NCBI GenBank assembly: GCA_947450325.1
Contig: CANFUT010000018.1
Coordinates: 1 to 64,000 of the forward strand
Length of the DNA stretch: 64,000 bases
Direction: 5' to 3'
Source of the DNA: Flavobacteriia bacterium
GTDB taxonomy: Bacteria; Bacteroidota; Bacteroidia; Flavobacteriales_D; Crocinitomicaceae
Positions within the stretch are counted from its first letter, which is position 1. Every line of letters begins with the position of its first letter. The position numbers and the translations under genes are program-made. Positions 1 to 64,000 of this stretch are shown here, piece after piece. The notes beneath the pieces were generated by a model. It saw nothing but the letters and a program-made list of their open reading frames with translations. It had not been told where the DNA came from and made no database searches.

Positions 1-147
1 AATCGGATAATTTTTTAATTAAATTTGAAAATAATTAAGACATGAAAAAAGTAGTTTTTGATGACAAATTTTAGGTGGTCACTTTCAATTGGAATTACAT
101 GGTCAATTTAAACTGGAATGAGGTGGTCAATATAGCTGGAATTAGCA
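1..147. mobile_element. Tip of an IS21-family-like insertion sequence
   Basis: Three direct repeats are visible: TGGTCA starts at 76, 100 and 124 (exactly 24 bp apart) and each is followed by TGGAAT (90, 114, 137). Ladders of about 24-bp repeats next to the tip are typical of IS21-family (istA/istB) elements, whose ends carry CA; the likely tip here is the CA at 146-147. The first 75 bases are AT-rich and I see no coding frame in them, so the transposase genes must lie left of the window. The family call is inferred from the repeat layout only. Confidence 0.55.
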
Positions 148-997
148 ATCTAAGATGGTTCCTGGGGAAATGATAGAGGGCGTTCATCCACCTTTGATTT
201 CTAAAAGTATTTTTCTTAAAGTACATCAAAACTTAGAAAAATTTGGAGGTGGTTACAAAATTGACTTAGAAGTTGAGGAGTTACCTATGAAGCAATTTCT
301 TAAATGTGATTGTTGCGGAAATAGCATGACTGGCTATTTAGTTAAGAAAAAAGGACTCTATTATTATAAATGTAATTTGAAGGGTTGCGCAAACAACAGA
401 AGTCAGAAAGTACTGCACGAAAAATTTGAACAACTACTTCTTAAATTCACATTTGACAAAAAATTAGTTCCGATTTTTAAGAAAATGTTTCTAACACTTT
501 TGAGTCAAAAAACTGAAGTAAATGAGGAAGGAAAAAAAGAACTTCAAGTAAATTTAGCAAGCCTCAGAAAAAAGCTAGATGGTATTGAGGAAAGATTTGT
601 GTTGGGTGAAATTGACCAAACATTGTATACAAAATTTAGAGATAAATTTAGAGCAAATATTCACCAAATCGAACTAGAATTAGACAATAGCCAAAATCAG
701 TTATCGAACCTTGAAAAAGCAGTAGATAAATGTATAAATCTATCCCTAGAACTCCCGTCATTGTGGAGAAAATCAAATTTTGGCCGCAAGCAAAGAATTC
801 AAAATTTACTCTTTCCAGAAGGAATACAGTACAATCGAAAAAAAGACGATTATCGAACCTCAAAAATAAATCTATTATTTTCTGCGATTCCTTATTTGAC
901 GGGGCTTGTAGAAGGATATAAAAAAGGGGATTCTAACTTTTCAGCCAAAATCCCCACTTGGGTGGTCCCACTTGGAATCGAACCAAGCACCTACTGA
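148..997 (+). pseudogene. Large serine recombinase, 5'-truncated remnant
   Basis: This is the middle and C-terminal part of a phage-type large serine recombinase (DNA integration/excision). The frame enters directly from the IS tip at 147; the N-terminal catalytic resolvase domain with its nucleophilic serine is absent. Counting from the first ATG at 155, residues 1-30 match the end of the recombinase DNA-binding domain (GVHPPLIS), residues 51-78 form a zinc ribbon (C51, C54, C73, C78), and residues about 120-190 are a Glu/Lys/Leu-rich coiled coil, the expected order in this family. The last dozen residues (WVVPLGIEPSTY) are read antisense through the tRNA gene, so the frame stops at 997 only because it runs into that gene. 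The missing domain may survive on the far side of the IS. No function is expected. Confidence 0.75.
953..975. repeat. Direct repeat of tRNA 3' end, possible att remnant
   Basis: CCCACTTGG occurs at 953-961 and again at 967-975, 14 bp apart. The second copy is the T-arm/acceptor part of the tRNA; the first lies just beyond its 3' end. Short duplications of a tRNA 3' end are left when an element integrates there. With only 9 bp this may also be chance. Confidence 0.3.
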
Positions 998-1036
998 TTA
1001 TGAGTCAGTTGCTCTAACCGAATGAGCTATAGGACC
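963..1036 (-). tRNA. tRNA-Met (anticodon CAT)
   Basis: The minus strand folds into a complete 74-nt cloverleaf: acceptor GGTCCTA pairs with TGGGACC, the anticodon stem is ACTGA/TCAGT around loop CTCATAA with anticodon CAT, and the T loop is TTCGATT. The discriminator is A at 963 and the following bases are CCC, so CCA is not encoded. CAT can be elongator Met, initiator Met or lysidine-modified Ile; the first pair G-C and overall shape speak against the initiator. Elongator Met is my choice, Ile2 remains possible. Confidence 0.85.
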
Positions 1037-1122
1037 TTTCCCTTTCGAAAAATCTATCGGGGTGCAAATATACAAATCTCTTCTTTAAACGCAAAGATTC
1101 GCAATAATTATCTGATGGAAAA

Positions 1123-2265
1123 TTAAAATCCTTTCAAATCAAATGATTCAGAATCTACCATTTCCACCATTCTTTTCATTTTCTTTTGAATCACTTTGAA
1201 GTGGTGTTCGTCTTCTGGAGAAACAAATGTCAGCGCTTCGCCGCTTGCTTCTGCTCTACCCGTACGACCGATACGATGCACAAATTCTTTAGGAGATCTG
1301 GGCAAATCATAGTTGAAAACAAAAGGTAAAAACTGAATGTCAATTCCCCTGGATATCAAATCTGTTGCAACCAAAACACGCGTGCGTCCAGCTTTGAAAT
1401 TGGCCAAAGATTTCGTTCTCGCTTCTTGACTTTTCTTACTGTGGATTGCAACTGCGTTGATTCCATTTTTCTGCAATTTATCGGTTACTTTATCCGCTTG
1501 AAAAATCGAACTGGTAAAAACCAACACTTGTTGCATGTTCTTTGATTTTATCAAATAGCGCAATAAAGGTCCTTTTTTCTCTTCCGAAACACGATATGCC
1601 GCTTGCTGAATCAATTCAATCGAATTTTCTTCTGCTTCGATTTTAATTACCTCTGGATTTTGCAATAAAATCTGCGTAACCGCTGAAACATCTTCGTTTA
1701 AAGTTGCTGAAAAAAGTAAATTTTGTCTCTTTTTGGGTAGAACAGACAAAACACGATTCATTTCCTTTTGGAAACCTAAATTCAACAATTTATCCGCTTC
1801 GTCAAGCACTAAGGTTCTGCATTCGTGCAACTTTACTGCGTTGGACTCAATTAATTCGATCAAACGTCCTGGAGTCGCAATCAAAACATTTACGCCAATC
1901 ATCGCTTTCATTTGCGGATTGATGGAAACTCCTCCGTAAACTGCCATTGACCGTACATCCGAATTCATCGCAGAAGTGAATGTATGGAAAACAGCTTGCA
2001 CTTGAATCGCCAATTCTCGTGTTGGTAGTACAATTAATGCTTGAATATTTCGGTTTCGTTCTAACTTTTTGTCGCCCAATTTATTCAAAATCGGAAGCGC
2101 AAAACTCAAGGTTTTTCCCGATCCAGTTGGAGCAATGACCAAAACATCTTTTTGTGTTTGGATCGCTGGAATTACTTTTTCCTGAACAGGATAAGGTCGC
2201 TCGTATTTTAATTCAGTCAGTGTTTTAACTAAAGCATCTGATAATCCAAATGAAGAAAATGGCAT
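1123..2265 (-). CDS. DEAD-box ATP-dependent RNA helicase (RhlE-like)
   Basis: A 380-residue helicase that unwinds RNA duplexes with ATP in the cytoplasm, probably in ribosome assembly or mRNA turnover. All superfamily-2 motifs are present in order: Q motif near residues 6-28 (FGLSDALVKTLTELKY), motif I APTGSGKT (45-52), PTREL, TPGR, DEAD, SAT and the motif VI HRIGRTGR. The protein ends soon after the second RecA domain and lacks the long basic tail often seen on RhlE and CsdA, so the exact subfamily is open. It is monocistronic: the tRNA lies downstream and ctaA ends 76 bp upstream on the same strand. A TACTTTTG -7 box lies 37 bp upstream of the start. Confidence 0.9.
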   Translation of the reverse strand: MPFSSFGLSDALVKTLTELKYERPYPVQEKVIPAIQTQKDVLVIAPTGSGKTLSFALPILNKLGDKKLERNRNIQALIVLPTRELAIQVQAVFHTFTSAMNSDVRSMAVYGGVSINPQMKAMIGVNVLIATPGRLIELIESNAVKLHECRTLVLDEADKLLNLGFQKEMNRVLSVLPKKRQNLLFSATLNEDVSAVTQILLQNPEVIKIEAEENSIELIQQAAYRVSEEKKGPLLRYLIKSKNMQQVLVFTSSIFQADKVTDKLQKNGINAVAIHSKKSQEARTKSLANFKAGRTRVLVATDLISRGIDIQFLPFVFNYDLPRSPKEFVHRIGRTGRAEASGEALTFVSPEDEHHFKVIQKKMKRMVEMVDSESFDLKGF

Positions 2266-2302
2266 AAAATAATTTTGTGTAATCTACGCAACTTGCGCAA
2301 TA

Positions 2303-2310
2303 CAAAAGTA
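2303..2310 (-). promoter_or_regulatory. -7 box of the helicase gene
   Basis: The minus strand reads TACTTTTG, a perfect match to the Bacteroidota TAnnTTTG element, 37 bp before the helicase ATG. No good -33 TTG was found at the usual distance. Confidence 0.45.
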
Positions 2311-2341
2311 CAAATATCAAATGGGGAAAATCGCGAATCTT

Positions 2342-3361
2342 TTAATTCACAGCTAATTTTCGCATTCTTAAAGTCGCTAACAACAAGATTGTCAGCAACC
2401 AAGTAGCAAAAATCAAGTGGGAAGTTTGTACCAATCCTGGCATATCGGCGTAAGCCAATAAAACACCAGAAGTCAATTCAATCGCCAACACAATAAAAGC
2501 CATGTAAATCAAACGTTTTTGTGGTCCTTTGAAATTCAACCAAGCCAAAACGGTCAACATAATCAATACCAACCAAGAAAAAGAACGGTGAATGTAAAAC
2601 GGCATTCCCAATTTATCCGTCCAAGAATCACGTCCGTAGCCTTGCATGGTCAATATGTCAATCGATTCGCGCACTTGCGTTCCCAAAAACATTTGGATAA
2701 AGGTGATCAAAAAAGTTATTCCAACAATCCACCTCATCGGAGTAGAAAGATGCAATTTAATTTGCTGACTGGGGCTCACTTGAAGTAAAATAATCGCCTG
2801 AATCGCAATGATTACTATCGCGAAGAATAAATGAACCGTAATCGTCCAAGGAACCAAATTTGTCGCAACTACAATAGAACCAAACCAAGCTTGAAACATC
2901 AAAAAGATGAGATTAATCGTTGCAAGAAAAACCAATTTTCTTTGTCTATATCGAACCAAAACCCACAGAAAAATCAAAAGCACTGCATTTCCAGCTAAAA
3001 AACCGACCAAACGATTGACATATTCAGTCCAGGTTTTACGCGCATTAAAATCTTGCTCGTACAACAATGATTTATCTTCTCTGATTTTTTTTGCTTCCGA
3101 TTTGAAACCAATTGCATCCAATAATTTCGAAAATTTTTCAATTTTTTTGGCGCGTTTGGTGGAATAAACGACTTTGTAATCTGCAGGTAAAACAGCTTCA
3201 TCTGTTGGTGGAACCCACTTTCCAAAGCATTTTGGCCAATCTGGACAGCCCATTCCGCTTCCGGAAATTCGCACAAAACTTCCTGCAATCGTTACTAAAA
3301 AAATTAAAACCAATGAAATCCAGTTGAGTCGGATAAACCATTTGCTATATGTTCTGTTCAT
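2342..3361 (-). CDS. ctaA: Heme A synthase (COX15/CtaA family)
   Basis: A 339-residue inner-membrane protein that oxidises the C8 methyl of heme O to the formyl group of heme A, the cofactor of aa3 oxidases. The sequence has about eight hydrophobic segments. The first periplasmic loop after TM1 carries the family signature SGSGMGCPDWPKCFGKW with two cysteines, and histidines occur in later helices (NRLVGFLAG region, IHRSFSWL, TSHLIFA) as expected for heme ligands. Its customer is encoded in this window: the ctaC-ctaD oxidase at 49-52 kb has the A-type signature. The gene is about 200 bp away from the divergent neighbour and stands alone. Confidence 0.92.
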   Translation of the reverse strand: MNRTYSKWFIRLNWISLVLIFLVTIAGSFVRISGSGMGCPDWPKCFGKWVPPTDEAVLPADYKVVYSTKRAKKIEKFSKLLDAIGFKSEAKKIREDKSLLYEQDFNARKTWTEYVNRLVGFLAGNAVLLIFLWVLVRYRQRKLVFLATINLIFLMFQAWFGSIVVATNLVPWTITVHLFFAIVIIAIQAIILLQVSPSQQIKLHLSTPMRWIVGITFLITFIQMFLGTQVRESIDILTMQGYGRDSWTDKLGMPFYIHRSFSWLVLIMLTVLAWLNFKGPQKRLIYMAFIVLAIELTSGVLLAYADMPGLVQTSHLIFATWLLTILLLATLRMRKLAVN

Positions 3362-3533
3362 ACTGTCGATATTTCACTTTTCAACTGTCAAAAAGCGCTG
3401 TAAAGTTATACAAGTTGTTTGAGTCAAGTTCAATAATTATCGGAATTTTTCATGACTTTTATCAACCTACATTAGAACAAAATCAAACAAGAAAAGTTTA
3501 AAAGAAAATCTTAGAAAATAGTTTGATTCGCTT

Positions 3534-3541
3534 TAAATTTG
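3534..3541 (+). promoter_or_regulatory. -7 box of the SDR-like gene
   Basis: TAAATTTG, a perfect TAnnTTTG element, ends 24 bp before the ATG at 3566. Confidence 0.45.
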
Positions 3542-3565
3542 AGACCTTTGTTTAAGAATTAAAAA

Positions 3566-4384
3566 ATGATGAAAATAGCGATTATTGGTTTTGGTTGGTT
3601 GGGATTTCCTTTAGGAAAATCATTGTTAGAAAAAGGGCATGAAATCGTTGGAACCACAACAACTTTATCCAAAATTAAATCACTGAAAGAAAATGGATTT
3701 TCAGTTGAACAATTGGACCTTTCAATGGATTTACCGCAAAATTTAAACTCTTTTTTCGAAAAAACGGACATCTGTATACTCAACTTTCCACCTAAAAGAA
3801 ATAAATCAAACGCAGACAATCGATTTTATGGAGAACAATTATTGAAAGCAATTCAACCATTTACTGCTGAAACTAAATTCATTTTTGTTAGTTCTACCGG
3901 CATTTATCCAGATTCCATTTCCCTAGCAAAAGAGGATGAATTTAATCGACTTGATTTGGTCAATGAAAATCATTTGGCATTCGCGGAAGAAGTATTGTAT
4001 CAAAAGTTGAAAGAACGATTAACGATTGTAAGGATGGCTGGATTGATTGGAGAAGATAGGCTAATCGCCAAGTATTTTGCAGGAAAAGTGAATCTACCAA
4101 ATGGAAAATCTCCCGTAAATTTGATTCATCAAAAAGATTGTATCGGAATAATCGAGGCGATCATTAAAAAGCAAATTTGGGGAGAAATATTTAATGCCTG
4201 TGCATCGGAACATCCAACGAAAGAAGCATATTATACTTTTTGCTGTGACAAGTTAAAATTAACAAAACCAGAATACGCAAATGAAGAAAATACTCCTATT
4301 TCTAAAATTGTCGACAATAACAAATCAAAATCAATACTTGATTATCGATACAAGCTTGATAATCCTTTTGATTTTCAGGACTAA
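3566..4384 (+). CDS. NAD(P)-binding SDR-family protein (YeeZ-like)
   Basis: A 272-residue Rossmann-fold protein. The N-terminus IAIIGFGWLGFPLGKSL contains the dinucleotide-binding glycine pattern GxGxxG right after the first strand; a later segment FVSSTGIYPDS is the SDR strand with the serine region, and the middle resembles extended SDRs that act on nucleotide sugars. The spacing of a typical YxxxK catalytic pair is not clear, as in the E. coli YeeZ group, where the substrate is unknown. Two ATG codons lie at the start (MM); either could be used. It is a single gene between ctaA (divergent) and the PKD protein. Enzyme activity is inferred from the fold only. Confidence 0.7.
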   Translation: MMKIAIIGFGWLGFPLGKSLLEKGHEIVGTTTTLSKIKSLKENGFSVEQLDLSMDLPQNLNSFFEKTDICILNFPPKRNKSNADNRFYGEQLLKAIQPFTAETKFIFVSSTGIYPDSISLAKEDEFNRLDLVNENHLAFAEEVLYQKLKERLTIVRMAGLIGEDRLIAKYFAGKVNLPNGKSPVNLIHQKDCIGIIEAIIKKQIWGEIFNACASEHPTKEAYYTFCCDKLKLTKPEYANEENTPISKIVDNNKSKSILDYRYKLDNPFDFQD

Positions 4385-4437
4385 TTCTCAAGCTAAAAAA
4401 TAACTGTAAATTAACTTATAATCAGAGACAAAAATGT

Positions 4438-4445
4438 TAAATTTG
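4438..4445 (+). promoter_or_regulatory. -7 box of the PKD protein gene
   Basis: TAAATTTG, a perfect TAnnTTTG element, lies 62 bp before the ATG at 4508 and implies a leader of roughly 55 nt. Confidence 0.35.
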
Positions 4446-4507
4446 TTCGTGAAAAATCAATTTTAAGCAACCAAAGTTTGATTTCTTTCGTTTAGTTAGC
4501 CTATACT

Positions 4508-7198
4508 ATGAAGTTTAAAGGTTTCTTCTTATTTCTCCTCTTTTGGTGTCCATTTTTCAATGCACATGCTACGCACATTATTGGTGGTGAGATTTACTAT
4601 GACTATTTAGGAAATAACAATTATCGAATTTCAATTGCTGTTTACCGTGATTGTGCTACAGTTTCTGGCGCTCCATATGATAATCCCTTGTATTTAGCTA
4701 TTTACAGTTCTAACAACGTATTGGTGCAAAATGTGGAAATTCCATTTCCTGGAAGCGTTGTTTTACCAATTATTTTCAATAATCCGTGTGTCGTTACACC
4801 TACTGGATTTTGCAACGAAAAAGCAGTTTACACAACAATCGTAAATTTACCTCCGACAACTGGTGGATATACACTTTCATATCAAAGATGCTGCAGAAGA
4901 CCAGATGTAATAAATATAATTGACCCAGGAAGTACAGGTTTAACACTTACAACTCACATTCCTGGAACTGCTAGTAATAATTTTCAAAACAGCAGTCCAA
5001 GATTCAACAATTATCCACCGTTGGTTTTGTGTAACAATGACGACTTGGTTTTTGACCATTCGGCGACAGATCCAGATGGAGATCAACTGGTTTATGAATT
5101 AATTACTCCTTACTCTGGAGCGGATGCAAATATCCCACAACCAAACCCTGCACCACCACCAAATTATGGTCCTGTTATTTGGGCAACGAATTTTACTGCT
5201 GCAAATCCATTAGGTCCAGGTGCAACCATCTCAATCAATCCAACAACTGGTGTTTTAACTACAAACCCTGAATTAATTGGATTATTTGTAGTTGGAATTA
5301 GAGTGAAAGAATACAGAAATGGCGTTTTAATCGGTCAAACTGACCGCGATTTTATCTTTAAAGTTATTAATTGCAATATTACGTTGCAAGCAATTTTGAC
5401 ACCTCAATCTCAAATGACAACATTCGTCTCCTATTGTGAAGGTGCGACGATTACTTTTGAAAATCAAAGTTATGGTGCTACTTCTTATTCTTGGGATTTT
5501 GGTGTAACTAATTCTACAACTGATGTTAGTACTCAATTTGAACCAACATTCACTTTTCCAGCACCTGGAACGTATAACGTTACTTTAATAGCAAATCCAG
5601 GCTGGCCATGCACCGACACAGCTGTTCAAGTTTTTGAAGTGAATGAAAACTTAGTAGTAAATTATACAGTTCAAGATTCAGTCTGCTTTACAGGAAACTC
5701 TTTGGATTTCAACGGCTCTTACATTGGTCCAAACGGAACTTCATTTACCTATGATTTTGGTCCAAATGCTTCTATTCCAACTTCAAATCTATTGGATGTA
5801 AATGATGTAAACTTCAATGTTTCTGGATTTATACCGGTTACCTTGACTGGAAGTTTTGGAACTTGTCTTAAAAAATTTACTGATTCAGTTTACATTTACC
5901 CAAGTTCAGTAGCAAATTTCACATTTCCTTCAAACATTGAATGTGAAGGATTATCAGTTAATTTCGCAAATAATTCTGTCAACAATTTAGGAAATAATTG
6001 GGATTTTGGTGTATCAAATATTTCGTCAGATGTAAGTACACAAATTAATCCGACTTATACTTTTCCAACTGGCGGAACATATAATGTGTCATTAATAGTA
6101 AACAACAACAACATTTGCAACGACACTATTATACAGCCAATTACAGTCTTCGATCCATTAACAGTTTCCTTCACAAATAACGATTCTCTCTGCATCACTG
6201 AAAATAGTTTTAACTTTAATGGAACAGTTACTGGTCCGCCAAATATTACCAATATTTCATGGAATTTTGGACCAAATGCATCAATTCAAACTTCCAATTT
6301 AGAGGATGTAACGAACGTAGTTTATAATCAATCAGGCGTTTTTCCTGTTACTTTAACAGCATCATTTAACTCTTGTTCTAAAACTGTGTCTTCTACTGTA
6401 ACCATTTTTAGGGTGCCCGCAATTGATTTTGGTTTAGATTCAAACTTGAGATGTGCGCCTTACGTTGCTCAATTTTATGATTTAAGTCTCTCGGATACGC
6501 CAATTCAATATTTCTGGGATTTTGGAGATGGTACAACTTCAAGTGAACAAAATCCAGCACATATTTATAATGCCCCGGGAATTTATAACATTAATCTTTC
6601 AATTGTCACAACCGAAGGCTGTCTTGATACATTAAATTTATACAAACCCGATTTAGTGAATGTCCATTCATCACCGACTGCAAGTTTCACGATAAATCCA
6701 AATATCATAGACATTTGTCATTCTGAAATCACATTTACAGACTTATCGATAGATGGCGATGAAATTTTGTACCTTTTTGATGACGATTTTCACTTTTCTA
6801 CTGAAAGAAATCCAATTTATTCGTACACCACTAGTGGACAAAAAAGGCCAAGTCAGATTGTGACCAACGAATTCGGATGCAAAGATACTTCATACCAAAA
6901 TCTTTTTATAGAGCCATTTACTGTTTATATTCCCAATACTTTTACACCGGATGGAAATGAATTCAATAATACATTTAATGCAGTAATTTATTTAGAAGTA
7001 TTTTCTTGGGATTTCAAAGTCTATGACAGATGGGGAGAATTGTTGTTTTCAACCGATGATCCTACTGAAGGCTGGGACGGGACTTTCGAAGGCGTTTTGG
7101 TCCAAGATGACACCTATTCATACGTGTTAAAATATATAGCTTGCGACAATCGCAAAAAAGAGAAAAAGATTTCAGGTCACGTCAATGTTTTAAAGTAA
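4508..7198 (+). CDS. Secreted PKD-repeat protein with type B T9SS sorting domain
   Basis: An 896-residue cell-surface or secreted protein. A signal peptide (residues 1-21, cut after NAHA) is followed by a conserved N-terminal module (HIIGGEIYYDYLG), then several PKD-like Ig-fold repeats recognisable by YxWDFG and GTYNVTL motifs, and a C-terminal gliding-motility-type (CHU_C, type B) domain starting near residue 815 with YIPNTFTPDGNEFNNTF and VYDRWGELLF. Proteins of this build leave the cell through the type IX secretion system; type B clients typically stay attached or are released by PorU-independent handling. Residues about 311-474 and 476-634 are a tandem duplication. Many Cys residues per repeat suggest disulfides. 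It is a single gene; the function is likely adhesion or binding, which is inference. Confidence 0.85.
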   Translation: MKFKGFFLFLLFWCPFFNAHATHIIGGEIYYDYLGNNNYRISIAVYRDCATVSGAPYDNPLYLAIYSSNNVLVQNVEIPFPGSVVLPIIFNNPCVVTPTGFCNEKAVYTTIVNLPPTTGGYTLSYQRCCRRPDVINIIDPGSTGLTLTTHIPGTASNNFQNSSPRFNNYPPLVLCNNDDLVFDHSATDPDGDQLVYELITPYSGADANIPQPNPAPPPNYGPVIWATNFTAANPLGPGATISINPTTGVLTTNPELIGLFVVGIRVKEYRNGVLIGQTDRDFIFKVINCNITLQAILTPQSQMTTFVSYCEGATITFENQSYGATSYSWDFGVTNSTTDVSTQFEPTFTFPAPGTYNVTLIANPGWPCTDTAVQVFEVNENLVVNYTVQDSVCFTGNSLDFNGSYIGPNGTSFTYDFGPNASIPTSNLLDVNDVNFNVSGFIPVTLTGSFGTCLKKFTDSVYIYPSSVANFTFPSNIECEGLSVNFANNSVNNLGNNWDFGVSNISSDVSTQINPTYTFPTGGTYNVSLIVNNNNICNDTIIQPITVFDPLTVSFTNNDSLCITENSFNFNGTVTGPPNITNISWNFGPNASIQTSNLEDVTNVVYNQSGVFPVTLTASFNSCSKTVSSTVTIFRVPAIDFGLDSNLRCAPYVAQFYDLSLSDTPIQYFWDFGDGTTSSEQNPAHIYNAPGIYNINLSIVTTEGCLDTLNLYKPDLVNVHSSPTASFTINPNIIDICHSEITFTDLSIDGDEILYLFDDDFHFSTERNPIYSYTTSGQKRPSQIVTNEFGCKDTSYQNLFIEPFTVYIPNTFTPDGNEFNNTFNAVIYLEVFSWDFKVYDRWGELLFSTDDPTEGWDGTFEGVLVQDDTYSYVLKYIACDNRKKEKKISGHVNVLK

Positions 7199-7299
7199 AT
7201 CTAAATTCTCTCCATCATTCTATTTCTTGTGTTTTTTCAGCAGATCTTCTGGCAGATTTTCAAGTTTGGGATAATTAACAAAAAATATATTTAATATGC

Positions 7300-7330
7300 T
7301 TGCATAATAAAAAAGTGTTTTTTACCTTAG
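7300..7330 (+). promoter_or_regulatory. Promoter of the acyl-CoA dehydrogenase gene
   Basis: TTG at 7300-7302, a 20-bp spacer and TACCTTAG at 7323-7330 (one mismatch to TAnnTTTG). It lies inside the longest possible reading frame and so favours the ATG at 7363 as the start. Confidence 0.4.
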
Positions 7331-7362
7331 TCGAAAATAAAGACTTTTTTAAATACACTTAT

Positions 7363-9153
7363 ATGTCAGAATTAAATCAATCAGCTTTAAAAGGCGGAGA
7401 ATTTATCATCCGAAAAACATTGCCTTCTCAGATTTTTACTCCTGAAGAATGGACTGAAGAACAAAAAATGATTGCACAAATGTGTGATGATTTCATCGCT
7501 CAAGAAGTCACTCCAAACTTGGAACGAATCGACAAAATGGAAGAAGGTTTGATGCCTTCGTTGCTAGAAAAAGCAGGAGAATTGGGAATGTTGGGAATGT
7601 CTGTTCCAGAAGAATTTGGTGGAATGGGCGTAGATTTCAAAACTTCTTTATTGGCCACTGAAAGACTTGGAAAAGGACATTCGTTCTCTGTCGCTTATGG
7701 CGCACATACTGGAATTGGAACTTTGCCATTGTTGTATTACGGAACTGAAGCTCAAAAAGCAAAATACGTCGCAAAATTAGCGACAGGTGAATGGAAAGCA
7801 GCCTATTGTTTGACAGAGCCAGGTTCAGGTTCTGATGCCAATTCTGGAAAAACCAAAGCAGTACTTTCTGACGATGGAACTTATTATTCAATCACAGGTC
7901 AAAAAATGTGGATCACCAATGGAGGATTTGCAAATTTTTTCACTGTCTTCGCTAAAATTGGTGATGATAAAAACTTAACTGCTTTTTTGGTTGAGGCTGA
8001 TTCTGAAGGAATTTCCTTGAATCCAGAAGAGAAAAAAATGGGAATCAAAGGTTCTTCTACTAGACAAGTTTTTTTCAACAACGTAAAAGTACCCGCTGAA
8101 AACATGCTTTCTGAAAGAGAAAATGGATTCAAAATAGCAATTAACATTTTAAATATTGGCCGTATCAAATTAGCAGCTGGTGTTTTAGGTGGTGCCAAAG
8201 AAACAATTACAGAATCGATTAAATATGCCAATGAAAGAGAACAATTCGGTCGTTCAATTTCAAAATATGGCGCCATTAGATATAAAATCGCCGAACAAGC
8301 AATTCGCGCATTTGCAGTGGAATCTGCAACCTATCGTGCCGGACAAAACATTGACGATGCAATCAAAGCGTATATCGATGGCGGAATGCCGAAGTCGCAA
8401 GCAACATTGAAAGGAATTGAACAATTCGCAGCTGAATGTGCAGTTTTGAAAGTGGCAGGATCTGAATGTTTAGATTATGTGGTAGATGAAGCTGTTCAAA
8501 TCTTCGGCGGAATGGGTTATTCTGCAGAATCAACTGTGGAAAGAGCTTACAGAGATTCTCGAATCAACCGAATTTTTGAAGGAACAAATGAAATCAACCG
8601 CATGTTGACGGTCGACATGATTTTGAGACGCGCCATGAAAGGTGAATTGGATTTGATGGGACCTGCGATGCAAGTTGCTGGCGAATTGATGAGTATTCCT
8701 GAAGCAGTTGAAACTGGAGACGGACCATTGGCAGCAGAATATGCGATGATTGAAGGATTCAAAAAATCAATCTTGATGGTTGCTGGATCAGCAGTACAAA
8801 AATTAATGCAAACACTTTCCAAAGAACAAGAAGTCTTGATGGGAATTGCTGACATTGCCATCTGGACATACCAAGCAGAATCAGTTTTGTTGCGAGTAGA
8901 TAAACTGATCCAAAGCAAAGGCGAAGAAGCAGCTAAAGTTCAAATTGCTATTGCAAAAACATATTTCTACGACGCAGCTGATAAAATCGCGAAAGCAGGA
9001 AAAGATGCCATCAATTCATTCGCTGACGGAGACGAAGCACGCATGATGTTGATGGGATTGAGAAGATTTACCAAAACTGAAAACTTCAATCCGAAAGAAG
9101 CAAGACAAATCATTGCAAGTAGTTTAATTGAAGCAGGTTATTACAATTTGTAA
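7363..9153 (+). CDS. Acyl-CoA dehydrogenase (very-long-chain-like, long form)
   Basis: A 596-residue FAD enzyme of fatty-acid beta-oxidation that makes the trans-2-enoyl-CoA. The N-terminal helical domain, the middle strand domain (AYCLTEPGSGSDA, then QKMWITNGG) and the C-terminal helical domain with RQFGRSISKYGAIR and FGGMGYSAE are all present. The catalytic glutamate sits in the motif FEGTNEINRM. The protein continues about 180 residues past the usual 380-residue ACAD, as in VLCAD/ACAD9-type enzymes. I chose ATG 7363 (MSELNQ) over an upstream TTG at 7300 because a promoter-like element lies in between and because the extra 21 residues are not family-like. It stands alone and ends in a strong terminator; an electron-transfer flavoprotein partner is not in the window. 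Confidence 0.9.
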   Translation: MSELNQSALKGGEFIIRKTLPSQIFTPEEWTEEQKMIAQMCDDFIAQEVTPNLERIDKMEEGLMPSLLEKAGELGMLGMSVPEEFGGMGVDFKTSLLATERLGKGHSFSVAYGAHTGIGTLPLLYYGTEAQKAKYVAKLATGEWKAAYCLTEPGSGSDANSGKTKAVLSDDGTYYSITGQKMWITNGGFANFFTVFAKIGDDKNLTAFLVEADSEGISLNPEEKKMGIKGSSTRQVFFNNVKVPAENMLSERENGFKIAINILNIGRIKLAAGVLGGAKETITESIKYANEREQFGRSISKYGAIRYKIAEQAIRAFAVESATYRAGQNIDDAIKAYIDGGMPKSQATLKGIEQFAAECAVLKVAGSECLDYVVDEAVQIFGGMGYSAESTVERAYRDSRINRIFEGTNEINRMLTVDMILRRAMKGELDLMGPAMQVAGELMSIPEAVETGDGPLAAEYAMIEGFKKSILMVAGSAVQKLMQTLSKEQEVLMGIADIAIWTYQAESVLLRVDKLIQSKGEEAAKVQIAIAKTYFYDAADKIAKAGKDAINSFADGDEARMMLMGLRRFTKTENFNPKEARQIIASSLIEAGYYNL

Positions 9154-9174
9154 GACCAATATCTATTAGTTATC

Positions 9175-9209
9175 AAAAAACCGAAGGATTCATTTTCTTC
9201 GGTTTTTTT
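9175..9209 (+). terminator. Rho-independent terminator after acyl-CoA dehydrogenase
   Basis: AAACCGAAG and CTTCGGTTT pair around a 10-nt loop and run into seven Ts, 22 bp after the stop codon. Confidence 0.85.
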
Positions 9210-9236
9210 GTGTTACAAAATTCCAAATCCAGCGCA

Positions 9237-9267
9237 TTGGCAGAAGCCAAAGAATTGATTATTTTTG
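9237..9267 (+). promoter_or_regulatory. Promoter of the lipoprotein-TPR-RDD operon
   Basis: TTG at 9237-9239, a 20-bp spacer and a perfect TATTTTTG at 9260-9267, 16 bp before the ATG at 9284. This is one of the two best full promoters in the window. Confidence 0.6.
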
Positions 9268-9283
9268 TTGTAAATAAAAATCA

Positions 9284-9817
9284 ATGAAAAAAATTGCCTT
9301 CGGTCTTTTAGCTTGTTTCCTTTTATTCGCATGTCATGATGTGAAGAAGCAAAAACAATTAGACAAAATGGAATCATTGATTACCAAAATAAACAGCATA
9401 CGACAAACTTGGAATGGCGCACAAATTGAAGAATTGACGCCGATGATAGACGAAGTAAATACCGTTAACAAAACCATCTACAGAAAAAGCAGCAATTTAG
9501 ATACCATCAACATTGAATGGGCGCAAAAACTAGAAGATTATAAATACATTTCCACTGGTTTATCGTTTTTCCAATCTTCGAATGACGGAATGAAACGCAA
9601 TATTTATGATGCTTCGCAAAGTTTAGAACAACTCAACAACGAAATAAAAAACGCACAAGGCGACCGTTCGAAATATGACGAAAACATTCAATTTGAAGAG
9701 AAAAAAGTGACAGAATTAGCCAATTTTCTTCAAAAAATGCTTGAAACAAAAACAATTTGCGTAAATTCATACAACAGATTGCACAACGAAATCAAAGCTT
9801 ACAGCATTTCACAATAA
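9284..9817 (+). CDS. Small coiled-coil lipoprotein, unknown function
   Basis: A 177-residue predicted lipoprotein. The start MKKIAFGLLACFLLFAC is a type II signal peptide with Cys at residue 17. The rest is hydrophilic and helical, with heptad-like Leu/Ile spacing (residues about 22-60 and 105-165), so a coiled coil is likely. I recognise no family. It is the first gene of an apparent operon with the TPR protein 23 bp downstream and the RDD protein after it, so a role in the envelope together with the TPR protein is plausible but unproven. Confidence 0.65.
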   Translation: MKKIAFGLLACFLLFACHDVKKQKQLDKMESLITKINSIRQTWNGAQIEELTPMIDEVNTVNKTIYRKSSNLDTINIEWAQKLEDYKYISTGLSFFQSSNDGMKRNIYDASQSLEQLNNEIKNAQGDRSKYDENIQFEEKKVTELANFLQKMLETKTICVNSYNRLHNEIKAYSISQ

Positions 9818-9840
9818 ATTGATTTGTATCTTTACATACC

Positions 9841-11673
9841 ATGAAATTACTTAGTCTCATTTTCATCTTATTTCTTGCTACAATTACTCGCGCGCAAGAG
9901 GGAACAGACCAACAATTGGCGCAATATTATTACGCCGCAGGTCAGTTCGAAAAAGCCTTGCCTTATTGCCAAAAATTATACGCCAAGGAAAACAACAAAT
10001 TCAATTTTACACGCTATTTTGATTGTCTCATTGCGCTTAACAATGAGAAAGAAGCCGAGAAATTGATCAAAAAACAAATTTCAACAGACAGAAATAATCT
10101 AGAATATCCAGTGCTTTTGGGCGAATTTTATGAAAATCACGATAAAATCAAGGATGCAAACAAAATTTACCAAGATTTAATTACCGATTATTCCACTTCG
10201 ACCTTTACCCTACTCGATTTATACAAAGCTTTCAGAAACAAAGGAAAATACGATTTGGCGCTGCAATTGCTGGAAAAAGGGCGCAAAAGTTTGAAGGAAA
10301 ATTATCCGCTAAACATCGAGTTTGCTGAAATTTACAACATCACAGGTCAACCTGAAAAGATGATTGAAGAATACCTGAATTTAATCGAAATTCAAGCCAA
10401 TTATGCGCCTTCTATTCAATCAGTATTGACACAAAGAATCGATTTTTCGAAAGAAATCAGTCCAGAATATGACTTGTTGAAACAAAAATTACTCGAAAAA
10501 TCTCAGAAAAAACCGAATGAATTTGTGTATGCTGAAATGTTGATTTGGCTTTTTACACAGAAAAAACAATTTGCTTCAGCCTTGGTGCAAGCGCAAGCAC
10601 TCGACAAACGCGAAAAAGGTGCTGGACAACGCGTATATGAATTAGGAAATATGTGCGTTCAAAACAAAGTTTTTGATGTTGCGCGCAAATGTTTCAAATA
10701 TGTGGTTGACATGGGAGAAGAAAATGCTTTATTTTATGAAGCTGAATTCGCTTTGTTGAATACGCATTTTCAGGAAATTACTCAAAACAGAAATTACACT
10801 CCAGAAGAATTAACTGGTACCTTAAACGATTATCAAACTACTTTAAATCGCGTAGGGAAAAATCGTTCAAGCATTAGATTGATTTCAGAATTGGCGCACA
10901 TCCAAGCGTATTACGCCAACCAAACTTTAGAAGCGAAAAATCTCTTGGAAGAAGCACTCAAAATTCCTGGAATTACGCAAATTCAAGAAGCGGAATTGAA
11001 AATGCAATTGGCTGATATTCTGGTTTTACGAGATGATATTTGGGAAGCATCTTTGTTTTACATGCAAGTGGACAAAGATTTCAAATATGAACCAATTGGT
11101 TTCGAAGCGAAATTCAAAAATGCGCGTATTTTTTACTACGATGGAGATTTCAAATTTGCACAAAATCAATTAGATGTACTCAAACAATCAACCTCCAAAC
11201 TGATTGCCAACGATGCCATGAAATTGTCGCTTTTGATCACCGACAATTATGGCTTGGACAGCAATTTCACCGCCATGAGTTTGTTTGCAACCGCAGATTT
11301 ATTGCTCGAACAACACCAATATGAAAAAGCATTTTTCCTCTTCGATTCCATCGTGAAAGCATTTCCTTACCACGGTTTGGCGGATGAAATTTTGCTTCGA
11401 AAAGCCATTGCCATGGAGAATCAAGGAAAATGGACAGAAGCGGTGGTGTTTTTGGAAGATTTAATGAAATACCATGCTGAGGATATTTTGGCTGACGATG
11501 CATTATTTCATCTGGGCGACATTTTTGAAAACCACTTGGAAGACAAAGAAAAAGCGATTGAAAGCTACAAAAAAATTCTTTTCGACTACAAAGGAAGTTT
11601 GTACACCACCGAAGCCAGAAAAAGGCTGCGCGCTCTTCGTGGAGATGCAATCGATCCCGAAGACAACCTGTAA
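9841..11673 (+). CDS. Secreted/periplasmic tetratricopeptide-repeat protein
   Basis: A 610-residue protein with a signal peptide (MKLLSLIFILFLATITRAQ) followed by TPR-like helix pairs along nearly all its length, for example QYYYAAGQFEKALPYCQKLY near residue 28 and the C-terminal block ADDALFHLGDIFEN. The family builds scaffolds for protein complexes at the envelope. A TATCTTTA box ends 6 bp before the ATG, which hints at an additional internal, nearly leaderless promoter. The RDD gene starts two bases after its stop, so translation is probably coupled. No enzymatic domain is seen. Confidence 0.75.
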   Translation: MKLLSLIFILFLATITRAQEGTDQQLAQYYYAAGQFEKALPYCQKLYAKENNKFNFTRYFDCLIALNNEKEAEKLIKKQISTDRNNLEYPVLLGEFYENHDKIKDANKIYQDLITDYSTSTFTLLDLYKAFRNKGKYDLALQLLEKGRKSLKENYPLNIEFAEIYNITGQPEKMIEEYLNLIEIQANYAPSIQSVLTQRIDFSKEISPEYDLLKQKLLEKSQKKPNEFVYAEMLIWLFTQKKQFASALVQAQALDKREKGAGQRVYELGNMCVQNKVFDVARKCFKYVVDMGEENALFYEAEFALLNTHFQEITQNRNYTPEELTGTLNDYQTTLNRVGKNRSSIRLISELAHIQAYYANQTLEAKNLLEEALKIPGITQIQEAELKMQLADILVLRDDIWEASLFYMQVDKDFKYEPIGFEAKFKNARIFYYDGDFKFAQNQLDVLKQSTSKLIANDAMKLSLLITDNYGLDSNFTAMSLFATADLLLEQHQYEKAFFLFDSIVKAFPYHGLADEILLRKAIAMENQGKWTEAVVFLEDLMKYHAEDILADDALFHLGDIFENHLEDKEKAIESYKKILFDYKGSLYTTEARKRLRALRGDAIDPEDNL

Positions 11674-11675
11674 CC

Positions 11676-12275
11676 ATGAAAAAAATAACCGAAATCTACA
11701 TCGAAAAAGAATACCTGAAATCTGAAAGAGATTTTTATGGAAACCGAATCAAAGTTCCTACCATTGGGAAATTCAAACGTGACGTTGTATTGGCTGGCCA
11801 TTGGGAAAGATTAGGACATTACATCATTGACTTTGCAATCATTTTTGCGGTCAGCATTATCATCGGAATCGCACTAATACTTATCTCACCGAAAGTTTTC
11901 AATTTCGTGGTTTCCGTTGGATTCAATCTCAACCTTGGTTTTACTAATATCAAATATGATTTAATCAGCTATTTGATTACTTTTCTGTACTATTTCCTGC
12001 TCGAATCAACCATCAAAAGAACGATAGGAAAATTTGCCACCCAAACCGTTGTCATTGACGAATACGGAAATCCACCAAGCAAAGACAAAATCGCCATTCG
12101 CACGCTCGCCAGGTTCATTCCTTTTGAAATATTATCTTGCTTAGGAAGTAGAGGCTGGCACGACAAACTTTCGAATACTTTTGTCGTTTCAAAAAAAGAA
12201 GCCGAAACACTCAGAAGTTTACTGCAAGATGAAAATGGATATGCGGTTTCTGATTCTTTGGAATTGTTGGATTAA
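11676..12275 (+). CDS. RDD-family membrane protein
   Basis: A 199-residue inner-membrane protein. The RDD core begins near residue 41 (LAGHWERLGHYIIDFAII), has the family Arg and Asp in the first helix, a second helix pair around residues 85-105 and the conserved basic segment KRTIGKFATQTVV, and ends with the usual helix (IRTLARFIPFE). The tail after residue 165 (VSKKEAETL onwards) is cytosolic. RDD proteins are proposed transporters or channels, but the substrate is mostly unknown. It follows the TPR gene by two bases. A fragment homologous to its C-terminus lies 800 bp downstream (13078-13185). Confidence 0.8.
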   Translation: MKKITEIYIEKEYLKSERDFYGNRIKVPTIGKFKRDVVLAGHWERLGHYIIDFAIIFAVSIIIGIALILISPKVFNFVVSVGFNLNLGFTNIKYDLISYLITFLYYFLLESTIKRTIGKFATQTVVIDEYGNPPSKDKIAIRTLARFIPFEILSCLGSRGWHDKLSNTFVVSKKEAETLRSLLQDENGYAVSDSLELLD

Positions 12276-12335
12276 GAATAATGCAAATTAATGGAACGGT
12301 AAAAAATTTATAGTTAAACGACTAATACTTCAAAA

Positions 12336-13073
12336 ATGAAATTAATAACGATTTTATTTTTAACGCTTGGGGTTACAGCTCCAAGCGTTATATTCTCTCA
12401 AAATGGTAACAGAATTTCATTACAGGCTGGTTTATTTCATTCTTTTTTTGATGGTTCAGCCGTTATTAATCCTATTCCAACAAATCCGACAAAAAGAATA
12501 AAAAACTTTAAAATACTATCAAACTTGCTTCAAGGAATTTTAAACGACTCAAGAGGAATCAATTATCAAAGAAAAATAAATGAAAAATCTGCTATTTCAA
12601 TTGAGTACATGACTTTAAATGCTGGATATGACTTCAGACAGGTTGTTAATAACAATACCGTTAATCCTGTAATTGCAGGCAGAAATCTAAAATATGTAAA
12701 TCTATCTTATTCAAGAATTATTCAATTATCGGAAAAATTTGACTTTTTATTTGGAGGTGGTTTTAATTATCTGTGGGGTTATGAACGTCTTTACCACTAC
12801 ACTTCTAATGGAGGTTGGGGAGAGCCAAAATTTTATGGGTATTATAGGAATGACATCGGCATTAATGCACGAACTGGTATTGAATATACACCAATAAAAA
12901 GGATAACATTATTCACAAACTTTGATTTCCTCGGAATAGCATATTTAGGAGCAGAAGATGTAGATGGAAACAATGCATCAGATTTTTATAAAGTTAAATT
13001 TGACTTGAAAAATATCCCAAGCCGGTATGACTTATCTTGGCGATTTGGAATAGGTTTTAATTTTGGAAAATAA
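12336..13073 (+). CDS. Outer-membrane beta-barrel-like protein, unknown function
   Basis: A 245-residue protein with a signal peptide (MKLITILFLTLGVTAPSVIFSQ) and alternating polar/aromatic strands typical of small outer-membrane barrels (ISLQAGLFHSFF, KFDFLFGGGFNYLWGYERL, YDLSWRFGIGFNFGK). The C-terminal residue pattern of a strand ending near FNFGK fits a last barrel strand. I do not recognise the family. It lies between the intact RDD gene and a leftover RDD C-terminus, so it may have entered by insertion or recombination; its base composition is slightly more AT-rich than the operon before it. Confidence 0.6.
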   Translation: MKLITILFLTLGVTAPSVIFSQNGNRISLQAGLFHSFFDGSAVINPIPTNPTKRIKNFKILSNLLQGILNDSRGINYQRKINEKSAISIEYMTLNAGYDFRQVVNNNTVNPVIAGRNLKYVNLSYSRIIQLSEKFDFLFGGGFNYLWGYERLYHYTSNGGWGEPKFYGYYRNDIGINARTGIEYTPIKRITLFTNFDFLGIAYLGAEDVDGNNASDFYKVKFDLKNIPSRYDLSWRFGIGFNFGK

Positions 13074-13077
13074 TTGC

Positions 13078-13185
13078 TTATCGATAAAATTTGCTGTGAC
13101 TAGAAAAAAAGCTAAAAAATTAAAAGCACTTTTAGAAGATGAAAATGCTTTTTCGTATTCCAATTCAGAAGATTTGTTGACTTAA
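13078..13185 (+). pseudogene. C-terminal fragment of a second RDD-family gene
   Basis: Translated in the frame ending at the TAA 13183-13185 this stretch gives 35 residues that align without gaps with the last 35 residues of the intact RDD protein at 11676-12275; 16 of 35 positions are identical, including LLxDEN and the final LL. There is no start and nothing of the RDD core upstream, since the barrel gene stops at 13073. It looks like the scar of a tandem RDD duplication later disrupted. The TAA overlaps the stop codon of the convergent hydrolase gene. Confidence 0.7.
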
Positions 13186-13925
13186 AGCTGAATAAAATCC
13201 CGCAAAATCAACCGCAAATCGTCCGTCGCTTCTTCATGCGTCATGTGCGCCACATTCGGCAAAATCGACATGTTAAATTGCTGATTGCGCGTATGCTCCA
13301 ACATGGTTTCCAGCGGTACAGCTTGGTCCAATTCACCTTGGATGATTTTCAAATCTGCTATTTTTTCTTGCGCAAATAACGTATTATCTGGTCGGTCTCG
13401 CATCGCTTTCGTGGCGTAAACAATCGCTTCAACAGACATTAAATTGGCTTCTGAAATCACTTTTTGAATGAACTTTTTATGATTTTCTGGTTGCGCAAAC
13501 AATCCCGAAATCGCTTCCGTGATAAATCTCGGCGCGTTGATTTTGACCACTTCGATCACCCGATTTCGATCGATTTTCTTTTGCTGTGCATCTTCCCAAA
13601 AATTGGAATTGAGCAAACAAATTTTGTTTACACCTGCATTGATTTTCGCCAATTGCAAAGCAACGTAGCCGCCCATAGAATGTCCAACGATATTGTATTC
13701 CGAAATATCCAAAGATGTGAGCGTTTCCAAAACTTCCTGCGCCATTGCCTCAATGGAAACAGCATTAGGCAAAAAAGTAGATTTTCCGTGTCCGGGCAAA
13801 TCAATCAAAATACTTTGAAAAGGAAATTGCGCTAGATCCAGCGATTCCCACATAGAAGAAGATTCCAGAAAACCATGCAAAAATACCACAGGCTTTCCGG
13901 AACCAATTTTTTCGAAATGCAACAT
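13182..13925 (-). CDS. Alpha/beta hydrolase
   Basis: A 247-residue alpha/beta-hydrolase fold protein, presumably a cytosolic esterase or related hydrolase. The oxyanion region VFLHGFLESSSMW (14-26), the nucleophile elbow GHSMGG near residue 82, an acidic residue in the segment QGELDQAVP and the histidine in PNVAHMTHEEA form a complete triad. Substrate cannot be read from sequence. It starts 11 bp downstream of the aminopeptidase gene, so the two are probably cotranscribed. Confidence 0.8.
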   Translation of the reverse strand: MLHFEKIGSGKPVVFLHGFLESSSMWESLDLAQFPFQSILIDLPGHGKSTFLPNAVSIEAMAQEVLETLTSLDISEYNIVGHSMGGYVALQLAKINAGVNKICLLNSNFWEDAQQKKIDRNRVIEVVKINAPRFITEAISGLFAQPENHKKFIQKVISEANLMSVEAIVYATKAMRDRPDNTLFAQEKIADLKIIQGELDQAVPLETMLEHTRNQQFNMSILPNVAHMTHEEATDDLRLILRDFIQL

Positions 13926-13936
13926 GAAATGCTAAA

Positions 13937-15229
13937 TCAAGAATTCATCAAAGATTCAATTTCATCTGCTTCAATCGGAATATCACGCATTAAATTGAAT
14001 GGCGCACCGTTTTCTTGTATCACCAAATTGTCTTCCAAACGAATTCCCAATCCTTCTTCTTGAATGTAAATTCCTGGCTCACATGTGAAAACCATTCCCG
14101 CTTGAATTGGCTCGTTCCACAAACCTACGTCATGTGTATCTAAACCAATGAAATGCGAAGTTCCATGCATGAAATATTTTTTATACGCTGGCCAATCTGG
14201 ATTTTGATTTTTAATATCCGTTGAATCGATCAACTTCAATTTCAACAATTCACTTTCCATGATGCGCCCAACTTCTGCTTGATATTCAGCTAAAATTGTG
14301 CCCGGAACCAACATTTTTTCCGCTTCTTTTTTGACGTGTAAAACAGCGTTGTAAACCGCTTTTTGACGGTCCGTAAATCTTCCATTTACAGGAATTGCAC
14401 GTGATAAATCAGAAGCATAATTGGCATATTCAGCCGCCACATCTAACAAAATCACATCGCCGTCTTTACATTGTTGGTTATTTTCAATGTAGTGTAAAAC
14501 ACATGCATTTTTTCCAGAAGCAATGATTGGCGTATAAGCGAAACCTTTGGAACGATTGCGCACAAATTCGTGAATCAATTCAGCTTCGATTTCATACTCC
14601 CAAACGCCTGGTTTTGTAAACGAAAGCAAGCGTTCTAAGCCTTTTTTGGTAATGTTACAAGCGTGTTGCATCAAATCCAATTCTTCCTTTTCTTTGATTG
14701 AACGGATTTTATGCATGATTGGCGCACTTTTGTAAACCGCATGAGCAGGATATTCAGCGCGACAACTATTGATAAAGCGATCTTCTCTTGTTTCAGCTTC
14801 CGTATTGGCACGCAAATGTTCGTTGGTGTTGAAATAAATGCCATGCGCTTCAGCCATCAATTGTTTCCAAATCACAGGAAATTGATTCAACCAATAAACC
14901 GTTTGAATACCTGAAGTTTCGAAAGCTGTTTCTTTAGTCAACTTTTCGCCTTCCCAAATGGCAATCAAATCTGAAGTTTCTTTCAGAAATAAAATTTCGC
15001 GGTGCTTTTCATTTTTACAATCAGGAAAAATCACCAAAATACTTTCCTCTTGGTCAACGCCTGACAAATATAAAATGTCGCGATGTTGCTGAAAAGGCAT
15101 TGTACTATCAGCTGAAATCGGGAAAATATCATTGGAATTGAAAACTGCCAACGTGTTGGCAACCATCTGTTTTGAAAATTTTGCGCGGTTTCTTACGTAC
15201 AAATCCTTGGTTATTCTATCGTATTTCAT
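13937..15229 (-). CDS. pepP: Xaa-Pro aminopeptidase (aminopeptidase P, M24B)
   Basis: A 430-residue metallopeptidase that removes an N-terminal residue preceding proline. An N-terminal creatinase-like domain (about 1-170) precedes the pita-bread catalytic domain. The five metal ligands are visible: two Asp in the segment DVAAEYANYASDLSRAIP, His in HGTSHFIGLDTHD, Glu in CEPGIYI and Glu in RLEDNLVI. Length matches bacterial PepP. It precedes the alpha/beta hydrolase in the same direction. Confidence 0.9.
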   Translation of the reverse strand: MKYDRITKDLYVRNRAKFSKQMVANTLAVFNSNDIFPISADSTMPFQQHRDILYLSGVDQEESILVIFPDCKNEKHREILFLKETSDLIAIWEGEKLTKETAFETSGIQTVYWLNQFPVIWKQLMAEAHGIYFNTNEHLRANTEAETREDRFINSCRAEYPAHAVYKSAPIMHKIRSIKEKEELDLMQHACNITKKGLERLLSFTKPGVWEYEIEAELIHEFVRNRSKGFAYTPIIASGKNACVLHYIENNQQCKDGDVILLDVAAEYANYASDLSRAIPVNGRFTDRQKAVYNAVLHVKKEAEKMLVPGTILAEYQAEVGRIMESELLKLKLIDSTDIKNQNPDWPAYKKYFMHGTSHFIGLDTHDVGLWNEPIQAGMVFTCEPGIYIQEEGLGIRLEDNLVIQENGAPFNLMRDIPIEADEIESLMNS

Positions 15230-15313
15230 GCTGTTAAAGTATTAATTCTAAAGGCTGAAATTAATAAAAATCAGTCAAAAGGAAATTAATTCTTGTTAAA
15301 ACAAGCAAAAGAA

Positions 15314-16189
15314 TTACTGTGGATTTGCCAAGTGTTTTAAGTCTTCAACTGATTCAATCGGATTTGCCCAATCGGCAATCAACTCGCCATGCACTTTCAT
15401 CTGATATCCACCAGCGTACACTTTCAATCCATTGGTGTCGTTTGACAAGCGTTCAAAATATTTTTTGACAAAACCTGCATCAACCGAAGTCAACCAAGAA
15501 GTAATCAAGCAAACTGGTTTAATTTGTTCAATGCATTCAATCAAAGCATCATACGGTAAAGATTGACCTAAATAAAAAGTAGATCTACCCATTTTACGCA
15601 ACACAAAATGGTAAAACAGCAAACTTATTTCATGCCATTCATGTTCTGGCAAAAACAACATTACTGGATTTTCCTTGCTTGCAGGAACTTCGATTTTATC
15701 AATCTCAGTGATAATCAATTGTCGAATCAAATTGGACATGAAATGTTCTTGTGCTGCATTGATTGAACCAACCATCCACATCACACCAATTTTTTCTAGA
15801 AACGGAATCAAATGACTGGTAAAAGTGGCTTCCAAACCAAATTCTTCAATCAATTTATGAAACGTTGTTTTGAATAATATTTCATCTAACTCTATCAAAG
15901 AAAGTACGAGTTTTTCATAACTTGAATCAACATCGTAACTTCCTCTCAAATCTGCAACCTTCTCGTTGATTTGCTTTTCAGACATTTCAGCAATTCGAGA
16001 GATTTTGAGTCCATTTTTGTTCAACAAAGCAACATTTAACAAAGAAACAAGCTCTTTGTCGCAATATGTTCTGATTTGCGTTTCTGTCCTTTCTGGATTT
16101 AGAATTCCATAGCGTTTCTCCCACATACGAATCGTATGTGCCTTAATACCTGTGAGTTGCTCTAAATCTTTTATTTTATACTCAGCCAT
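15314..16189 (-). CDS. MerR-family regulator with B12-binding domain (CarH/LitR-like)
   Basis: A 291-residue transcription factor. Residues 1-70 are a MerR winged helix (IKDLEQLTGIKAHTIRMWEKRYG). Residues about 85-160 are the four-helix B12-cap with the photoreceptor signature W-x9-EH (W138, E148, H149). Residues 175-290 are a Rossmann cobalamin-binding domain with E184-x-H186, the position of the lower axial histidine; the usual glycine three residues later is serine. In CarH and LitR adenosylcobalamin holds a DNA-bound tetramer that light breaks apart, which switches on carotenoid genes. Light sensing here is inferred from the motif. No carotenoid gene is near; the divergent gene codes for a lipoprotein. 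Confidence 0.82.
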   Translation of the reverse strand: MAEYKIKDLEQLTGIKAHTIRMWEKRYGILNPERTETQIRTYCDKELVSLLNVALLNKNGLKISRIAEMSEKQINEKVADLRGSYDVDSSYEKLVLSLIELDEILFKTTFHKLIEEFGLEATFTSHLIPFLEKIGVMWMVGSINAAQEHFMSNLIRQLIITEIDKIEVPASKENPVMLFLPEHEWHEISLLFYHFVLRKMGRSTFYLGQSLPYDALIECIEQIKPVCLITSWLTSVDAGFVKKYFERLSNDTNGLKVYAGGYQMKVHGELIADWANPIESVEDLKHLANPQ

Positions 16190-16218
16190 TGTAAAACCAA
16201 AACAAAAGTTTGTTTAAA

Positions 16219-16332
16219 ATGTTCATCAAATGAAATCATTTTTTTTCAATTGGGTGGTTTATTTTTTCACACAATAATCGTTTTCAGTATCAAAAAAATG
16301 TGGTGTAACAATTATTTTTTTAACATGAACAT
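16219..16332. promoter_or_regulatory. Candidate operator pair between MerR and lipoprotein genes
   Basis: ATGTTCAT at 16219-16226 and its exact reverse complement ATGAACAT at 16325-16332 flank the region between the divergent genes. The first copy is part of TTCAT-CAA-ATGAA, itself a small palindrome. The MerR-type neighbour makes an operator plausible, but this is only a motif. Confidence 0.25.
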
Positions 16333-16348
16333 ATTCAATCAAATCAAT

Positions 16349-16356
16349 TATATTTG
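16349..16356 (+). promoter_or_regulatory. -7 box of the lipoprotein gene
   Basis: Perfect TATATTTG, 31 bp before the ATG at 16388 and just downstream of the second candidate operator half. Confidence 0.45.
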
Positions 16357-16387
16357 TTGTAGAAAATGTAAATCTCTCTTCAGCAAA

Positions 16388-16990
16388 ATGACTCAAATTC
16401 AAAGCATATCAAAATACATGGCTGTTTTCGGCTTTGCTAGTTTATCTGTGCTTTTTTCTGCTTGCGAGAGCGGAAATGACGAGAAAAATCAAACAGAAGT
16501 TATAGAAGATTTCTTCGAATTTCAAAAATTCAACCTTAAAGATTACGGTTTAAACGCAACCATCATGTTGCCTGACGAAACAGCCAATATTGGTGCTTCC
16601 ACTAGACCAGAAGTCAAACACGATGAAGACGGTTTCAAATGGGAAATTGAAGTCGGACCCAATTTCCATATGATTATTGATGATTTTGGAGAAGAAAAAA
16701 ACAAAGTCGCTGACAAAAAAAGAAAATTGAAGGAACTCGATATTTTTGAAACCAAATTTTTGGTGGACGAAAAAGATTTCATCATCTATGAAAGTACTTT
16801 GAAAGTGGACGGTGAGAAAGCTTCGCCGATTACAGATCCAAAGCCACACGTTTCTTATCACGTTTACGGTCAAAAAGTTATCGATGGTTATACCTACGTT
16901 TTCAGAAGTCGTGAAGAAGGTTACCAAAAAAACATCATTGATTTGATGGCTAAATCGATTAAATCTGTTCAAGAAGTCAAAAATATTTAG
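16388..16990 (+). CDS. Predicted lipoprotein, unknown function
   Basis: A 200-residue predicted lipoprotein. The start at 16388 (MTQIQSISKYMAVFGFASL) gives a signal peptide with lipobox LFSAC; a longer frame from 16250 is less likely because a TATATTTG promoter element lies inside it. The mature part is mixed alpha/beta and strongly charged, with one conserved-looking DDFGEEKN segment. I recognise no family. It lies divergent to the B12-binding MerR regulator, which may control it, and 47 bp before mrp. Confidence 0.6.
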   Translation: MTQIQSISKYMAVFGFASLSVLFSACESGNDEKNQTEVIEDFFEFQKFNLKDYGLNATIMLPDETANIGASTRPEVKHDEDGFKWEIEVGPNFHMIIDDFGEEKNKVADKKRKLKELDIFETKFLVDEKDFIIYESTLKVDGEKASPITDPKPHVSYHVYGQKVIDGYTYVFRSREEGYQKNIIDLMAKSIKSVQEVKNI

Positions 16991-17011
16991 GACTTGACCA
17001 ACTGAAATTCG

Positions 17012-17019
17012 TAATTTTG
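17012..17019 (+). promoter_or_regulatory. -7 box of mrp
   Basis: Perfect TAATTTTG ends 18 bp before the ATG at 17038; a TTG at 16994-16996 is somewhat close (15-bp spacer). Its position inside the longer frame supports the 17038 start. Confidence 0.4.
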
Positions 17020-17037
17020 TACCACATTTCAGAATCA

Positions 17038-18120
17038 ATGAGTATTACACGAGAAAACATATTGGAAGTACTTGGAAAAGTGCTTGAGCCAGACTTAAAG
17101 AAAGACATCGTTTCCCTTAATTTAGTTGAAAACTTAGAAATTTCAGATGCTGGAATAAACATCACCGTTTTGGTTTCAAATCCTGCACTGCATGCAAGAA
17201 AACGCATGCAAGAATTGGTTGAATTTAACTTAAAACAAGCGTTTGGTGATGATTTACAAATTGCCACAACTGTCAAAGGAATTCCTACAGAATCAATGAA
17301 AGCAAGAAGAAAAATCTTGCCTGAAGTTAAAAATATCATTGCCATCGCTTCTGGAAAAGGTGGCGTTGGAAAATCAACTGTGACAGCAAATTTAGCTGGC
17401 GGTTTGGCGAAAGCTGGATACAAAGTTGGAATCGTTGATGCGGATATCTACGGTCCTTCGATGCCAACGATGTTTGACGTAGTTGGAGAAAGACCAACGA
17501 TGATTGATGTGGACGGAACACCAATGATCAATCCTGTGATGAGTTACGGAATCAAAATTTTATCCATTGGATTTTTCACTGAGCAAGACAATGCAGTAGT
17601 TTGGCGCGGTCCAATGGCAGCGAAAGCAATGACGCAATTGTTTACTGATGCTTATTGGGGAGAATTGGATTATTTGTTGATTGACCTACCTCCGGGAACG
17701 GGCGACATTCACCTTTCTTTGGTTCAAACTGTTCCTTTAGATGGCGCTGTAATTGTCAGCACACCGCAAGAAGTCGCATTAGCAGATGCGCGAAAAGGTG
17801 TGAACATGTTCAAATTGGAAAACATCAATGTTCCGGTGATTGGAATCATTGAAAATATGGCTTGGTTTACGCCAGCAGAATTGCCAGAAAATAAATATTA
17901 CCTTTTTGGACGCGACGGAGCGAAAAATCTGGCTGAAGGAATGGGCGAAACATTTTTAGGTCATATTCCTTTAGTTCAAAGTGTAAGAGAATCAGGCGAT
18001 GTTGGAAGACCTGCTGTTTTTCAGGAAAATACACCAACAGCTTTAGTTTTTGAAGAATTAGTTCGTACATTTGTTGAAGAAGTGAAAGTTGCAAAACTTA
18101 AATCATCTATAAAAAATTAA
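17038..18120 (+). CDS. mrp: Mrp/ApbC-type Fe-S cluster carrier ATPase
   Basis: A 360-residue P-loop ATPase that carries [4Fe-4S] clusters to target proteins in the cytosol. An N-terminal MIP18/DUF59 domain (about 1-90) precedes the ParA/MinD-like ATPase domain with deviant Walker A GKGGVGKST, the switch region DADIYGPSMP and DLPPGTGD. The bridging CxxC found in many NBP35/ApbC proteins is not visible, which is common among DUF59-fused bacterial members. ATG 17038 (MSITRE) is preferred over an upstream TTG. The NifU-like gene follows after 3 bp, supporting a shared role in Fe-S assembly for the many Fe-S enzymes such as ActB and QueG. Confidence 0.88.
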   Translation: MSITRENILEVLGKVLEPDLKKDIVSLNLVENLEISDAGINITVLVSNPALHARKRMQELVEFNLKQAFGDDLQIATTVKGIPTESMKARRKILPEVKNIIAIASGKGGVGKSTVTANLAGGLAKAGYKVGIVDADIYGPSMPTMFDVVGERPTMIDVDGTPMINPVMSYGIKILSIGFFTEQDNAVVWRGPMAAKAMTQLFTDAYWGELDYLLIDLPPGTGDIHLSLVQTVPLDGAVIVSTPQEVALADARKGVNMFKLENINVPVIGIIENMAWFTPAELPENKYYLFGRDGAKNLAEGMGETFLGHIPLVQSVRESGDVGRPAVFQENTPTALVFEELVRTFVEEVKVAKLKSSIKN

Positions 18121-18123
18121 AAA

Positions 18124-18384
18124 ATGAGTTTAAACAAAGAAGAACTGGCAATCAAAATCAATGAATCTTTGGAGGAATTAAGACCTCATTTGAAAGCGGA
18201 TGGTGGTGACATGGAGTTGGTAGAAATCACTGACGAAGGAATTGCAAGAGTGCGATTATTAGGTGCTTGCAGCGACTGTTCAATGAGTTTAATGACTATC
18301 AAAGCTGGCTTAGAAGAAGCAGTCAAAAAAGTAGCGCCAGAAATCATCGCTGTAGAAGCCATCAATATGCCAACTTTGGTGTAA
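18124..18384 (+). CDS. NifU-like C-terminal domain Fe-S scaffold
   Basis: An 86-residue NfuA/NifU-C domain protein. The family signature is complete: HLKADGGDMELV near residues 20-31 and the cluster-binding CSDC (CxxC) in GACSDCSMS. Such proteins carry a [4Fe-4S] cluster as a dimer and hand it to apoproteins. It is translationally close to mrp (3 bp gap), so the two are an Fe-S delivery pair. Confidence 0.9.
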   Translation: MSLNKEELAIKINESLEELRPHLKADGGDMELVEITDEGIARVRLLGACSDCSMSLMTIKAGLEEAVKKVAPEIIAVEAINMPTLV

Positions 18385-18394
18385 TATCGTTTGG

Positions 18395-19792
18395 ATGAAT
18401 TTCCAAAGAAAACTATTGATTATTGCCCTTTTCGGGACGATTTTCGCAGTTTTTTTACAAGAACAAAATCTTCAATTTCTTGGCAATCGCTACCCTGCGA
18501 GCAATGGATTATTGACTTCTGCAGATGAAGCAAGTTATTTTGCACCTGCTGTCAATTTTCTTGAAAACGGAACTTGGAAAGACAATTCCATCGGACAATC
18601 CGCTTATTTTCAACGGACACCTGGCTATGGTTTGATCTATTTGATTTGCCTCCTCATTGCAGGAAAAAAAGCAATTTGGATGCTCAAAATCCTACAAATT
18701 CTCGCGTTTTCTAGCTCAATTGTCTTCTTTGGGAAAATTCTTGACAAACTTATACCAAATACAAAATTTGCGCTTTTTGGAACGGTACTTTATACATTTG
18801 TCCCAGCTTTCAGCGGATTTATGTATTTTACCTTGACAGAAAGTTTCACACCTTTTCTGGTGCTTTGGAGTGTTTTTGCAGGAATCTCATTGCAAGAAAA
18901 AAAGTCTGATTTTTCGTGGAATTTTCTCGTTGCAAATTCAATTGCTTTGATTTTTCGACCACAATTAATTGTTTTCCTTTTGGCGTTTTTGGTTTATTAC
19001 TTTTTCCAAAAGCAAAGAAAAAAAGCGATGTTTTCGCTCGTAGCCATTTTACCGTTGTTGATATGGAACATTAGAACTGTAACTATTAGCGGCACTTGGT
19101 TGGGTATTCATCCAATCTATTCAACGACCAACAACACGCTCTTCAGACCAAGTCACGAAGCGATGACCAATCTTTTCAGGATTTGGGAAGCTGATGGAGC
19201 CAAATTTCACGAAACGATTCATGCGCTAACCGATTCAACCGATATCGATTTGATTTCTGAAAAAATTCCGTCAAAATATCGAAAAAAAGTAGCGCCAATT
19301 TTAGAAAAATACCGAGCGCTGCATGAATATCAATTAACGCATTTCAATCAAAACAAACCCATTTCAGGAACGTTTCACGGCGAAGATAAATTTCTGCTTG
19401 AAATCAATGCTTTGACTAAAAATCTCAAATCGGAAAACAAACTCGATTACTACATTTTAACACCTGTCAAAAGTCTGAAAAAATTGATGCTCAGTTCGCA
19501 CTTGAATTTGGGAATTTACCAATTCAAATACCGCGGCACTTGGTGGATGGAAACAATTCGTTGGAGTTGTTTGGCGATATTAATTTCAAGTTTTATGGCT
19601 GCATTGATGGCGCTTTTTAAGAAAAACCGAGATTTGATTTTCTATTTGAGCTTGGCAATAGTAGTCAATATCTTCTACTTAATTTTCATCCAAAGAATGA
19701 ATGAAGAACGGTACTTAGCGCCTTTTTTACCCATCGCATTGATTATTTTATTGGTCGGAATTTACAACCTTCGAAAAAAAGCTATTTCTTGA
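18395..19792 (+). CDS. Multi-spanning membrane protein, glycosyltransferase-39-like
   Basis: A 465-residue integral membrane protein with about ten to eleven hydrophobic helices. The first extracytoplasmic loop contains acidic residues in TSADEASYF followed by FQRTPGYGL, the layout of GT-C fold transferases (ArnT/PMT type) which use polyprenyl-linked sugars. A large soluble loop lies around residues 240-360. The fold assignment is from topology and loop pattern only. It begins 10 bp after the NifU-like gene and overlaps the convergent EamA gene by 11 bp. Confidence 0.55.
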   Translation: MNFQRKLLIIALFGTIFAVFLQEQNLQFLGNRYPASNGLLTSADEASYFAPAVNFLENGTWKDNSIGQSAYFQRTPGYGLIYLICLLIAGKKAIWMLKILQILAFSSSIVFFGKILDKLIPNTKFALFGTVLYTFVPAFSGFMYFTLTESFTPFLVLWSVFAGISLQEKKSDFSWNFLVANSIALIFRPQLIVFLLAFLVYYFFQKQRKKAMFSLVAILPLLIWNIRTVTISGTWLGIHPIYSTTNNTLFRPSHEAMTNLFRIWEADGAKFHETIHALTDSTDIDLISEKIPSKYRKKVAPILEKYRALHEYQLTHFNQNKPISGTFHGEDKFLLEINALTKNLKSENKLDYYILTPVKSLKKLMLSSHLNLGIYQFKYRGTWWMETIRWSCLAILISSFMAALMALFKKNRDLIFYLSLAIVVNIFYLIFIQRMNEERYLAPFLPIALIILLVGIYNLRKKAIS

Positions 19793-20690
19793 AAATCAGT
19801 CGGTAATAATTTGCTAAAAACACGCCTAGCAAGATAACTAACATTGCTCCTACTTGATAAATCGTGATAGCTTCTTTGATAAACAATCCCATGATTACCG
19901 CCACAATTGGCATGAAATACGTGACGGAACTAGCAAAAATCACGGAAGAAATTGAAATCAATTTATTAAAAATGAAAACCGCAAAAGCAGTTCCGAGAAC
20001 GCCTAAAATGATAATAAATCCCAAACCTTCCCATGCTTGAGGAACTGTTTTGAGCACTTTAAAAGATCCTGTTGCAGTAGCAATAATCAACGATGGAAGC
20101 AAAACGATTCCAAATGCTAAGGAAGTAATTTCGATAGATTTAAAATTGGACAAAGTATATTTGATGGTATTCAACGAAATCGCATAAAACAAAGTCGCCA
20201 AGACGATGGCTAAAATGTGCCACCAAGTTCCACTTTTCGATAAATCTTGTCCAGCAATCATCAACAAAACAATTCCAGTAACAGCAATGGTTGTTCCAAA
20301 AAACTGAATGGAAGTCAACTTTTGTTTAAACACAAAAGCGCCAATCAAAATACTAAAAATCGGCGTAAAACTATTTAACATTCCAGCGTAGCCAGAAGAA
20401 AGTTCAGTTTCTGCATATGTGAACAAAAATGAAGGAAAAAAATTGCCTGAAAGTCCAACAGTCATCAAAAGTAAAAACTGTTTGATTGTCTTAATTTTCT
20501 TAAAAAATCGAAGCGCAAAAGGCAACAAAACCAGACCAGCAATAGACATTCTCAAAGAAGCTACTTGCACATCCGAAAACAAAGTTGTTCCATCAAATGC
20601 AGTCATTCCCCTTTTCATCAAAATAAACGAACTCCCCCAAATACTCGCCAAAGCAAGCAACAAAACCCAACTCAACATATTTTTTGACAT
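19782..20690 (-). CDS. DMT-superfamily transporter (EamA)
   Basis: A 302-residue inner-membrane exporter with ten predicted helices in two EamA repeats (first starting ASIWGSSFILMKRGM, second near residue 150 with WHILAIVLATLFYAIS). Substrates in this family are small metabolites such as amino acids; none can be assigned. I chose the ATG at 20690 rather than 20714 because a perfect TATATTTG box lies between them, ending only four bases before the chosen ATG; the mRNA is therefore probably leaderless. A heptad array sits just upstream. Confidence 0.85.
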   Translation of the reverse strand: MSKNMLSWVLLLALASIWGSSFILMKRGMTAFDGTTLFSDVQVASLRMSIAGLVLLPFALRFFKKIKTIKQFLLLMTVGLSGNFFPSFLFTYAETELSSGYAGMLNSFTPIFSILIGAFVFKQKLTSIQFFGTTIAVTGIVLLMIAGQDLSKSGTWWHILAIVLATLFYAISLNTIKYTLSNFKSIEITSLAFGIVLLPSLIIATATGSFKVLKTVPQAWEGLGFIIILGVLGTAFAVFIFNKLISISSVIFASSVTYFMPIVAVIMGLFIKEAITIYQVGAMLVILLGVFLANYYRLIFKK

Positions 20691-20694
20691 GCGA

Positions 20695-20702
20695 CAAATA
20701 TA
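20695..20702 (-). promoter_or_regulatory. -7 box of the EamA gene, leaderless layout
   Basis: The minus strand reads TATATTTG and then TCGC before ATG at 20690. With a start point about five bases after the box, transcription would begin at or one base from the start codon. Confidence 0.5.
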
Positions 20703-20716
20703 AGTATAAGACATTA

Positions 20717-20744
20717 GACAAAAGACCGACGACCAAAGACTTTT
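20717..20744. repeat. Heptad array GACNNNN x4
   Basis: GAC recurs at 20717, 20724, 20731 and 20738, exactly every 7 bp, preceded by TTA and followed by a T run. The same design occurs at 32745. The array lies 15 bp upstream of the EamA -7 box. Confidence 0.55.
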
Positions 20745-20833
20745 TTAATAGTCTTAAAATCTATTATTTAATACTAAAGGTCTATCAACATTTTCAAAAA
20801 CAACAGGAAAATCAAAAGTTTTTACGACCATTT

Positions 20834-21032
20834 CCGGCCTCAGCAATAAAAGCGTGAAATAAAATTTGAATGTTTGACGACCAAACAAAAGTACTGTTTG
20901 AGCAAAAGACCAACTTAACTTTTTACAAAAAACTCAAGTGCGAGTTTACTTTTGTTTAGTCAAACATTTGAATTTTATAGCTTTGATTGCGTAGCCTTGA
21001 TGTTTTCTTTGGTTCTTTCTTTTACATCAAGG
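20834..21032 (+). repeat. Dispersed noncoding repeat, copy A
   Basis: This fills most of the 430-bp gap before 21149. It matches 24861-25049 in inverted orientation over its whole length, with identical blocks such as GGCCTCAGCAATAAAAGCG at the outer end, CGAGTTTACTTTTGTTTAG in the middle and TTTGATTGCGTAGCCTTGA near the inner end. Inside, GTTTGAC..AAACAAAAGTA and TACTTTTGTTTAGTCAAAC form a long imperfect hairpin, and CCTTGATG/CATCAAGG a second one. No reading frame is conserved, so it is a MITE- or REP-like structured repeat. Confidence 0.75.
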
Positions 21033-21117
21033 TAAAAGAAAGAACAACGCCGCCCTCATCTACCTAAGCCTCAAACATTTTAACATTTTTTTTTCGCACA
21101 ATCGAAAAATTAAACAC

Positions 21118-21125
21118 TACATTTG
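21118..21125 (+). promoter_or_regulatory. -7 box of the HMA lipoprotein gene
   Basis: Perfect TACATTTG, 23 bp before the ATG at 21149. Confidence 0.45.
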
Positions 21126-21148
21126 TTTCACTTCTAATTCACTCGGTT

Positions 21149-21652
21149 ATGAAAAAAGTATTTTTACTCTCATTTTCAATTGGTTTACTGCTGATTAACC
21201 CAAGTTGTAGCGCAGACAAAACGTCTTTGAAAACTGAAAAAAATACAGCTGGTAAATTAGAGCTAAACAGAAGCTTAACCGTTGAAATTGAAGGAATGGT
21301 TTGCGAAAAAGGTTGTGGTTCTTCGATTCGCAAAGCCTTGAAAGAAACGGGTGCTGTTGGAAATTGCTCTTTTGATTTCGTTGACGAAAGACCTGTAAAC
21401 ACAGCAATCATCGAATTTGACAAAGACAAAATTTCTGCCGACAAAATCATTGGTATCATCACAAGTATCAACGAAAAGCAATTTTCAGTAGCTAAATCTT
21501 CCACCGCTGCCATGGAAGTAAAAATGAACATCAAGGAAAGCGAAATCAGCGACTCGAAAAATGTAGAAGCTTCAAAAATCAATGTTTCAGAAACCAATTT
21601 TGAAATGCCAAATCTTTTGAAACTTTTCTCTCGATTGATTAAACAAGATTAA
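21149..21652 (+). CDS. Lipoprotein with heavy-metal-associated (HMA) domain
   Basis: A 167-residue predicted lipoprotein: signal peptide with lipobox INPSC (Cys at residue 19), then an HMA-like ferredoxin fold at about 45-115 starting LTVEIEGMVCEKGCGSSIRK. The metal site is CEKGC, i.e. C-x3-C instead of the usual C-x2-C. Such domains bind Cu(I) or similar soft metals; here it would sit on the periplasmic face. The C-terminal 45 residues are hydrophilic. No metal ATPase is near. It lies inside the segment bracketed by the inverted repeats. Confidence 0.7.
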   Translation: MKKVFLLSFSIGLLLINPSCSADKTSLKTEKNTAGKLELNRSLTVEIEGMVCEKGCGSSIRKALKETGAVGNCSFDFVDERPVNTAIIEFDKDKISADKIIGIITSINEKQFSVAKSSTAAMEVKMNIKESEISDSKNVEASKINVSETNFEMPNLLKLFSRLIKQD

Positions 21653-21655
21653 AGT

Positions 21656-22789
21656 TTACTCCACCACCAACAATTTCCCATAATCTTTGGTGCCATTGCT
21701 GCTCTCAAAAGCATAATGGTAAACGCCCTGCGCCAAAATTTCATCGAGCGTATATTGCGTGTACATATCTGAAAACGCAATTTTCTTCACCAAACGCCCT
21801 GCGCTGTCGTACAAAGTAAGCGTGGCTGTTGTTTGCCCATGAAGCACCACGGTGAACTGCGCCGGATTTGTACTACTGCTTGGGTTGTTGACTAAAGTAA
21901 CTGCATCATCATACTCAAACGCGCCAATGCAACAAGTATCGCATTCGTACACTTTGAAGGAGTCAAAGTAGTAACTTGCAAAATAATTATTAAATTCGTT
22001 TTCCAAGGGAAATTCTAAATTAATTTTGCTTGTATCTCTAAAAGCCCCTATCGCAAAATAGTTCTCTCCTCCTTTAGGAAAAAAGCAAGCAGATAACTTT
22101 ACCCAATGCATAGTGTCTTTAATGACTGTGTTTTCTTTATAAATTGGTATTACTCTTTTCAAATCAATGTAAGGTTCTACTGGTATGAAAACTTCTTCTT
22201 TTTCATCCATTAAGATTAAATCAAACGCATCCGTAAAGACAGTATTATTATCTATTGTTGTGGTATTTACAAAAAACTCTATTTTATGTGGAACTGGTCT
22301 TAATGAATTACTAAAAGTACCTGCAATAGTTTCACGAGCTTGGTTATAGCCGAGATCACCGTAAAAAACCATAAAATTTCTAGGTTTATAAACCCTTAAT
22401 GTTGATGCGTGCAAATAACCATTTCCTGAATGCGGCATTTGAAACCCCCAATATGTTGGTATTGTGACAGTTAAATTTGAAGAACAAGAATTTAGATAGT
22501 CTACAGTAGCAATAGAATACTGCCACCAACCAATTGCTCTACTTATCTGTCCTACAGCATCAGGACAAGTATCATAAATTTCAACGTCTGGATTCACAAC
22601 CAAATTTGTTTGGCAAAAAACTCCTGTAGGGACGCAACATTGCACTCCTAGCATAAAAAAGACTATAAATTTAGTGAATTTCAATTTTAGCTGTTTTAAA
22701 TGTGTCAGTGACAAATTGAATAAGTAAAATGTAAATCCCTCTTTGAACATCGAAATGTAATGTTTGATAATCGATTGTTTGCATATCAA
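21656..22789 (-). CDS. Secreted protein with type A T9SS sorting domain
   Basis: A protein of up to 377 residues. The signal-like hydrophobic stretch is near residues 38-58 (FIVFFMLGVQCCVPTGVFC), so the real start is probably one of the internal ATGs, for example at 22747. The body begins NLVVNPDVEIYDTCPD, a module common in secreted Bacteroidota proteins that resembles carbohydrate-binding folds (CBM-like jelly roll). The last 70 residues are a type A sorting domain (TTATLTLYDSAGRLVKKI, ending GVYHYAFESSNG..GKLLVVE), the T9SS export and anchoring signal. Its stop is 3 bp from the HMA gene stop (convergent). Ligand unknown. Confidence 0.75.
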   Translation of the reverse strand: MICKQSIIKHYISMFKEGFTFYLFNLSLTHLKQLKLKFTKFIVFFMLGVQCCVPTGVFCQTNLVVNPDVEIYDTCPDAVGQISRAIGWWQYSIATVDYLNSCSSNLTVTIPTYWGFQMPHSGNGYLHASTLRVYKPRNFMVFYGDLGYNQARETIAGTFSNSLRPVPHKIEFFVNTTTIDNNTVFTDAFDLILMDEKEEVFIPVEPYIDLKRVIPIYKENTVIKDTMHWVKLSACFFPKGGENYFAIGAFRDTSKINLEFPLENEFNNYFASYYFDSFKVYECDTCCIGAFEYDDAVTLVNNPSSSTNPAQFTVVLHGQTTATLTLYDSAGRLVKKIAFSDMYTQYTLDEILAQGVYHYAFESSNGTKDYGKLLVVE

Positions 22790-22929
22790 AAATGTCGGTT
22801 AGAACAATATTACCATTTTAAATCAAGCAATCCAAATTAATTTATTGAAGTGTATTATTTACTAACTCAAAGGATATTTTTGATTTTGAACCAATTGCAA
22901 AATCTATTCATCTTTCCAATTTTGTAAGC

Positions 22930-22937
22930 TATCTTTG
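22930..22937 (+). promoter_or_regulatory. -7 box of the YbfF-like hydrolase gene
   Basis: Perfect TATCTTTG, 29 bp before the ATG at 22967. Confidence 0.45.
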
Positions 22938-22966
22938 CATTAAATTCAGCGCACAAAGTTTTTTCA

Positions 22967-23728
22967 ATGAAATTACATTATAGAGAAATTGGCGAAGGTC
23001 AACCTTTTGTTATTCTTCACGGATTATTCGGATATTCAGATAATTGGCAAACACACGCCAAAAAATTAGCTGATTATTACCGCGTCATTTTAGTCGATCA
23101 ACGCAATCACGGTCATTCCGATTGGGCTGATTCTCACACATACGAAGACTTGGCGAACGATTTACATGAACTTTTTGTAGATCTAAAACTCGAAAAAGTC
23201 ATTTTGATGGGACATTCCATGGGCGGAAAAACAGCGATGCGATTTGCACAAATGTTTCCCAAAATGCTCAGCAAACTGATCATTGTGGACATGGGAACAA
23301 AATCCTATCCGATGCATCACAGCGAAATTTTGAAAGGATTGGAAGCGATTGATCTAAATTTAATCAACTCCCGTGGAGAAGCTGAAAAAATGATGGAACC
23401 ATTTGTCGATTCTCTTGGAGTTAGACAATTTTTACTGAAAAACTTGTATTGGAAAGAAAAAGGCAAATTGGCTTGGCGCATGAATATTGACGTTTTGAGC
23501 ATAGACATGCACGCCATTTTACAAGCGCTTCCTGAAGATGAAGTGATGATTCCAACGCTTTTTATCCGTGGTGAAATGTCGAATTACATCTTAGACGAAG
23601 ATTGGGACGATATTGAAAATCAATTCCCCGACAGCACCTTGGTGAGCATTCCAAACGCAGGACATTGGGTCCACGCGGAAGCACCAAACGAATTCATGGA
23701 AAGCGTTTTGGGTTTTTGCTTGAGATAA
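22967..23728 (+). CDS. Alpha/beta hydrolase (YbfF-like esterase)
   Basis: A 253-residue cytosolic alpha/beta hydrolase. The oxyanion loop ILHGLFGYSDNW, the sequence DQRNHGHSD, the nucleophile elbow GHSMGG near residue 85 and the C-terminal His in IPNAGHWVHAEAP match the YbfF/ABHD11 subfamily, which hydrolyses short acyl esters and acyl-CoA. It precedes thiL by 64 bp on the same strand; cotranscription is possible. Confidence 0.83.
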   Translation: MKLHYREIGEGQPFVILHGLFGYSDNWQTHAKKLADYYRVILVDQRNHGHSDWADSHTYEDLANDLHELFVDLKLEKVILMGHSMGGKTAMRFAQMFPKMLSKLIIVDMGTKSYPMHHSEILKGLEAIDLNLINSRGEAEKMMEPFVDSLGVRQFLLKNLYWKEKGKLAWRMNIDVLSIDMHAILQALPEDEVMIPTLFIRGEMSNYILDEDWDDIENQFPDSTLVSIPNAGHWVHAEAPNEFMESVLGFCLR

Positions 23729-23792
23729 ACAAGGAAAGATAAATCCAAAAACAGCGATTTGTTATAACTTTACACCGTAAAAAATATTAAAA

Positions 23793-24824
23793 ATGAGCGA
23801 TAAACGCACTGAATTAAGTGAACTTGGAGAATTTGGATTGATTGACAAATTAACCAATCAATTTACAACACATATTTCCACAACCATCAAAGGCGTGGGA
23901 GATGACGCAGCCGTGATTTCGATTTCTGATTCCGAAGTCATGCTTGTTTCGACCGACATGTTGTTGGAAGGTGTTCACTTTAATTTGATGTACACGCCAT
24001 TGATGCATTTGGGCTACAAATCCGTGATGGTCAATCTTTCTGATATTTTTGCCATGAATGGAACTGCGCAACAAATCACTGTTTCAATTGCAGTTTCAAA
24101 TCGTTTTCCATTGGAGGCTTTGGAAGAATTATACGCAGGAATCAAAAAAGCATGCGATTTGTATCAAGTTGACCTCATCGGTGGCGACACTTCCTCTTCT
24201 CTTTCAGGATTGACAATCAGCGTCACAGCCATTGGAAAAGCGAAAAAATCTGATGTTGTTTACCGTTCAGGCGCCAAAGAAAATGATTTGTTGGTTGTGA
24301 GTGGTGATTTGGGTGGTGCATACATGGGATTACAATTGTTGGAGCGTGAAAAAGAAGTTTTCAAGGCAAATCCGAACATGCAGCCAGATTTAGATGGCAA
24401 TGATTACTTGCTGGAAAGACAATTGAAACCTGAAGCAAGACAAGATGTGATCAAATTTTTGAAAGATTTGGAAGTAAAACCAACTTCAATGATTGACATT
24501 TCTGACGGATTGGCTTCTGAGATTTTCCATTTATGCAAAGCCAGCGATTTAGGTTGCACGATTTACGATGAGAAAATTCCAATCGATGCAAAAACTTCCA
24601 TGGCTGCAATTGATTTCAACATTGATCCTGTAACTTGCGCTTTGAATGGTGGTGAAGATTATGAATTGCTTTTCACCGTTTCTCTAGCAGATTACGATAA
24701 AATCAAAGGAAATCCGCACATGACAGTGATTGGTCACATAACCGACAAAAACAGCGGAGTCAATTTGGTTGACAAAAATGGAGCAATTATTCCGCTACAA
24801 GCGCAAGGTTGGAAAGCGTTTTGA
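23793..24824 (+). CDS. thiL: Thiamine-monophosphate kinase
   Basis: A 343-residue ATP-dependent kinase making the active cofactor thiamine diphosphate from TMP. The AIR-synthase/PurM fold signatures are present: the N-terminal GDDAAVI metal-binding segment near residue 40, STDMLLEGVHF, GGDTSSS and the C-terminal MIDISDGLASEI and GGEDYELLF. Length is normal. No other thiamine gene is nearby; the gene ends at one of the two inverted noncoding repeats. Confidence 0.93.
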   Translation: MSDKRTELSELGEFGLIDKLTNQFTTHISTTIKGVGDDAAVISISDSEVMLVSTDMLLEGVHFNLMYTPLMHLGYKSVMVNLSDIFAMNGTAQQITVSIAVSNRFPLEALEELYAGIKKACDLYQVDLIGGDTSSSLSGLTISVTAIGKAKKSDVVYRSGAKENDLLVVSGDLGGAYMGLQLLEREKEVFKANPNMQPDLDGNDYLLERQLKPEARQDVIKFLKDLEVKPTSMIDISDGLASEIFHLCKASDLGCTIYDEKIPIDAKTSMAAIDFNIDPVTCALNGGEDYELLFTVSLADYDKIKGNPHMTVIGHITDKNSGVNLVDKNGAIIPLQAQGWKAF

Positions 24825-24860
24825 TTCTTCGTTCTTTTCACTAACGTGGCTGCTACGCGG

Positions 24861-25049
24861 TGCCTTGACGCAAAAGAACCAAAAAGTCAAGGCTACGCAA
24901 TCAAAGCTAAAAAATTTCAAAGTTTGACTAAACAAAAGTAAACTCGCAAAAAAATTATTTGAATCTTAAAAATCAACTTTGCTCAGACAGTACTTTTGTT
25001 TGAACGTCAAACTATTCAATTTTTTTAACGCTTTTATTGCTGAGGCCGG
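24861..25049 (-). repeat. Dispersed noncoding repeat, copy B (inverted to A)
   Basis: This occupies the 370-bp gap between thiL and the convergent deoxynucleoside kinase gene; the rest of the gap holds nothing I recognise. Read on the minus strand it matches copy A from GCCTCAGCAATAAAAGCG to the CCTTGAC/GTCAAGG hairpin, with small indels in between. It keeps the internal hairpin, which suggests that the structure rather than a coding frame is maintained. Confidence 0.75.
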
Positions 25050-25194
25050 TCAGCTTTTAGTACTAACATTTTTCTTTGACATAATTTTCGAAACGATGGT
25101 CACAAGGACTTAGAATTCTCTCTGGCTATAAAATTTGTATCTGACCACGAAAACGCTCAAAAATAATATTTTAAGAAAAATAAATTATCTGTTT

Positions 25195-25809
25195 TCAGAA
25201 CAATCCATTAATCTCTGCATCAATCGAGTTGATGATTTTCCCTAAATCTTCTTGACTTTCTGGAAAACGGTTATTGTCTATATCGATAATCAACAATTTC
25301 CCTTTGTCGTAAGTTGAAATCCAAGCTTCATAGCGCTCATTTAAGCGTTTCAAATAATCCAAACGGATACTTTCTTCGTAATCACGGCCGCGAAGCTGAA
25401 TTTGATGTACCAAAGTTGGTACGCTTGCTCTCAAATAAATCAATAAATCAGGCGCAGAAACAAAAGATTCAATCAAATTGAATAGTGAAAAATAGTTTTC
25501 AAAATCACGCGTAGTCATCAATCCCATAGAATGTAAGTTCGGCGCAAAAATGAAAGCATCTTCATAGATTGTTCTATCCTGAATTACCATTTTGTCCGTT
25601 TCTCTGATTTCTTGAATCTGCGTAAAACGACTATTCAGATAATAAATCTGTAGATTAAATGACCAACGTTGCATGTCTTCGTAGAAATCATTCAAGTAGG
25701 GATTTTGTTCAACATCTTCAAAATGAGTTTCCCATCCGTAATGTTTAGCCAACAACTTAGTCAATGTTGTTTTTCCTGCTCCGATATTTCCTGCTACTGC
25801 GATATGCAT
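25195..25809 (-). CDS. Deoxynucleoside kinase
   Basis: A 204-residue deoxynucleoside salvage kinase (dAK/dGK/dNK family) which makes dNMP with ATP. P-loop GNIGAGKTT lies at residues 7-15, the catalytic Glu region HFEDVEQNPYLNDFYED near 33-49, and the DRTIYED motif (the family's DRS) near residue 78. Specificity for purine or pyrimidine cannot be read safely. It lies 55 bp downstream of the beta-propeller-like gene on the same strand. Confidence 0.88.
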   Translation of the reverse strand: MHIAVAGNIGAGKTTLTKLLAKHYGWETHFEDVEQNPYLNDFYEDMQRWSFNLQIYYLNSRFTQIQEIRETDKMVIQDRTIYEDAFIFAPNLHSMGLMTTRDFENYFSLFNLIESFVSAPDLLIYLRASVPTLVHQIQLRGRDYEESIRLDYLKRLNERYEAWISTYDKGKLLIIDIDNNRFPESQEDLGKIINSIDAEINGLF

Positions 25810-25864
25810 CTTTGATTAATTTTAGAGTGCCTAAGTTACAAATATTGCGAATAACAGCAATTAT

Positions 25865-26671
25865 TTAATGCAAGAATTCTATCGAATATCTTTGAATGTT
25901 TGATGTAGTGCCAAAATAAAAGTGATTCTGAATCTTTTTAATCCTTGTAAAATCACCATTTGGTAAAGGAAAATTGACAATTTCTTGATTCGAAAGATTC
26001 AATACTTGTAGTTTATCTTTCTTCAATAAATAAGCAAATTTACCCTCCACTTCTGCCCAAAGAATGCCAACATTTTCCCAATGAAAAACCAAAGTTCCAT
26101 AAATATCAAATTGATAAATTCCTCTTTGTTTGTCAATTAAATACAAATAATTTTCCGTCTCAAAAAGTTGAACGATGTCCTTGCAACCCAATAATCCACT
26201 GATATTTTCGATTCTTTGACGTTGCTGAACATTTTTGGAAATCAACACAATCACAGAATTGTCTTGATCGTAAACCCAAAATTTATCTGGCTGTCCAGAA
26301 GTGGAAACCAAAGTTACATAAGACAAATCAAAGGCTGAAAGTTCAATGTTTTCTTGTTGTTTACTCAAAGTATTATCCACATATCCAACCAATTGTTGTT
26401 GCTCGGAAAATACCATCGTCTTCATTGGATTTGAAGGATCAATACTTGAAATTACTCCAAAATATTTATTGCTTTGAACAAATTTTTTCGTTCCCAAAGA
26501 ATCGAATTTTTTTAATTTGTCTTTTTCACTCACAATTAAATTTCCAAAAGGATCTACATTCCAAATAGGATTAGACAAACTGTCTGTTTTCCATTCAAAA
26601 TTCCATTGAATTGTGTCTTGTGAAAATCCACAAAATGGCAAAAAAACCAGGAAAAACAGCCAATGTTTCAT
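25865..26671 (-). CDS. Secreted beta-propeller-like protein, unknown function
   Basis: A 268-residue protein with a signal peptide (MKHWLFFLVFLPFCGFSQ) followed by repeating strand-rich blades with DxxG and YLYLIDKQRGIYQFDIYG-like motifs, suggesting a WD/NHL-type propeller or a part of one. I do not recognise a family. The start at 26671 is chosen because it gives a clean signal peptide; an ATG two codons upstream is possible. It follows the GH3 gene with almost no gap, so both are cotranscribed. Confidence 0.6.
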   Translation of the reverse strand: MKHWLFFLVFLPFCGFSQDTIQWNFEWKTDSLSNPIWNVDPFGNLIVSEKDKLKKFDSLGTKKFVQSNKYFGVISSIDPSNPMKTMVFSEQQQLVGYVDNTLSKQQENIELSAFDLSYVTLVSTSGQPDKFWVYDQDNSVIVLISKNVQQRQRIENISGLLGCKDIVQLFETENYLYLIDKQRGIYQFDIYGTLVFHWENVGILWAEVEGKFAYLLKKDKLQVLNLSNQEIVNFPLPNGDFTRIKKIQNHFYFGTTSNIQRYSIEFLH

Positions 26672-26679
26672 AGTCAAAT

Positions 26680-28215
26680 TTAATTTGTTGGATTCAATTG
26701 CATAAATGAAGCCAATTCTTCCATGATCTCACGATTGTTGGATAAACGAGGCACTTTGTGTTGTCCGCCCAACTTATTTTTTGATTTCAGCCAAGCATCA
26801 AAAGTTCCTGTTTCCGCGACTACAATTTTTGGTCCCAACAAAGCGATGTCTTTGGAACGTTTGGCGTCATAGTCCGAATTCAATAATCTTAAATTTTCAT
26901 CCAATTTTTGCTGAAATAATTCCAAATCATTTGGCAATGAAATGAATTCAATTAACCATTCATGTTGACCTTTGTTGGCATCTTCTAAAAAACGCATGTA
27001 AACTGGCGCGGCAGTGTAATCTTTGATTTGGGCATTTGTTTCTGTACAGGCAATGGCAATCGCTCTTTCAGCATTTTCTACTATTAATTCTTCTCCAAAA
27101 GCATTGATAAAACTTTTTGTTCTGCCGGTAATGGTAAATCGAAATGGCAACAATGATGTAAATCGAATGGTGTCGCCAACAATGTATCGCCACAAACCTC
27201 CATTGGTAGAGATGACCAGCGCATAATTTTTATTTAATTCCACTTGCGACAAATTCAAAACCACTTGACTTTTGATTTCATCAAAATATTCCATGGGAAT
27301 AAACTCATAGAAAATCCCATAATCCAACATGAGCAAAAGTTCGTTCGAAGATTTCAAATCTTGAATTCCAAAAATTCCTTCCGAAGCGTTGTATGATTCC
27401 ACATAGTTCATTCCTTCATCTGGAATAATCTTTTTAAATTCAGCACGATAGGGTTCAAAATTTACTCCACCATGCATAAACATTTCAAGATTTGGCCAAA
27501 CTTCTTTTAAATTCTTTTTTCCTGTAATTTCTAAAATTCTATGCGCCAAAACCAAGGTCCAGCTTGGAACGCCGGTCAAAATACAAACATCTTCATTCAT
27601 TGTTTGTCTTGCCATCAACTCAATCTTAGATTCCCAATCACTCATCAAAGCAATTTCTTTGGAAGGTGTTCTTTTGATTTCAGCCCACCAAGGTAGATTT
27701 TTCAAAATAATGGCTGATAAATCACCAAAATAAGAATCAGAACCAGCTTCATTCATTTGAGAACTGCCTCCCACAACCAAGTGTTTTCCGCTATAAACAT
27801 TGGCAGTTGGAAAATTATTGTAATAAAGTGCAAGTAAATCTTTACCTCCTTTGTAATGACAATCTTCTAAGGACTCTTTGGTAACAGGAATAAACTTACT
27901 GCGGTCAGAGGTAGTTCCAGATGATTTTGCAAACCATTTGGTTTCTCCAGGCCAGAGCAAATTTGTTTCTCCTTGAATCAGTCGATCTACATAGACTTTT
28001 ACATCTTCGTAATCTTGAAGAGGAACTTTGGATTGAAATTCTGAGAGATTTTTGATTGAATTGAAATTGTACTTAATTCCAAATTCAGTATCTTTTGCTG
28101 TTTGTATTAGCGTCGTAAATAATTCGTTTTGAACTTCTAAAGGATATTTCCTGAATAAATCTATCTGATGTATTCTTTTTTTAATTACCCAACCAAAAAT
28201 CGAATTAAAAGGCAT
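26680..28215 (-). CDS. GH3-family acyl-acid amido synthetase homologue
   Basis: A 511-residue member of the GH3 (auxin-responsive promoter) superfamily, ATP-dependent adenylating enzymes of the ANL fold. The ATP-binding SSGTTSDRSKFIPVT segment (motif I) near residue 97, YNASEGIFGIQD (motif II) near 275 and the later YxxxVGDTIRFT (motif III) near 335 are all visible. Plant enzymes join jasmonate or auxin to amino acids; the bacterial substrates are unknown, so no reaction is assigned. Widespread in Bacteroidota. It is first in an operon with the propeller-like protein and the deoxynucleoside kinase. Confidence 0.82.
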   Translation of the reverse strand: MPFNSIFGWVIKKRIHQIDLFRKYPLEVQNELFTTLIQTAKDTEFGIKYNFNSIKNLSEFQSKVPLQDYEDVKVYVDRLIQGETNLLWPGETKWFAKSSGTTSDRSKFIPVTKESLEDCHYKGGKDLLALYYNNFPTANVYSGKHLVVGGSSQMNEAGSDSYFGDLSAIILKNLPWWAEIKRTPSKEIALMSDWESKIELMARQTMNEDVCILTGVPSWTLVLAHRILEITGKKNLKEVWPNLEMFMHGGVNFEPYRAEFKKIIPDEGMNYVESYNASEGIFGIQDLKSSNELLLMLDYGIFYEFIPMEYFDEIKSQVVLNLSQVELNKNYALVISTNGGLWRYIVGDTIRFTSLLPFRFTITGRTKSFINAFGEELIVENAERAIAIACTETNAQIKDYTAAPVYMRFLEDANKGQHEWLIEFISLPNDLELFQQKLDENLRLLNSDYDAKRSKDIALLGPKIVVAETGTFDAWLKSKNKLGGQHKVPRLSNNREIMEELASFMQLNPTN

Positions 28216-28332
28216 AGAAATATTTTATCCGTTTAATAAAAACGATGTTATTTCCTAAAAATAGAAAAAAATATCGATGTAATAAAAAGCTTAACAAAAA
28301 TTATTAAGATCTATTTACAACGAAGAATTTTC

Positions 28333-28431
28333 TTAACCCCAGATTAAAACTGAAGCCAAAATTGCAATTACTGCGATTGTATATAAAAAACCAACTGCTG
28401 CAGTTGACTCGTCAAAAAATTTATCAGACAT
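28333..28431 (-). CDS. 32-residue single-span membrane protein
   Basis: A short gene reading MSDKFFDESTAAVGF.. and ending ..ASVLIWG. The first 10 residues are polar and acidic, residues 12-30 form one hydrophobic helix, which would place an acidic N-terminus on one face and a Trp-Gly end on the other. A perfect TATCTTTG -7 box on the same strand lies 15 bp before the ATG, and a TAA ends the frame. The family is unknown to me; comparable tiny proteins are accessory subunits of respiratory or transport complexes. It lies between the serS terminator and the GH3 gene and is the main content of this 380-bp gap. Confidence 0.55.
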   Translation of the reverse strand: MSDKFFDESTAAVGFLYTIAVIAILASVLIWG

Positions 28432-28446
28432 AATGCTTATTTTTTT

Positions 28447-28454
28447 CAAAGATA
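28447..28454 (-). promoter_or_regulatory. -7 box of the 32-residue protein gene
   Basis: The minus strand reads TATCTTTG, a perfect match, 15 bp before the ATG at 28431. Confidence 0.5.
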
Positions 28455-28543
28455 TAAATTAAGCTAAAAACAGCCTAAAAATATGCTAGATTTTTCTGCT
28501 TTTCTTTTAAAATAAAACCTTCGTTGTTCGGGGTTTAATAGTA

Positions 28544-28577
28544 ACAAAAAGTGCCACTTCGAAAAATGGCACTTTGA
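28544..28577 (-). terminator. Rho-independent terminator after serS
   Basis: AAAGTGCCA at 28548-28556 pairs with TGGCACTTT at 28567-28575; on the minus strand the stem is followed by a run of Ts. Confidence 0.75.
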
Positions 28578-28595
28578 ATATTGAATTTCACGAAC

Positions 28596-29870
28596 TTATG
28601 AAATAGTCGTAAAGTTTAAATATTTATGTAAAACTTCTGGAATTAAAATCGTCCCATCTGCAGTTTGATTGTTTTCCAACAATGCGGCAACAATTCTCGG
28701 CAAAGCCAATGCTGAACCGTTCAATGTATGTGCCAAATAAGTTTTCTTGTCAGCTGCTTTGTAGCGCAACTTTAATCTATTTGCTTGGAAAGTATCGAAT
28801 CTTGAAACTGAACTTACTTCCAACCATTTTTCTTGCGCTGCAGAGAAAACTTCAAAATCGTAAGTCATTGCAGATGCAAAACCAGTGTCGCCGCCACAAA
28901 GACGCAAAATTCTATAATGCAATCCCAATTTGCGCAACAATCCTCTCACATGTTCAACCATTTCTTCCAATGCTTTCGCTGAATTATCCGGATGCTCGAT
29001 ACGAACAATTTCCACCTTGTCAAATTGATGCAAACGATTCAATCCACGAACATCTTTACCGTATGAACCAGCTTCTCTTCTGAAACAAGGAGTGAAACCA
29101 GTCATTTTGATAGAAAAATCTTCAGAAGGCAACAAAACGTCTCTGTAAATATTCGTCAAAGGCACTTCAGCAGTTGGAATCATGTACAAATCATCTTCGT
29201 TTACATAATACATTTGACCTTCTTTGTCAGGCAATTGACCTGTTCCAATTCCACTTGCTTCATTTACAACCAATGGCGGAATAAATTCCTCGTAACCTGC
29301 TTTTTCAGCTTCGTCTAGGAAAAATGTAATCAAAGCACGTTGCAATTTGGCGCCTTTCCCTTTGTAAACTGGAAAACCTGCACCTGTAATTTTAACGCCC
29401 AATTCGAAATCAATTAAATCGTATTTTTTGGTGATTTCCCAATGTGGCAAAGCTTCACCTTCAAAAATATGCTTACTTCCAACTTCCTCAATGATTTCAT
29501 TGTCTGCTTCGCTTTTACCAGCTTTCACTAATTCATTCGGAACATTAGGCAACTGATACATCAATTGTTGAATTTCTTGTTCCAATCCGCTTACTTTCTC
29601 TTTCAAAGTAGCTTCTTTTTCCTTCAATTCAACTGTTTGCGCTTTCGCTGCGTTTGCTTCAGCATGTTTTCCTTGTTGAAAATATTCACCAACAGCTTTA
29701 GAAATTTTGTTCAACTCGGCAGAAACTGCTTCTAATTCAGCTTTGGATTCTCTCCATGATTGATCGAAATTTAATATTGAATCTAAAATTGGAGTAACAT
29801 CTAAGTTTCTCTTCTTCAAACCTTCAATGATCGCTTCTTTCTCTGAACGAATACGTTGGATTTCTAACAT
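28596..29870 (-). CDS. serS: Seryl-tRNA synthetase
   Basis: A 424-residue class II synthetase that charges tRNA-Ser. The N-terminal long antiparallel coiled coil (about 30-100), the TAEVPLTN segment, motif 2 (FRREAGSYGKDVRGLNRLHQ) and motif 3 (GSALALPRIVAALLENNQ) are present and length is standard. It is monocistronic with its own terminator downstream and TAAATTTA close upstream of the start. Confidence 0.96.
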   Translation of the reverse strand: MLEIQRIRSEKEAIIEGLKKRNLDVTPILDSILNFDQSWRESKAELEAVSAELNKISKAVGEYFQQGKHAEANAAKAQTVELKEKEATLKEKVSGLEQEIQQLMYQLPNVPNELVKAGKSEADNEIIEEVGSKHIFEGEALPHWEITKKYDLIDFELGVKITGAGFPVYKGKGAKLQRALITFFLDEAEKAGYEEFIPPLVVNEASGIGTGQLPDKEGQMYYVNEDDLYMIPTAEVPLTNIYRDVLLPSEDFSIKMTGFTPCFRREAGSYGKDVRGLNRLHQFDKVEIVRIEHPDNSAKALEEMVEHVRGLLRKLGLHYRILRLCGGDTGFASAMTYDFEVFSAAQEKWLEVSSVSRFDTFQANRLKLRYKAADKKTYLAHTLNGSALALPRIVAALLENNQTADGTILIPEVLHKYLNFTTIS

Positions 29871-29946
29871 AATTGGTGTTTTTAATGGGTGTAAATTTAC
29901 GAATTGTATCTCAATTGAAATCTTATTTCAGCATAGAATTTCAATC

Positions 29947-29986
29947 AAAAAAAAAAGCGGATTCCGATGTTTACCGGGACCCGCTT
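29947..29986 (-). terminator. Rho-independent terminator after rpmA
   Basis: On the minus strand AAGCGG pairs with CCGCTT across a 20-nt loop that itself contains CCGG, followed by ten Ts. Confidence 0.75.
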
Positions 29987-30007
29987 CAAAATTATTTTTG
30001 AGTTCGA

Positions 30008-30277
30008 CTAAGCCTCAGTAGTTTCAAATGGAACTACAGATACATACGAACGATTGTCTTTTTTCTTACGGAATTCAACCAAACCATCAGTCAAAGAGTA
30101 CAATGTGTGGTCTTTTCCAATACCAACATTTGCTCCTGGGTGATGCGCAGTACCACGTTGACGAACAATAATGTTCCCAGCGATAGCAATTTGACCACCA
30201 AAAATTTTAACGCCTAAACGTTTGCTTTCAGACTCACGACCATTTCTTGAACTACCCGCTCCTTTCTTATGTGCCAT
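30008..30277 (-). CDS. rpmA: 50S ribosomal protein bL27
   Basis: An 89-residue bL27. The N-terminus [19 protein letters not shown] starts right at the mature end, without the cleaved leader seen in Firmicutes. The conserved [21 protein letters not shown] core reaches the peptidyl-transferase centre. It follows rplU by 53 bp in the standard rplU-rpmA operon. Confidence 0.97.
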
Positions 30278-30330
30278 TTTGTATATTTTTATATTCTTTG
30301 CTTTACAAAGAATAAGTTATTTAAATTCTA

Positions 30331-30645
30331 TTATTTCGCAGAAATTCCTGTGATTTTAATCGCTGTAAACGATTGACGGTGACCATTTTTCTTTCTGTAA
30401 CCTTTTCTTCTTTTCTTTCTGAAAACGATTACTTTATCACCTTTCACATGATCGATTACCTCAGCGGTAACTGATGCTCCTTCTATAGCCGGGGCGCCTA
30501 ATGTAATTGCTCCATCATTGTCAACTAAAAGCACTCTGTCAAAATCTAATTTTTGACCTGCTTCAGCATTCAATCTATGAACAAAAACCTTTTGGTCTTT
30601 TTGCACTTTAAACTGCTGCCCTGCTATCTCTACAATTGCGTACAT
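30331..30645 (-). CDS. rplU: 50S ribosomal protein bL21
   Basis: A 104-residue bL21 that binds 23S rRNA. The N-terminal [18 protein letters not shown] and the C-terminal basic block [18 protein letters not shown] are diagnostic. A perfect TATCTTTG -7 box is 37 bp upstream. Confidence 0.97.
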
Positions 30646-30682
30646 ATAGCTTTTTTTAAATTTATTTCAATTAAACGAGGGG

Positions 30683-30690
30683 CAAAGATA
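30683..30690 (-). promoter_or_regulatory. -7 box of rplU-rpmA
   Basis: The minus strand reads TATCTTTG, 37 bp before the rplU ATG. Confidence 0.5.
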
Positions 30691-30752
30691 ACTAAAAATT
30701 GTTTTAATTCTAGTTATCAACAATATTTTTCTAAAAAATATTTGCTCCAAAA

Positions 30753-30787
30753 TGAAAAAGCTTCCTAAGAAGATCCAAGGAAGCTTT
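30753..30787 (-). terminator. Rho-independent terminator after the BI-1 gene
   Basis: AAAGCTTCCT and AGGAAGCTTT pair around an 11-nt loop; T-rich tail on the minus strand. Confidence 0.75.
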
Positions 30788-30809
30788 CAGTATTTTTTAA
30801 AATTTGTTT

Positions 30810-31529
30810 TTAATCTCTACTTCCTCCTGTGAAACGAAGCAGTGTAAGGAATAAATTAACAAATAAAATATACAAGGTCATTCCACCTACCAAAGCCATT
30901 TTCTTTCTTTCAACTCCATCAAGCATGGAATCTTGTGATGCATTTTTTAATTTTTGCATCCAGAAAGCCGTCAATCCTGTGAAAACAAATACGCCAATGA
31001 AAGAAACAACATAATCAAGCATTTCACTATGCATGAACATATTTACAATCATCGCAATAAACATGCCTATGAAAACCATGTAAAGCAAACTTCCGAAATT
31101 GGTTAAGTCAGTTTTAGTCGTGTAACCTAAAATCGCCATTCCAGCAAAAGCGCCAGCTGAGACAAAGAAAGTAATCGCGATTGATTCCATGGAGAATGCC
31201 AAGAAAATAACACTCAACATTAAGCCCATCAATCCTGAATAAACTACGAAAAGTCCTGTCAAAATTGAAATTGAAAATCTTCGATATCCACCTTGAATCA
31301 ACATACTCAGTAACAAGGGCGCAAAAATCACTACGTAAAAAAGTCCGCTAATTCCACCGTTTGGTTTCATGAAAATAGAAGCGAAAACTTCTTCGGAACT
31401 TCCAACATAAAATGCTACCCCACCAGAAATAGCCAAAGCTAAAAACATGTAGCCGTAAACATTTCTAAAAAACTCTCGGGTCAATTCCTTTGTGTAACCC
31501 TGATGCTCCTGATCTAAAATATCATTCAT
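30810..31529 (-). CDS. Bax inhibitor-1/YccA family membrane protein
   Basis: A 239-residue protein of the BI-1/LifeGuard (TMBIM) family with seven hydrophobic helices; the N-terminal FFRNVYGYMFLALAISG and the late helix with its acidic pair (DSMLDGVERKK..LVGG) match bacterial members, which act as pH-gated calcium leaks or as partners of FtsH (YccA). The gene starts 10 bp after folE and is the last of the queD-folE-BI-1 operon, followed by a terminator. Confidence 0.85.
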   Translation of the reverse strand: MNDILDQEHQGYTKELTREFFRNVYGYMFLALAISGGVAFYVGSSEEVFASIFMKPNGGISGLFYVVIFAPLLLSMLIQGGYRRFSISILTGLFVVYSGLMGLMLSVIFLAFSMESIAITFFVSAGAFAGMAILGYTTKTDLTNFGSLLYMVFIGMFIAMIVNMFMHSEMLDYVVSFIGVFVFTGLTAFWMQKLKNASQDSMLDGVERKKMALVGGMTLYILFVNLFLTLLRFTGGSRD

Positions 31530-31539
31530 AATTATTATT

Positions 31540-32130
31540 TTAATGCAACTTTGCCTGTACTAAATTAATAAATTCTTTTCTTGTTGCTTCATTTTTTAAA
31601 AAAGCTCCTGTAAATGCGCTAGACGTAGTCACAGAATTTTGTTTTTGAACGCCGCGCATTTGCATACACATATGTGAACATTCAATCACAACTGCCACTC
31701 CCATAGGATTTAGCGTTGCTTGAATACAATCTCTGATTTCAATCGTCAATCTTTCTTGGACTTGTAATCTTCTTGCGAAAGCATCAACCACTCTCGGGAT
31801 TTTGCTCAATCCTACAATGGTTCCATTTGGAATGTAAGCGATGTGTGCTTTTCCGAAAAACGGCAGAATGTGGTGTTCGCACAATGAATAAACTTCGATG
31901 TCTTTCACAATAACCATTTCAGAATATTCTTCATGAAAAAGTGCACCTCTCAAAATTTCTGCAGGATCTAAATCATAACCGTGTGTCAAAAATTGCAATG
32001 CCTTAGCAACTCTTTCAGGTGTTTTCAATAGTCCTTCTCTGTTTGGATCTTCTCCTAAGTTTTTTAAAACTTCTTGATAAACCGCTGCGATATCGTTGGT
32101 AACTTCCTCTTTGTAATTGTCGTATTTCAT
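31540..32130 (-). CDS. folE: GTP cyclohydrolase I (type IA)
   Basis: A 196-residue zinc enzyme converting GTP to 7,8-dihydroneopterin triphosphate, the first step for folate and for queuosine. The zinc ligands are C and H in [20 protein letters not shown] and the Cys of [10 protein letters not shown]; QxQERLT substrate region is present. The gene lies between queD and BI-1 on the same strand; with queD it would feed preQ0 formation. Confidence 0.95.
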
Positions 32131-32233
32131 ATTTTTGGTGTTATTGTCGTTTTCAGACTGAATAAATGAATGTAAATTGACGAATGAATTTATTGAAATT
32201 TAAAACATTCTTCAATCGTAAAACAACTTTAAA

Positions 32234-32665
32234 TTAAAATGGTTCGGAACCACCAAAATATTCTACAAAATTGTTTTCAGTTTCTTCCAATCTCAATTTA
32301 GCCAAGGTTCCTCCAGCTTCTGATATTGGTGTTTCCAAAATCTCCCAAATTTTGATAATCAAATTTTCAGTAGAAGGCAACAAACCTGCTAAATATGGAA
32401 CGTCCAAGTTTAAATTTTTATGATCCAAAGTCTCGATCACGTCGCGCTTAATAATACGACTCAATTCTTTCAAATCAATGATAAAACCTGTTTCTTCACT
32501 TGGGACTCCTTTGACAGTAACAAAAAGATTAAAGTTATGACCATGCCAGTTTTTATTACTACATTTTCCAAAAACTTCCTCGTTTTTTTCTGCACTCCAA
32601 TCCTCTCTCCACAATTTATGCGCAGCATTGAAATGCTCTCTCCTTACTATGTAAACCGTTTTCAC
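32234..32665 (-). CDS. queD: 6-carboxy-5,6,7,8-tetrahydropterin synthase (QueD/PTPS)
   Basis: A 143-residue PTPS-family enzyme that turns dihydroneopterin triphosphate into 6-carboxytetrahydropterin for queuosine synthesis. Metal ligands HFNAAH and WHGHNF are present, as is Cys in GKCSNK and the C-terminal glutamate region RLEETENNFVEY. It is the first gene of an operon with folE 103 bp downstream; QueG at 47 kb completes the last step of the same pathway. A PTPS role in biopterin is the alternative. Confidence 0.88.
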   Translation of the reverse strand: MKTVYIVRREHFNAAHKLWREDWSAEKNEEVFGKCSNKNWHGHNFNLFVTVKGVPSEETGFIIDLKELSRIIKRDVIETLDHKNLNLDVPYLAGLLPSTENLIIKIWEILETPISEAGGTLAKLRLEETENNFVEYFGGSEPF

Positions 32666-32682
32666 TCTTAAATATTAGGCTA

Positions 32683-32690
32683 CAAAGGTA
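32683..32690 (-). promoter_or_regulatory. -7 box of the queD operon
   Basis: The minus strand reads TACCTTTG, a perfect TAnnTTTG, 17 bp before the queD ATG. Confidence 0.5.
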
Positions 32691-32744
32691 ATAATTCTTG
32701 CAACTATAAGAAAATCTTTCTTTTTTTAAAGACATGAGATGTTA

Positions 32745-32772
32745 GACGAAAGACTGAAGACTGAAGACTTTT
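32745..32772. repeat. Heptad array GACNNNN x4
   Basis: GAC recurs at 32745, 32752, 32759 and 32766, exactly every 7 bp, again preceded by TTA and followed by TTTT as at 20717. It lies 55 bp upstream of the queD -7 box. Confidence 0.55.
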
Positions 32773-32826
32773 AAATTATTGCGGCCTCTTCTTTCACAAG
32801 TTTAATTGAACAGCAAAAAAAATCAC

Positions 32827-34095
32827 TTACATTTTCTCGTACTTATACAATGTTTTCAATACCACTTTTTCCGCTTCTGGCAACCAGCCGTTTCCAGGAA
32901 ATTGCTTTTCCATTGCTTTAGCCAAAGCTACATTGAAAAGTTGTCCTTGCAAATAATAACCTTCTGGATTAAAATGCAATCCATCGTTATTCGCCAAATT
33001 CATTTTTTGCCATTTTTTGAAAGTGTTCTCACCTCCCATCGCTTCATTGAAATTCCAAACAGCGCAATGTGTCTTTTTTCCTACGTTCAAAATTCCTTGT
33101 ATCACAATTTCTCTTGAAACAGGTTTGTTTTTGTTGAATTCTGTATCTGGCGGCGTGGTCAATATAAATTCTGTTTTAGGCGATACACGCTGCAAACTTT
33201 GAATCAATTTGGTCAACATGTGTTCGTATCCTTCTGACGTTATATCCTTTACATACGCATCGTTTGTTCCCAAAGAAATGATCATTAAATCTGGCTTGAA
33301 AGCTTCCATTTGTTCCACCATCAAAGGTGCATTTTCCGCCAGAAAATTGTACTGTCCGCCAGAAACCCCGAATGTGTTGTAGTTGATTCCTTTAGATATT
33401 TCACTGTTTACCGACAAACCATATAAAACGAAAGCTTTGCTGTCTTTTTTTCTTCGGAAATAAATCACAGTTTCTGCCACTGGCCGATTCAAAACTACTT
33501 TGGTCATTGCTGAATTTGCAGAAAATGTATACGTATTTACCTTTCCATCTGCGCAATAAACTTCAATGTTTTCAACTAATTGCTCATGAAAAACGGTAAA
33601 TTCTTCCACCAATTTTTTCTTTTCTTTGAAAGCAATATTGAGTGTACAAACGGAATCAGAAGAACGCATTGCCAAACCAACAATTCCAAGTGGAATATTT
33701 GACTTTAAATTCAATACTTTCTCACATTCCCATTGCGTTTTAGAAGAAATATCCAAGCCAACAGGATTGTAACCAGAACACAAACTATTGGGAAAAAATA
33801 TGCCAATTCCTTTTCCGCCGAAACGAGCTTGAAGCGCATCTCTCACTTCACCTGGGAAATAGCCCATTTGTGTATGAGAATCGCCTAAATGCAAAATCTT
33901 TACAACGGAATCACCTTCGTTTTTTTGCAAATAATGAAGCTTTGAAAAAAAAGATTCCAAATAAGCAGGATTCGAAATGTAATCCTTCTCTAAATCAATT
34001 ACCAAATGTGTTTTGCCTTGGAAAAAAGGAATATTCAAATTGCTCTGAAATGCAAAAATTACCAAAATCGCCAGTAAAAAAAAGATTCGCTTCAT
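32827..34095 (-). CDS. Secreted SGNH/GDSL-family hydrolase
   Basis: A 422-residue protein with an N-terminal signal or anchor segment (MKRIFFLLAILVIFAF). The SGNH blocks are in order: Ser in ILHLGDSHTQMG (block I), the Asn of ISLGTNDAY (block III) and D..H in NDGLHFNPEGYYL (block V). The mid region, residues about 115-230, is an extra beta-rich insert, as in periplasmic sugar O-acetylesterases and O-acetyltransferase partners. Likely a polysaccharide or peptidoglycan esterase, by inference. It stands alone. Confidence 0.78.
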   Translation of the reverse strand: MKRIFFLLAILVIFAFQSNLNIPFFQGKTHLVIDLEKDYISNPAYLESFFSKLHYLQKNEGDSVVKILHLGDSHTQMGYFPGEVRDALQARFGGKGIGIFFPNSLCSGYNPVGLDISSKTQWECEKVLNLKSNIPLGIVGLAMRSSDSVCTLNIAFKEKKKLVEEFTVFHEQLVENIEVYCADGKVNTYTFSANSAMTKVVLNRPVAETVIYFRRKKDSKAFVLYGLSVNSEISKGINYNTFGVSGGQYNFLAENAPLMVEQMEAFKPDLMIISLGTNDAYVKDITSEGYEHMLTKLIQSLQRVSPKTEFILTTPPDTEFNKNKPVSREIVIQGILNVGKKTHCAVWNFNEAMGGENTFKKWQKMNLANNDGLHFNPEGYYLQGQLFNVALAKAMEKQFPGNGWLPEAEKVVLKTLYKYEKM

Positions 34096-34172
34096 GAAAA
34101 TGTTTTTGTTACAAAATTAATCAATTCAATCTGATTCGCAGTGAAACCATTAAGCTTCAAAATTAAGGATAC

Positions 34173-34201
34173 AAAAAAAGGGTCGAACGAATCAACCCTT
34201 T
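34173..34201 (-). terminator. Rho-independent terminator after the PPIase gene
   Basis: AAAGGGT and ACCCTTT pair around an 11-nt loop, and on the minus strand a run of seven Ts follows. Confidence 0.75.
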
Positions 34202-34220
34202 CTAAAATATTATTTTGGAA

Positions 34221-35291
34221 TTATTTCAAATCCATGATTTCTAAATCAAAAACCAAATCAGAATATGGAGGAATTGCTCCCGGACGACCTTGCGCACCAT
34301 AAGCATCGAAATAAGGAATGATGAAAATTCCCTTTCCACCTTTTCCTAACATGGCCAAACCTTCTTCAAATCCAGGAATCATACGATTCGTTTTGTATGT
34401 GAATGCCATCGGTGTACCGCCATCTCTAGAAGAATCGAATTTTTTTCCATCCATAAAAGTTCCAGTATAATGAACAGACATTTGGCTTCCAGCAACTGGT
34501 TTTGTTGCCTCACCTTCTTTTTCAATCACGTAAACCAATCCAGAAGCTGTTTGTTTTGCCGTTGGATATTTCTTTTGAACTTGCGCCAACATATACACTT
34601 TATACTCATCTTTGCTCATCGCAGCGATTTTCGAAAATTGTGCATTTTTCTCGTCTTCAGCCAATTTCAGTTTATTGTAAACAGTTTCGAAATTTTTTGT
34701 TGCATTCCAATTTTGTGCTGTTTTCCCAACGCGGATAATCGTAACTTTATTCATCACATCATCTTGCGCAATGGCATTCACCACATCTTGTCCTTCAAGA
34801 ACTTTTCCAAAAACCGTATGTTTACCATCTAAATGAGGCGTTGCCACATGCGTGATAAAAAATTGACTTCCGTTAGTCGCTGGTCCAGAATTTGCCATTG
34901 ACAAGATTCCAGGTCCGCTGTGCTTCAATGTTGGATCGATTTCATCATAAAAACGGTAACCAGGTCCACCAGTCCCATTTCCATCAGGATCACCACCTTG
35001 TATCATAAAACTGGCAATCACTCGGTGAAATTTCAAACCATCGTAGAAAGGTTTATCAATTGTTTTTCCTTGAACAGAAAAGTTCCCCTCAGCCAAACCA
35101 ACAAAATTGGCAACTGTCATCGGTACTTTTTCATATTCCAAACGAATCAAAATGTTTCCTTTCGCAGTTTCAATTCGTGCGTAGATTCCATCTGTTAAAA
35201 CAGGATTGTTTGCTGGTGTTTTGGTTTTCTCATTTTGTGCATTTGCAAAAAAAGCAAATAATAAAGACAATGCTAAGAATGTATTTTTCAT
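34221..35291 (-). CDS. Cyclophilin-FKBP fusion peptidyl-prolyl isomerase
   Basis: A 356-residue periplasmic foldase. After a signal peptide ([19 protein letters not shown]) residues about 35-190 are a cyclophilin domain ([17 protein letters not shown] and [17 protein letters not shown]), followed by a charged linker and a complete FKBP domain at about 265-356 ([40 protein letters not shown]). Both active sites look intact. Fusions of the two immunophilin families in one chain are known but uncommon. It may help fold T9SS clients in the periplasm, which is inference. Confidence 0.9.
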
Positions 35292-35475
35292 GAATTTGTT
35301 ATTTAATTTTTAAAGTAAAACAATATTTACAAGTGTAAATTTATTTAATTTCTTTTGATTTGAAACCCACTTGACAATTTTTGTGCCGAAACTAAAAATG
35401 TCTGAAATTTATTCCTTCGTTGAAAAATTTGTGGAAAAGGAAAATTTTCAAATTTAATTATCGCTCAATTACAAT

Positions 35476-35483
35476 TATCTTTG
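35476..35483 (+). promoter_or_regulatory. -7 box of glyS, leaderless layout
   Basis: Perfect TATCTTTG, then CAAC and the ATG at 35488. Only four bases separate box and start codon, so the mRNA is probably leaderless. Confidence 0.5.
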
Positions 35484-35487
35484 CAAC

Positions 35488-37032
35488 ATGGAAGTAAAAG
35501 AAGATAAACTAAAAGAAGTCATTTCTCACGCGAAAGAGTATGGATTTGTTTTCCCATCCTCAGAAATTTATGATGGTTTGGCAGCAACTTATGACTATGG
35601 TCAATTGGGTTCTGAATTGAAAAACAACATCAAATCCTATTGGTGGAAATCTATGGTTCAAATGCATGAAAATATTGTTGGAATCGATTCAGCGATTTTT
35701 ATGCATCCAACTACTTGGAAAGCTTCTGGTCACGTTGATGCTTTTAATGATCCATTGATTGACAACAAAGATTCTAAAAAGAGATACCGCGCGGATGTTT
35801 TAATAGAAGAGCATGTTGAAAAAATTCGTCAGAAAATCGAAAAAGAAGTTGAAAAAGGAATCAAAAAATTTGGTGCCGATTTTGACGAAGCACAATTCAG
35901 ACAAACCAATCCAAATGTTTTAAGAAACGCTCAAAAAATTCAAGAAATTGAAGCGCGTTTCAAAGAAACTTTGGGAAATAATGATTTAGAAGGTGTTTAT
36001 CAATTAATCATTGATTTAGAAATCGTTTGTCCAATTTCAGGTTCAAAAAACTGGACTGAAGTTCGTCAATTCAATTTGATGTTTTCTACTGAATTGGGCT
36101 CTGTTGCTGGAGATGCTTCCACTATTTATTTGCGTCCTGAAACTGCACAAGGAATTTTTGTAAACTTCTTGAACGTTCAAAAATCAGGAAGAATGAAAAT
36201 CCCTTTTGGAATTGCCCAAATTGGAAAAGCATTTAGAAATGAAATCGTTGCGCGTCAATTTATCTTCAGAATGCGCGAATTCGAACAAATGGAAATGCAA
36301 TTTTTTGTTCGTCCAGGTGAAGAAATGAAATGGTATGAATACTGGAAAGATGTTCGTTTGAAATGGCACAAAGCACTTGGTTTGGGCGATAATTCATACA
36401 GAACACACGACCACATCAAACTGGCACATTACGCCAATGCAGCATGCGATATCGAATTCGATTTTCCAATGGGATTCAAGGAATTGGAAGGAATTCACTC
36501 GAGAACAGATTTCGATTTAAAACAACACGAACAATTTTCAGGAAAAAAATTACAATTTTTTGATCCAGAAATCAACGAAAATTACGTTCCTTATGTTGTA
36601 GAAACTTCTGTAGGATTAGACAGAATGTTTTTATCTGTTTTGAGTAATTCTTTGCGCCACGAAACATTGGAAGATGGTTCAGAACGAGTGGTAATGAGTA
36701 TTCCACCCGCTTTAGCACCTTATAAGGTGGCAGTAATGCCGTTGACTAAAAAAGATGGTTTACCAGAAAAAGCCAGGGCAATTATCGACGATTTGAAATT
36801 TGATTTCTTGTGTCAATATGACGAAAAAGACGCGATTGGAAAAAGATACCGCCGTCAAGACGCAATTGGAACACCTTTTTCAGTAACGGTTGACCACCAA
36901 ACTTTGGAAGACAACACAGTTACAATCCGCGACCGCGATACCATGTTGCAAGAAAGAGTTTCGATTGAATCTTTGAGAAATATCATTGATGCAAAAACAA
37001 GTATCCGAAGTTTGTTGCAACAATCAAAATAA
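35488..37032 (+). CDS. glyS: Glycyl-tRNA synthetase, alpha2 type
   Basis: A 514-residue single-chain class II synthetase charging tRNA-Gly. Motif 1 is around LGSELKNNIKSYWWKS, motif 2 contains FRNEIVARQFIFRMREFEQM preceded by YLRPETAQGIFVNF, and the motif 3 region is SVGLDRMFLSVL. The C-terminal anticodon-binding domain (about 410-505) starts APYKVAVMPL. Length is normal for Bacteroidota. The start is fixed by the -7 box only four bases upstream. Confidence 0.96.
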   Translation: MEVKEDKLKEVISHAKEYGFVFPSSEIYDGLAATYDYGQLGSELKNNIKSYWWKSMVQMHENIVGIDSAIFMHPTTWKASGHVDAFNDPLIDNKDSKKRYRADVLIEEHVEKIRQKIEKEVEKGIKKFGADFDEAQFRQTNPNVLRNAQKIQEIEARFKETLGNNDLEGVYQLIIDLEIVCPISGSKNWTEVRQFNLMFSTELGSVAGDASTIYLRPETAQGIFVNFLNVQKSGRMKIPFGIAQIGKAFRNEIVARQFIFRMREFEQMEMQFFVRPGEEMKWYEYWKDVRLKWHKALGLGDNSYRTHDHIKLAHYANAACDIEFDFPMGFKELEGIHSRTDFDLKQHEQFSGKKLQFFDPEINENYVPYVVETSVGLDRMFLSVLSNSLRHETLEDGSERVVMSIPPALAPYKVAVMPLTKKDGLPEKARAIIDDLKFDFLCQYDEKDAIGKRYRRQDAIGTPFSVTVDHQTLEDNTVTIRDRDTMLQERVSIESLRNIIDAKTSIRSLLQQSK

Positions 37033-37050
37033 ATATCAATTTAGCAATAA

Positions 37051-37090
37051 AAAAAATCGCCATTTTCAAATTGAGAATGGCGATTTTTTT
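37051..37090. terminator. Bidirectional terminator between glyS and msrA
   Basis: AAAAATCGCCATT and AATGGCGATTTTT pair around an 11-nt loop with A and T runs on both sides, serving both convergent genes. Confidence 0.85.
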
Positions 37091-37113
37091 TGAATTATAA
37101 TTTAGGCTGAAAA

Positions 37114-37767
37114 CTATTCTTCCTTCTTAATCAAATCTGGTTCTTTTTCTTTGTAACGTTCCAAACGGGGAATTGAAACACCTTGAATGTATGAACTATT
37201 TGGATTCAACCTTTCGTAATCTTGGTGGTAAATTTCAGCATCGTAAAATTTTACGAGCGGAGTCACTTCAGTCACAATTTTTGGATAAACTTTGTCTTTC
37301 AATAATTTTTGAATGTACTCATTTGCCATTTTTTTCTCTGTTTCATTTTGATAAAAAATCACAGACCGATATTGCGGACCCGTGTCAGGACCTTGACTAT
37401 CAAAAGTTGTTGGATTGTGAGAACTGAAAAATACGCGCAACAAATCTTGGTAAGAAATTTCAGATGAATCATAGTAAACCTTTACGGTCTCTGCATATCT
37501 TGTCCTTCCGGTGGATACCAATTCATACGTTGGATTGGGTTCAACTCCACCAGAATAACCGCTAACAACTTCTTCAACTCCTTTCGTATATTCATAGATT
37601 CCTTCCACGCACCAAAAGCATCCACTGGCGAAATATGCTGTTTGTAACTTACTCAGATCTTTGGTGTGTTTTTCTTTTGGCTCCACTTTTTTCGGCTCCA
37701 CAACTTTTGCATTTGTGCAGGATTGAAAAGCCAAAATAGTGAGTAAACTGAAAATCATTTTTTTCAT
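37114..37767 (-). CDS. msrA: Peptide methionine-S-sulfoxide reductase MsrA, lipoprotein form
   Basis: A 217-residue enzyme repairing oxidised methionine (S form). The catalytic motif GCFWC lies near residue 50 (YFASGCFWCVEGIYEY), with SGYSGG and HNPTTFDSQGPDTGPQYRS following. The N-terminus MKKMIFSLLTILAFQSCTN is a lipoprotein signal with Cys at 17, so this copy repairs envelope proteins. The tail ends in an acidic extension. No MsrB follows. Confidence 0.93.
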   Translation of the reverse strand: MKKMIFSLLTILAFQSCTNAKVVEPKKVEPKEKHTKDLSKLQTAYFASGCFWCVEGIYEYTKGVEEVVSGYSGGVEPNPTYELVSTGRTRYAETVKVYYDSSEISYQDLLRVFFSSHNPTTFDSQGPDTGPQYRSVIFYQNETEKKMANEYIQKLLKDKVYPKIVTEVTPLVKFYDAEIYHQDYERLNPNSSYIQGVSIPRLERYKEKEPDLIKKEE

Positions 37768-37899
37768 ATTTAATAATTTTTGGATAAATTAAATCTTTAT
37801 TAAAGACAATGCTAATAACGTTTAAAAAAACCAGATTGTTTTAATAAAATTTACACTTAACACGCTTTAACAAAATACGAATGAAATGATCGACTGGTT

Positions 37900-39867
37900 T
37901 TAGCGCAATACAATTCTTCCTAATTGCGCTGAGAACGCAGACTTCACCTTTTCTAAGGTAATTTGCTCCATCAAAAGATCTTCCACTTTTTTGAAATCAT
38001 CCATCTCTGCAACTTCTGCAAGTTCTAATCTGATTTCGTCAATTCTTTGCTGGAGTTTATCTGACTTAAAGACATAAATGCCGTGTAAAACAGCATTTTT
38101 CAATTTATCCAATTCTGTATTTGTATCAATGTTGTATTTGTTCAGCCAATTCTGGCTAAGCTCGTAGTTATCTGTCTCAATTTCAGATACAATCCGTACA
38201 ACATCTTGATCTTCTTGACGCATGAAATGACTCGGCTTATAACACAAGCCTTCTGCTAAGCCTTCTGAAACTAATTGATGAATCTTTGCATAAATCGGCT
38301 GATTAAAAACCAAATCATCACGAAGTAACTCATGACATATCAATTCACTAACCGTCGTCTCTTGAACAAACACTTGACCTTTTTCGTCGATTTGGTCAAT
38401 TTCAACTCCAAAATGACCATATTTTACTAAAATTCGAACTAAATCGTCTTCCGCATAATTTTTTGAAGATTTTACAGCAGTTTGCGGCTGAACCTTTGGG
38501 ATGTTTGGAGTTACAACAAATTCAGACAGCGCAGGTTCTTCCAATTGTTTTGTCAATTGACCTTTTCGCAGCTTTGCTAATTCTTGATTGATAATATTAA
38601 TATCAATGTCAAATCTGCTAGAAATTTCACTCGCATAAATTGAACGAGTAATTTGATCAGGAATTAATGAAATCGAATGAACAATGTCATGAATTAATTT
38701 TACTCGTGCGCTAGGATCAGAAATTCCTTCCCCAAGCAACAATTCTGCTTTGAAAGTTAAAAAATCCTTGGTGTTGTTTTTTATGTAATTATCTAATTCA
38801 AAAGCACCGACTTTTTTTGCATAAGAATCGGGATCGTCACCATCTGGGAACAAGACAACTCTGACATTCATCCCTTCCTCTAAAATCAAATCAATTCCTC
38901 TGAAAGAAGCTTTAATTCCCGCTGAATCACCATCGTACAAGATTGTAATATTTTGGGTATATCTTCGAATTAATTTGATTTGACCATGTGTCAAGGAAGT
39001 ACCAGAGGAAGAAACAACGTTTGTAACACCCGATTGATGCATACTGATAACGTCGGTATACCCTTCTACCAAAAAGCAATTGTCGTACTTAATAATATCT
39101 CCTTTGGCAAAATATAATCCATACAAAATCTCACTTTTGTTGTAGATGATACTTTCAGGCGAATTGAAATATTTGGCGATTTTTTTGTCTGCCAAAAGTG
39201 TACGCCCACCAAACCCTAGAACTCTTCCAGTGACAGAATGAATCGGAAACATGACCCTACCTCTGAAAAAATCAAAATGGCGATCATCTTTGGATTTCAC
39301 CAAACCAACTTTCTCGAGGTATTCTAACTTATATCCTTTTGCAAGGGCAGTTTCGGTAAATTCAGTGCCTTTATTAATACAATAACCGAGATTGAATTTT
39401 TGAATGATATCCAAGCGAAAACCTCTTTCCAGAAAGTAACTTAAGCCAATGGCTTTTCCCTCATCAGTTTCATGCAAAGAATGTTGAAAATGATTTTTTG
39501 CAAATTCGTTGATTATTTGCAAACTTTCTCTTTCGGTAACCGCAGCTATTTCTTCCGCAGTTTGTGGCTCCTCTTCAGGAAGTTGGATTCCATATTTATC
39601 TGCCAACCAGCGCAAAGCTTCTGGAAAAGAAAAGTGTTCTTTTTCCATCAAGAACGTCACAACTGAACCACCTTTACCTGTCGAAAAACATTTAAACAGT
39701 TGTTTTGCCGGGGAAACTACAAATGAAGGCGTTTTTTCATCAGTAAAAGGACTTAAACCTTTTAAATTTGAACCAGCCCTTTTTAAATTTACAAACTCTC
39801 CAACAACTTCCTCTACTCGGGCAGTTTGCATGATTTCATCAACAATATGCGCTGGAATTCTTGCCAT
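37900..39867 (-). CDS. dnaG: DNA primase with degenerate zinc-binding domain
   Basis: A 655-residue primase that makes RNA primers at the replication fork. The N-terminal zinc domain has lost three of four ligands: the usual C-H-C-C positions read S39, T42, C60 and T63 (LSPFTDEKTPSF and KCFSTGKGG). The TOPRIM catalytic domain (about 255-345; LVEGYTDVISMHQ, then LYDGDSAGIKA) with its acidic residues is intact, and the C-terminal helicase-binding domain follows. Similar substitutions are known in flavobacterial DnaG, so the zinc-free fold is probably functional. It is the last gene of the polyprenyl synthase operon. Confidence 0.93.
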   Translation of the reverse strand: MARIPAHIVDEIMQTARVEEVVGEFVNLKRAGSNLKGLSPFTDEKTPSFVVSPAKQLFKCFSTGKGGSVVTFLMEKEHFSFPEALRWLADKYGIQLPEEEPQTAEEIAAVTERESLQIINEFAKNHFQHSLHETDEGKAIGLSYFLERGFRLDIIQKFNLGYCINKGTEFTETALAKGYKLEYLEKVGLVKSKDDRHFDFFRGRVMFPIHSVTGRVLGFGGRTLLADKKIAKYFNSPESIIYNKSEILYGLYFAKGDIIKYDNCFLVEGYTDVISMHQSGVTNVVSSSGTSLTHGQIKLIRRYTQNITILYDGDSAGIKASFRGIDLILEEGMNVRVVLFPDGDDPDSYAKKVGAFELDNYIKNNTKDFLTFKAELLLGEGISDPSARVKLIHDIVHSISLIPDQITRSIYASEISSRFDIDINIINQELAKLRKGQLTKQLEEPALSEFVVTPNIPKVQPQTAVKSSKNYAEDDLVRILVKYGHFGVEIDQIDEKGQVFVQETTVSELICHELLRDDLVFNQPIYAKIHQLVSEGLAEGLCYKPSHFMRQEDQDVVRIVSEIETDNYELSQNWLNKYNIDTNTELDKLKNAVLHGIYVFKSDKLQQRIDEIRLELAEVAEMDDFKKVEDLLMEQITLEKVKSAFSAQLGRIVLR

Positions 39868-39896
39868 TAGAGAAACTAAAATTTAAAATTGAAGAT

Positions 39897-40307
39897 TTAT
39901 TTTACGTTTGTGTAATCAGTTTCAGTTTTTACACCGTTTTCATCATACATTTTCCAAACACCAATTTCTTTACCATTATCGTATTCACCTATATAGTGCA
40001 GATTTCCATTTGGATACTTAACAATTGAGTGGCCGTGTTTTACTCCATGAATATAGTGCGTGATAGACAACTCTAATCCAGTTTCAGAAAAGAAAGTCCA
40101 TCTTCCATGTCTTTGCTTAAATTCATCTTGCTGACCTTGAAATTTGATGTGTTTTTTACCTGGATAGTACTCTGTAAAAAGTCCATTTTCAATCACAACC
40201 AAATCTTCTGGTTTTTCCACCTTTGGCTTTTCAACCTTTACTGTTTCATCACAGGAAACCATTGAAACAGCGACAAAAAGTGCCAATACAAGTTTAATCG
40301 TCTTCAT
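39897..40307 (-). CDS. MORN-repeat lipoprotein (YwqK-like)
   Basis: A 136-residue predicted lipoprotein: signal MKTIKLVLALFVAVSMVSC, then MORN-like repeats of about 20 residues (HGRWTFFSETG, HGHSIVKYPNGNLHYIGEY, IGVWKMYDENG). The YwqK name in databases refers to a putative antitoxin, but many Bacteroidota proteins with these repeats are unrelated to toxin systems and no toxin lies here. It sits 5 bp after the polyprenyl synthase gene and 29 bp before dnaG, so all three are probably cotranscribed. Confidence 0.72.
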   Translation of the reverse strand: MKTIKLVLALFVAVSMVSCDETVKVEKPKVEKPEDLVVIENGLFTEYYPGKKHIKFQGQQDEFKQRHGRWTFFSETGLELSITHYIHGVKHGHSIVKYPNGNLHYIGEYDNGKEIGVWKMYDENGVKTETDYTNVK

Positions 40308-40312
40308 TTGTT

Positions 40313-41284
40313 TTATTTTTCTCTAATTATTGTATATTCTACCAATCCAATCAATGCAGATTTTGCTTCAGATTCTGGAATGTCCTTCAAAAGAACCAAT
40401 GCCTTATCTTTGAGTTCATTCATTCTTTTATAAGCATATTCAATTCCTCCAGCATCCACCACCAATTTAACAGCTTTTCTCACCATTTTGGTTTCCTCGT
40501 TGTGGTTTTTGACAATGTTTATCAGCTCTTTTTTGACACTTTTATCGGCATGAGACAAAGCATAAATCAATGGCAAAGTCATTTTTCGTTCACGAATATC
40601 TAAACCAGTTGGTTTACCTATGTCGTTAGGAGTGCCGTAATCAAAAATATCATCTTTGATTTGAAAAGCCAAACCCACTAATTCTCCAAATTCCCTCATC
40701 AATGGTGCCAAATCTTCTCGATCAACAGAAACACTTGCTGCCTCGCAAACCGTTGCAATCAAAGAAGCTGTCTTTTGTCGAATTACCTCAAAATAAACTT
40801 CTTCCGTAATGTCTAATTTTCTAGCTTTTTCAATTTGAAGTAATTCTCCTTCGCTCATTTCCTTCACCGCACGAGCAACAATTCCCAAGAGTCTAGTATT
40901 GTTATTTTCTATGGAAAGCAACAAAACCTTGGAAAGCATATAATCTCCCACCAAAACCGCGACCTTATTTTTCCACAACGCATTTACTGAGAAAAAACCT
41001 CTTCTTTCATTGGCATCATCTACAACGTCATCGTGAACCAAAGTGGCAGTATGCAGCAATTCGACCAAAGATGCAGCTTGATAAGTTTTATCATTGATTT
41101 CACCCAACATTTTTGCTGTCAAGAACAAAAACATAGGTCTCATTTGCTTTCCCTTTCTGCGAATAATGTAATGTGTCACCTTATCCAACATAGGAACGTT
41201 TGAATGCATATTCTCGCGGAAACGCACCTCAAACTCTTTCATTTCGGGAGAAATAGGAGCTATAATTTGTTTTACAGTCATCAT
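40313..41284 (-). CDS. Polyprenyl diphosphate synthase
   Basis: A 323-residue trans-prenyltransferase that extends allylic diphosphates with isopentenyl diphosphate, probably making the menaquinone side chain used by ACIII. Both aspartate-rich motifs are present: HDDVVDDANERRG near residues 82-94 and DDIFDYG near 210. The GKQMRP region before FARM is present too. Product length cannot be read reliably. A TATATTTG box ends seven bases before the ATG, so the leader is very short. It opens the operon with the MORN lipoprotein and dnaG. Confidence 0.9.
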   Translation of the reverse strand: MMTVKQIIAPISPEMKEFEVRFRENMHSNVPMLDKVTHYIIRRKGKQMRPMFLFLTAKMLGEINDKTYQAASLVELLHTATLVHDDVVDDANERRGFFSVNALWKNKVAVLVGDYMLSKVLLLSIENNNTRLLGIVARAVKEMSEGELLQIEKARKLDITEEVYFEVIRQKTASLIATVCEAASVSVDREDLAPLMREFGELVGLAFQIKDDIFDYGTPNDIGKPTGLDIRERKMTLPLIYALSHADKSVKKELINIVKNHNEETKMVRKAVKLVVDAGGIEYAYKRMNELKDKALVLLKDIPESEAKSALIGLVEYTIIREK

Positions 41285-41291
41285 TGGATTA

Positions 41292-41299
41292 CAAATATA
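41292..41299 (-). promoter_or_regulatory. -7 box of the polyprenyl synthase-dnaG operon
   Basis: The minus strand reads TATATTTG followed by seven bases and ATG, a nearly leaderless layout. Confidence 0.5.
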
Positions 41300-41451
41300 C
41301 GAGTTCCAAAGTCAATTAGAAAAGCACTGAAGCTAAAAAATCAAAAAAGGAAAAATAAATGGGACGCCACTATCCTGAGACGGACCAAATGAACATCCAA
41401 AGTGAATGCATATTAAGTAAAAAAAGATTCGAGAAAAGGATAATAAAAATA

Positions 41452-41481
41452 TTGTTTGTTAAGAAAGATTACGTAAATTTG
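41452..41481 (+). promoter_or_regulatory. Promoter of the ATP synthase operon
   Basis: TTG at 41452-41454, a 19-bp spacer and a perfect TAAATTTG at 41474-41481, 38 bp before the atpB ATG at 41520. This is the best full -33/-7 promoter in the window and directs the whole atp cluster. Confidence 0.65.
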
Positions 41482-41519
41482 CGCCAAAAAACAGAAGCAC
41501 ACCAAGAATTATAAATGCA

Positions 41520-42626
41520 ATGATTTTGAAAAACACAATAAAATCAATATTTCTGTCAATTTTGACAATCTGTTCAATCAATTCTGCTTTTGCGACAGAA
41601 CACAAGGAAAAAAAGGAATTCAACGTGAATGAAATGATCATGCATCACATCAAAGATGCACATGAATGGCATTTGTGGGGATCTGAACATGGTGGAACTT
41701 CTATTTTTCTTCCTATTATCTTAATTGATGGCGGTGTACATACGTTTTCTTCTTCTAATTTCTATCATGGAGAAATGAAAACAGCAATCGATCATGCAAC
41801 GAAAGCTGAAGTAGAATATCTTCAAGGAGTTGGTCCAGCTGCAAATTACGCTTTATACCACGAAAAAATATACAAACTAAACGACGGTGCACTTTCATTT
41901 GAAGATGGACATGTTCATGGAAATGTAAAGCCTTTCGATTTATCTATTACCAAAAATGTAATGTCTTTATTCTTTGGTGCAACAATATTATTATTAATTA
42001 TGGGTTCTGTTGCTCGTTTTTACAAGAAAAATGGCGCTGTAGCTCCAAAGGGATTGGCTAAATTTTTAGAGCCTATCATTATTTTGGTGAGAGACGATAT
42101 TGCGAAAGAAAATATTGGACATTTGAAATACAAAAAATACGTTCCTTATTTATTGACTATTTTCTTCTTTATCTTTTTCAACAATTTATTGGGTATGATT
42201 CCGATTTTACCTGGAGGTGCGAACTTGACAGGTAACTTAACAATTACGATGTTTTTAGCAGTTTGTACGTTGGTAGTTACCGTATTCTCAGGAAACAAGA
42301 ACTATTGGGGACACATTTTCTGGATGCCAGGCGTTCCAGTTCCAATGAAATTCTTCATGATGCCAATTGAGATTATCGGGATATTCACAAAGCCATTTGC
42401 ATTGATGATTCGTTTGTTTGCGAATATGACAGCAGGACACATTATTGTATTGGCATTGATTTCGATCATATTCATTAATCAAAGTATTGCTTGGGGAGCA
42501 CTTTCAGTTCCTATGGCTTTATTCATATCAGTATTGGAATTGCTTGTAGCATTTTTACAAGCGTTCTTATTTGCCATGTTATCGGCATTATTTATCGGAG
42601 CAGCAGTTGAAGAGGCTCACCATTAA
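41520..42626 (+). CDS. atpB: ATP synthase F0 subunit a
   Basis: A 368-residue proton-channel subunit of F0. It begins with a signal-like helix (residues 1-26, ending NSAFA) and a His-rich extracytoplasmic stretch, an N-terminal extension longer than the 270-residue E. coli subunit, seen widely in Bacteroidota. The essential arginine lies in MIRLFANMTAGHIIVLAL; the C-terminal helix LELLVAFLQAFLFAMLSALF is typical. First gene of the operon. Confidence 0.95.
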   Translation: MILKNTIKSIFLSILTICSINSAFATEHKEKKEFNVNEMIMHHIKDAHEWHLWGSEHGGTSIFLPIILIDGGVHTFSSSNFYHGEMKTAIDHATKAEVEYLQGVGPAANYALYHEKIYKLNDGALSFEDGHVHGNVKPFDLSITKNVMSLFFGATILLLIMGSVARFYKKNGAVAPKGLAKFLEPIIILVRDDIAKENIGHLKYKKYVPYLLTIFFFIFFNNLLGMIPILPGGANLTGNLTITMFLAVCTLVVTVFSGNKNYWGHIFWMPGVPVPMKFFMMPIEIIGIFTKPFALMIRLFANMTAGHIIVLALISIIFINQSIAWGALSVPMALFISVLELLVAFLQAFLFAMLSALFIGAAVEEAHH

Positions 42627-42641
42627 TTAGTAACTTTTTAA

Positions 42642-42866
<225 letters not shown>

Positions 42867-42874
42867 TTTATTTT

Positions 42875-42903
42875 CAGTATCCTAACGGTTGGTTGGGATA
42901 CTG
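42875..42903 (+). promoter_or_regulatory. Intercistronic hairpin between atpE and atpF
   Basis: CAGTATCC (42875-42882) pairs with GGATACTG (42896-42903) around a 13-nt loop. The T tail after it is weak (TTAATTTTTATT), so it is more likely an mRNA-stabilising or partial-stop element than a full terminator, in keeping with the high need for subunit c. Confidence 0.5.
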
Positions 42904-42946
42904 TTAATTTTTATTATCAAGAGAAACATATTAAAAATAAATAAAA

Positions 42947-43441
42947 ATGGATTTAATATTACCTGATTTTGGTTTGCTAATTTGGACATCAATTGTCTTC
43001 GGTTTATTATTGATCGTTCTTGTAAAGTTTATTTGGAAGCCAATTTTAAGTGCTGTAAATACACGTGAGCAAAACATCGCTGAATCTTTAGAATTGGCTG
43101 TTAAAACAAAAGCTGAAATGGTTGCAATGCAAGCTCAAAACGAAAACATTTTGAAGGAAGCACGCGCTGAAAGAGATGCAATCGTGAAAGATGCTCGCGA
43201 AACAGCGAACAAAATGATTGAGGATGCAAAATCAAATTCAAAAACTGAAGCTGAAAAAATTATTGTAGCTGCTCAACAAGCAATTAGAACGGAAAAAGCA
43301 GCAGCAATGGCAGATATCAAATCTCAAATTGCAAGCTTATCAATTGATATTGCTGAGAAAATTGTAAAATCAGAATTAGCTTCTGACGATAAGCAAAAAG
43401 CATTGGCTTCAAAATTAGCTGAAGATATTAACTTGAACTAA
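42947..43441 (+). CDS. atpF: ATP synthase F0 subunit b
   Basis: A 164-residue stator subunit: one N-terminal helix (FGLLIWTSIVFGLLLIVLVKF) followed by a long charged right-handed coiled coil (about 35-150). Only one b gene is in the window, so the stator is probably a homodimer. It ends one base before atpH. Confidence 0.94.
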   Translation: MDLILPDFGLLIWTSIVFGLLLIVLVKFIWKPILSAVNTREQNIAESLELAVKTKAEMVAMQAQNENILKEARAERDAIVKDARETANKMIEDAKSNSKTEAEKIIVAAQQAIRTEKAAAMADIKSQIASLSIDIAEKIVKSELASDDKQKALASKLAEDINLN

Positions 43442-43442
43442 G

Positions 43443-43976
43443 ATGAAAAGTACAAAAGCAGCATCAAGATACGCAAAAGCTTTGCTTGAATTGTCTATTG
43501 AAAAAAATAGAATGGATCAAGTGACTTCTGACATTCAAACTTTGCGTCAAGCAAATAATGAAACAAAAGAATTTCAATTGTTTTTGGAAAGTCCAGTTGT
43601 TAATGCTGAAAAGAAAAATAGTATTTTCAAGGCATTGTTTCCTCAATTTGATGAGATTACGATGTTATTCATTCAACTAATCACCAAGAATGGTAGAGAA
43701 TCTATTTTGCCAGAAATTGCAGAGTCTTTTGAAGCGCAATTGAAAGCTCACAAAGGTATTTTACCAATTACTTTAATTTCTGCACAGCCTCTAGATGCAA
43801 CTACTAAAGCTACAATTATAGCAAAAGTACAAGCAACTGTTGCAGGAAAACTGGAAGTTGAAGAGCAAATTGATACAACATTAATAGGAGGATTTGTGGT
43901 GAAAATGGGCGATAATAGAATCGACGCTTCAGTAGCAAATCAATTAAAGAATTTAAAACAACGTTTAACACGCTAG
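43443..43976 (+). CDS. atpH: ATP synthase F1 subunit delta
   Basis: A 177-residue OSCP/delta subunit linking stator to F1. The N-terminal helix bundle starts [16 protein letters not shown], and the conserved C-terminal [22 protein letters not shown] is present. Gap to atpF is 1 bp. Confidence 0.94.
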
Positions 43977-44011
43977 TTCCGAATAATCGGGATGACGTAA
44001 AGCAACAGCAT

Positions 44012-45586
44012 ATGGCAGATGTAAAACCAGCAGAAGTTTCTGCAATTTTAAGAGAGCAGCTTTCAGGTTTCAGAACAGAAGCTGAACTTCAGGAAGTAGG
44101 TACTGTACTTCAAATTGGAGATGGTATCGCACGTATTTATGGACTCAATGGAGTTCAATACGGAGAATTAATTGAATTCGACGGAGGATTACAAGGAATT
44201 GCATTGAACTTGGAAGAGGACAATGTTGGTGCCGTGTTATTAGGTCGTTCTTCTCAAGTAAAAGAAGGAGATACAGCAAAACGTTTAGGAAGAATCGCAT
44301 CAGTGAGAGTTGGTGAAGGTTTGGTTGGACGTGTTATCGATACATTAGGAAATCCAATCGATGGTAAAGGAGAAATTACAGGTGAATTGTTTGAAATGCC
44401 AATCGAGCGTAAAGCTCCAGGGGTAATTTTCCGTCAACCGGTAACTGAACCTTTGCAAACTGGTATCAAAGCAATTGATGCAATGATTCCAATTGGACGT
44501 GGACAACGTGAGTTAATCATCGGTGACCGTCAAACTGGTAAAACAACAGTTGCAATTGATGCAATCATCAACCAAAAAGAATTTTTTGACAGAGGTGAAC
44601 CTGTTTTCTGTATTTATGTAGCTATTGGACAAAAAGGTTCAACAGTTGCAGGAATCGTTAAGAAATTAGAAGATGCAGGCGCAATGCAATATACAGTTAT
44701 TGTAGCAGCAAATGCTTCTGATCCAGCACCAATGCAGTTTTACGCACCAATGACAGGAGCTGCTGTAGGTGAGTTTTTCCGTGACTCTGGACGTCCAGCA
44801 TTGATTGTTTTTGATGATTTGTCAAAACAAGCAGTTGCTTACCGTGAAGTTTCATTGTTACTTCGTCGTCCTCCAGGTCGTGAGGCTTACCCAGGTGACG
44901 TTTTCTACCTTCACTCAAGATTATTGGAAAGAGCGGCAAAAATCATTGCTGATGATACAATTGCATCACAAATGAACGATTTACCTCCTTCAATCAAGCA
45001 TTTGGTAAAAGGTGGTGGTTCATTGACTGCATTACCAATTATTGAAACACAAGCGGGTGACGTTTCTGCATATATTCCAACCAACGTAATTTCGATTACT
45101 GATGGCCAGATTTTCTTGGAAAATGATTTGTTTAACGCAGGTATTCGTCCAGCAATTAACGTAGGTATTTCTGTATCTCGTGTTGGAGGAAATGCACAAA
45201 TCAAATCAATGAAGAAAGTTGCAGGAACTTTGAAATTAGACCAAGCGCAATACCGAGAGCTTGAAGCTTTCGCGAAATTCGGTTCTGATTTAGACGCTGC
45301 TACAAAATCAGTATTGGACAAAGGAGCTAGAAACGTTGAGATTTTGAAACAAGCTGAAGGTGATCCATACCCAGTTGAAAAACAAATTGCGATCATTTTT
45401 GTCGGAACAAAAGGTTTGATGCAAAGAGTTCCTGTGAACAAAATCAAAGCATTCGAAACTGAGTTCTTGAATTACCTTGAAGCAAAACATGCTGACGTAT
45501 TATTGGCTTTGAAAGCTGGAAAATACACGGACGAAGCAACAGATGTTTTGACTAAAGTAGCAAAAGAAATCGCTGATAAATATTAG
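44012..45586 (+). CDS. atpA: ATP synthase F1 subunit alpha
   Basis: A 524-residue noncatalytic nucleotide-binding subunit. Walker A GDRQTGKT near residue 170, the [17 protein letters not shown] Walker B segment and the [15 protein letters not shown] signature are intact. The four-helix-bundle cassette follows immediately after the stop, which separates it from atpG by 426 bp instead of the usual few. Confidence 0.97.
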
Positions 45587-45588
45587 TA

Positions 45589-45621
45589 AATTAAGAATGT
45601 AGAATTTAGAATGTAGAATTG
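45589..45621 (+). repeat. Left heptad array of the four-helix cassette
   Basis: GAATNTA heptads start at 45595, 45602, 45609 and 45616. The 17-bp AATTAAGAATGTAGAAT (45589-45605) is repeated inverted at 45981-45997 with one mismatch. Confidence 0.6.
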
Positions 45622-45974
45622 AAAACATTGGAGATAGTCCAAACATAATTGTTGACAAATCCTTTGAGTTTTCTAAGCTAATAATTAGATTCTGTTTAAA
45701 TTTAAAAGAACAAAAACATTTTGAAATAAGCAGTCAGTTGATAAGGTCAGGGACTAGCATAGGTGCAAATATCAGAGAATCACAAAGAGCTGAAAGTTCA
45801 GCTGATTTTCGACATAAATTAAGAATTGCACTAAAGGAAGCTGACGAAACCAAATATTGGTTATTATTAATAGATTCAGAAATTCAAACTGTTGAGAAAA
45901 AACTTTTTGAAATGAATGAAGAATTAATTAAACTTCTTGTAGCTATTATCATTTCAAGCGCAAGAAATAAGTAA
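45618..45974 (+). CDS. Four-helix-bundle protein (S23/IVS, Avd-like), start uncertain
   Basis: A frame open from 45603 to 45974 encoding the S23/IVS four-helix-bundle fold: KSFEFSKLIIRFCLNLK (helix 1), SSQLIRSGTSIGANIRESQR (the family hallmark), ADFRHKLRIALKEADETKYW (helix 3) and a last helix. Relatives are encoded in 23S rRNA intervening sequences and as the Avd protein of DGRs. There is no ATG before helix 1; ATT at 45618 or 45627 are the only candidates, and a TTG at 45738 would lose helix 1. So it is either started at a rare codon or decaying. It sits inside the atp operon, between inverted heptad arrays, which suggests a mobile cassette. Confidence 0.7.
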   Translation: MENIGDSPNIIVDKSFEFSKLIIRFCLNLKEQKHFEISSQLIRSGTSIGANIRESQRAESSADFRHKLRIALKEADETKYWLLLIDSEIQTVEKKLFEMNEELIKLLVAIIISSARNK

Positions 45975-46002
45975 TTCTTCATTCTAGATTCTTAATTCGA
46001 AA
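45973..46002 (-). repeat. Right heptad array of the four-helix cassette
   Basis: Read on the minus strand, GAAT recurs every 7 bp four times (GAATTAA, GAATCTA, GAATGAA, GAATTA), the mirror image of the left array. It ends 10 bp before the atpG start. Confidence 0.6.
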
Positions 46003-46012
46003 TTAAATAAAG

Positions 46013-46885
46013 ATGGCAAATTTAAAAGAAATCAGAAACAGAATCACCTCGGTAGGTTCAACAATGCAGATCACTTCTGCCATGAAAATGGTATCGGCTG
46101 CGAAGTTGAAACGTGCTCAGGATGCAATCACTCAAATGCGCCCATATTCTGAAAAACTTCAGGAGATATTGAGCAATTTAAGTGCTACATTAGATTTATC
46201 TGAAAATGCTTTTTCTGATCAAAGAGAAGTAAAAAACGTTTTGATTTTAGCTGTTTCTTCAAACAGAGGTTTGTGTGGTGGATTCAACAACAACGTTATC
46301 AAAAGAGTTAATGTTTTAATGAATGAAGAATACAAAGGAAAAAATGTTCAAGTTCTTTGTTTAGGTAAAAAAGTTACTGACGCTTTTAGAAGAAGTTCAT
46401 TAAGAGCTGACAACAAAGCTTATGGAACTGAAGACATCTTTGCAGATTTGAAATTTGACAATGCAGCTGAAATCGCTGAAAATGTAATGAAAGCATATTT
46501 ATCGAAACAATTTGATGAAGTAGTGATTGTTTACAATTCATTTGTGAATGCTGCTAATCAAGTAGTAAAAACAGAACAATTCTTACCAATTATTCCTACA
46601 GTTTCTGAAGGAACAAACGGTGCAGGTGATTATATTTTCGAACCATCGAAAGAAGAAATCGTTGAAGAATTGATTCCTAAATCTTTGAAAATTCAGTTTT
46701 ACAAATCCTTGTTAGATTCTAACGCTTCCGAACACGGAGCTCGTATGACAGCCATGCACAAAGCAACTGACAACGCAAAAGATTTGCAAAAAAGCTTGAA
46801 ATTAAGTTATAATAAAGCGCGTCAAGCAGCTATTACAAACGAAATTTTAGAAATCGTTGGTGGAGCTGAGGCATTGAATAGCTAA
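46013..46885 (+). CDS. atpG: ATP synthase F1 subunit gamma
   Basis: A 290-residue rotor subunit. The N-terminal helix ANLKEIRNRITSVGSTMQIT and the C-terminal helix LSYNKARQAAITNEILEIVGG are conserved. It is the last atp gene here; atpD and atpC are absent, as usual for Bacteroidota, where they form a separate operon. A bidirectional terminator follows. Confidence 0.95.
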   Translation: MANLKEIRNRITSVGSTMQITSAMKMVSAAKLKRAQDAITQMRPYSEKLQEILSNLSATLDLSENAFSDQREVKNVLILAVSSNRGLCGGFNNNVIKRVNVLMNEEYKGKNVQVLCLGKKVTDAFRRSSLRADNKAYGTEDIFADLKFDNAAEIAENVMKAYLSKQFDEVVIVYNSFVNAANQVVKTEQFLPIIPTVSEGTNGAGDYIFEPSKEEIVEELIPKSLKIQFYKSLLDSNASEHGARMTAMHKATDNAKDLQKSLKLSYNKARQAAITNEILEIVGGAEALNS

Positions 46886-46903
46886 GAAAACATAAAATTT
46901 TAT

Positions 46904-46938
46904 AAAAAATCCCGTTTCGATTGAAGCGGGATTTTTTT
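46904..46938. terminator. Bidirectional terminator between atpG and queG
   Basis: AAAAAATCCCG pairs with CGGGATTTTTTT, and TTTC/GAAG-like bases extend the stem to a 4-nt loop. Runs of A and T on both sides serve both convergent operons. Confidence 0.85.
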
Positions 46939-47860
46939 ATTGAACAAAATTGATATTCCTCTTTAATCCTTCAAACTTAGTTCTTTTCACTGCACTCTTC
47001 GAAAAAACATCTTTGAAAATTTCCTCAGAAATATCAAACCATTCTGATTTTGAAAAATTTAAAAGCTTCTCATTTGCTTGAAAAGCTGGCTCAGAATGAG
47101 CTAAAGAAAAACGATTCCAGGGGCAAACATCTTGGCATACATCACAACCAAAAATCCAGTTATTCAATTTACCCTTAAATTCATTTGGAATAGCTTCTTT
47201 TAACTCAATTGTCAAATACGATATACATTTTGAGCCGTCAACAACATAAGCTTGATTGAGTGCATCGGTTGGGCAAGCATCCATGCATTTGGTACATGTG
47301 CCACAATAATCTTTTATTGGACCATCTGGTTCTAACTCTAAATCAATAATTAATTCAGCAATGAAAAAAAACGAACCTTTTTTGGGATGAATAATATTTC
47401 CATTCTTTCCCATCCATCCGAGACCACTTTTCCGCGCCCAAACTTTGTCCATTACAGGTGCAGAATCAACAAAAAAGCGCCCATGAACCTCTCCTATTTC
47501 ATCTTGAATTTTCTCATAAAATAACTTCAATTTATCCTTAATCACCAAATGATAATCTTGACCATAAGCGTATTTAGAAATTTTAAACGATTCTGGATTT
47601 TGCTTCTGGGTAGGAAAATAATTAAGAAGTAAGGAAACAACACTCTTTGAACCTTCCACCAATAAAGTTGGATCTAATCTTTTATCAAAATGATTTTCCA
47701 TGTATTTCATTTCACCGTGGTAACCATTATTCAACCAACTTTCAAGATTTCTAGCATCGTCTTCCAAAAACGCAGCCTTTGATACCCCGCAAAACTGAAA
47801 TCCCAAATCAGTTGCTATCCGCTTAACGATTGCCGTATTTTTCGAGACCTGATTTTTCAT
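46937..47860 (-). CDS. queG: Epoxyqueuosine reductase
   Basis: A 307-residue cobalamin and Fe-S enzyme for the last step of queuosine synthesis in tRNA. Two [4Fe-4S] motifs are present, [16 protein letters not shown] and [13 protein letters not shown], together with the N-terminal [13 protein letters not shown] region. The C-terminal HEAT repeat domain found in the longer QueG is missing, as in many short bacterial forms. It overlaps the end of ruvB by one base, so both are cotranscribed. Pathway partners queD and folE are at 32 kb. Confidence 0.93.
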
Positions 47861-48885
47861 TAAAACAAACCACCTTGGAAATAGCCTAAATCTTTGCCTA
47901 AATGTTTGTAAGCCTTTTCTGTTGCTTTTCTTCCTCGCTGCGTGCGGATTAAGAAACCTTCCTGAATTAAGAATGGCTCATAAACTTCCTCGAGCGTACC
48001 AGCATTTTCCCCAATTGCAGTTGCAATCGTAGTCAATCCAACTGGACCACCGTTAAACTTATCTATAATAGCCATCAAAACACGATTATCCATTTCGTCT
48101 AGACCATATTTATCAACATTCAAAGCTTCTAAAGCGATGTTTGTTATCTCAACATCAATTGTCCCATTTCCTTTGATTTGCGCAAAATCACGCACCCTAC
48201 GAAGCAAAGCATTCGCAATTCTAGGTGTACCTCTGCTCCTACTTGCAATTTGATAAGCAGCTTCTTCACTAATTGGAATATCAAGCAAATCAGAAGAACG
48301 CTCAACAATTGCAGTCAACGTTTTAGAATCATAATATTGCAATCTAGCATTAATACCAAATCTTGCGCGTAATGGAGAAGTCAATAATCCAGAGCGTGTT
48401 GTTGCACCAATTAACGTGAATGGATTCAAAGCTATTTGCACAGATCTAGCATTTGGACCGCTATCGATTAAAATATCAATCACGTAATCTTCCATTGCTG
48501 AATACAAATATTCTTCAATTACCGGACTTAAACGATGTATTTCATCAATAAACAATACATCACCTTGATCTAAATTCGTCAGTAATCCAGCCAAATCACC
48601 AGGCTTATCTAAAACTGGTCCGCTTGTAACTTTAAAACCAACCCCTAATTCATTGGCAATAATGTTTGCCAAAGTTGTTTTACCAAGTCCAGGGGGTCCA
48701 TGTAAAAGAACATGATCTAAAGGTTCGCCACGCTTGGTTGCGGCTTGTACAAAAATTTCTAAATTATCGACTACTTGCTCTTGTCCAGCAAAATCTGAAA
48801 GTTTTTTCGGACGCAAAACTTTATCATAATCCTTTTCTCCCTCTTCGCTTTCCTTACGGTAATCAAATGAATCTTCTTCTTCCAA
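47860..48885 (-). CDS. ruvB: Holliday junction helicase RuvB
   Basis: A 341-residue AAA+ motor of the RuvAB branch-migration complex. Walker [11 protein letters not shown] near residues 64-73, Walker B DEIHRL, sensor 1 GATTRSG and the arginine finger region [11 protein letters not shown] are present, plus the C-terminal winged helix ([17 protein letters not shown]). It overlaps queG by one base. A terminator separates it from ctaD upstream, so it has its own transcription. Confidence 0.97.
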
Positions 48886-48909
48886 AGTAAATAAATTTAT
48901 TCAAAAATA

Positions 48910-48940
48910 CAAAAGCCGCTCCAACTTGGAACGGCTTTCG
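48910..48940 (-). terminator. Rho-independent terminator of the act-cta operon
   Basis: AAAGCCG and CGGCTTT enclose a further TCCAA/TTGGA pairing; the minus strand then reads TTTTGTATTTTTG. It lies 20 bp after the ctaD stop. Confidence 0.75.
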
Positions 48941-48958
48941 CATTAAATATTTAAAAAT

Positions 48959-50770
48959 TTAATGTTCTTCTTCACCTTCAGCAAGTGGCACAATTTGAGA
49001 AATAAAATCCTCTTCTGCCCCTGGTTTAGAATAATCGTAAGGCCATCTGTGAACCACTGGCAAAGCACCAGGCCAGTTACCATGTATGTGCTCGACAGGA
49101 GTAGTCCATTCCAAAGTATTCGATCTCCATGGATTTTGAACAGCTTTAGGTCCTCTAAAAATACTATAGAAGAAGTTAAACAAGAAAACAAGTTGACCAA
49201 GAGCCGCAACAATTGCGAAAATTGTAATGATTACATTTAGATCCATCATCATGTCTGCTGCTGGTTTATCAAACTCATTGTAAACAGAATAATCATAATA
49301 TCTTCTAGGTGCACCTGCTAATCCAACAAAGTGCATTGGGAAAAATACCCCGTAAGCACCAATAATTGTAATCCAAAAGTGCACATATCCTAGGCGTGTA
49401 TTCATCATTTTACCATACATTTTGGGGAACCAATGATAAACACCTGCAAACATTCCGAAAACAGCTGACATACCCATTACCACGTGAAAGTGAGCAACAA
49501 CAAAATAAGTATCATGAATTGCAATGTCTAAGGCAGAATCTGCGAGGATAATACCTGTTACCCCACCAGTAATAAATGTAGAAACTAAACCAATTGCAAA
49601 CAACATTGCAGGAGTTAAAACCAAACTTCCTCTCCAAAGTGTTGTAATGTAGTTAAAAACCTTCACTGCAGATGGAATAGCAATCAAAAGAGTTGTGAAT
49701 ACAAATACACTTCCTAAGAAAGGATTCATTCCTGTTACAAACATATGGTGACCCCATACGATAAATGACAAGAAACCGATTGCTAAAATTGAACCGATCA
49801 TCGCACGGTAACCAAAAATTGGTTTACGTGAATTAGTTGATATAATTTCAGAGGATAAACCCAAAGCAGGTAACAATACAATGTATACCTCAGGGTGACC
49901 TAAGAACCAGAAAAGGTGTTGATACAACAATGGAGATCCACCGTGATTTTCAAGCATTTCCCCATTTACAATAATATCAGATAAGTAGAAACTTGTTCCA
50001 GCTAGTCTGTCCATCATCAATAACAAAGCGGCTGACAATAATACAGGGAAAGAAAGAACTCCCAAAACTGCTGTTACAAAAAACGCCCAAATTGTTAATG
50101 GCATTCTTGTCATTGTCATTCCTTTTGTTCTAAGGTTTAAAACTGTAACGATATAATTCAAAGATCCAATTAAAGAAGACGCAATGAATATTGTCATAGA
50201 AAATAACCACAATGTCATACCTAACCCTGAACCTTCAATCGCTTGAGGAAGTGCAGAAAGAGGAGGATAAATTGTCCAACCAGCCATTGCTGGTCCTGTT
50301 TCAATAAACAGTGAGGAAAGCATGATTACTGATGACAAAAAGAACATCCAATAAGAAAGCATATTCAAGAAACCCGAAGCCATATCACGAGCTCCAAGTT
50401 GCAATGGAATAAGCATATTAGAAAAAGTTCCTGATAATCCTCCTGTTAATAAGAAGAAAACCATTATAGTTCCATGAATTGTAACTAAACCAAGGTACAT
50501 GTTTTCTTTCAAAACACCTCCTGGAGCCCATGTTTCACCTAAAAACATAGATAAAAAATCCGAACTTTCACCTGGCCATGCCAATTGAATTCTAAACAAG
50601 ATAGATAGTAACATTGCTACTACACCCATAAATACAGCAGTCATTAAGAACTGCTTACCAATCATTTTATGGTCTTGACTAAAAATGTACTTCGAGACGA
50701 AACCTTCTTCATGGTGATCGTGAGAATGTGCATCGTGATGTCCGTGTGCTTCGTGAGCTAAAGCTGCCAT
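48959..50770 (-). CDS. ctaD: Cytochrome c oxidase subunit I (aa3, A-type)
   Basis: A 603-residue catalytic subunit that reduces O2 and pumps protons. It has about 12 to 13 helices. The HPEVY motif (WFLGHPEVYIVLLPALG) gives the Cu-B His-Tyr pair and the A-type glutamate; HDTYFVVAHFHVVMG provides the heme histidines. The N-terminus is His-rich (HEAHGHHDAHSHDHHEEG). The C-terminus carries no fused subunit III, and none follows in the window. Last gene of the actA-F-ctaC-ctaD operon. Confidence 0.96.
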   Translation of the reverse strand: MAALAHEAHGHHDAHSHDHHEEGFVSKYIFSQDHKMIGKQFLMTAVFMGVVAMLLSILFRIQLAWPGESSDFLSMFLGETWAPGGVLKENMYLGLVTIHGTIMVFFLLTGGLSGTFSNMLIPLQLGARDMASGFLNMLSYWMFFLSSVIMLSSLFIETGPAMAGWTIYPPLSALPQAIEGSGLGMTLWLFSMTIFIASSLIGSLNYIVTVLNLRTKGMTMTRMPLTIWAFFVTAVLGVLSFPVLLSAALLLMMDRLAGTSFYLSDIIVNGEMLENHGGSPLLYQHLFWFLGHPEVYIVLLPALGLSSEIISTNSRKPIFGYRAMIGSILAIGFLSFIVWGHHMFVTGMNPFLGSVFVFTTLLIAIPSAVKVFNYITTLWRGSLVLTPAMLFAIGLVSTFITGGVTGIILADSALDIAIHDTYFVVAHFHVVMGMSAVFGMFAGVYHWFPKMYGKMMNTRLGYVHFWITIIGAYGVFFPMHFVGLAGAPRRYYDYSVYNEFDKPAADMMMDLNVIITIFAIVAALGQLVFLFNFFYSIFRGPKAVQNPWRSNTLEWTTPVEHIHGNWPGALPVVHRWPYDYSKPGAEEDFISQIVPLAEGEEEH

Positions 50771-50799
50771 TTTATACTAATTTATATTGATAATTTCTA

Positions 50800-52047
50800 C
50801 TAATTAACTGCAACTACTAAAGTATCAGCTGTGGCTTCTGCAGCGGGTGCAGGAGCAGAAACAGCCAAAAATTCATCTTTAAAAGTTTTCTTTGTTTTAA
50901 ACCATTTCTTGTATGAAGAAGGGGAATCAACAACTACAATCATTTTCATTTTGTAATGCGCACCTCCACAGATTTTATTACACATTAAGACAAAATTAAA
51001 GTCAGGATTGTTCATTTTTTGCTTCATTTCTGAAGTGGAAATCGTTGGTTTAAATTTAAATCTAGTAGTTAAACCAGGAACTGCGTTAATTTGCGCTCTA
51101 AAGTGAGGAAAATAAGCAGAGTGAATCACATCTTTAGCTCTAAAGTTAAATTCGTAATCTTGATTCTTCATTAAATGAAGAGTATCAGCTTCGATTACAT
51201 CATCATACGCCCTAGCATCTACATTAGAATTATGACGGTATTTCATCTGATAAAGCAAACGCAAAAGACGTGTTTTTCTATCTAAATCAGCTTCCATTTT
51301 CACCCTATCTTTTGGAATAAAGATATTTTTAGGATTATTCAACTTCTCCTCAAGTAACTTAATTCCCAAAATTGTTCCGTCATGACTTCCAACTTCCATA
51401 ATTCTAATCGCAGAATCAAGAGTGGCTGTAGTCAAAAGCGCCAATTGGTTTTTGTCAGTTGTTAATTTATAATCAAAATAACCTAATTTGTTATCATTTC
51501 CAGCATATCGCGCTGTCCATTTAAACTGCTCAGAAAACAATTCGACTCTTATCGCTTCTTTATTTGCATCTGAGGTAATATTATTCCAAGTTTTCAAACC
51601 AAGAATAATGATAAATGCCAATACAATTGCTGGAACAACGGTCCAAATTAACTCAAGCTTATTGTTGTGAGGGTAAAAATACGCTTTCACTCCTGGTTTT
51701 CTAACATACTTGAAAGAAAAGAAAAACAACAAAAAGTTTGTTATGAAGAAAACAATTACAATCAATAAGAAGTTTACATCTAACAGCCAATCGTATGTTT
51801 TACCATGTTCAGAAGCAGCTTCACCTCGTCCAGTAAAACCGTATGTTGACATCAGCCAAATAAAACCTCCGAACAATAGAATCATGAATGTCAACATCAT
51901 GTTTGCATTCAATTTATTGTCTCTGTTAGGAATATCCTCCTCACGACGATTTCTTAATTTGGAAGAATGTTCGTATAATCTAACCAATTGGGCAATAGCT
52001 ACTGCTCCCAAAACGATTACAACTAATGTTACTAATTTAAAACTCAT
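50800..52047 (-). CDS. ctaC: Cytochrome c oxidase subunit II
   Basis: A 415-residue Cu-A subunit that takes electrons from ACIII or cytochrome c. Three hydrophobic helices open the protein, one more than usual, and the Cu-A domain carries the binding sequence CNKICGGAHYKM (Cys, Cys, His, Met). The position of the Mg-linked glutamate (C-S-E-I-C in mitochondrial subunit II) is lysine here. A 120-residue insert between the Cu-A ligand histidine region and the helices makes it longer than the standard 280 residues. It precedes ctaD by 29 bp. Confidence 0.92.
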   Translation of the reverse strand: MSFKLVTLVVIVLGAVAIAQLVRLYEHSSKLRNRREEDIPNRDNKLNANMMLTFMILLFGGFIWLMSTYGFTGRGEAASEHGKTYDWLLDVNFLLIVIVFFITNFLLFFFSFKYVRKPGVKAYFYPHNNKLELIWTVVPAIVLAFIIILGLKTWNNITSDANKEAIRVELFSEQFKWTARYAGNDNKLGYFDYKLTTDKNQLALLTTATLDSAIRIMEVGSHDGTILGIKLLEEKLNNPKNIFIPKDRVKMEADLDRKTRLLRLLYQMKYRHNSNVDARAYDDVIEADTLHLMKNQDYEFNFRAKDVIHSAYFPHFRAQINAVPGLTTRFKFKPTISTSEMKQKMNNPDFNFVLMCNKICGGAHYKMKMIVVVDSPSSYKKWFKTKKTFKDEFLAVSAPAPAAEATADTLVVAVN

Positions 52048-52081
52048 CTCTATTAATTAATCAATGATAAAAAACTATAAA

Positions 52082-53281
52082 TTATATTTCGTGGTGAATA
52101 CTTTCGTCTAGGAAAGGGTGATTTTTTACAGTTAAAGGCGCCTTAGAAAGATTGGTCAATACAACTCTAATAAAAAGACCTAAAACTAACAATAACAGAC
52201 CTATTTCCATAAAACCAATATAAGCATTTGCACCCATTGAACCAGCCATCACCATAATGTAAACATCCACCCAGTGACCGAAAAGAACAATCATTCCTAC
52301 AAAAGTTAAAACTCCAGCATGACGCTTAGCATCTCTAGACATAAGCAATAACATTGGGAAAGCAAAATTGATAATGAACATACCAAAGTATAAGAATTTA
52401 AAATCCTTAATTCTTGTCAAGTGATAAGTTGTTTCTTCTGGAATATTTGCATACCAAATCAACATAAATTGAGAGAACCAAAGGTAAGACCATAAAAAAC
52501 TTGTTGCAAAAGTCCACTTACCTAAATCATGTATGTGACTTTCATTAACGTTTGGTAAATAACCTTTTTTCTTCAAAAATAAAGTTAAAGTAACCAAAAC
52601 GATCATAGTTGAACACCACATACCTGCGAAGATATACCAGCCAAACAAAGTAGAAAACCAATGTACATCAATTGACATAATCCAATCCCAAGATGATGTA
52701 GAACTAAACACAGCAAAGAAAACTAAAAATAAAGCTGCTTTTTTATAATTCTTAAAGTGAATTTCAGTACCACCAACTTGGTCTTCTAGTAAAGATCTTG
52801 ATTTAAAACCTCTCCAAAAAAGCAAATATGTTCCTAAATAAACCAATGTTCTGATCCAGAAAAAAGGAATATTTAAATATGCACTTTTACCTTGAATTAA
52901 CTCATCGTGCGCTACAACTTGTGGATCCATCCAAATATAAATGTGAGCACCTTGTTGAATGGTAATAACTATTAAAGCAACGATTAAAAGTCCAACTCCA
53001 ACAGGTAAAAAACCAGCAACTGCCTCAATTACTCTTTTAACAGAAGCGTACCAACCTGTTTCAGTTGCATATTGAAGAGCCAAAAAGAATAATGCTCCTA
53101 GTCCAATTGCAAAAAAGAAAAAACTATCAATTAATAAGTTTCCAGAAATACGTTGTCCTAAATGTTCACCATGATGATGAAAAGAAGTCTCAACTACAAC
53201 TCCGATACCAGTAAAGACGATCCCAAAAACAATCAAAAACATTGTTAATAGATTCGCTTTTTTTGTTATTTTGAATTCCAT
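52082..53281 (-). CDS. actF: Alternative complex III subunit ActF
   Basis: A 399-residue integral membrane subunit with about ten helices, related to ActC/NrfD. It belongs to the quinol:cytochrome c oxidoreductase (alternative complex III), which replaces the bc1 complex. The long helices (FFFAIGLGALFFLALQYA and following) and position after ActE identify it. It starts 25 bp after actE and 34 bp before ctaC, so it links ACIII and oxidase in one transcript. Confidence 0.9.
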   Translation of the reverse strand: MEFKITKKANLLTMFLIVFGIVFTGIGVVVETSFHHHGEHLGQRISGNLLIDSFFFFAIGLGALFFLALQYATETGWYASVKRVIEAVAGFLPVGVGLLIVALIVITIQQGAHIYIWMDPQVVAHDELIQGKSAYLNIPFFWIRTLVYLGTYLLFWRGFKSRSLLEDQVGGTEIHFKNYKKAALFLVFFAVFSSTSSWDWIMSIDVHWFSTLFGWYIFAGMWCSTMIVLVTLTLFLKKKGYLPNVNESHIHDLGKWTFATSFLWSYLWFSQFMLIWYANIPEETTYHLTRIKDFKFLYFGMFIINFAFPMLLLMSRDAKRHAGVLTFVGMIVLFGHWVDVYIMVMAGSMGANAYIGFMEIGLLLLVLGLFIRVVLTNLSKAPLTVKNHPFLDESIHHEI

Positions 53282-53306
53282 TGTTCTATTTTTACTAATT
53301 GAATAT

Positions 53307-54062
53307 TTACATTTTAACTGTAGTATCTGCTACAGCAGCAGATGGTGCACTGATTGGCAGACCTTTTTCATCAAAAGTTCCATAAGAAGGATTTTGAAAC
53401 TTATGGATGTAGTGAATAAGTGTCCAAATTTCTTTTTTATTAACTAAAGAAGCATGTCCACCCATTGCATTTCGACCATAATAGATTGAATAAAACATCT
53501 GACCTTCAGCAATAGTTAAACCACCTAAATTTGCAGCACCTACATAAGAACCAGCAGTAACCATAGGTCCATTACCATCACCTTTTTCACCATGACAATG
53601 CATACAGTTAGCAGAGTATAGCTCTTTTCCTTTTGCAAAAATCTTTTCAGCATTTTCAGCAGTAATTTTATAAGGATTTACATCAGCTGCTGCTTGTAAA
53701 TACTCATAATCTAACTCATTATTGGAAGTAAAATCCCAACCGTAATAGCCATGTGATTTAGCAAACACAGCGTTTGGTAATCTATGATAAGGAAGCATCA
53801 TTAGTACTTCTTCTTCATTTGTTCCATAATAAGGAATTGTTCTCATTGGTGGAACTAAAGCAGAAATCTTCAAAGTTTTAGAAACATCTAAACTTCCTTT
53901 AACTTCACCATAATCAACATATGGTTCAATAGCAGGTGAGCGATACATATCAGGCATGTATTCTAATCCTGCACTATCTGGATTTGATGAGCATGATCCA
54001 AAAATTAGACCTAATACTGCAACTCCTGATATACTTGCTATTGCTTTAAAAATTTTATTCAT
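53307..54062 (-). CDS. actE: Alternative complex III subunit ActE, monoheme cytochrome c
   Basis: A 251-residue lipoprotein (lipobox FGSC at about residue 24) with one heme-binding CMHCH (near residue 155) in NCMHCHGEKGDGNGPM and an axial Met likely in NAMGGHASL. It passes electrons from ActA to the oxidase side. Operon order act A-B-C-D-E-F is kept. Confidence 0.92.
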   Translation of the reverse strand: MNKIFKAIASISGVAVLGLIFGSCSSNPDSAGLEYMPDMYRSPAIEPYVDYGEVKGSLDVSKTLKISALVPPMRTIPYYGTNEEEVLMMLPYHRLPNAVFAKSHGYYGWDFTSNNELDYEYLQAAADVNPYKITAENAEKIFAKGKELYSANCMHCHGEKGDGNGPMVTAGSYVGAANLGGLTIAEGQMFYSIYYGRNAMGGHASLVNKKEIWTLIHYIHKFQNPSYGTFDEKGLPISAPSAAVADTTVKM

Positions 54063-54085
54063 CGTACTGATAAATTATCGTTTGA

Positions 54086-54622
54086 CTATTTTACGTCTCT
54101 TTGATCTAATTCAACTATTCCTGTAGATTTCAACAACTCATGAATTTCAGATTCAGAAAATTGAGTGTTTTGAGATAATCTAAGTTCCATTACAAATTTA
54201 TCATCTGTAGTTCTAGGATCAGGATTTGATGCTGGCAAACCGGGCAATGTTTTATTTCTTAAAAAATAAGTCAAGGCCATTCCGTGTGCAGCACATAACA
54301 CTGTAAACTCGAAAGTAACAGGAACGAATGCCAACATATTATCTAAGTAACTTTCATTAGGCTTACCTCCAATATTCATTGGCCAATCAGTAATCATAAA
54401 GAATCTCATACCAAGTGTTGCCAACATCAGACCAGTTAAACCATAAATAAACGCCATGATACCAAGTCTAGTATTTTTAACACCGATAATTGGATCAATT
54501 CCATGGATTGGGAAAGGAGAGAAAACCTCTGCTACTTTAATACCCTTTGCGACTAATTTCTTTGCACCGTCTTTAAGCACATCGTCATCGTCATACATTG
54601 CATATATAATTTTATCTGCCAT
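54086..54622 (-). CDS. actD: Alternative complex III subunit ActD
   Basis: A 178-residue subunit (DUF3341) with two helices (MAFIYGLTGLMLATLGMRFF and FEFTVLCAAHGMALTYFL) and a soluble N-terminal domain of about 55 residues. Its precise role in ACIII is structural. It starts 8 bp after actC. Confidence 0.9.
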   Translation of the reverse strand: MADKIIYAMYDDDDVLKDGAKKLVAKGIKVAEVFSPFPIHGIDPIIGVKNTRLGIMAFIYGLTGLMLATLGMRFFMITDWPMNIGGKPNESYLDNMLAFVPVTFEFTVLCAAHGMALTYFLRNKTLPGLPASNPDPRTTDDKFVMELRLSQNTQFSESEIHELLKSTGIVELDQRDVK

Positions 54623-54630
54623 GATCCTTA

Positions 54631-56055
54631 TTAATGATTGTTATTATTTTCTGATTCACTGTGATCATCATGTCCATGATGAGTGTCTGGTGCATTTTTG
54701 TATGACTCACCAGAAGATTTCAAAATTGTTTTCAATTCAGCGATTGGTAAAACCGGGAAGAAACGAGCAAACAATAAGAAGAACACAAAGAATAAACCAA
54801 TTGTACCAACGTACACACCTAAATCAATATGACTTGGATAATGCATACTCCATGAAGATGGTAAATAATCTCTATGTATTGAAGTTACAATAATTACATA
54901 ACGCTCGAACCACATCCCAATATTTACAACAATTGAAATAATAAATGTGAAAATCAAACTTCTTCTCAATGGTCTAATCCACATCAACTGAGGAGAAATT
55001 ACGTTACAAGTCATCATTGACCAATAAGCCCACCAATATGGTCCAGTTGCACGATTGATGAAAGCGTAAGCTTCATATTCAACACCAGAATACCATGAAA
55101 TGAATAACTCAGTGATATATGCAGTTCCAACAATTGAACCTGTAACCATAATTACGATATTCATGTATTCAACATGACGTGTATGAATATAAGCTTCTAA
55201 TTTCATCGCTTTTCTCATTACCAACATCAATGTTTGCACCATCGCAAATCCAGAGAATACAGCACCTGCTACGAAATATGGAGGGAAAATTGTTGTGTGC
55301 CACCCTGGAATAACTGAGGTAGCAAAGTCAAATGATACAATTGAGTGAACCGAGAATACAAGTGGAGTAGCAACACCAGCTAAAACCAAAGAAACCAATT
55401 CAAAACGATTCCATTGTTTAGCTCTTCCTGACCAACCAAAAGATAAGATAGAATACATTCTCTTTGGGATAGGTCTTTTTACTCTGTCGCGCAATGTTGC
55501 AAAATCAGGAATCAAACCAATGTACCAAAAAACTACAGATACAGAAAGGTAAGTTGAGATTGCGAAAACGTCCCATAGAAGTGGAGAGTTAAAATTTACC
55601 CACAAAGAACCAAATTGATTTGGTAAAGGAAGTACCCAATAAGCTAACCATAATCTTCCCATGTGAATCAATGGAAACAATCCAGCCATAAATACGGCAA
55701 AAATTGTCATTGCTTCAGCGGAACGGTTAATTGCCATTCTCCATTTTTGTCTGAACAATAACAATACTGCTGAGATCAATGTACCAGCGTGACCAATACC
55801 TACCCACCAAACGAAATTGGTAATATCCCAAGCCCATCCAATGGTTTTATTCAATCCCCAAGTTCCAATTCCTGTACCTAAAAGATACATTATACATCCT
55901 ACACCGTACAACCCGATAATCAGGGCAATAGCGAAGAGTATATACCACATACGTGGTGCTTTGTCTTCAATTGGTTTACAAACGTCCTGAGTAATATCAT
56001 GGTACGTTTTATGACCTAAAATCAGAGGTTCTCTTATTGCTGCTTCCTTATGCAT
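54631..56055 (-). CDS. actC: Alternative complex III subunit ActC (NrfD-like)
   Basis: A 474-residue quinol-oxidising membrane subunit of the NrfD/PsrC family, with about ten helices. The segments WVGIGHAGTLISAVLLLFRQKWR and YDxxVSFDFATSVIPGWHTTIFPPYFVAGA (split here) hold the histidine and aspartate expected around the quinol site and proton path. The C-terminus is His/Asp-rich (DTHHGHDDHSESENNN). Gap to actB is 20 bp. Confidence 0.93.
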   Translation of the reverse strand: MHKEAAIREPLILGHKTYHDITQDVCKPIEDKAPRMWYILFAIALIIGLYGVGCIMYLLGTGIGTWGLNKTIGWAWDITNFVWWVGIGHAGTLISAVLLLFRQKWRMAINRSAEAMTIFAVFMAGLFPLIHMGRLWLAYWVLPLPNQFGSLWVNFNSPLLWDVFAISTYLSVSVVFWYIGLIPDFATLRDRVKRPIPKRMYSILSFGWSGRAKQWNRFELVSLVLAGVATPLVFSVHSIVSFDFATSVIPGWHTTIFPPYFVAGAVFSGFAMVQTLMLVMRKAMKLEAYIHTRHVEYMNIVIMVTGSIVGTAYITELFISWYSGVEYEAYAFINRATGPYWWAYWSMMTCNVISPQLMWIRPLRRSLIFTFIISIVVNIGMWFERYVIIVTSIHRDYLPSSWSMHYPSHIDLGVYVGTIGLFFVFFLLFARFFPVLPIAELKTILKSSGESYKNAPDTHHGHDDHSESENNNNH

Positions 56056-56075
56056 TACAATCTAATTTATTGCGA

Positions 56076-59000
56076 TTAATGATGTGCCTTTTTCCCGTGA
56101 CCTTCACCCGAATGAGCTACTTCTTTCTTTTCAATTTGAATTGATTCAAGAACAGCGTTTTTCTCATTACGAACTTTAGTTTTATACCAAACATTTGGTT
56201 TCATACCAACTTCTTCTAAAACTTGGTAAGAACGCGTTTCTTCTGAACTTTTACGAACCATTGATTTAATGTCATTCCAATCTCCAACAACAATTGCGTG
56301 AGTTGGACAAACATCTGCACAAGCAGTTGTAACATCTCCATCCATAACTGGTCTTGATTCTTTTTTAGCAACCAATTTTCCAGCTTGAATTTTTTGTACA
56401 CAGAAAGAACATTTCTCCATAACACCTCTAGTACGAACTGTAACATCTGGATTCAATACCATACGTCCTAAATCGTCTTGAGCAGGATTTACTTGCGTAA
56501 ATTTCTTGTAAGATGGATAGTTGAACCAATTAAAACGACGTACTTTATATGGACAGTTATTTGCACAGTAACGAGTACCGATACATCTGTTGTAAGTCAT
56601 TTGATTCAATCCTTCGTTACTATGTGTAGTTGCAGCCACTGGACAAACTGTTTCACATGAAGCGTGATTACAGTGTTGACACATCATTGGCATGTGAATC
56701 ACTTTTGGATTCTCAACTGGATGTTCCGCATCATCAAAACTGAAAGTCTCAGCATCAATTCTAGAACCAATCGTAGCCTCTTGATCTGAAGAATAGTAAC
56801 GATCAATACGCAACCAAGCCATTTCACGTCCTCTTCTAACTTCATCTTTACCTACAACTGGAACATTGTTCTCTGATTGACAAGCAATCAAACAAGAACC
56901 ACAACCGATACAAGAAGACAAATCGATTGTCATTCCCCAACGGTGTCCAATTTTTTCAACTGGATGTGCATCCCAAAGGTCAAATTTACTGACTGGCTCA
57001 GGTCCATGATGTGTCTCAATCATGTGAGCTGGATTGTAAGCTTCTTTTCCTCTATTTTTGTAAATATCTAAGGTAGTTTCTCTAACAATTGAGTGACGAC
57101 CCATCACAGTGTGATGAATTTGTGTAGCTGCAATTGGATATAATTCTGTTCCTTCTTTTTCAACAGAACCAGAAAGATCATAAGATAAAGTTCCGTTATC
57201 AAAGTCAACTAAACGGAAGGCGTTTTTACCAATTGGTAATCTATTCCCTTTTTCGTCTGTTGCAAATCCACCATATTCTTTTGTTTGAAATGCAGAATTT
57301 CCAATATTTTCATTGTTTGCTCCTCTTCCGTATCCAAGTGCGATACCAACAGTGTCTAATGCTTGACCTGGAGAAGGATAAACTGGCAATACCATTTCAA
57401 CATTACCAACCTTAACTTTCGCTAAATTTAAACCATGTTCTTGATCAAAAGTAGTGGCATATTTACCTTCCATTTGTGTTGGGTTCATGGTAATATAATT
57501 GTCCCAAGTTACTTTTGAAATAGGATCTGCCATCTCTTGCAACCATGGATTGTTTGCTTGAATACCAGTTCCAATAGCTGATTTTTGATATAAAGAAATC
57601 TCTACTCCCTTACCAGTTGGTAACTGACTTGCTAAGCCAGACATTGAAGCCTCATTAAAAGGAATAGCAGTTGGAAGAATAGCTACAGTTTCTGCACAAC
57701 TATCGTGAATTGCCTTGTTCCAATATGTATGAAAATCAACGTATTTTGTTTGCATTGGGAAACCATATAATTCCCAATTAGATTTCATTAAATCATAAAC
57801 TGCTTTAGATTCTTTTCCTCCTCTTGATTTTGTATCTGTTGCATCAGCCCAAATAATCAAAGATTCTTGAACTTGCGCTGTATTATGCAAAGGACGAATT
57901 GTTGGTTGAGCAATTGCATAATGATTCATTTTTGGATTAAAATCATTCCAAGATTCCAATGAATGGTGATCAGGTGCAACAAATTTACAAAGGCTTGCAG
58001 TTTCATCAGCATAAGATGCAGTTGAAACCGTTAAACTGATATTTTTCAGACCTTTTGCAAAAGCTTCGCCATTTGCTAATGTATAAACTGGATTTACACC
58101 CAAGAAAATCACAGCATCTGGACCTTTACCAGCAATTACATTATTAACAAACATGTTCATTTTATCATCTTGCGATGCAAACATGTTTATTGGATTATTT
58201 AAATTAATAGTGTGCGTGTAAGCTCCTAATACACTGTTCAATTTATTTACTAAAATCTGAACAGCTTTGTTATTAGAAGATGCTACAACCAATGATTCAC
58301 CTTTAGACTTTTGCAATGAAGCAAAGGCTTCATTCGCAATTGCAGTAGTTGCTTTATCCAGGGATGAAGTGATTCCAGTATTTACACCAAACTTCCCAAG
58401 TAAGAAGGCCAAAACGCTTGCTTGCTGTGAAGGTTTAATCATTGCTCTGTAATCAGCATTAGAGCCAGTTACAGATAAATTTGATTCAAATTGAAAATGT
58501 TTTGACATCCAGTCGTTATCTGGATTTCTTCTTGAACCATATTGAACTTGATATTCATTCGAAACCAACCAAGAACCTAAGAAGTCTGCACCAATTGAAA
58601 CAATTGTTTTTGCTTTAGAGAAATCGTAATCAGGAATGATTGGTAAACCAAAAGTCAGTTCATTAGCTTTTCTGATACCAGCATAAGACACTGCATCATA
58701 TTGAATATGCTCAAAGTTTGTTGCTTCTGCAACTCCTCCATTTACTCTTGCTTTCAATGCTTCGATGGCAGTTTGAGTAACTGGAGAAATAATTGTATTA
58801 GAAAGCAATACTACTTTCCCTTTTTTAGCAATTATTTGAGCCAACTGATTTTTAATCGGCTTATCAATACTCTCTTTCCAATCAGCTTTTTCAACACCTG
58901 AAACAGTTGGATTTTGCAAACGAGCAGAATCATAAAGAGGTAAAACTGAACCAACGATTTGAGGGTTTACACTTCCTTTGGTAAAACCATAATCTCTATT

Positions 59001-59363
59001 TCCTTTAATGAAAATAGGTCGACCTTCTCTTGTTTTCACTAAAATGCTAGCGTAAGATACACCGTCATAATAAGTTGATGCGTACCAAGTTGGCATACCT
59101 GGAGTTACATTTTCAGGTTTGATAACGTAAGGAATGGCTTTAGTAACAGGCGCTTCACAAGCCGCAACAGTAGCTGCCGCAACACTGAAGCCTAAAAATT
59201 TCAAGAAATCTCTACGAGCTGTAGAAGTTTCTTTTAAATTTTCATCTGCCAAAAATTCATCCACTGACATTGACTGAGGAAATTCCTGATCTCTGCTTTG
59301 AAGAAACTCAGGTGTTTCGTTCAATTCCTCGATTCCTTTCCAATATTTTCTTGTCGTTCCCAT
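56076..59363 (-). CDS. actB: Alternative complex III subunit ActB (Fe-S, molybdopterin-like)
   Basis: A 1095-residue periplasmic subunit. After a leader with twin arginines in RRDFLKFLGFS (about residue 49) and a Cys at VAACEAP comes a large domain (about 75-780) shaped like a molybdopterin oxidoreductase but without cofactor in characterised ACIII, then a ferredoxin-like domain (about 830-1060) with the Cys clusters CIGCGSCLIAC, CQHCNHASCETVC, CIGTRYCANNC and CADVCP, in line with three [4Fe-4S] and one [3Fe-4S] cluster. These relay electrons from quinol to ActA. Second gene of the operon. Confidence 0.94.
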   Translation of the reverse strand: MGTTRKYWKGIEELNETPEFLQSRDQEFPQSMSVDEFLADENLKETSTARRDFLKFLGFSVAAATVAACEAPVTKAIPYVIKPENVTPGMPTWYASTYYDGVSYASILVKTREGRPIFIKGNRDYGFTKGSVNPQIVGSVLPLYDSARLQNPTVSGVEKADWKESIDKPIKNQLAQIIAKKGKVVLLSNTIISPVTQTAIEALKARVNGGVAEATNFEHIQYDAVSYAGIRKANELTFGLPIIPDYDFSKAKTIVSIGADFLGSWLVSNEYQVQYGSRRNPDNDWMSKHFQFESNLSVTGSNADYRAMIKPSQQASVLAFLLGKFGVNTGITSSLDKATTAIANEAFASLQKSKGESLVVASSNNKAVQILVNKLNSVLGAYTHTINLNNPINMFASQDDKMNMFVNNVIAGKGPDAVIFLGVNPVYTLANGEAFAKGLKNISLTVSTASYADETASLCKFVAPDHHSLESWNDFNPKMNHYAIAQPTIRPLHNTAQVQESLIIWADATDTKSRGGKESKAVYDLMKSNWELYGFPMQTKYVDFHTYWNKAIHDSCAETVAILPTAIPFNEASMSGLASQLPTGKGVEISLYQKSAIGTGIQANNPWLQEMADPISKVTWDNYITMNPTQMEGKYATTFDQEHGLNLAKVKVGNVEMVLPVYPSPGQALDTVGIALGYGRGANNENIGNSAFQTKEYGGFATDEKGNRLPIGKNAFRLVDFDNGTLSYDLSGSVEKEGTELYPIAATQIHHTVMGRHSIVRETTLDIYKNRGKEAYNPAHMIETHHGPEPVSKFDLWDAHPVEKIGHRWGMTIDLSSCIGCGSCLIACQSENNVPVVGKDEVRRGREMAWLRIDRYYSSDQEATIGSRIDAETFSFDDAEHPVENPKVIHMPMMCQHCNHASCETVCPVAATTHSNEGLNQMTYNRCIGTRYCANNCPYKVRRFNWFNYPSYKKFTQVNPAQDDLGRMVLNPDVTVRTRGVMEKCSFCVQKIQAGKLVAKKESRPVMDGDVTTACADVCPTHAIVVGDWNDIKSMVRKSSEETRSYQVLEEVGMKPNVWYKTKVRNEKNAVLESIQIEKKEVAHSGEGHGKKAHH

Positions 59364-59393
59364 ATGATTATTTCGACTACTTCTATTTGTAAA

Positions 59394-60743
59394 TTAATAG
59401 TGGCATTTTGCACATTCCCAACCACCAAGTTCTTTAACGGTTACTTTTCCGTCTTCCAAGTATTTGTTGTATAACGATTTATCATTATTCAATAATCTTC
59501 TATGGATTTCATCATAGTAACCATCTTTTTTACCGTCCAGAGGTCCTTCAGCAATACCTTTCTCTTGGTGACATTCGATACACCAACCCATAGTAAGTGT
59601 TGGTTTTGTCAAAGGAATGTTACCTTCAACTTTGTTCAATTCTTCAATCGGAACAACTCTTGCAGTTTCCAATTGCTTAGTCATATCACCATGACATTGC
59701 TTACAATCAACACCTCCTACAACAACGTGTTGAGAGTGATTGAAATAAACGTGATCAGGTAAAACGTGAACTTTGTTCCAAACAATTGGAGTTGATTTAC
59801 CTGTATATTCATTTCCATCCCAACCTGCAGCAGCATACAATGCTTTAATTTTTGCTTGTTGAGCAGCATCTCTACCATTGATTTGTTTGTGACAATTCAT
59901 ACAAACATTCACAGTTGGAATTCCTGCAGATTTAGATTTTGTTACCGAGTTGTGACAGTATTTACAATCAATACCATTTACACCAGCATGAACTGTGTGT
60001 GGAAAGTTAATTGGCTGTGATGGCTGATAAGCTTCAACAACACCGATTGTCCCCAAACCTTGAATACCTGTTACTATTAATAGAATAACCAATATCAGTG
60101 ACATGATTCCTACATAAGTCTTGTTTTTCCAAGCCCAAGTTCTGAACTCTTCAGCATAACTTGCATCTTCTTTACTGTCTATTCCATCTCTTTCATTGAT
60201 TGCAGCTTTCAATTGACGACGAACGCCTCCAACTGCTAAAATGATTGTTACGAAAACAACAGCTAATAAAATCCAAATCATAGACGAACCTGATTGCTCA
60301 GTCGCTGCATTTGGATCCATACTTCCATCAGTTGGTCCACCTGGCGTAGTAACTGCAGTTGCAGGATCTGGCTGAGCATCTACATAATCAAAAATTGAAA
60401 TGATTTGCTCCTTTGTTAAATCTGGAAACAAGTTCATTGCTGCAGATTTCACTTTAGAAACGCCCTCAGCATAAGGATCTGAAGCAGCAGCAGATTGCCA
60501 ATTGTTCACCCATTTGATGATTGAACCTTCTTTGGCACCTCCATCAGCCCATTTTTTTCGAACTTCGAATAACTTTGGACCAGTACCATCTTTGTGTGGT
60601 TGGTGACATGTTGAGCATTTTGACTTGAAAAGACCCTCACCTTGCGCTTGCGCGTCGAACGTTCCGGCAAATAGCAAGAATGCTATTGCTCCAAAACACC
60701 ATTTGTTAAAGCTTCTAAACATCTGATTTATAAATATCTTCAT
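59394..60743 (-). CDS. actA: Alternative complex III subunit ActA, hexaheme cytochrome c
   Basis: A 449-residue multiheme subunit. A signal peptide (cut near DAQAQ) is followed by a class-I-like monoheme domain (CSTCH near residue 43), a transmembrane helix at about 155-175 and a second one at about 215-235, and a C-terminal domain with five more CxxCH motifs (CKYCH, CMNCH, CKQCH, CIECH, CAKCH). Six c-type hemes in all. It accepts electrons from ActB and passes them to ActE or the oxidase. First gene of the operon, with a TAAATTTG box 48 bp upstream. Confidence 0.93.
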   Translation of the reverse strand: MKIFINQMFRSFNKWCFGAIAFLLFAGTFDAQAQGEGLFKSKCSTCHQPHKDGTGPKLFEVRKKWADGGAKEGSIIKWVNNWQSAAASDPYAEGVSKVKSAAMNLFPDLTKEQIISIFDYVDAQPDPATAVTTPGGPTDGSMDPNAATEQSGSSMIWILLAVVFVTIILAVGGVRRQLKAAINERDGIDSKEDASYAEEFRTWAWKNKTYVGIMSLILVILLIVTGIQGLGTIGVVEAYQPSQPINFPHTVHAGVNGIDCKYCHNSVTKSKSAGIPTVNVCMNCHKQINGRDAAQQAKIKALYAAAGWDGNEYTGKSTPIVWNKVHVLPDHVYFNHSQHVVVGGVDCKQCHGDMTKQLETARVVPIEELNKVEGNIPLTKPTLTMGWCIECHQEKGIAEGPLDGKKDGYYDEIHRRLLNNDKSLYNKYLEDGKVTVKELGGWECAKCHY

Positions 60744-60790
60744 TTAAAAAATTGTTTGTCGAGTGGAAAATTAACACCTATTGACGAGGG

Positions 60791-60798
60791 CAAATTTA
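60791..60798 (-). promoter_or_regulatory. -7 box of the act-cta respiratory operon
   Basis: The minus strand reads TAAATTTG, a perfect match, 47 bp before the actA ATG. Confidence 0.5.
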
Positions 60799-61001
60799 GA
60801 ATAATAGCTATATTTAATGACAGTTTTATGACAAAAATAAAGGGTATTTTTTTAATTTAAATTGATTCTAAATAAGCGCGCCTTTTTTTTTCATTTTAAC
60901 ACTCTTTAAATCTTGCAATTTGGGGATTATTTTACGCAAAATAGCTTACTGATCTTTAGTGCAAAACTCTACCAACATGGGTTCGATAATTCAAAAAAAT
61001 G

Positions 61002-61009
61002 TACATTTG
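61002..61009 (+). promoter_or_regulatory. -7 box of the SPOR protein gene
   Basis: Perfect TACATTTG, 17 bp before the ATG at 61027 and inside a longer open frame, which argues for 61027 as the start. Confidence 0.5.
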
Positions 61010-61026
61010 TCCTAATTAAAATTTAT

Positions 61027-61425
61027 ATGAAAAAAATAGTTGTATTGCTCGTTGTTTTTTGTGCACAAAATAGTTTTGGTCAACAAGGAAATGTTGAGAT
61101 TAAGAAAGACCCAAGAATTGATGGTTTAATTAAACAGGAAGGGACTATTATCCCTCCTGCAACCTCTCCTCAAATTACTGGATACAGAATTCAATTATTT
61201 TTTGATATAAATAAGGATGCGGTAAACGAAGCAAGATCAAAATTTATAAGCATGTATCCAAAAATTGACACTTATGTAACTTTTACAGCACCTAATTTTT
61301 TCTTGAAAGTTGGTGATTTTAGAACTCAAATGGAAGCGGAGAAAATCAAAACAAATATCGATGATCAATTTCCAACTAGCAATATCATCAAAGAAAAAAT
61401 AAATCTTCCTCGCATAGATCAATAA
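61027..61425 (+). CDS. SPOR-domain periplasmic protein
   Basis: A 132-residue protein with a signal peptide (MKKIVVLLVVFCAQNSFGQ) and a SPOR fold at about 55-130: strand GYRIQLFFDINKDAVNEARS, then VTFTAPNFFLKVGDFRTQMEAEK, which is the conserved F-x-L-x-x-G-x-F/x-x-A core. SPOR domains bind denuded peptidoglycan at division sites. I chose ATG 61027 because a promoter box lies in the longer frame from 60913. It stands alone, divergent to actA and convergent with the macroglobulin gene. Confidence 0.78.
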   Translation: MKKIVVLLVVFCAQNSFGQQGNVEIKKDPRIDGLIKQEGTIIPPATSPQITGYRIQLFFDINKDAVNEARSKFISMYPKIDTYVTFTAPNFFLKVGDFRTQMEAEKIKTNIDDQFPTSNIIKEKINLPRIDQ

Positions 61426-61439
61426 TATTGCCAGAAGAC

Positions 61440-64000
61440 CTATTTAACAACTATTTTAACTGAGTTTGTATTTGCTCTAAATGAAGGAGCATACAAACAT
61501 TCAACCTGAGCAAAACCAACTGACTGAACACCTGCTGATGTTACAAATAAATCGTAGCTCAAATTGTGCTTTCCTTTAGGCAAGTAGTCCATGAAAAATC
61601 CTGTGCTCGCATCTTGATTCACTTGGTAGAAAGTTAAATTTCCAACGGTTTTATTACTTGAAATTCGATCTATATTTTCTGTTCCAGCAGCGCGCAAATC
61701 TTTAAGATGCACAAATTCTAAATCTCGATCACAAACAACCTGCAGCCTTACTCTAATTTGATCTCCAACTTTCAAAATAGTATTAGGTGTAATTTTCACT
61801 TCTTGATTTGATTGAATTACATATAACTCTTTAGTTAACTGCAAACCTGATTCATTTTTGGCAATTTTGTCCATTTCATCAGAATAAACCAATGTCAAGG
61901 AGCCAAAAGCTGGATTATCTGACGTATTTGAAATTGTAATTTTTCCCAAAGTAGGATTTATTTCACTTTTATTCCAAGTCTCCTTATAATAGCCTATCGG
62001 TGCATTTGCATCGTCGATCGAAATTAATTGGTTTCCAACTTTGATATTCGTAGGAATTGCACCCAGAAAAGTTGGTTCAGAATTTACCAGCAATGCAAAA
62101 CATGCCATCGCTGTCGTTTTTGTAGATTCCCAATATTGTCCTTGTTTTTGATTCAACAACCAGAATTTCATTGGACCAACAACAGATTCATCCATTCCCA
62201 TATTCTGGAAAAAATCGATAAGTGCTACCTGTGTTTCAATGGCATTTTTATCCCAAGAATATGCATTTCTATTTTCGTTCCAATAGGTCCCTAAATTTGG
62301 CTTAGTAGTTGCACGATTTTTAATTGACATCAAAACATTTGACGAAAGTTTATCTTCGTTAATCAGCAAGAAATAATTACCGGCAATCGCTTGAATTTGC
62401 AGCGGAAATTTTGTCCATTGTTTTTTCAAACATTCAGTAAAATAGCTAGAAACTGCAGATTCTTCGACACCATAATAAGCTTGCAAATTCAGCCATTGAA
62501 CTTCTAAACTACCTAAACCTTCAAAATTTGCTTTTTGAACCTTTGTTAATGAATTAAACTTCGCCTCAACCAATTTATGAAGGAAATTGATAGTTTTCGT
62601 CATGTCAACGTATTCTGCACCTTCTAGATTAGCAGATTGGATCTTACCTATGCCCAATGCGATATGTTGGGTAATGTATTGATTTGACTTTCCTCCTTCA
62701 AACCAAGACCAACCACCATCTGAATTTTGCATAGACATCAACTTATTGAGCAAAATTTCATTCTGTTGAAATATGACATTTTCATCCAACAATTGAATTA
62801 TTCTTTGCCTTTGTTCAGTTTCATTTTTAGCGTCCAGAACCCAAGGAGTTTCAGCTAAAATAATCGATTTCAACTCTTCATTTTTCTCTAATTGAGATAG
62901 AAATAAATCAGGTGTATCAATATTTTGATTTTTTAAATACGTTCGAATTTGAGGATTGCGTTTGATGATTTCATGAGACAAAACGTTCGCCAAGAATTTA
63001 CTAAAAGTTTGTTCTGCACAGTCATAAGGATAATCACTCAAATATGGAATTGACATCACTACTGACCAAATTGGATTAGAATTGTATTCCAAAACTAATT
63101 TACTCGCTTTAAATGTTGGGGAATTTGCTTGCGTCAATTTGGTCAATTCGAAATTATAATTTCCTACTTTATCTAATGAAAGTGGCAAAGATTCAATTAC
63201 TTGCATTCTATTACTAAGGATTGGAATTACCTTTTCTTCACCATCGGAAAAAGTTGTTGAATTTGCTTTAATCCTATATGCTATCAAATCGATTCCATCG
63301 CTAGGAACCTTTAAATTCCACGAAACAGTCGTCATTCCTTTTGGATCAACGGCAACAGTTTGAGGTTGCAATATTCCCATTACTTCTTTCAAAACTTCAT
63401 TTGTCATCGGATTAAACCATTCCAATGTTACAGTTACATTCTGAACATTCTCAGTAAGATTAACCACATTTGCAACAAAAACAAATTCATCACCAGCTCT
63501 AAAAAATCTTGGTTCATTTGGATCTACCATCAAATCTTTTTGTGCGATAAAATTCTTGGTAAAATAACCAGTTTTCATTTCTTTATTGTGGGAAAAAGCT
63601 TGAAATTTCCATGCTGTTAGTGCATCTGGAAGTGTAAATTCAAGTTTATATTCTTTGTCATTGATAGTGGAAATCGAAGGGTAGAAAAACGCTGTTTCAG
63701 AAAAATTACTCCTTGTTTTATCTTGCTTTGCACCGCTTATGTCTCTCGGTACTTCCGTGGGAATGTCTTCACCACTTTTGTTTTCAATCGCGTCAGTTAC
63801 GACACTAATTGAATTTCCATTTACTGCTGTCGTAAACATATAAGTATTGATTGCACCCGTCTCAGCGTATCCAGATAGTGCACCGAAAGTTTGACCTTCC
63901 ATCAACTTTACTTCCGAAGTATTTTTATAAGAGTAGTAATCTTTGTAAAAATTCCAAGAACCATGAACCGCAAAATAAGCAGTTCCATTATTCGGATTTT
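61440..64000 (-). CDS. Alpha-2-macroglobulin family protein, 3' part (5' end outside window)
   Basis: The minus-strand frame is open to the window edge, so at least 853 residues of a larger protein (family members are often 1500-2000) are present. The sequence NxxYxSYKNT.. at the edge continues a MG-domain region; the thioester site CAEQ lies at 63009-63020 (YDCAEQTFSKF), followed by alpha-helical toroid repeats (QNSDGGWSWFEGG) and a C-terminal receptor-binding-like domain. Bacterial relatives trap proteases in the periplasm, often with PBP1c. An internal ATG at 63902 is not the true start. Neighbour upstream is unknown. Confidence 0.85.
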   Translation of the reverse strand, partial: NPNNGTAYFAVHGSWNFYKDYYSYKNTSEVKLMEGQTFGALSGYAETGAINTYMFTTAVNGNSISVVTDAIENKSGEDIPTEVPRDISGAKQDKTRSNFSETAFFYPSISTINDKEYKLEFTLPDALTAWKFQAFSHNKEMKTGYFTKNFIAQKDLMVDPNEPRFFRAGDEFVFVANVVNLTENVQNVTVTLEWFNPMTNEVLKEVMGILQPQTVAVDPKGMTTVSWNLKVPSDGIDLIAYRIKANSTTFSDGEEKVIPILSNRMQVIESLPLSLDKVGNYNFELTKLTQANSPTFKASKLVLEYNSNPIWSVVMSIPYLSDYPYDCAEQTFSKFLANVLSHEIIKRNPQIRTYLKNQNIDTPDLFLSQLEKNEELKSIILAETPWVLDAKNETEQRQRIIQLLDENVIFQQNEILLNKLMSMQNSDGGWSWFEGGKSNQYITQHIALGIGKIQSANLEGAEYVDMTKTINFLHKLVEAKFNSLTKVQKANFEGLGSLEVQWLNLQAYYGVEESAVSSYFTECLKKQWTKFPLQIQAIAGNYFLLINEDKLSSNVLMSIKNRATTKPNLGTYWNENRNAYSWDKNAIETQVALIDFFQNMGMDESVVGPMKFWLLNQKQGQYWESTKTTAMACFALLVNSEPTFLGAIPTNIKVGNQLISIDDANAPIGYYKETWNKSEINPTLGKITISNTSDNPAFGSLTLVYSDEMDKIAKNESGLQLTKELYVIQSNQEVKITPNTILKVGDQIRVRLQVVCDRDLEFVHLKDLRAAGTENIDRISSNKTVGNLTFYQVNQDASTGFFMDYLPKGKHNLSYDLFVTSAGVQSVGFAQVECLYAPSFRANTNSVKIVVK

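What the first reader, a model, noticed from the sequence alone, without database searches (positions are those of the whole stretch)
45587..46012. Four-helix-bundle (S23/Avd-like) cassette with inverted heptad ends inside the atp operon
The gap atpA-atpG is 426 bp instead of a few bases and holds a frame with the S23/IVS hallmark (QLIRSGTSIGAN). Both ends carry period-7 arrays (GAATNNA) in opposite orientation, with a 17-bp inverted repeat differing at one base. No ATG precedes helix 1. S23 and Avd relatives are known from rRNA intervening sequences and DGRs. Cassettes of this kind with heptad ends, jumping into operons without stopping transcription, would be a little-described mobile unit.
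Basis: partly seen in the sequence, partly recalled or inferred. Interest (0 to 1): 0.65.

Follow-up and report, generated by a model that had tools for sequence, protein, structure and literature searches.

The report
Four-helix gene inside matched repeat hairpin
A small, strongly conserved gene of unknown role sits inside an ATP-synthase operon between two mirror-image arrays of 7-letter repeats, and many relatives of this gene carry their own matching 7- or 8-letter arrays, which suggests that the protein and the repeats work together.

Summary
In detail: the 426-nt atpA-atpG gap carries an S23/TIGR02436 four-helix ORF between inverted heptad arrays. It does not look like a recent jumper. 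The same S23 lineage sits here in 10 of 109 family gaps examined and in Kordia, Gillisia and Leeuwenhoekiella; it forms one clade (100/99) and is under strong purifying selection (dN/dS 0.03-0.05).

The arrays are general. 75 of 124 S23 ORFs have matched inverted flanks, against 2 of 156 control ORFs. Of those 75, the arms repeat best at 7 nt (40), 8 nt (34) or 6 nt (1). Array type follows S23 protein identity, also where neighbours differ. At another site the closest relative, with about 96.5% identical flanks, has a different S23 (56%) and a different array type: gene and arrays differ together.

S23-less arrays are common too: 28 of 99 short atp gaps hold periodic hairpins, and one array type recurs 123 times in this genome (reversed pattern 0).

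Best reading: a gene-plus-cognate-array module, laid out like REP/RAYT and like 23S rRNA intervening sequences, with S23 probably binding the arrays. Binding, RNA processing and movement are inferred. My searches found no description beyond heptamers in the Coxiella IVS.

The parts
45587..46012 (+). atpA-atpG gap holding the module, 426 nt
   Evidence: RNA fold z -5.65
45589..45620 (+). left heptad array (GAATNNA units), upstream arm
   Evidence: arm pair score 18.8
45603..45974 (+). S23 / TIGR02436 four-helix-bundle ORF, 123 open codons; its first codons overlap the left array
   Evidence: PF05635 8.6e-23, TIGR02436 1e-25; phmmer to PDB 2rld 1.1e-24
45627..45629 (+). ATT codon at the place where G003 has ATG; candidate non-canonical start or lost start
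   Evidence: comparison of the two sequences
45973..46004 (-). right heptad array, inverted relative to the left one
44012..45586 (+). atpA, upstream neighbour
   Evidence: AtpA used as query
46013..46885 (+). atpG, downstream neighbour
20709..20726 (+). S23-less AGACNNN heptad array (the type of the S23 gene at C4:125442 of this genome)
   Evidence: 5 units
32744..32768 (+). S23-less AGACNNN heptad array between convergent ORFs
   Evidence: 6 units

Best explanation
It is a two-part module: a ~120-aa S23 four-helix-bundle protein gene enclosed by two inverted arrays of 7-nt repeats that are its own cognate sequence. Shown: the association, the inverted match of the two arrays, their 7/8-nt period, the co-variation of array type with S23 protein clade also where neighbours differ, exchange of gene and arrays together at one site, S23-less arrays of the same types scattered between other genes, purifying selection on the atp S23, and its long residence in the atp operon. 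Inferred: in the atp mRNA the arrays fold into a stem with the ORF in its loop; the S23 protein (a homopentamer in a solved relative) binds the arrays, perhaps one repeat per subunit, and so controls the processing or expression of its own message and of the atpA/atpG junction; scattered S23-less arrays are further binding sites or footprints of the same module, as REP sequences are to their RAYT gene. How units move between sites is unknown and need not involve the S23 protein as a catalyst.
For: Matched inverted flanks (score 15 or more) in 75 of 124 usable S23 ORFs against 2 of 156 control ORFs of the same loci and 231 of 3997 cross-pairs; in the class sample drawn by family model alone, 15 of 28. 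Best lag of the 75 pairs: 7 in 40, 8 in 34, 6 in 1. Of 145 distinct S23s, 98 pass; protein identity predicts arm 5-mer similarity (Mantel rho 0.49, 0 of 300 permutations), also in pairs without shared neighbour families (60-70% identity: 44% of 221 pairs alike; under 30%: 3% of 1797). At the C4 site flanks of G000 and G004 are 96.4/96.7% identical while the S23s are 56% identical and the arrays are AGACNNA against a GGATTTTA-like type; G000-G003 flanks 91.5/90.3%, S23 86%, same array type. At the atp site arms with S23 keep one heptad type between genera (mean cosine 0.415, 96 pairs), S23-less hairpins do not (0.087, 324 pairs; 0 of 2000 label shuffles). dN/dS of the atp S23 0.05, 0.03, 0.04, 0.05 in four pairs. 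AGACNNN x3: 123 matches in this genome, 0 reversed; GTATTNA x3: 23 in G150, which has an S23 of that type, 0 in nine other genomes. PDB relative 2rld with five chains; X. campestris S23p is reported as a homopentamer (PMC4990558, passages). Units per AGAC array: 5 is the commonest (11 of 29); S23 arms 4 or 5 units in 68 of 98.
Against: 49 of 124 S23 ORFs had no matched flanks at this threshold, among them two of the four S23 genes... of this genome only L004 (one search lists L004, L051, L053, L054 below 15 in the genus set). Arrays without S23 are frequent, and most AGAC sites have no inverted partner (3 of 29 score 13 or more). Binding, transcription and processing were not measured. The 15 atp S23s are one lineage, so their shared array type may partly be descent; arms were well conserved in two close pairs but changed in two others. 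The named set was found partly with a peptide pattern that comes from the translated array (NLECRIEN). The unit counts are measured on arrays pre-selected to have at least three units. The window copy lacks an ATG.
Confidence: 0.5

Rival explanations
1. Mobile cassette: S23 with its arrays is a small transposable unit with heptad arrays as terminal inverted repeats, jumping into operons, moved by an enzyme supplied in trans.
For: S23 units are present or absent at fixed sites: L001 site filled in G000 and G004, 25 nt in G003; L045 site filled in G003 only; L051 site filled in G004, unfilled in G000, G003, G001 with 22-25 nt of the unfilled site matching both sides of the insert. Exchange at the C4 site.
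Against: The atp copy is one clade over two families and tracks AtpG; strong purifying selection; no target duplication seen at atp; several 'empty' sites carry a hairpin of another type rather than a clean site; no mobility enzyme identified. Ordinary homologous recombination of whole alleles between relatives would also explain the exchanges.
Confidence: 0.2
2. Intervening-sequence-like RNA element: the stem is cut by RNase III in the atp message, and the S23 protein is an unneeded passenger.
For: Same layout as the Coxiella 23S rRNA IVS: S23p ORF in the loop, terminal 28-bp stem, tandem heptamers upstream of the ORF, RNase III cleavage (PMC4990558, passages). Stable fold, z -5.65.
Against: dN/dS 0.03-0.05 in four pairs, like AtpG, unlike the decaying Coxiella ORF described in that paper. 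Signs of decay exist in some copies: TGA in G113, a stop in the Kordia sp. MAG, ATT start in the window.
Confidence: 0.15
3. The hairpins are ordinary terminators or intra-operon attenuators whose arms turn over by slippage and template switching; S23 genes merely sit in them.
For: 66 of 99 short atp gaps fold better than shuffles (z -2 or lower) and several hold plain hairpins; 7 of 8 octad hairpins read and 12 of 29 AGAC sites lie between convergent genes, background 31 of 238 gaps.
Against: Does not predict that array type follows S23 clade at unrelated loci or the 75 of 124 against 2 of 156.
Confidence: 0.12

Closest known systems
23S rRNA intervening sequences (IVS) with S23p ORF, e.g. 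Coxiella burnetii (PMC4990558)
   Same: S23-family ORF on the sense strand inside terminal inverted repeats that form a stem, ~430 nt in all, heptamer repeats (GACAGAT) just upstream of the ORF, as reported in the passages seen.
   Different: Here the unit lies between protein genes, arrays are at both ends and match as inverted copies, the ORF is under strong purifying selection, and same-type arrays are scattered in the genome.
REP sequences and RAYT genes (REPtrons) (PMC3733652)
   Same: A gene flanked by the repeats that are also scattered singly between genes, often convergent ones; protein and repeat type vary together here (the co-variation in RAYTs is recalled, not looked up).
   Different: S23 is a small four-helix bundle without a recognised catalytic motif (recalled family knowledge); units are 7/8-nt arrays, not GTAG-tagged palindromes.
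Avd accessory protein of diversity-generating retroelements (recalled)
   Same: Same four-helix-bundle, pentamer-type family, nucleic-acid linked.
   Different: No reverse transcriptase or template/variable repeats were looked for or seen beside this gene.
TAACTGA heptamer direct repeats of Beggiatoaceae, Cyanobacteria, some Bacteroidetes (PMC4679880)
   Same: Intergenic tandem heptamers, genome-specific.
   Different: Direct arrays of one heptamer; the words S23, four helix and intervening do not occur in that paper.

Membership tests
S23 / TIGR02436 four-helix-bundle proteins (PF05635) | Match to the family models above the curated cut-off | tested here: met
   PF05635 81 bits (cut-off 33.8), TIGR02436 90 bits (cut-off 24)
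S23 / TIGR02436 four-helix-bundle proteins (PF05635) | Homopentamer of four-helix bundles | not testable with these tools
   Only by sequence relation to 2rld, five chains in one entry; no structure was predicted
23S rRNA intervening sequence (IVS) | Insertion in a 23S rRNA gene | tested here: not met
   Lies between atpA and atpG
23S rRNA intervening sequence (IVS) | S23 ORF inside terminal inverted repeats able to form a stem | tested here: met
23S rRNA intervening sequence (IVS) | Excision by RNase III | not testable with these tools
   needs RNA data
REP/RAYT | RAYT (Y1/HUH tyrosine transposase) gene inside the repeats | tested here: not met
   The only ORF in the unit is S23; a RAYT elsewhere in the genome was not sought
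REP/RAYT | Same repeats scattered singly in the genome between genes | tested here: met
   AGACNNN x3 123 matches, 0 reversed; GAATNNA at two further places
Transposable element with target-site duplication | Clean empty site and short direct duplication | tested here: inconclusive
   atp: none seen, G004 has another hairpin; L051 site: 22-25 nt on both sides; L001 site clean in G003
DGR Avd | Neighbouring reverse transcriptase with template and variable repeats | not tested
   No RT gene is among the ORFs of 50 aa or more listed between 42000 and 50000 by inspection; no RT model was run on the genome

The most novel reading that the evidence does not exclude
S23 proteins and 7/8-nt repeat arrays form a large, self-specific protein-array system of Bacteroidota: each S23 clade reads its own repeat, one repeat per subunit of a pentamer, at its own gene and at scattered sites that act as RNA control elements. 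The 23S rRNA intervening sequences would be the rRNA branch of the same system. It would be a REP/RAYT-like network built on a non-catalytic protein.
Probability: 0.27. Interest if true: 0.85.

Novelty: new variant of a known kind. Interest (0 to 1): 0.68.

Why it matters
S23 proteins are common in Bacteroidota (41 of 50 class genomes), have solved structures and, according to the Coxiella paper's passages, no known function. Cognate repeat arrays at the gene and scattered in the genome would give the first concrete ligand to test, link intergenic cassettes with rRNA intervening sequences, and explain a class of intergenic repeats. Its conservation in an ATP-synthase operon makes an ordinary gene-removal test possible.

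Tried and rejected
First-pass flank comparison located S23 by a motif and missed seven genus loci; it was replaced by the HMM-based count. A period scan without inverted repeats did not single out period 7 (20 segments against 30, 26 and 29 for periods 6, 9 and 12), so direct arrays alone are not visible at that threshold. A scan of 73 short intergenic inverted repeats in the own sample gave best lag 7 in 14, against 15 for lag 4: short solo hairpins are not heptadic in general. Inverted AGAC arrays around another ORF (L376) proved to enclose rpsO, taken as chance. Rfam gave no match at gathering level in 44000-47000 among hits up to E 1. G000+G003+G002 as one S23 clade is rejected at p 0.0245, but I chose that group after seeing identities, so I rest nothing on it. 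Heptads as always 7: rejected, half are octads. Structure prediction was not run after two alignment calls failed. Reverse transcriptase, RAYT and other candidate mobility genes were not searched in the genome.

Full report
What is there. The atpA-atpG gap (45587-46012, 426 nt) holds one open frame (45603-45974) that matches PF05635 and TIGR02436 and the solved protein 2rld (1.1e-24). GAATNNA heptads stand at both ends in opposite orientation. The three-unit pattern occurs 10 times at 3 places in the genome and never reversed; the other two places are hairpins without an ORF, between convergent ORFs. The window frame has ATT where sister G003 has ATG.

Is the pairing of S23 with inverted arrays general? 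I took S23 ORFs from three sets: 80 named loci found with the window protein, a 50-genome class sample found with the Pfam model (41 of 50 genomes have S23) and the genus. I compared the left flank with the reverse complement of the right flank. A score of 15 or more was reached by 51 of 83, 15 of 28 and 9 of 13, together 75 of 124 (two of 126 ORFs lacked flank), against 2 of 156 other ORFs of the same loci and 231 of 3997 mismatched pairs. The first set is biased, because one search peptide was the translated array; the second is not. Best lag in the 75: 7 nt in 40, 8 nt in 34, 6 nt in 1. In this genome L001, L002 and the window pass and L004 does not. Two further ~400-nt periodic inverted repeats near the named loci also enclosed S23 paralogues.

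Does array type belong to the protein? Among 98 distinct S23s with matched arms (of 145), protein identity predicts arm similarity (rho 0.49, 0 of 300 permutations). In pairs that share no neighbour family, 44% of 221 pairs at 60-70% identity have similar arms, against 3% of 1797 pairs under 30%. There are exceptions: some pairs above 60% identity have unrelated arms.

Is the unit exchanged as a whole? At the C4 site G000 and G004 share flanks at 96.4 and 96.7%, yet the S23 proteins are 56% identical and the array types differ; G000 and G003 share flanks at 91.5 and 90.3%, S23 at 86%, and array type. Three other sites are filled in some genus members and not in others. One unfilled site is clean (25 nt), one carries a hairpin of another type, and at one 22-25 nt of the unfilled site match both sides of the insert. 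Recombination of whole alleles could cause part of this.

The atp copy is old. The ten best hits for the window S23 in 299 order genomes all lie in atpA-atpG; the next E-value is 7e-29. The best named relatives, in two Crocinitomicaceae MAGs, three Kordia, Gillisia and Leeuwenhoekiella, lie there too; the two MAGs appear to be the same genomes as G087 and G017, since gaps and AtpG are identical. The 15 distinct atp S23s form one side of a branch (100/99) against six other S23s; identity follows AtpG (Spearman 0.83, duplicates included), with G002 as the main exception. dN/dS is 0.05, 0.03, 0.04 and 0.05 in four pairs (AtpG 0.03, 0.05, 0.12, 0.06); two more pairs could not be computed because of a stop in the Kordia sp. 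MAG. Arms changed little in G000-G003 (5 of 80 positions) and G060-G087 (3 of 80, plus a 5-nt gap) although dS is 0.41 and 1.2, but more in G060-G048 (21 of 80) and two Kordia (12 of 78).

The site without S23. Of 113 family genomes with AtpG, I read 109 gaps from 108 genomes; G035, G050, G085 and G096 were not fetched and G046 was not parsed. Ten hold S23. Of the 99 short gaps, 34 have an inverted repeat of score 12 or more, 28 of these with 7/8-periodic arms, and 66 fold better than shuffles (z -2 or lower). With S23 one heptad type is kept across genera (cosine 0.415); without it types vary (0.087; 0 of 2000 shuffles). G004, whose AtpG is 99% identical to the window's, has an 82-nt hairpin of another type.

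Arrays elsewhere. AGACNNN x3, the type of the C4 S23, matches 123 times in this genome and 0 times reversed. I examined 29 distinct sites, a part of the list: 12 lie between convergent ORFs, background 31 of 238 gaps (p 4.7e-4), and only 3 have an inverted partner, so most are single arrays. Seven of eight octad hairpins read in L323-L329 lie between convergent ORFs. GTATTNA x3, the type of one S23 in G150, matches 23 times there and nowhere in nine other genomes; the reversed pattern matched 5 times in two of those.

How it may work. The inverted arrays can close a stem around the ORF in the atp message, and the right array can pair either with the left array or with the ORF's 3' end. S23 relatives are pentamers (reported for X. 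campestris; PMC4990558, passages). The commonest array length is 5 units for AGAC sites (11 of 29) and 4 for S23 arms (45 of 98; 5 in 23). One repeat per subunit is therefore a fair guess and no more. The likely role at atp is control of the atpA/atpG junction or of S23's own message.

Known or new. Passages of the Coxiella IVS paper report heptamers GACAGAT upstream of S23p, a 28-bp terminal stem and RNase III excision. That is the closest prior description, and it did not treat arrays as a feature of the family in the passages I saw. REP/RAYT (PMC3733652, passages) is the closest in layout. Nine library searches listed no paper on inverted 7/8-nt arrays around S23 genes; subscription journals are mostly absent from that library.

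Noticed in passing
window 20709-20726 and 32744-32768: AGACNNN heptad arrays without S23, of the type of the S23 gene at C4:125442 of the same genome.
   Followed up: partly
L323-L329: Octad hairpins (TTGGATTN/TTAGATTN), the type of the S23 at G003:C9, mostly between convergent ORFs.
   Followed up: partly
G050:C42:84154-85146: AtpG matches in two pieces about 100 nt apart inside one open frame of 388 aa, as if AtpG carried an in-frame insertion.
   Followed up: no
G064 atpA-atpG gap (L247): A perfect 26-nt inverted repeat, z -9.9, not 7/8-periodic.
   Followed up: no
L051 around 1430-1850: 22-25 nt of the unfilled site match both sides of the S23 insert in G004:C37, a possible target duplication at a hairpin.
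   Followed up: partly
L115 1469-4897: In a rumen Bacteroidaceae MAG the same heptad array type stands in several successive gaps around an S23 gene.
   Followed up: no
Flavobacterium columnare, table in PMC5524665: A four helix bundle gene lies between guanylate kinase and nadD in both strains listed; possibly another fixed S23 site.
   Followed up: no
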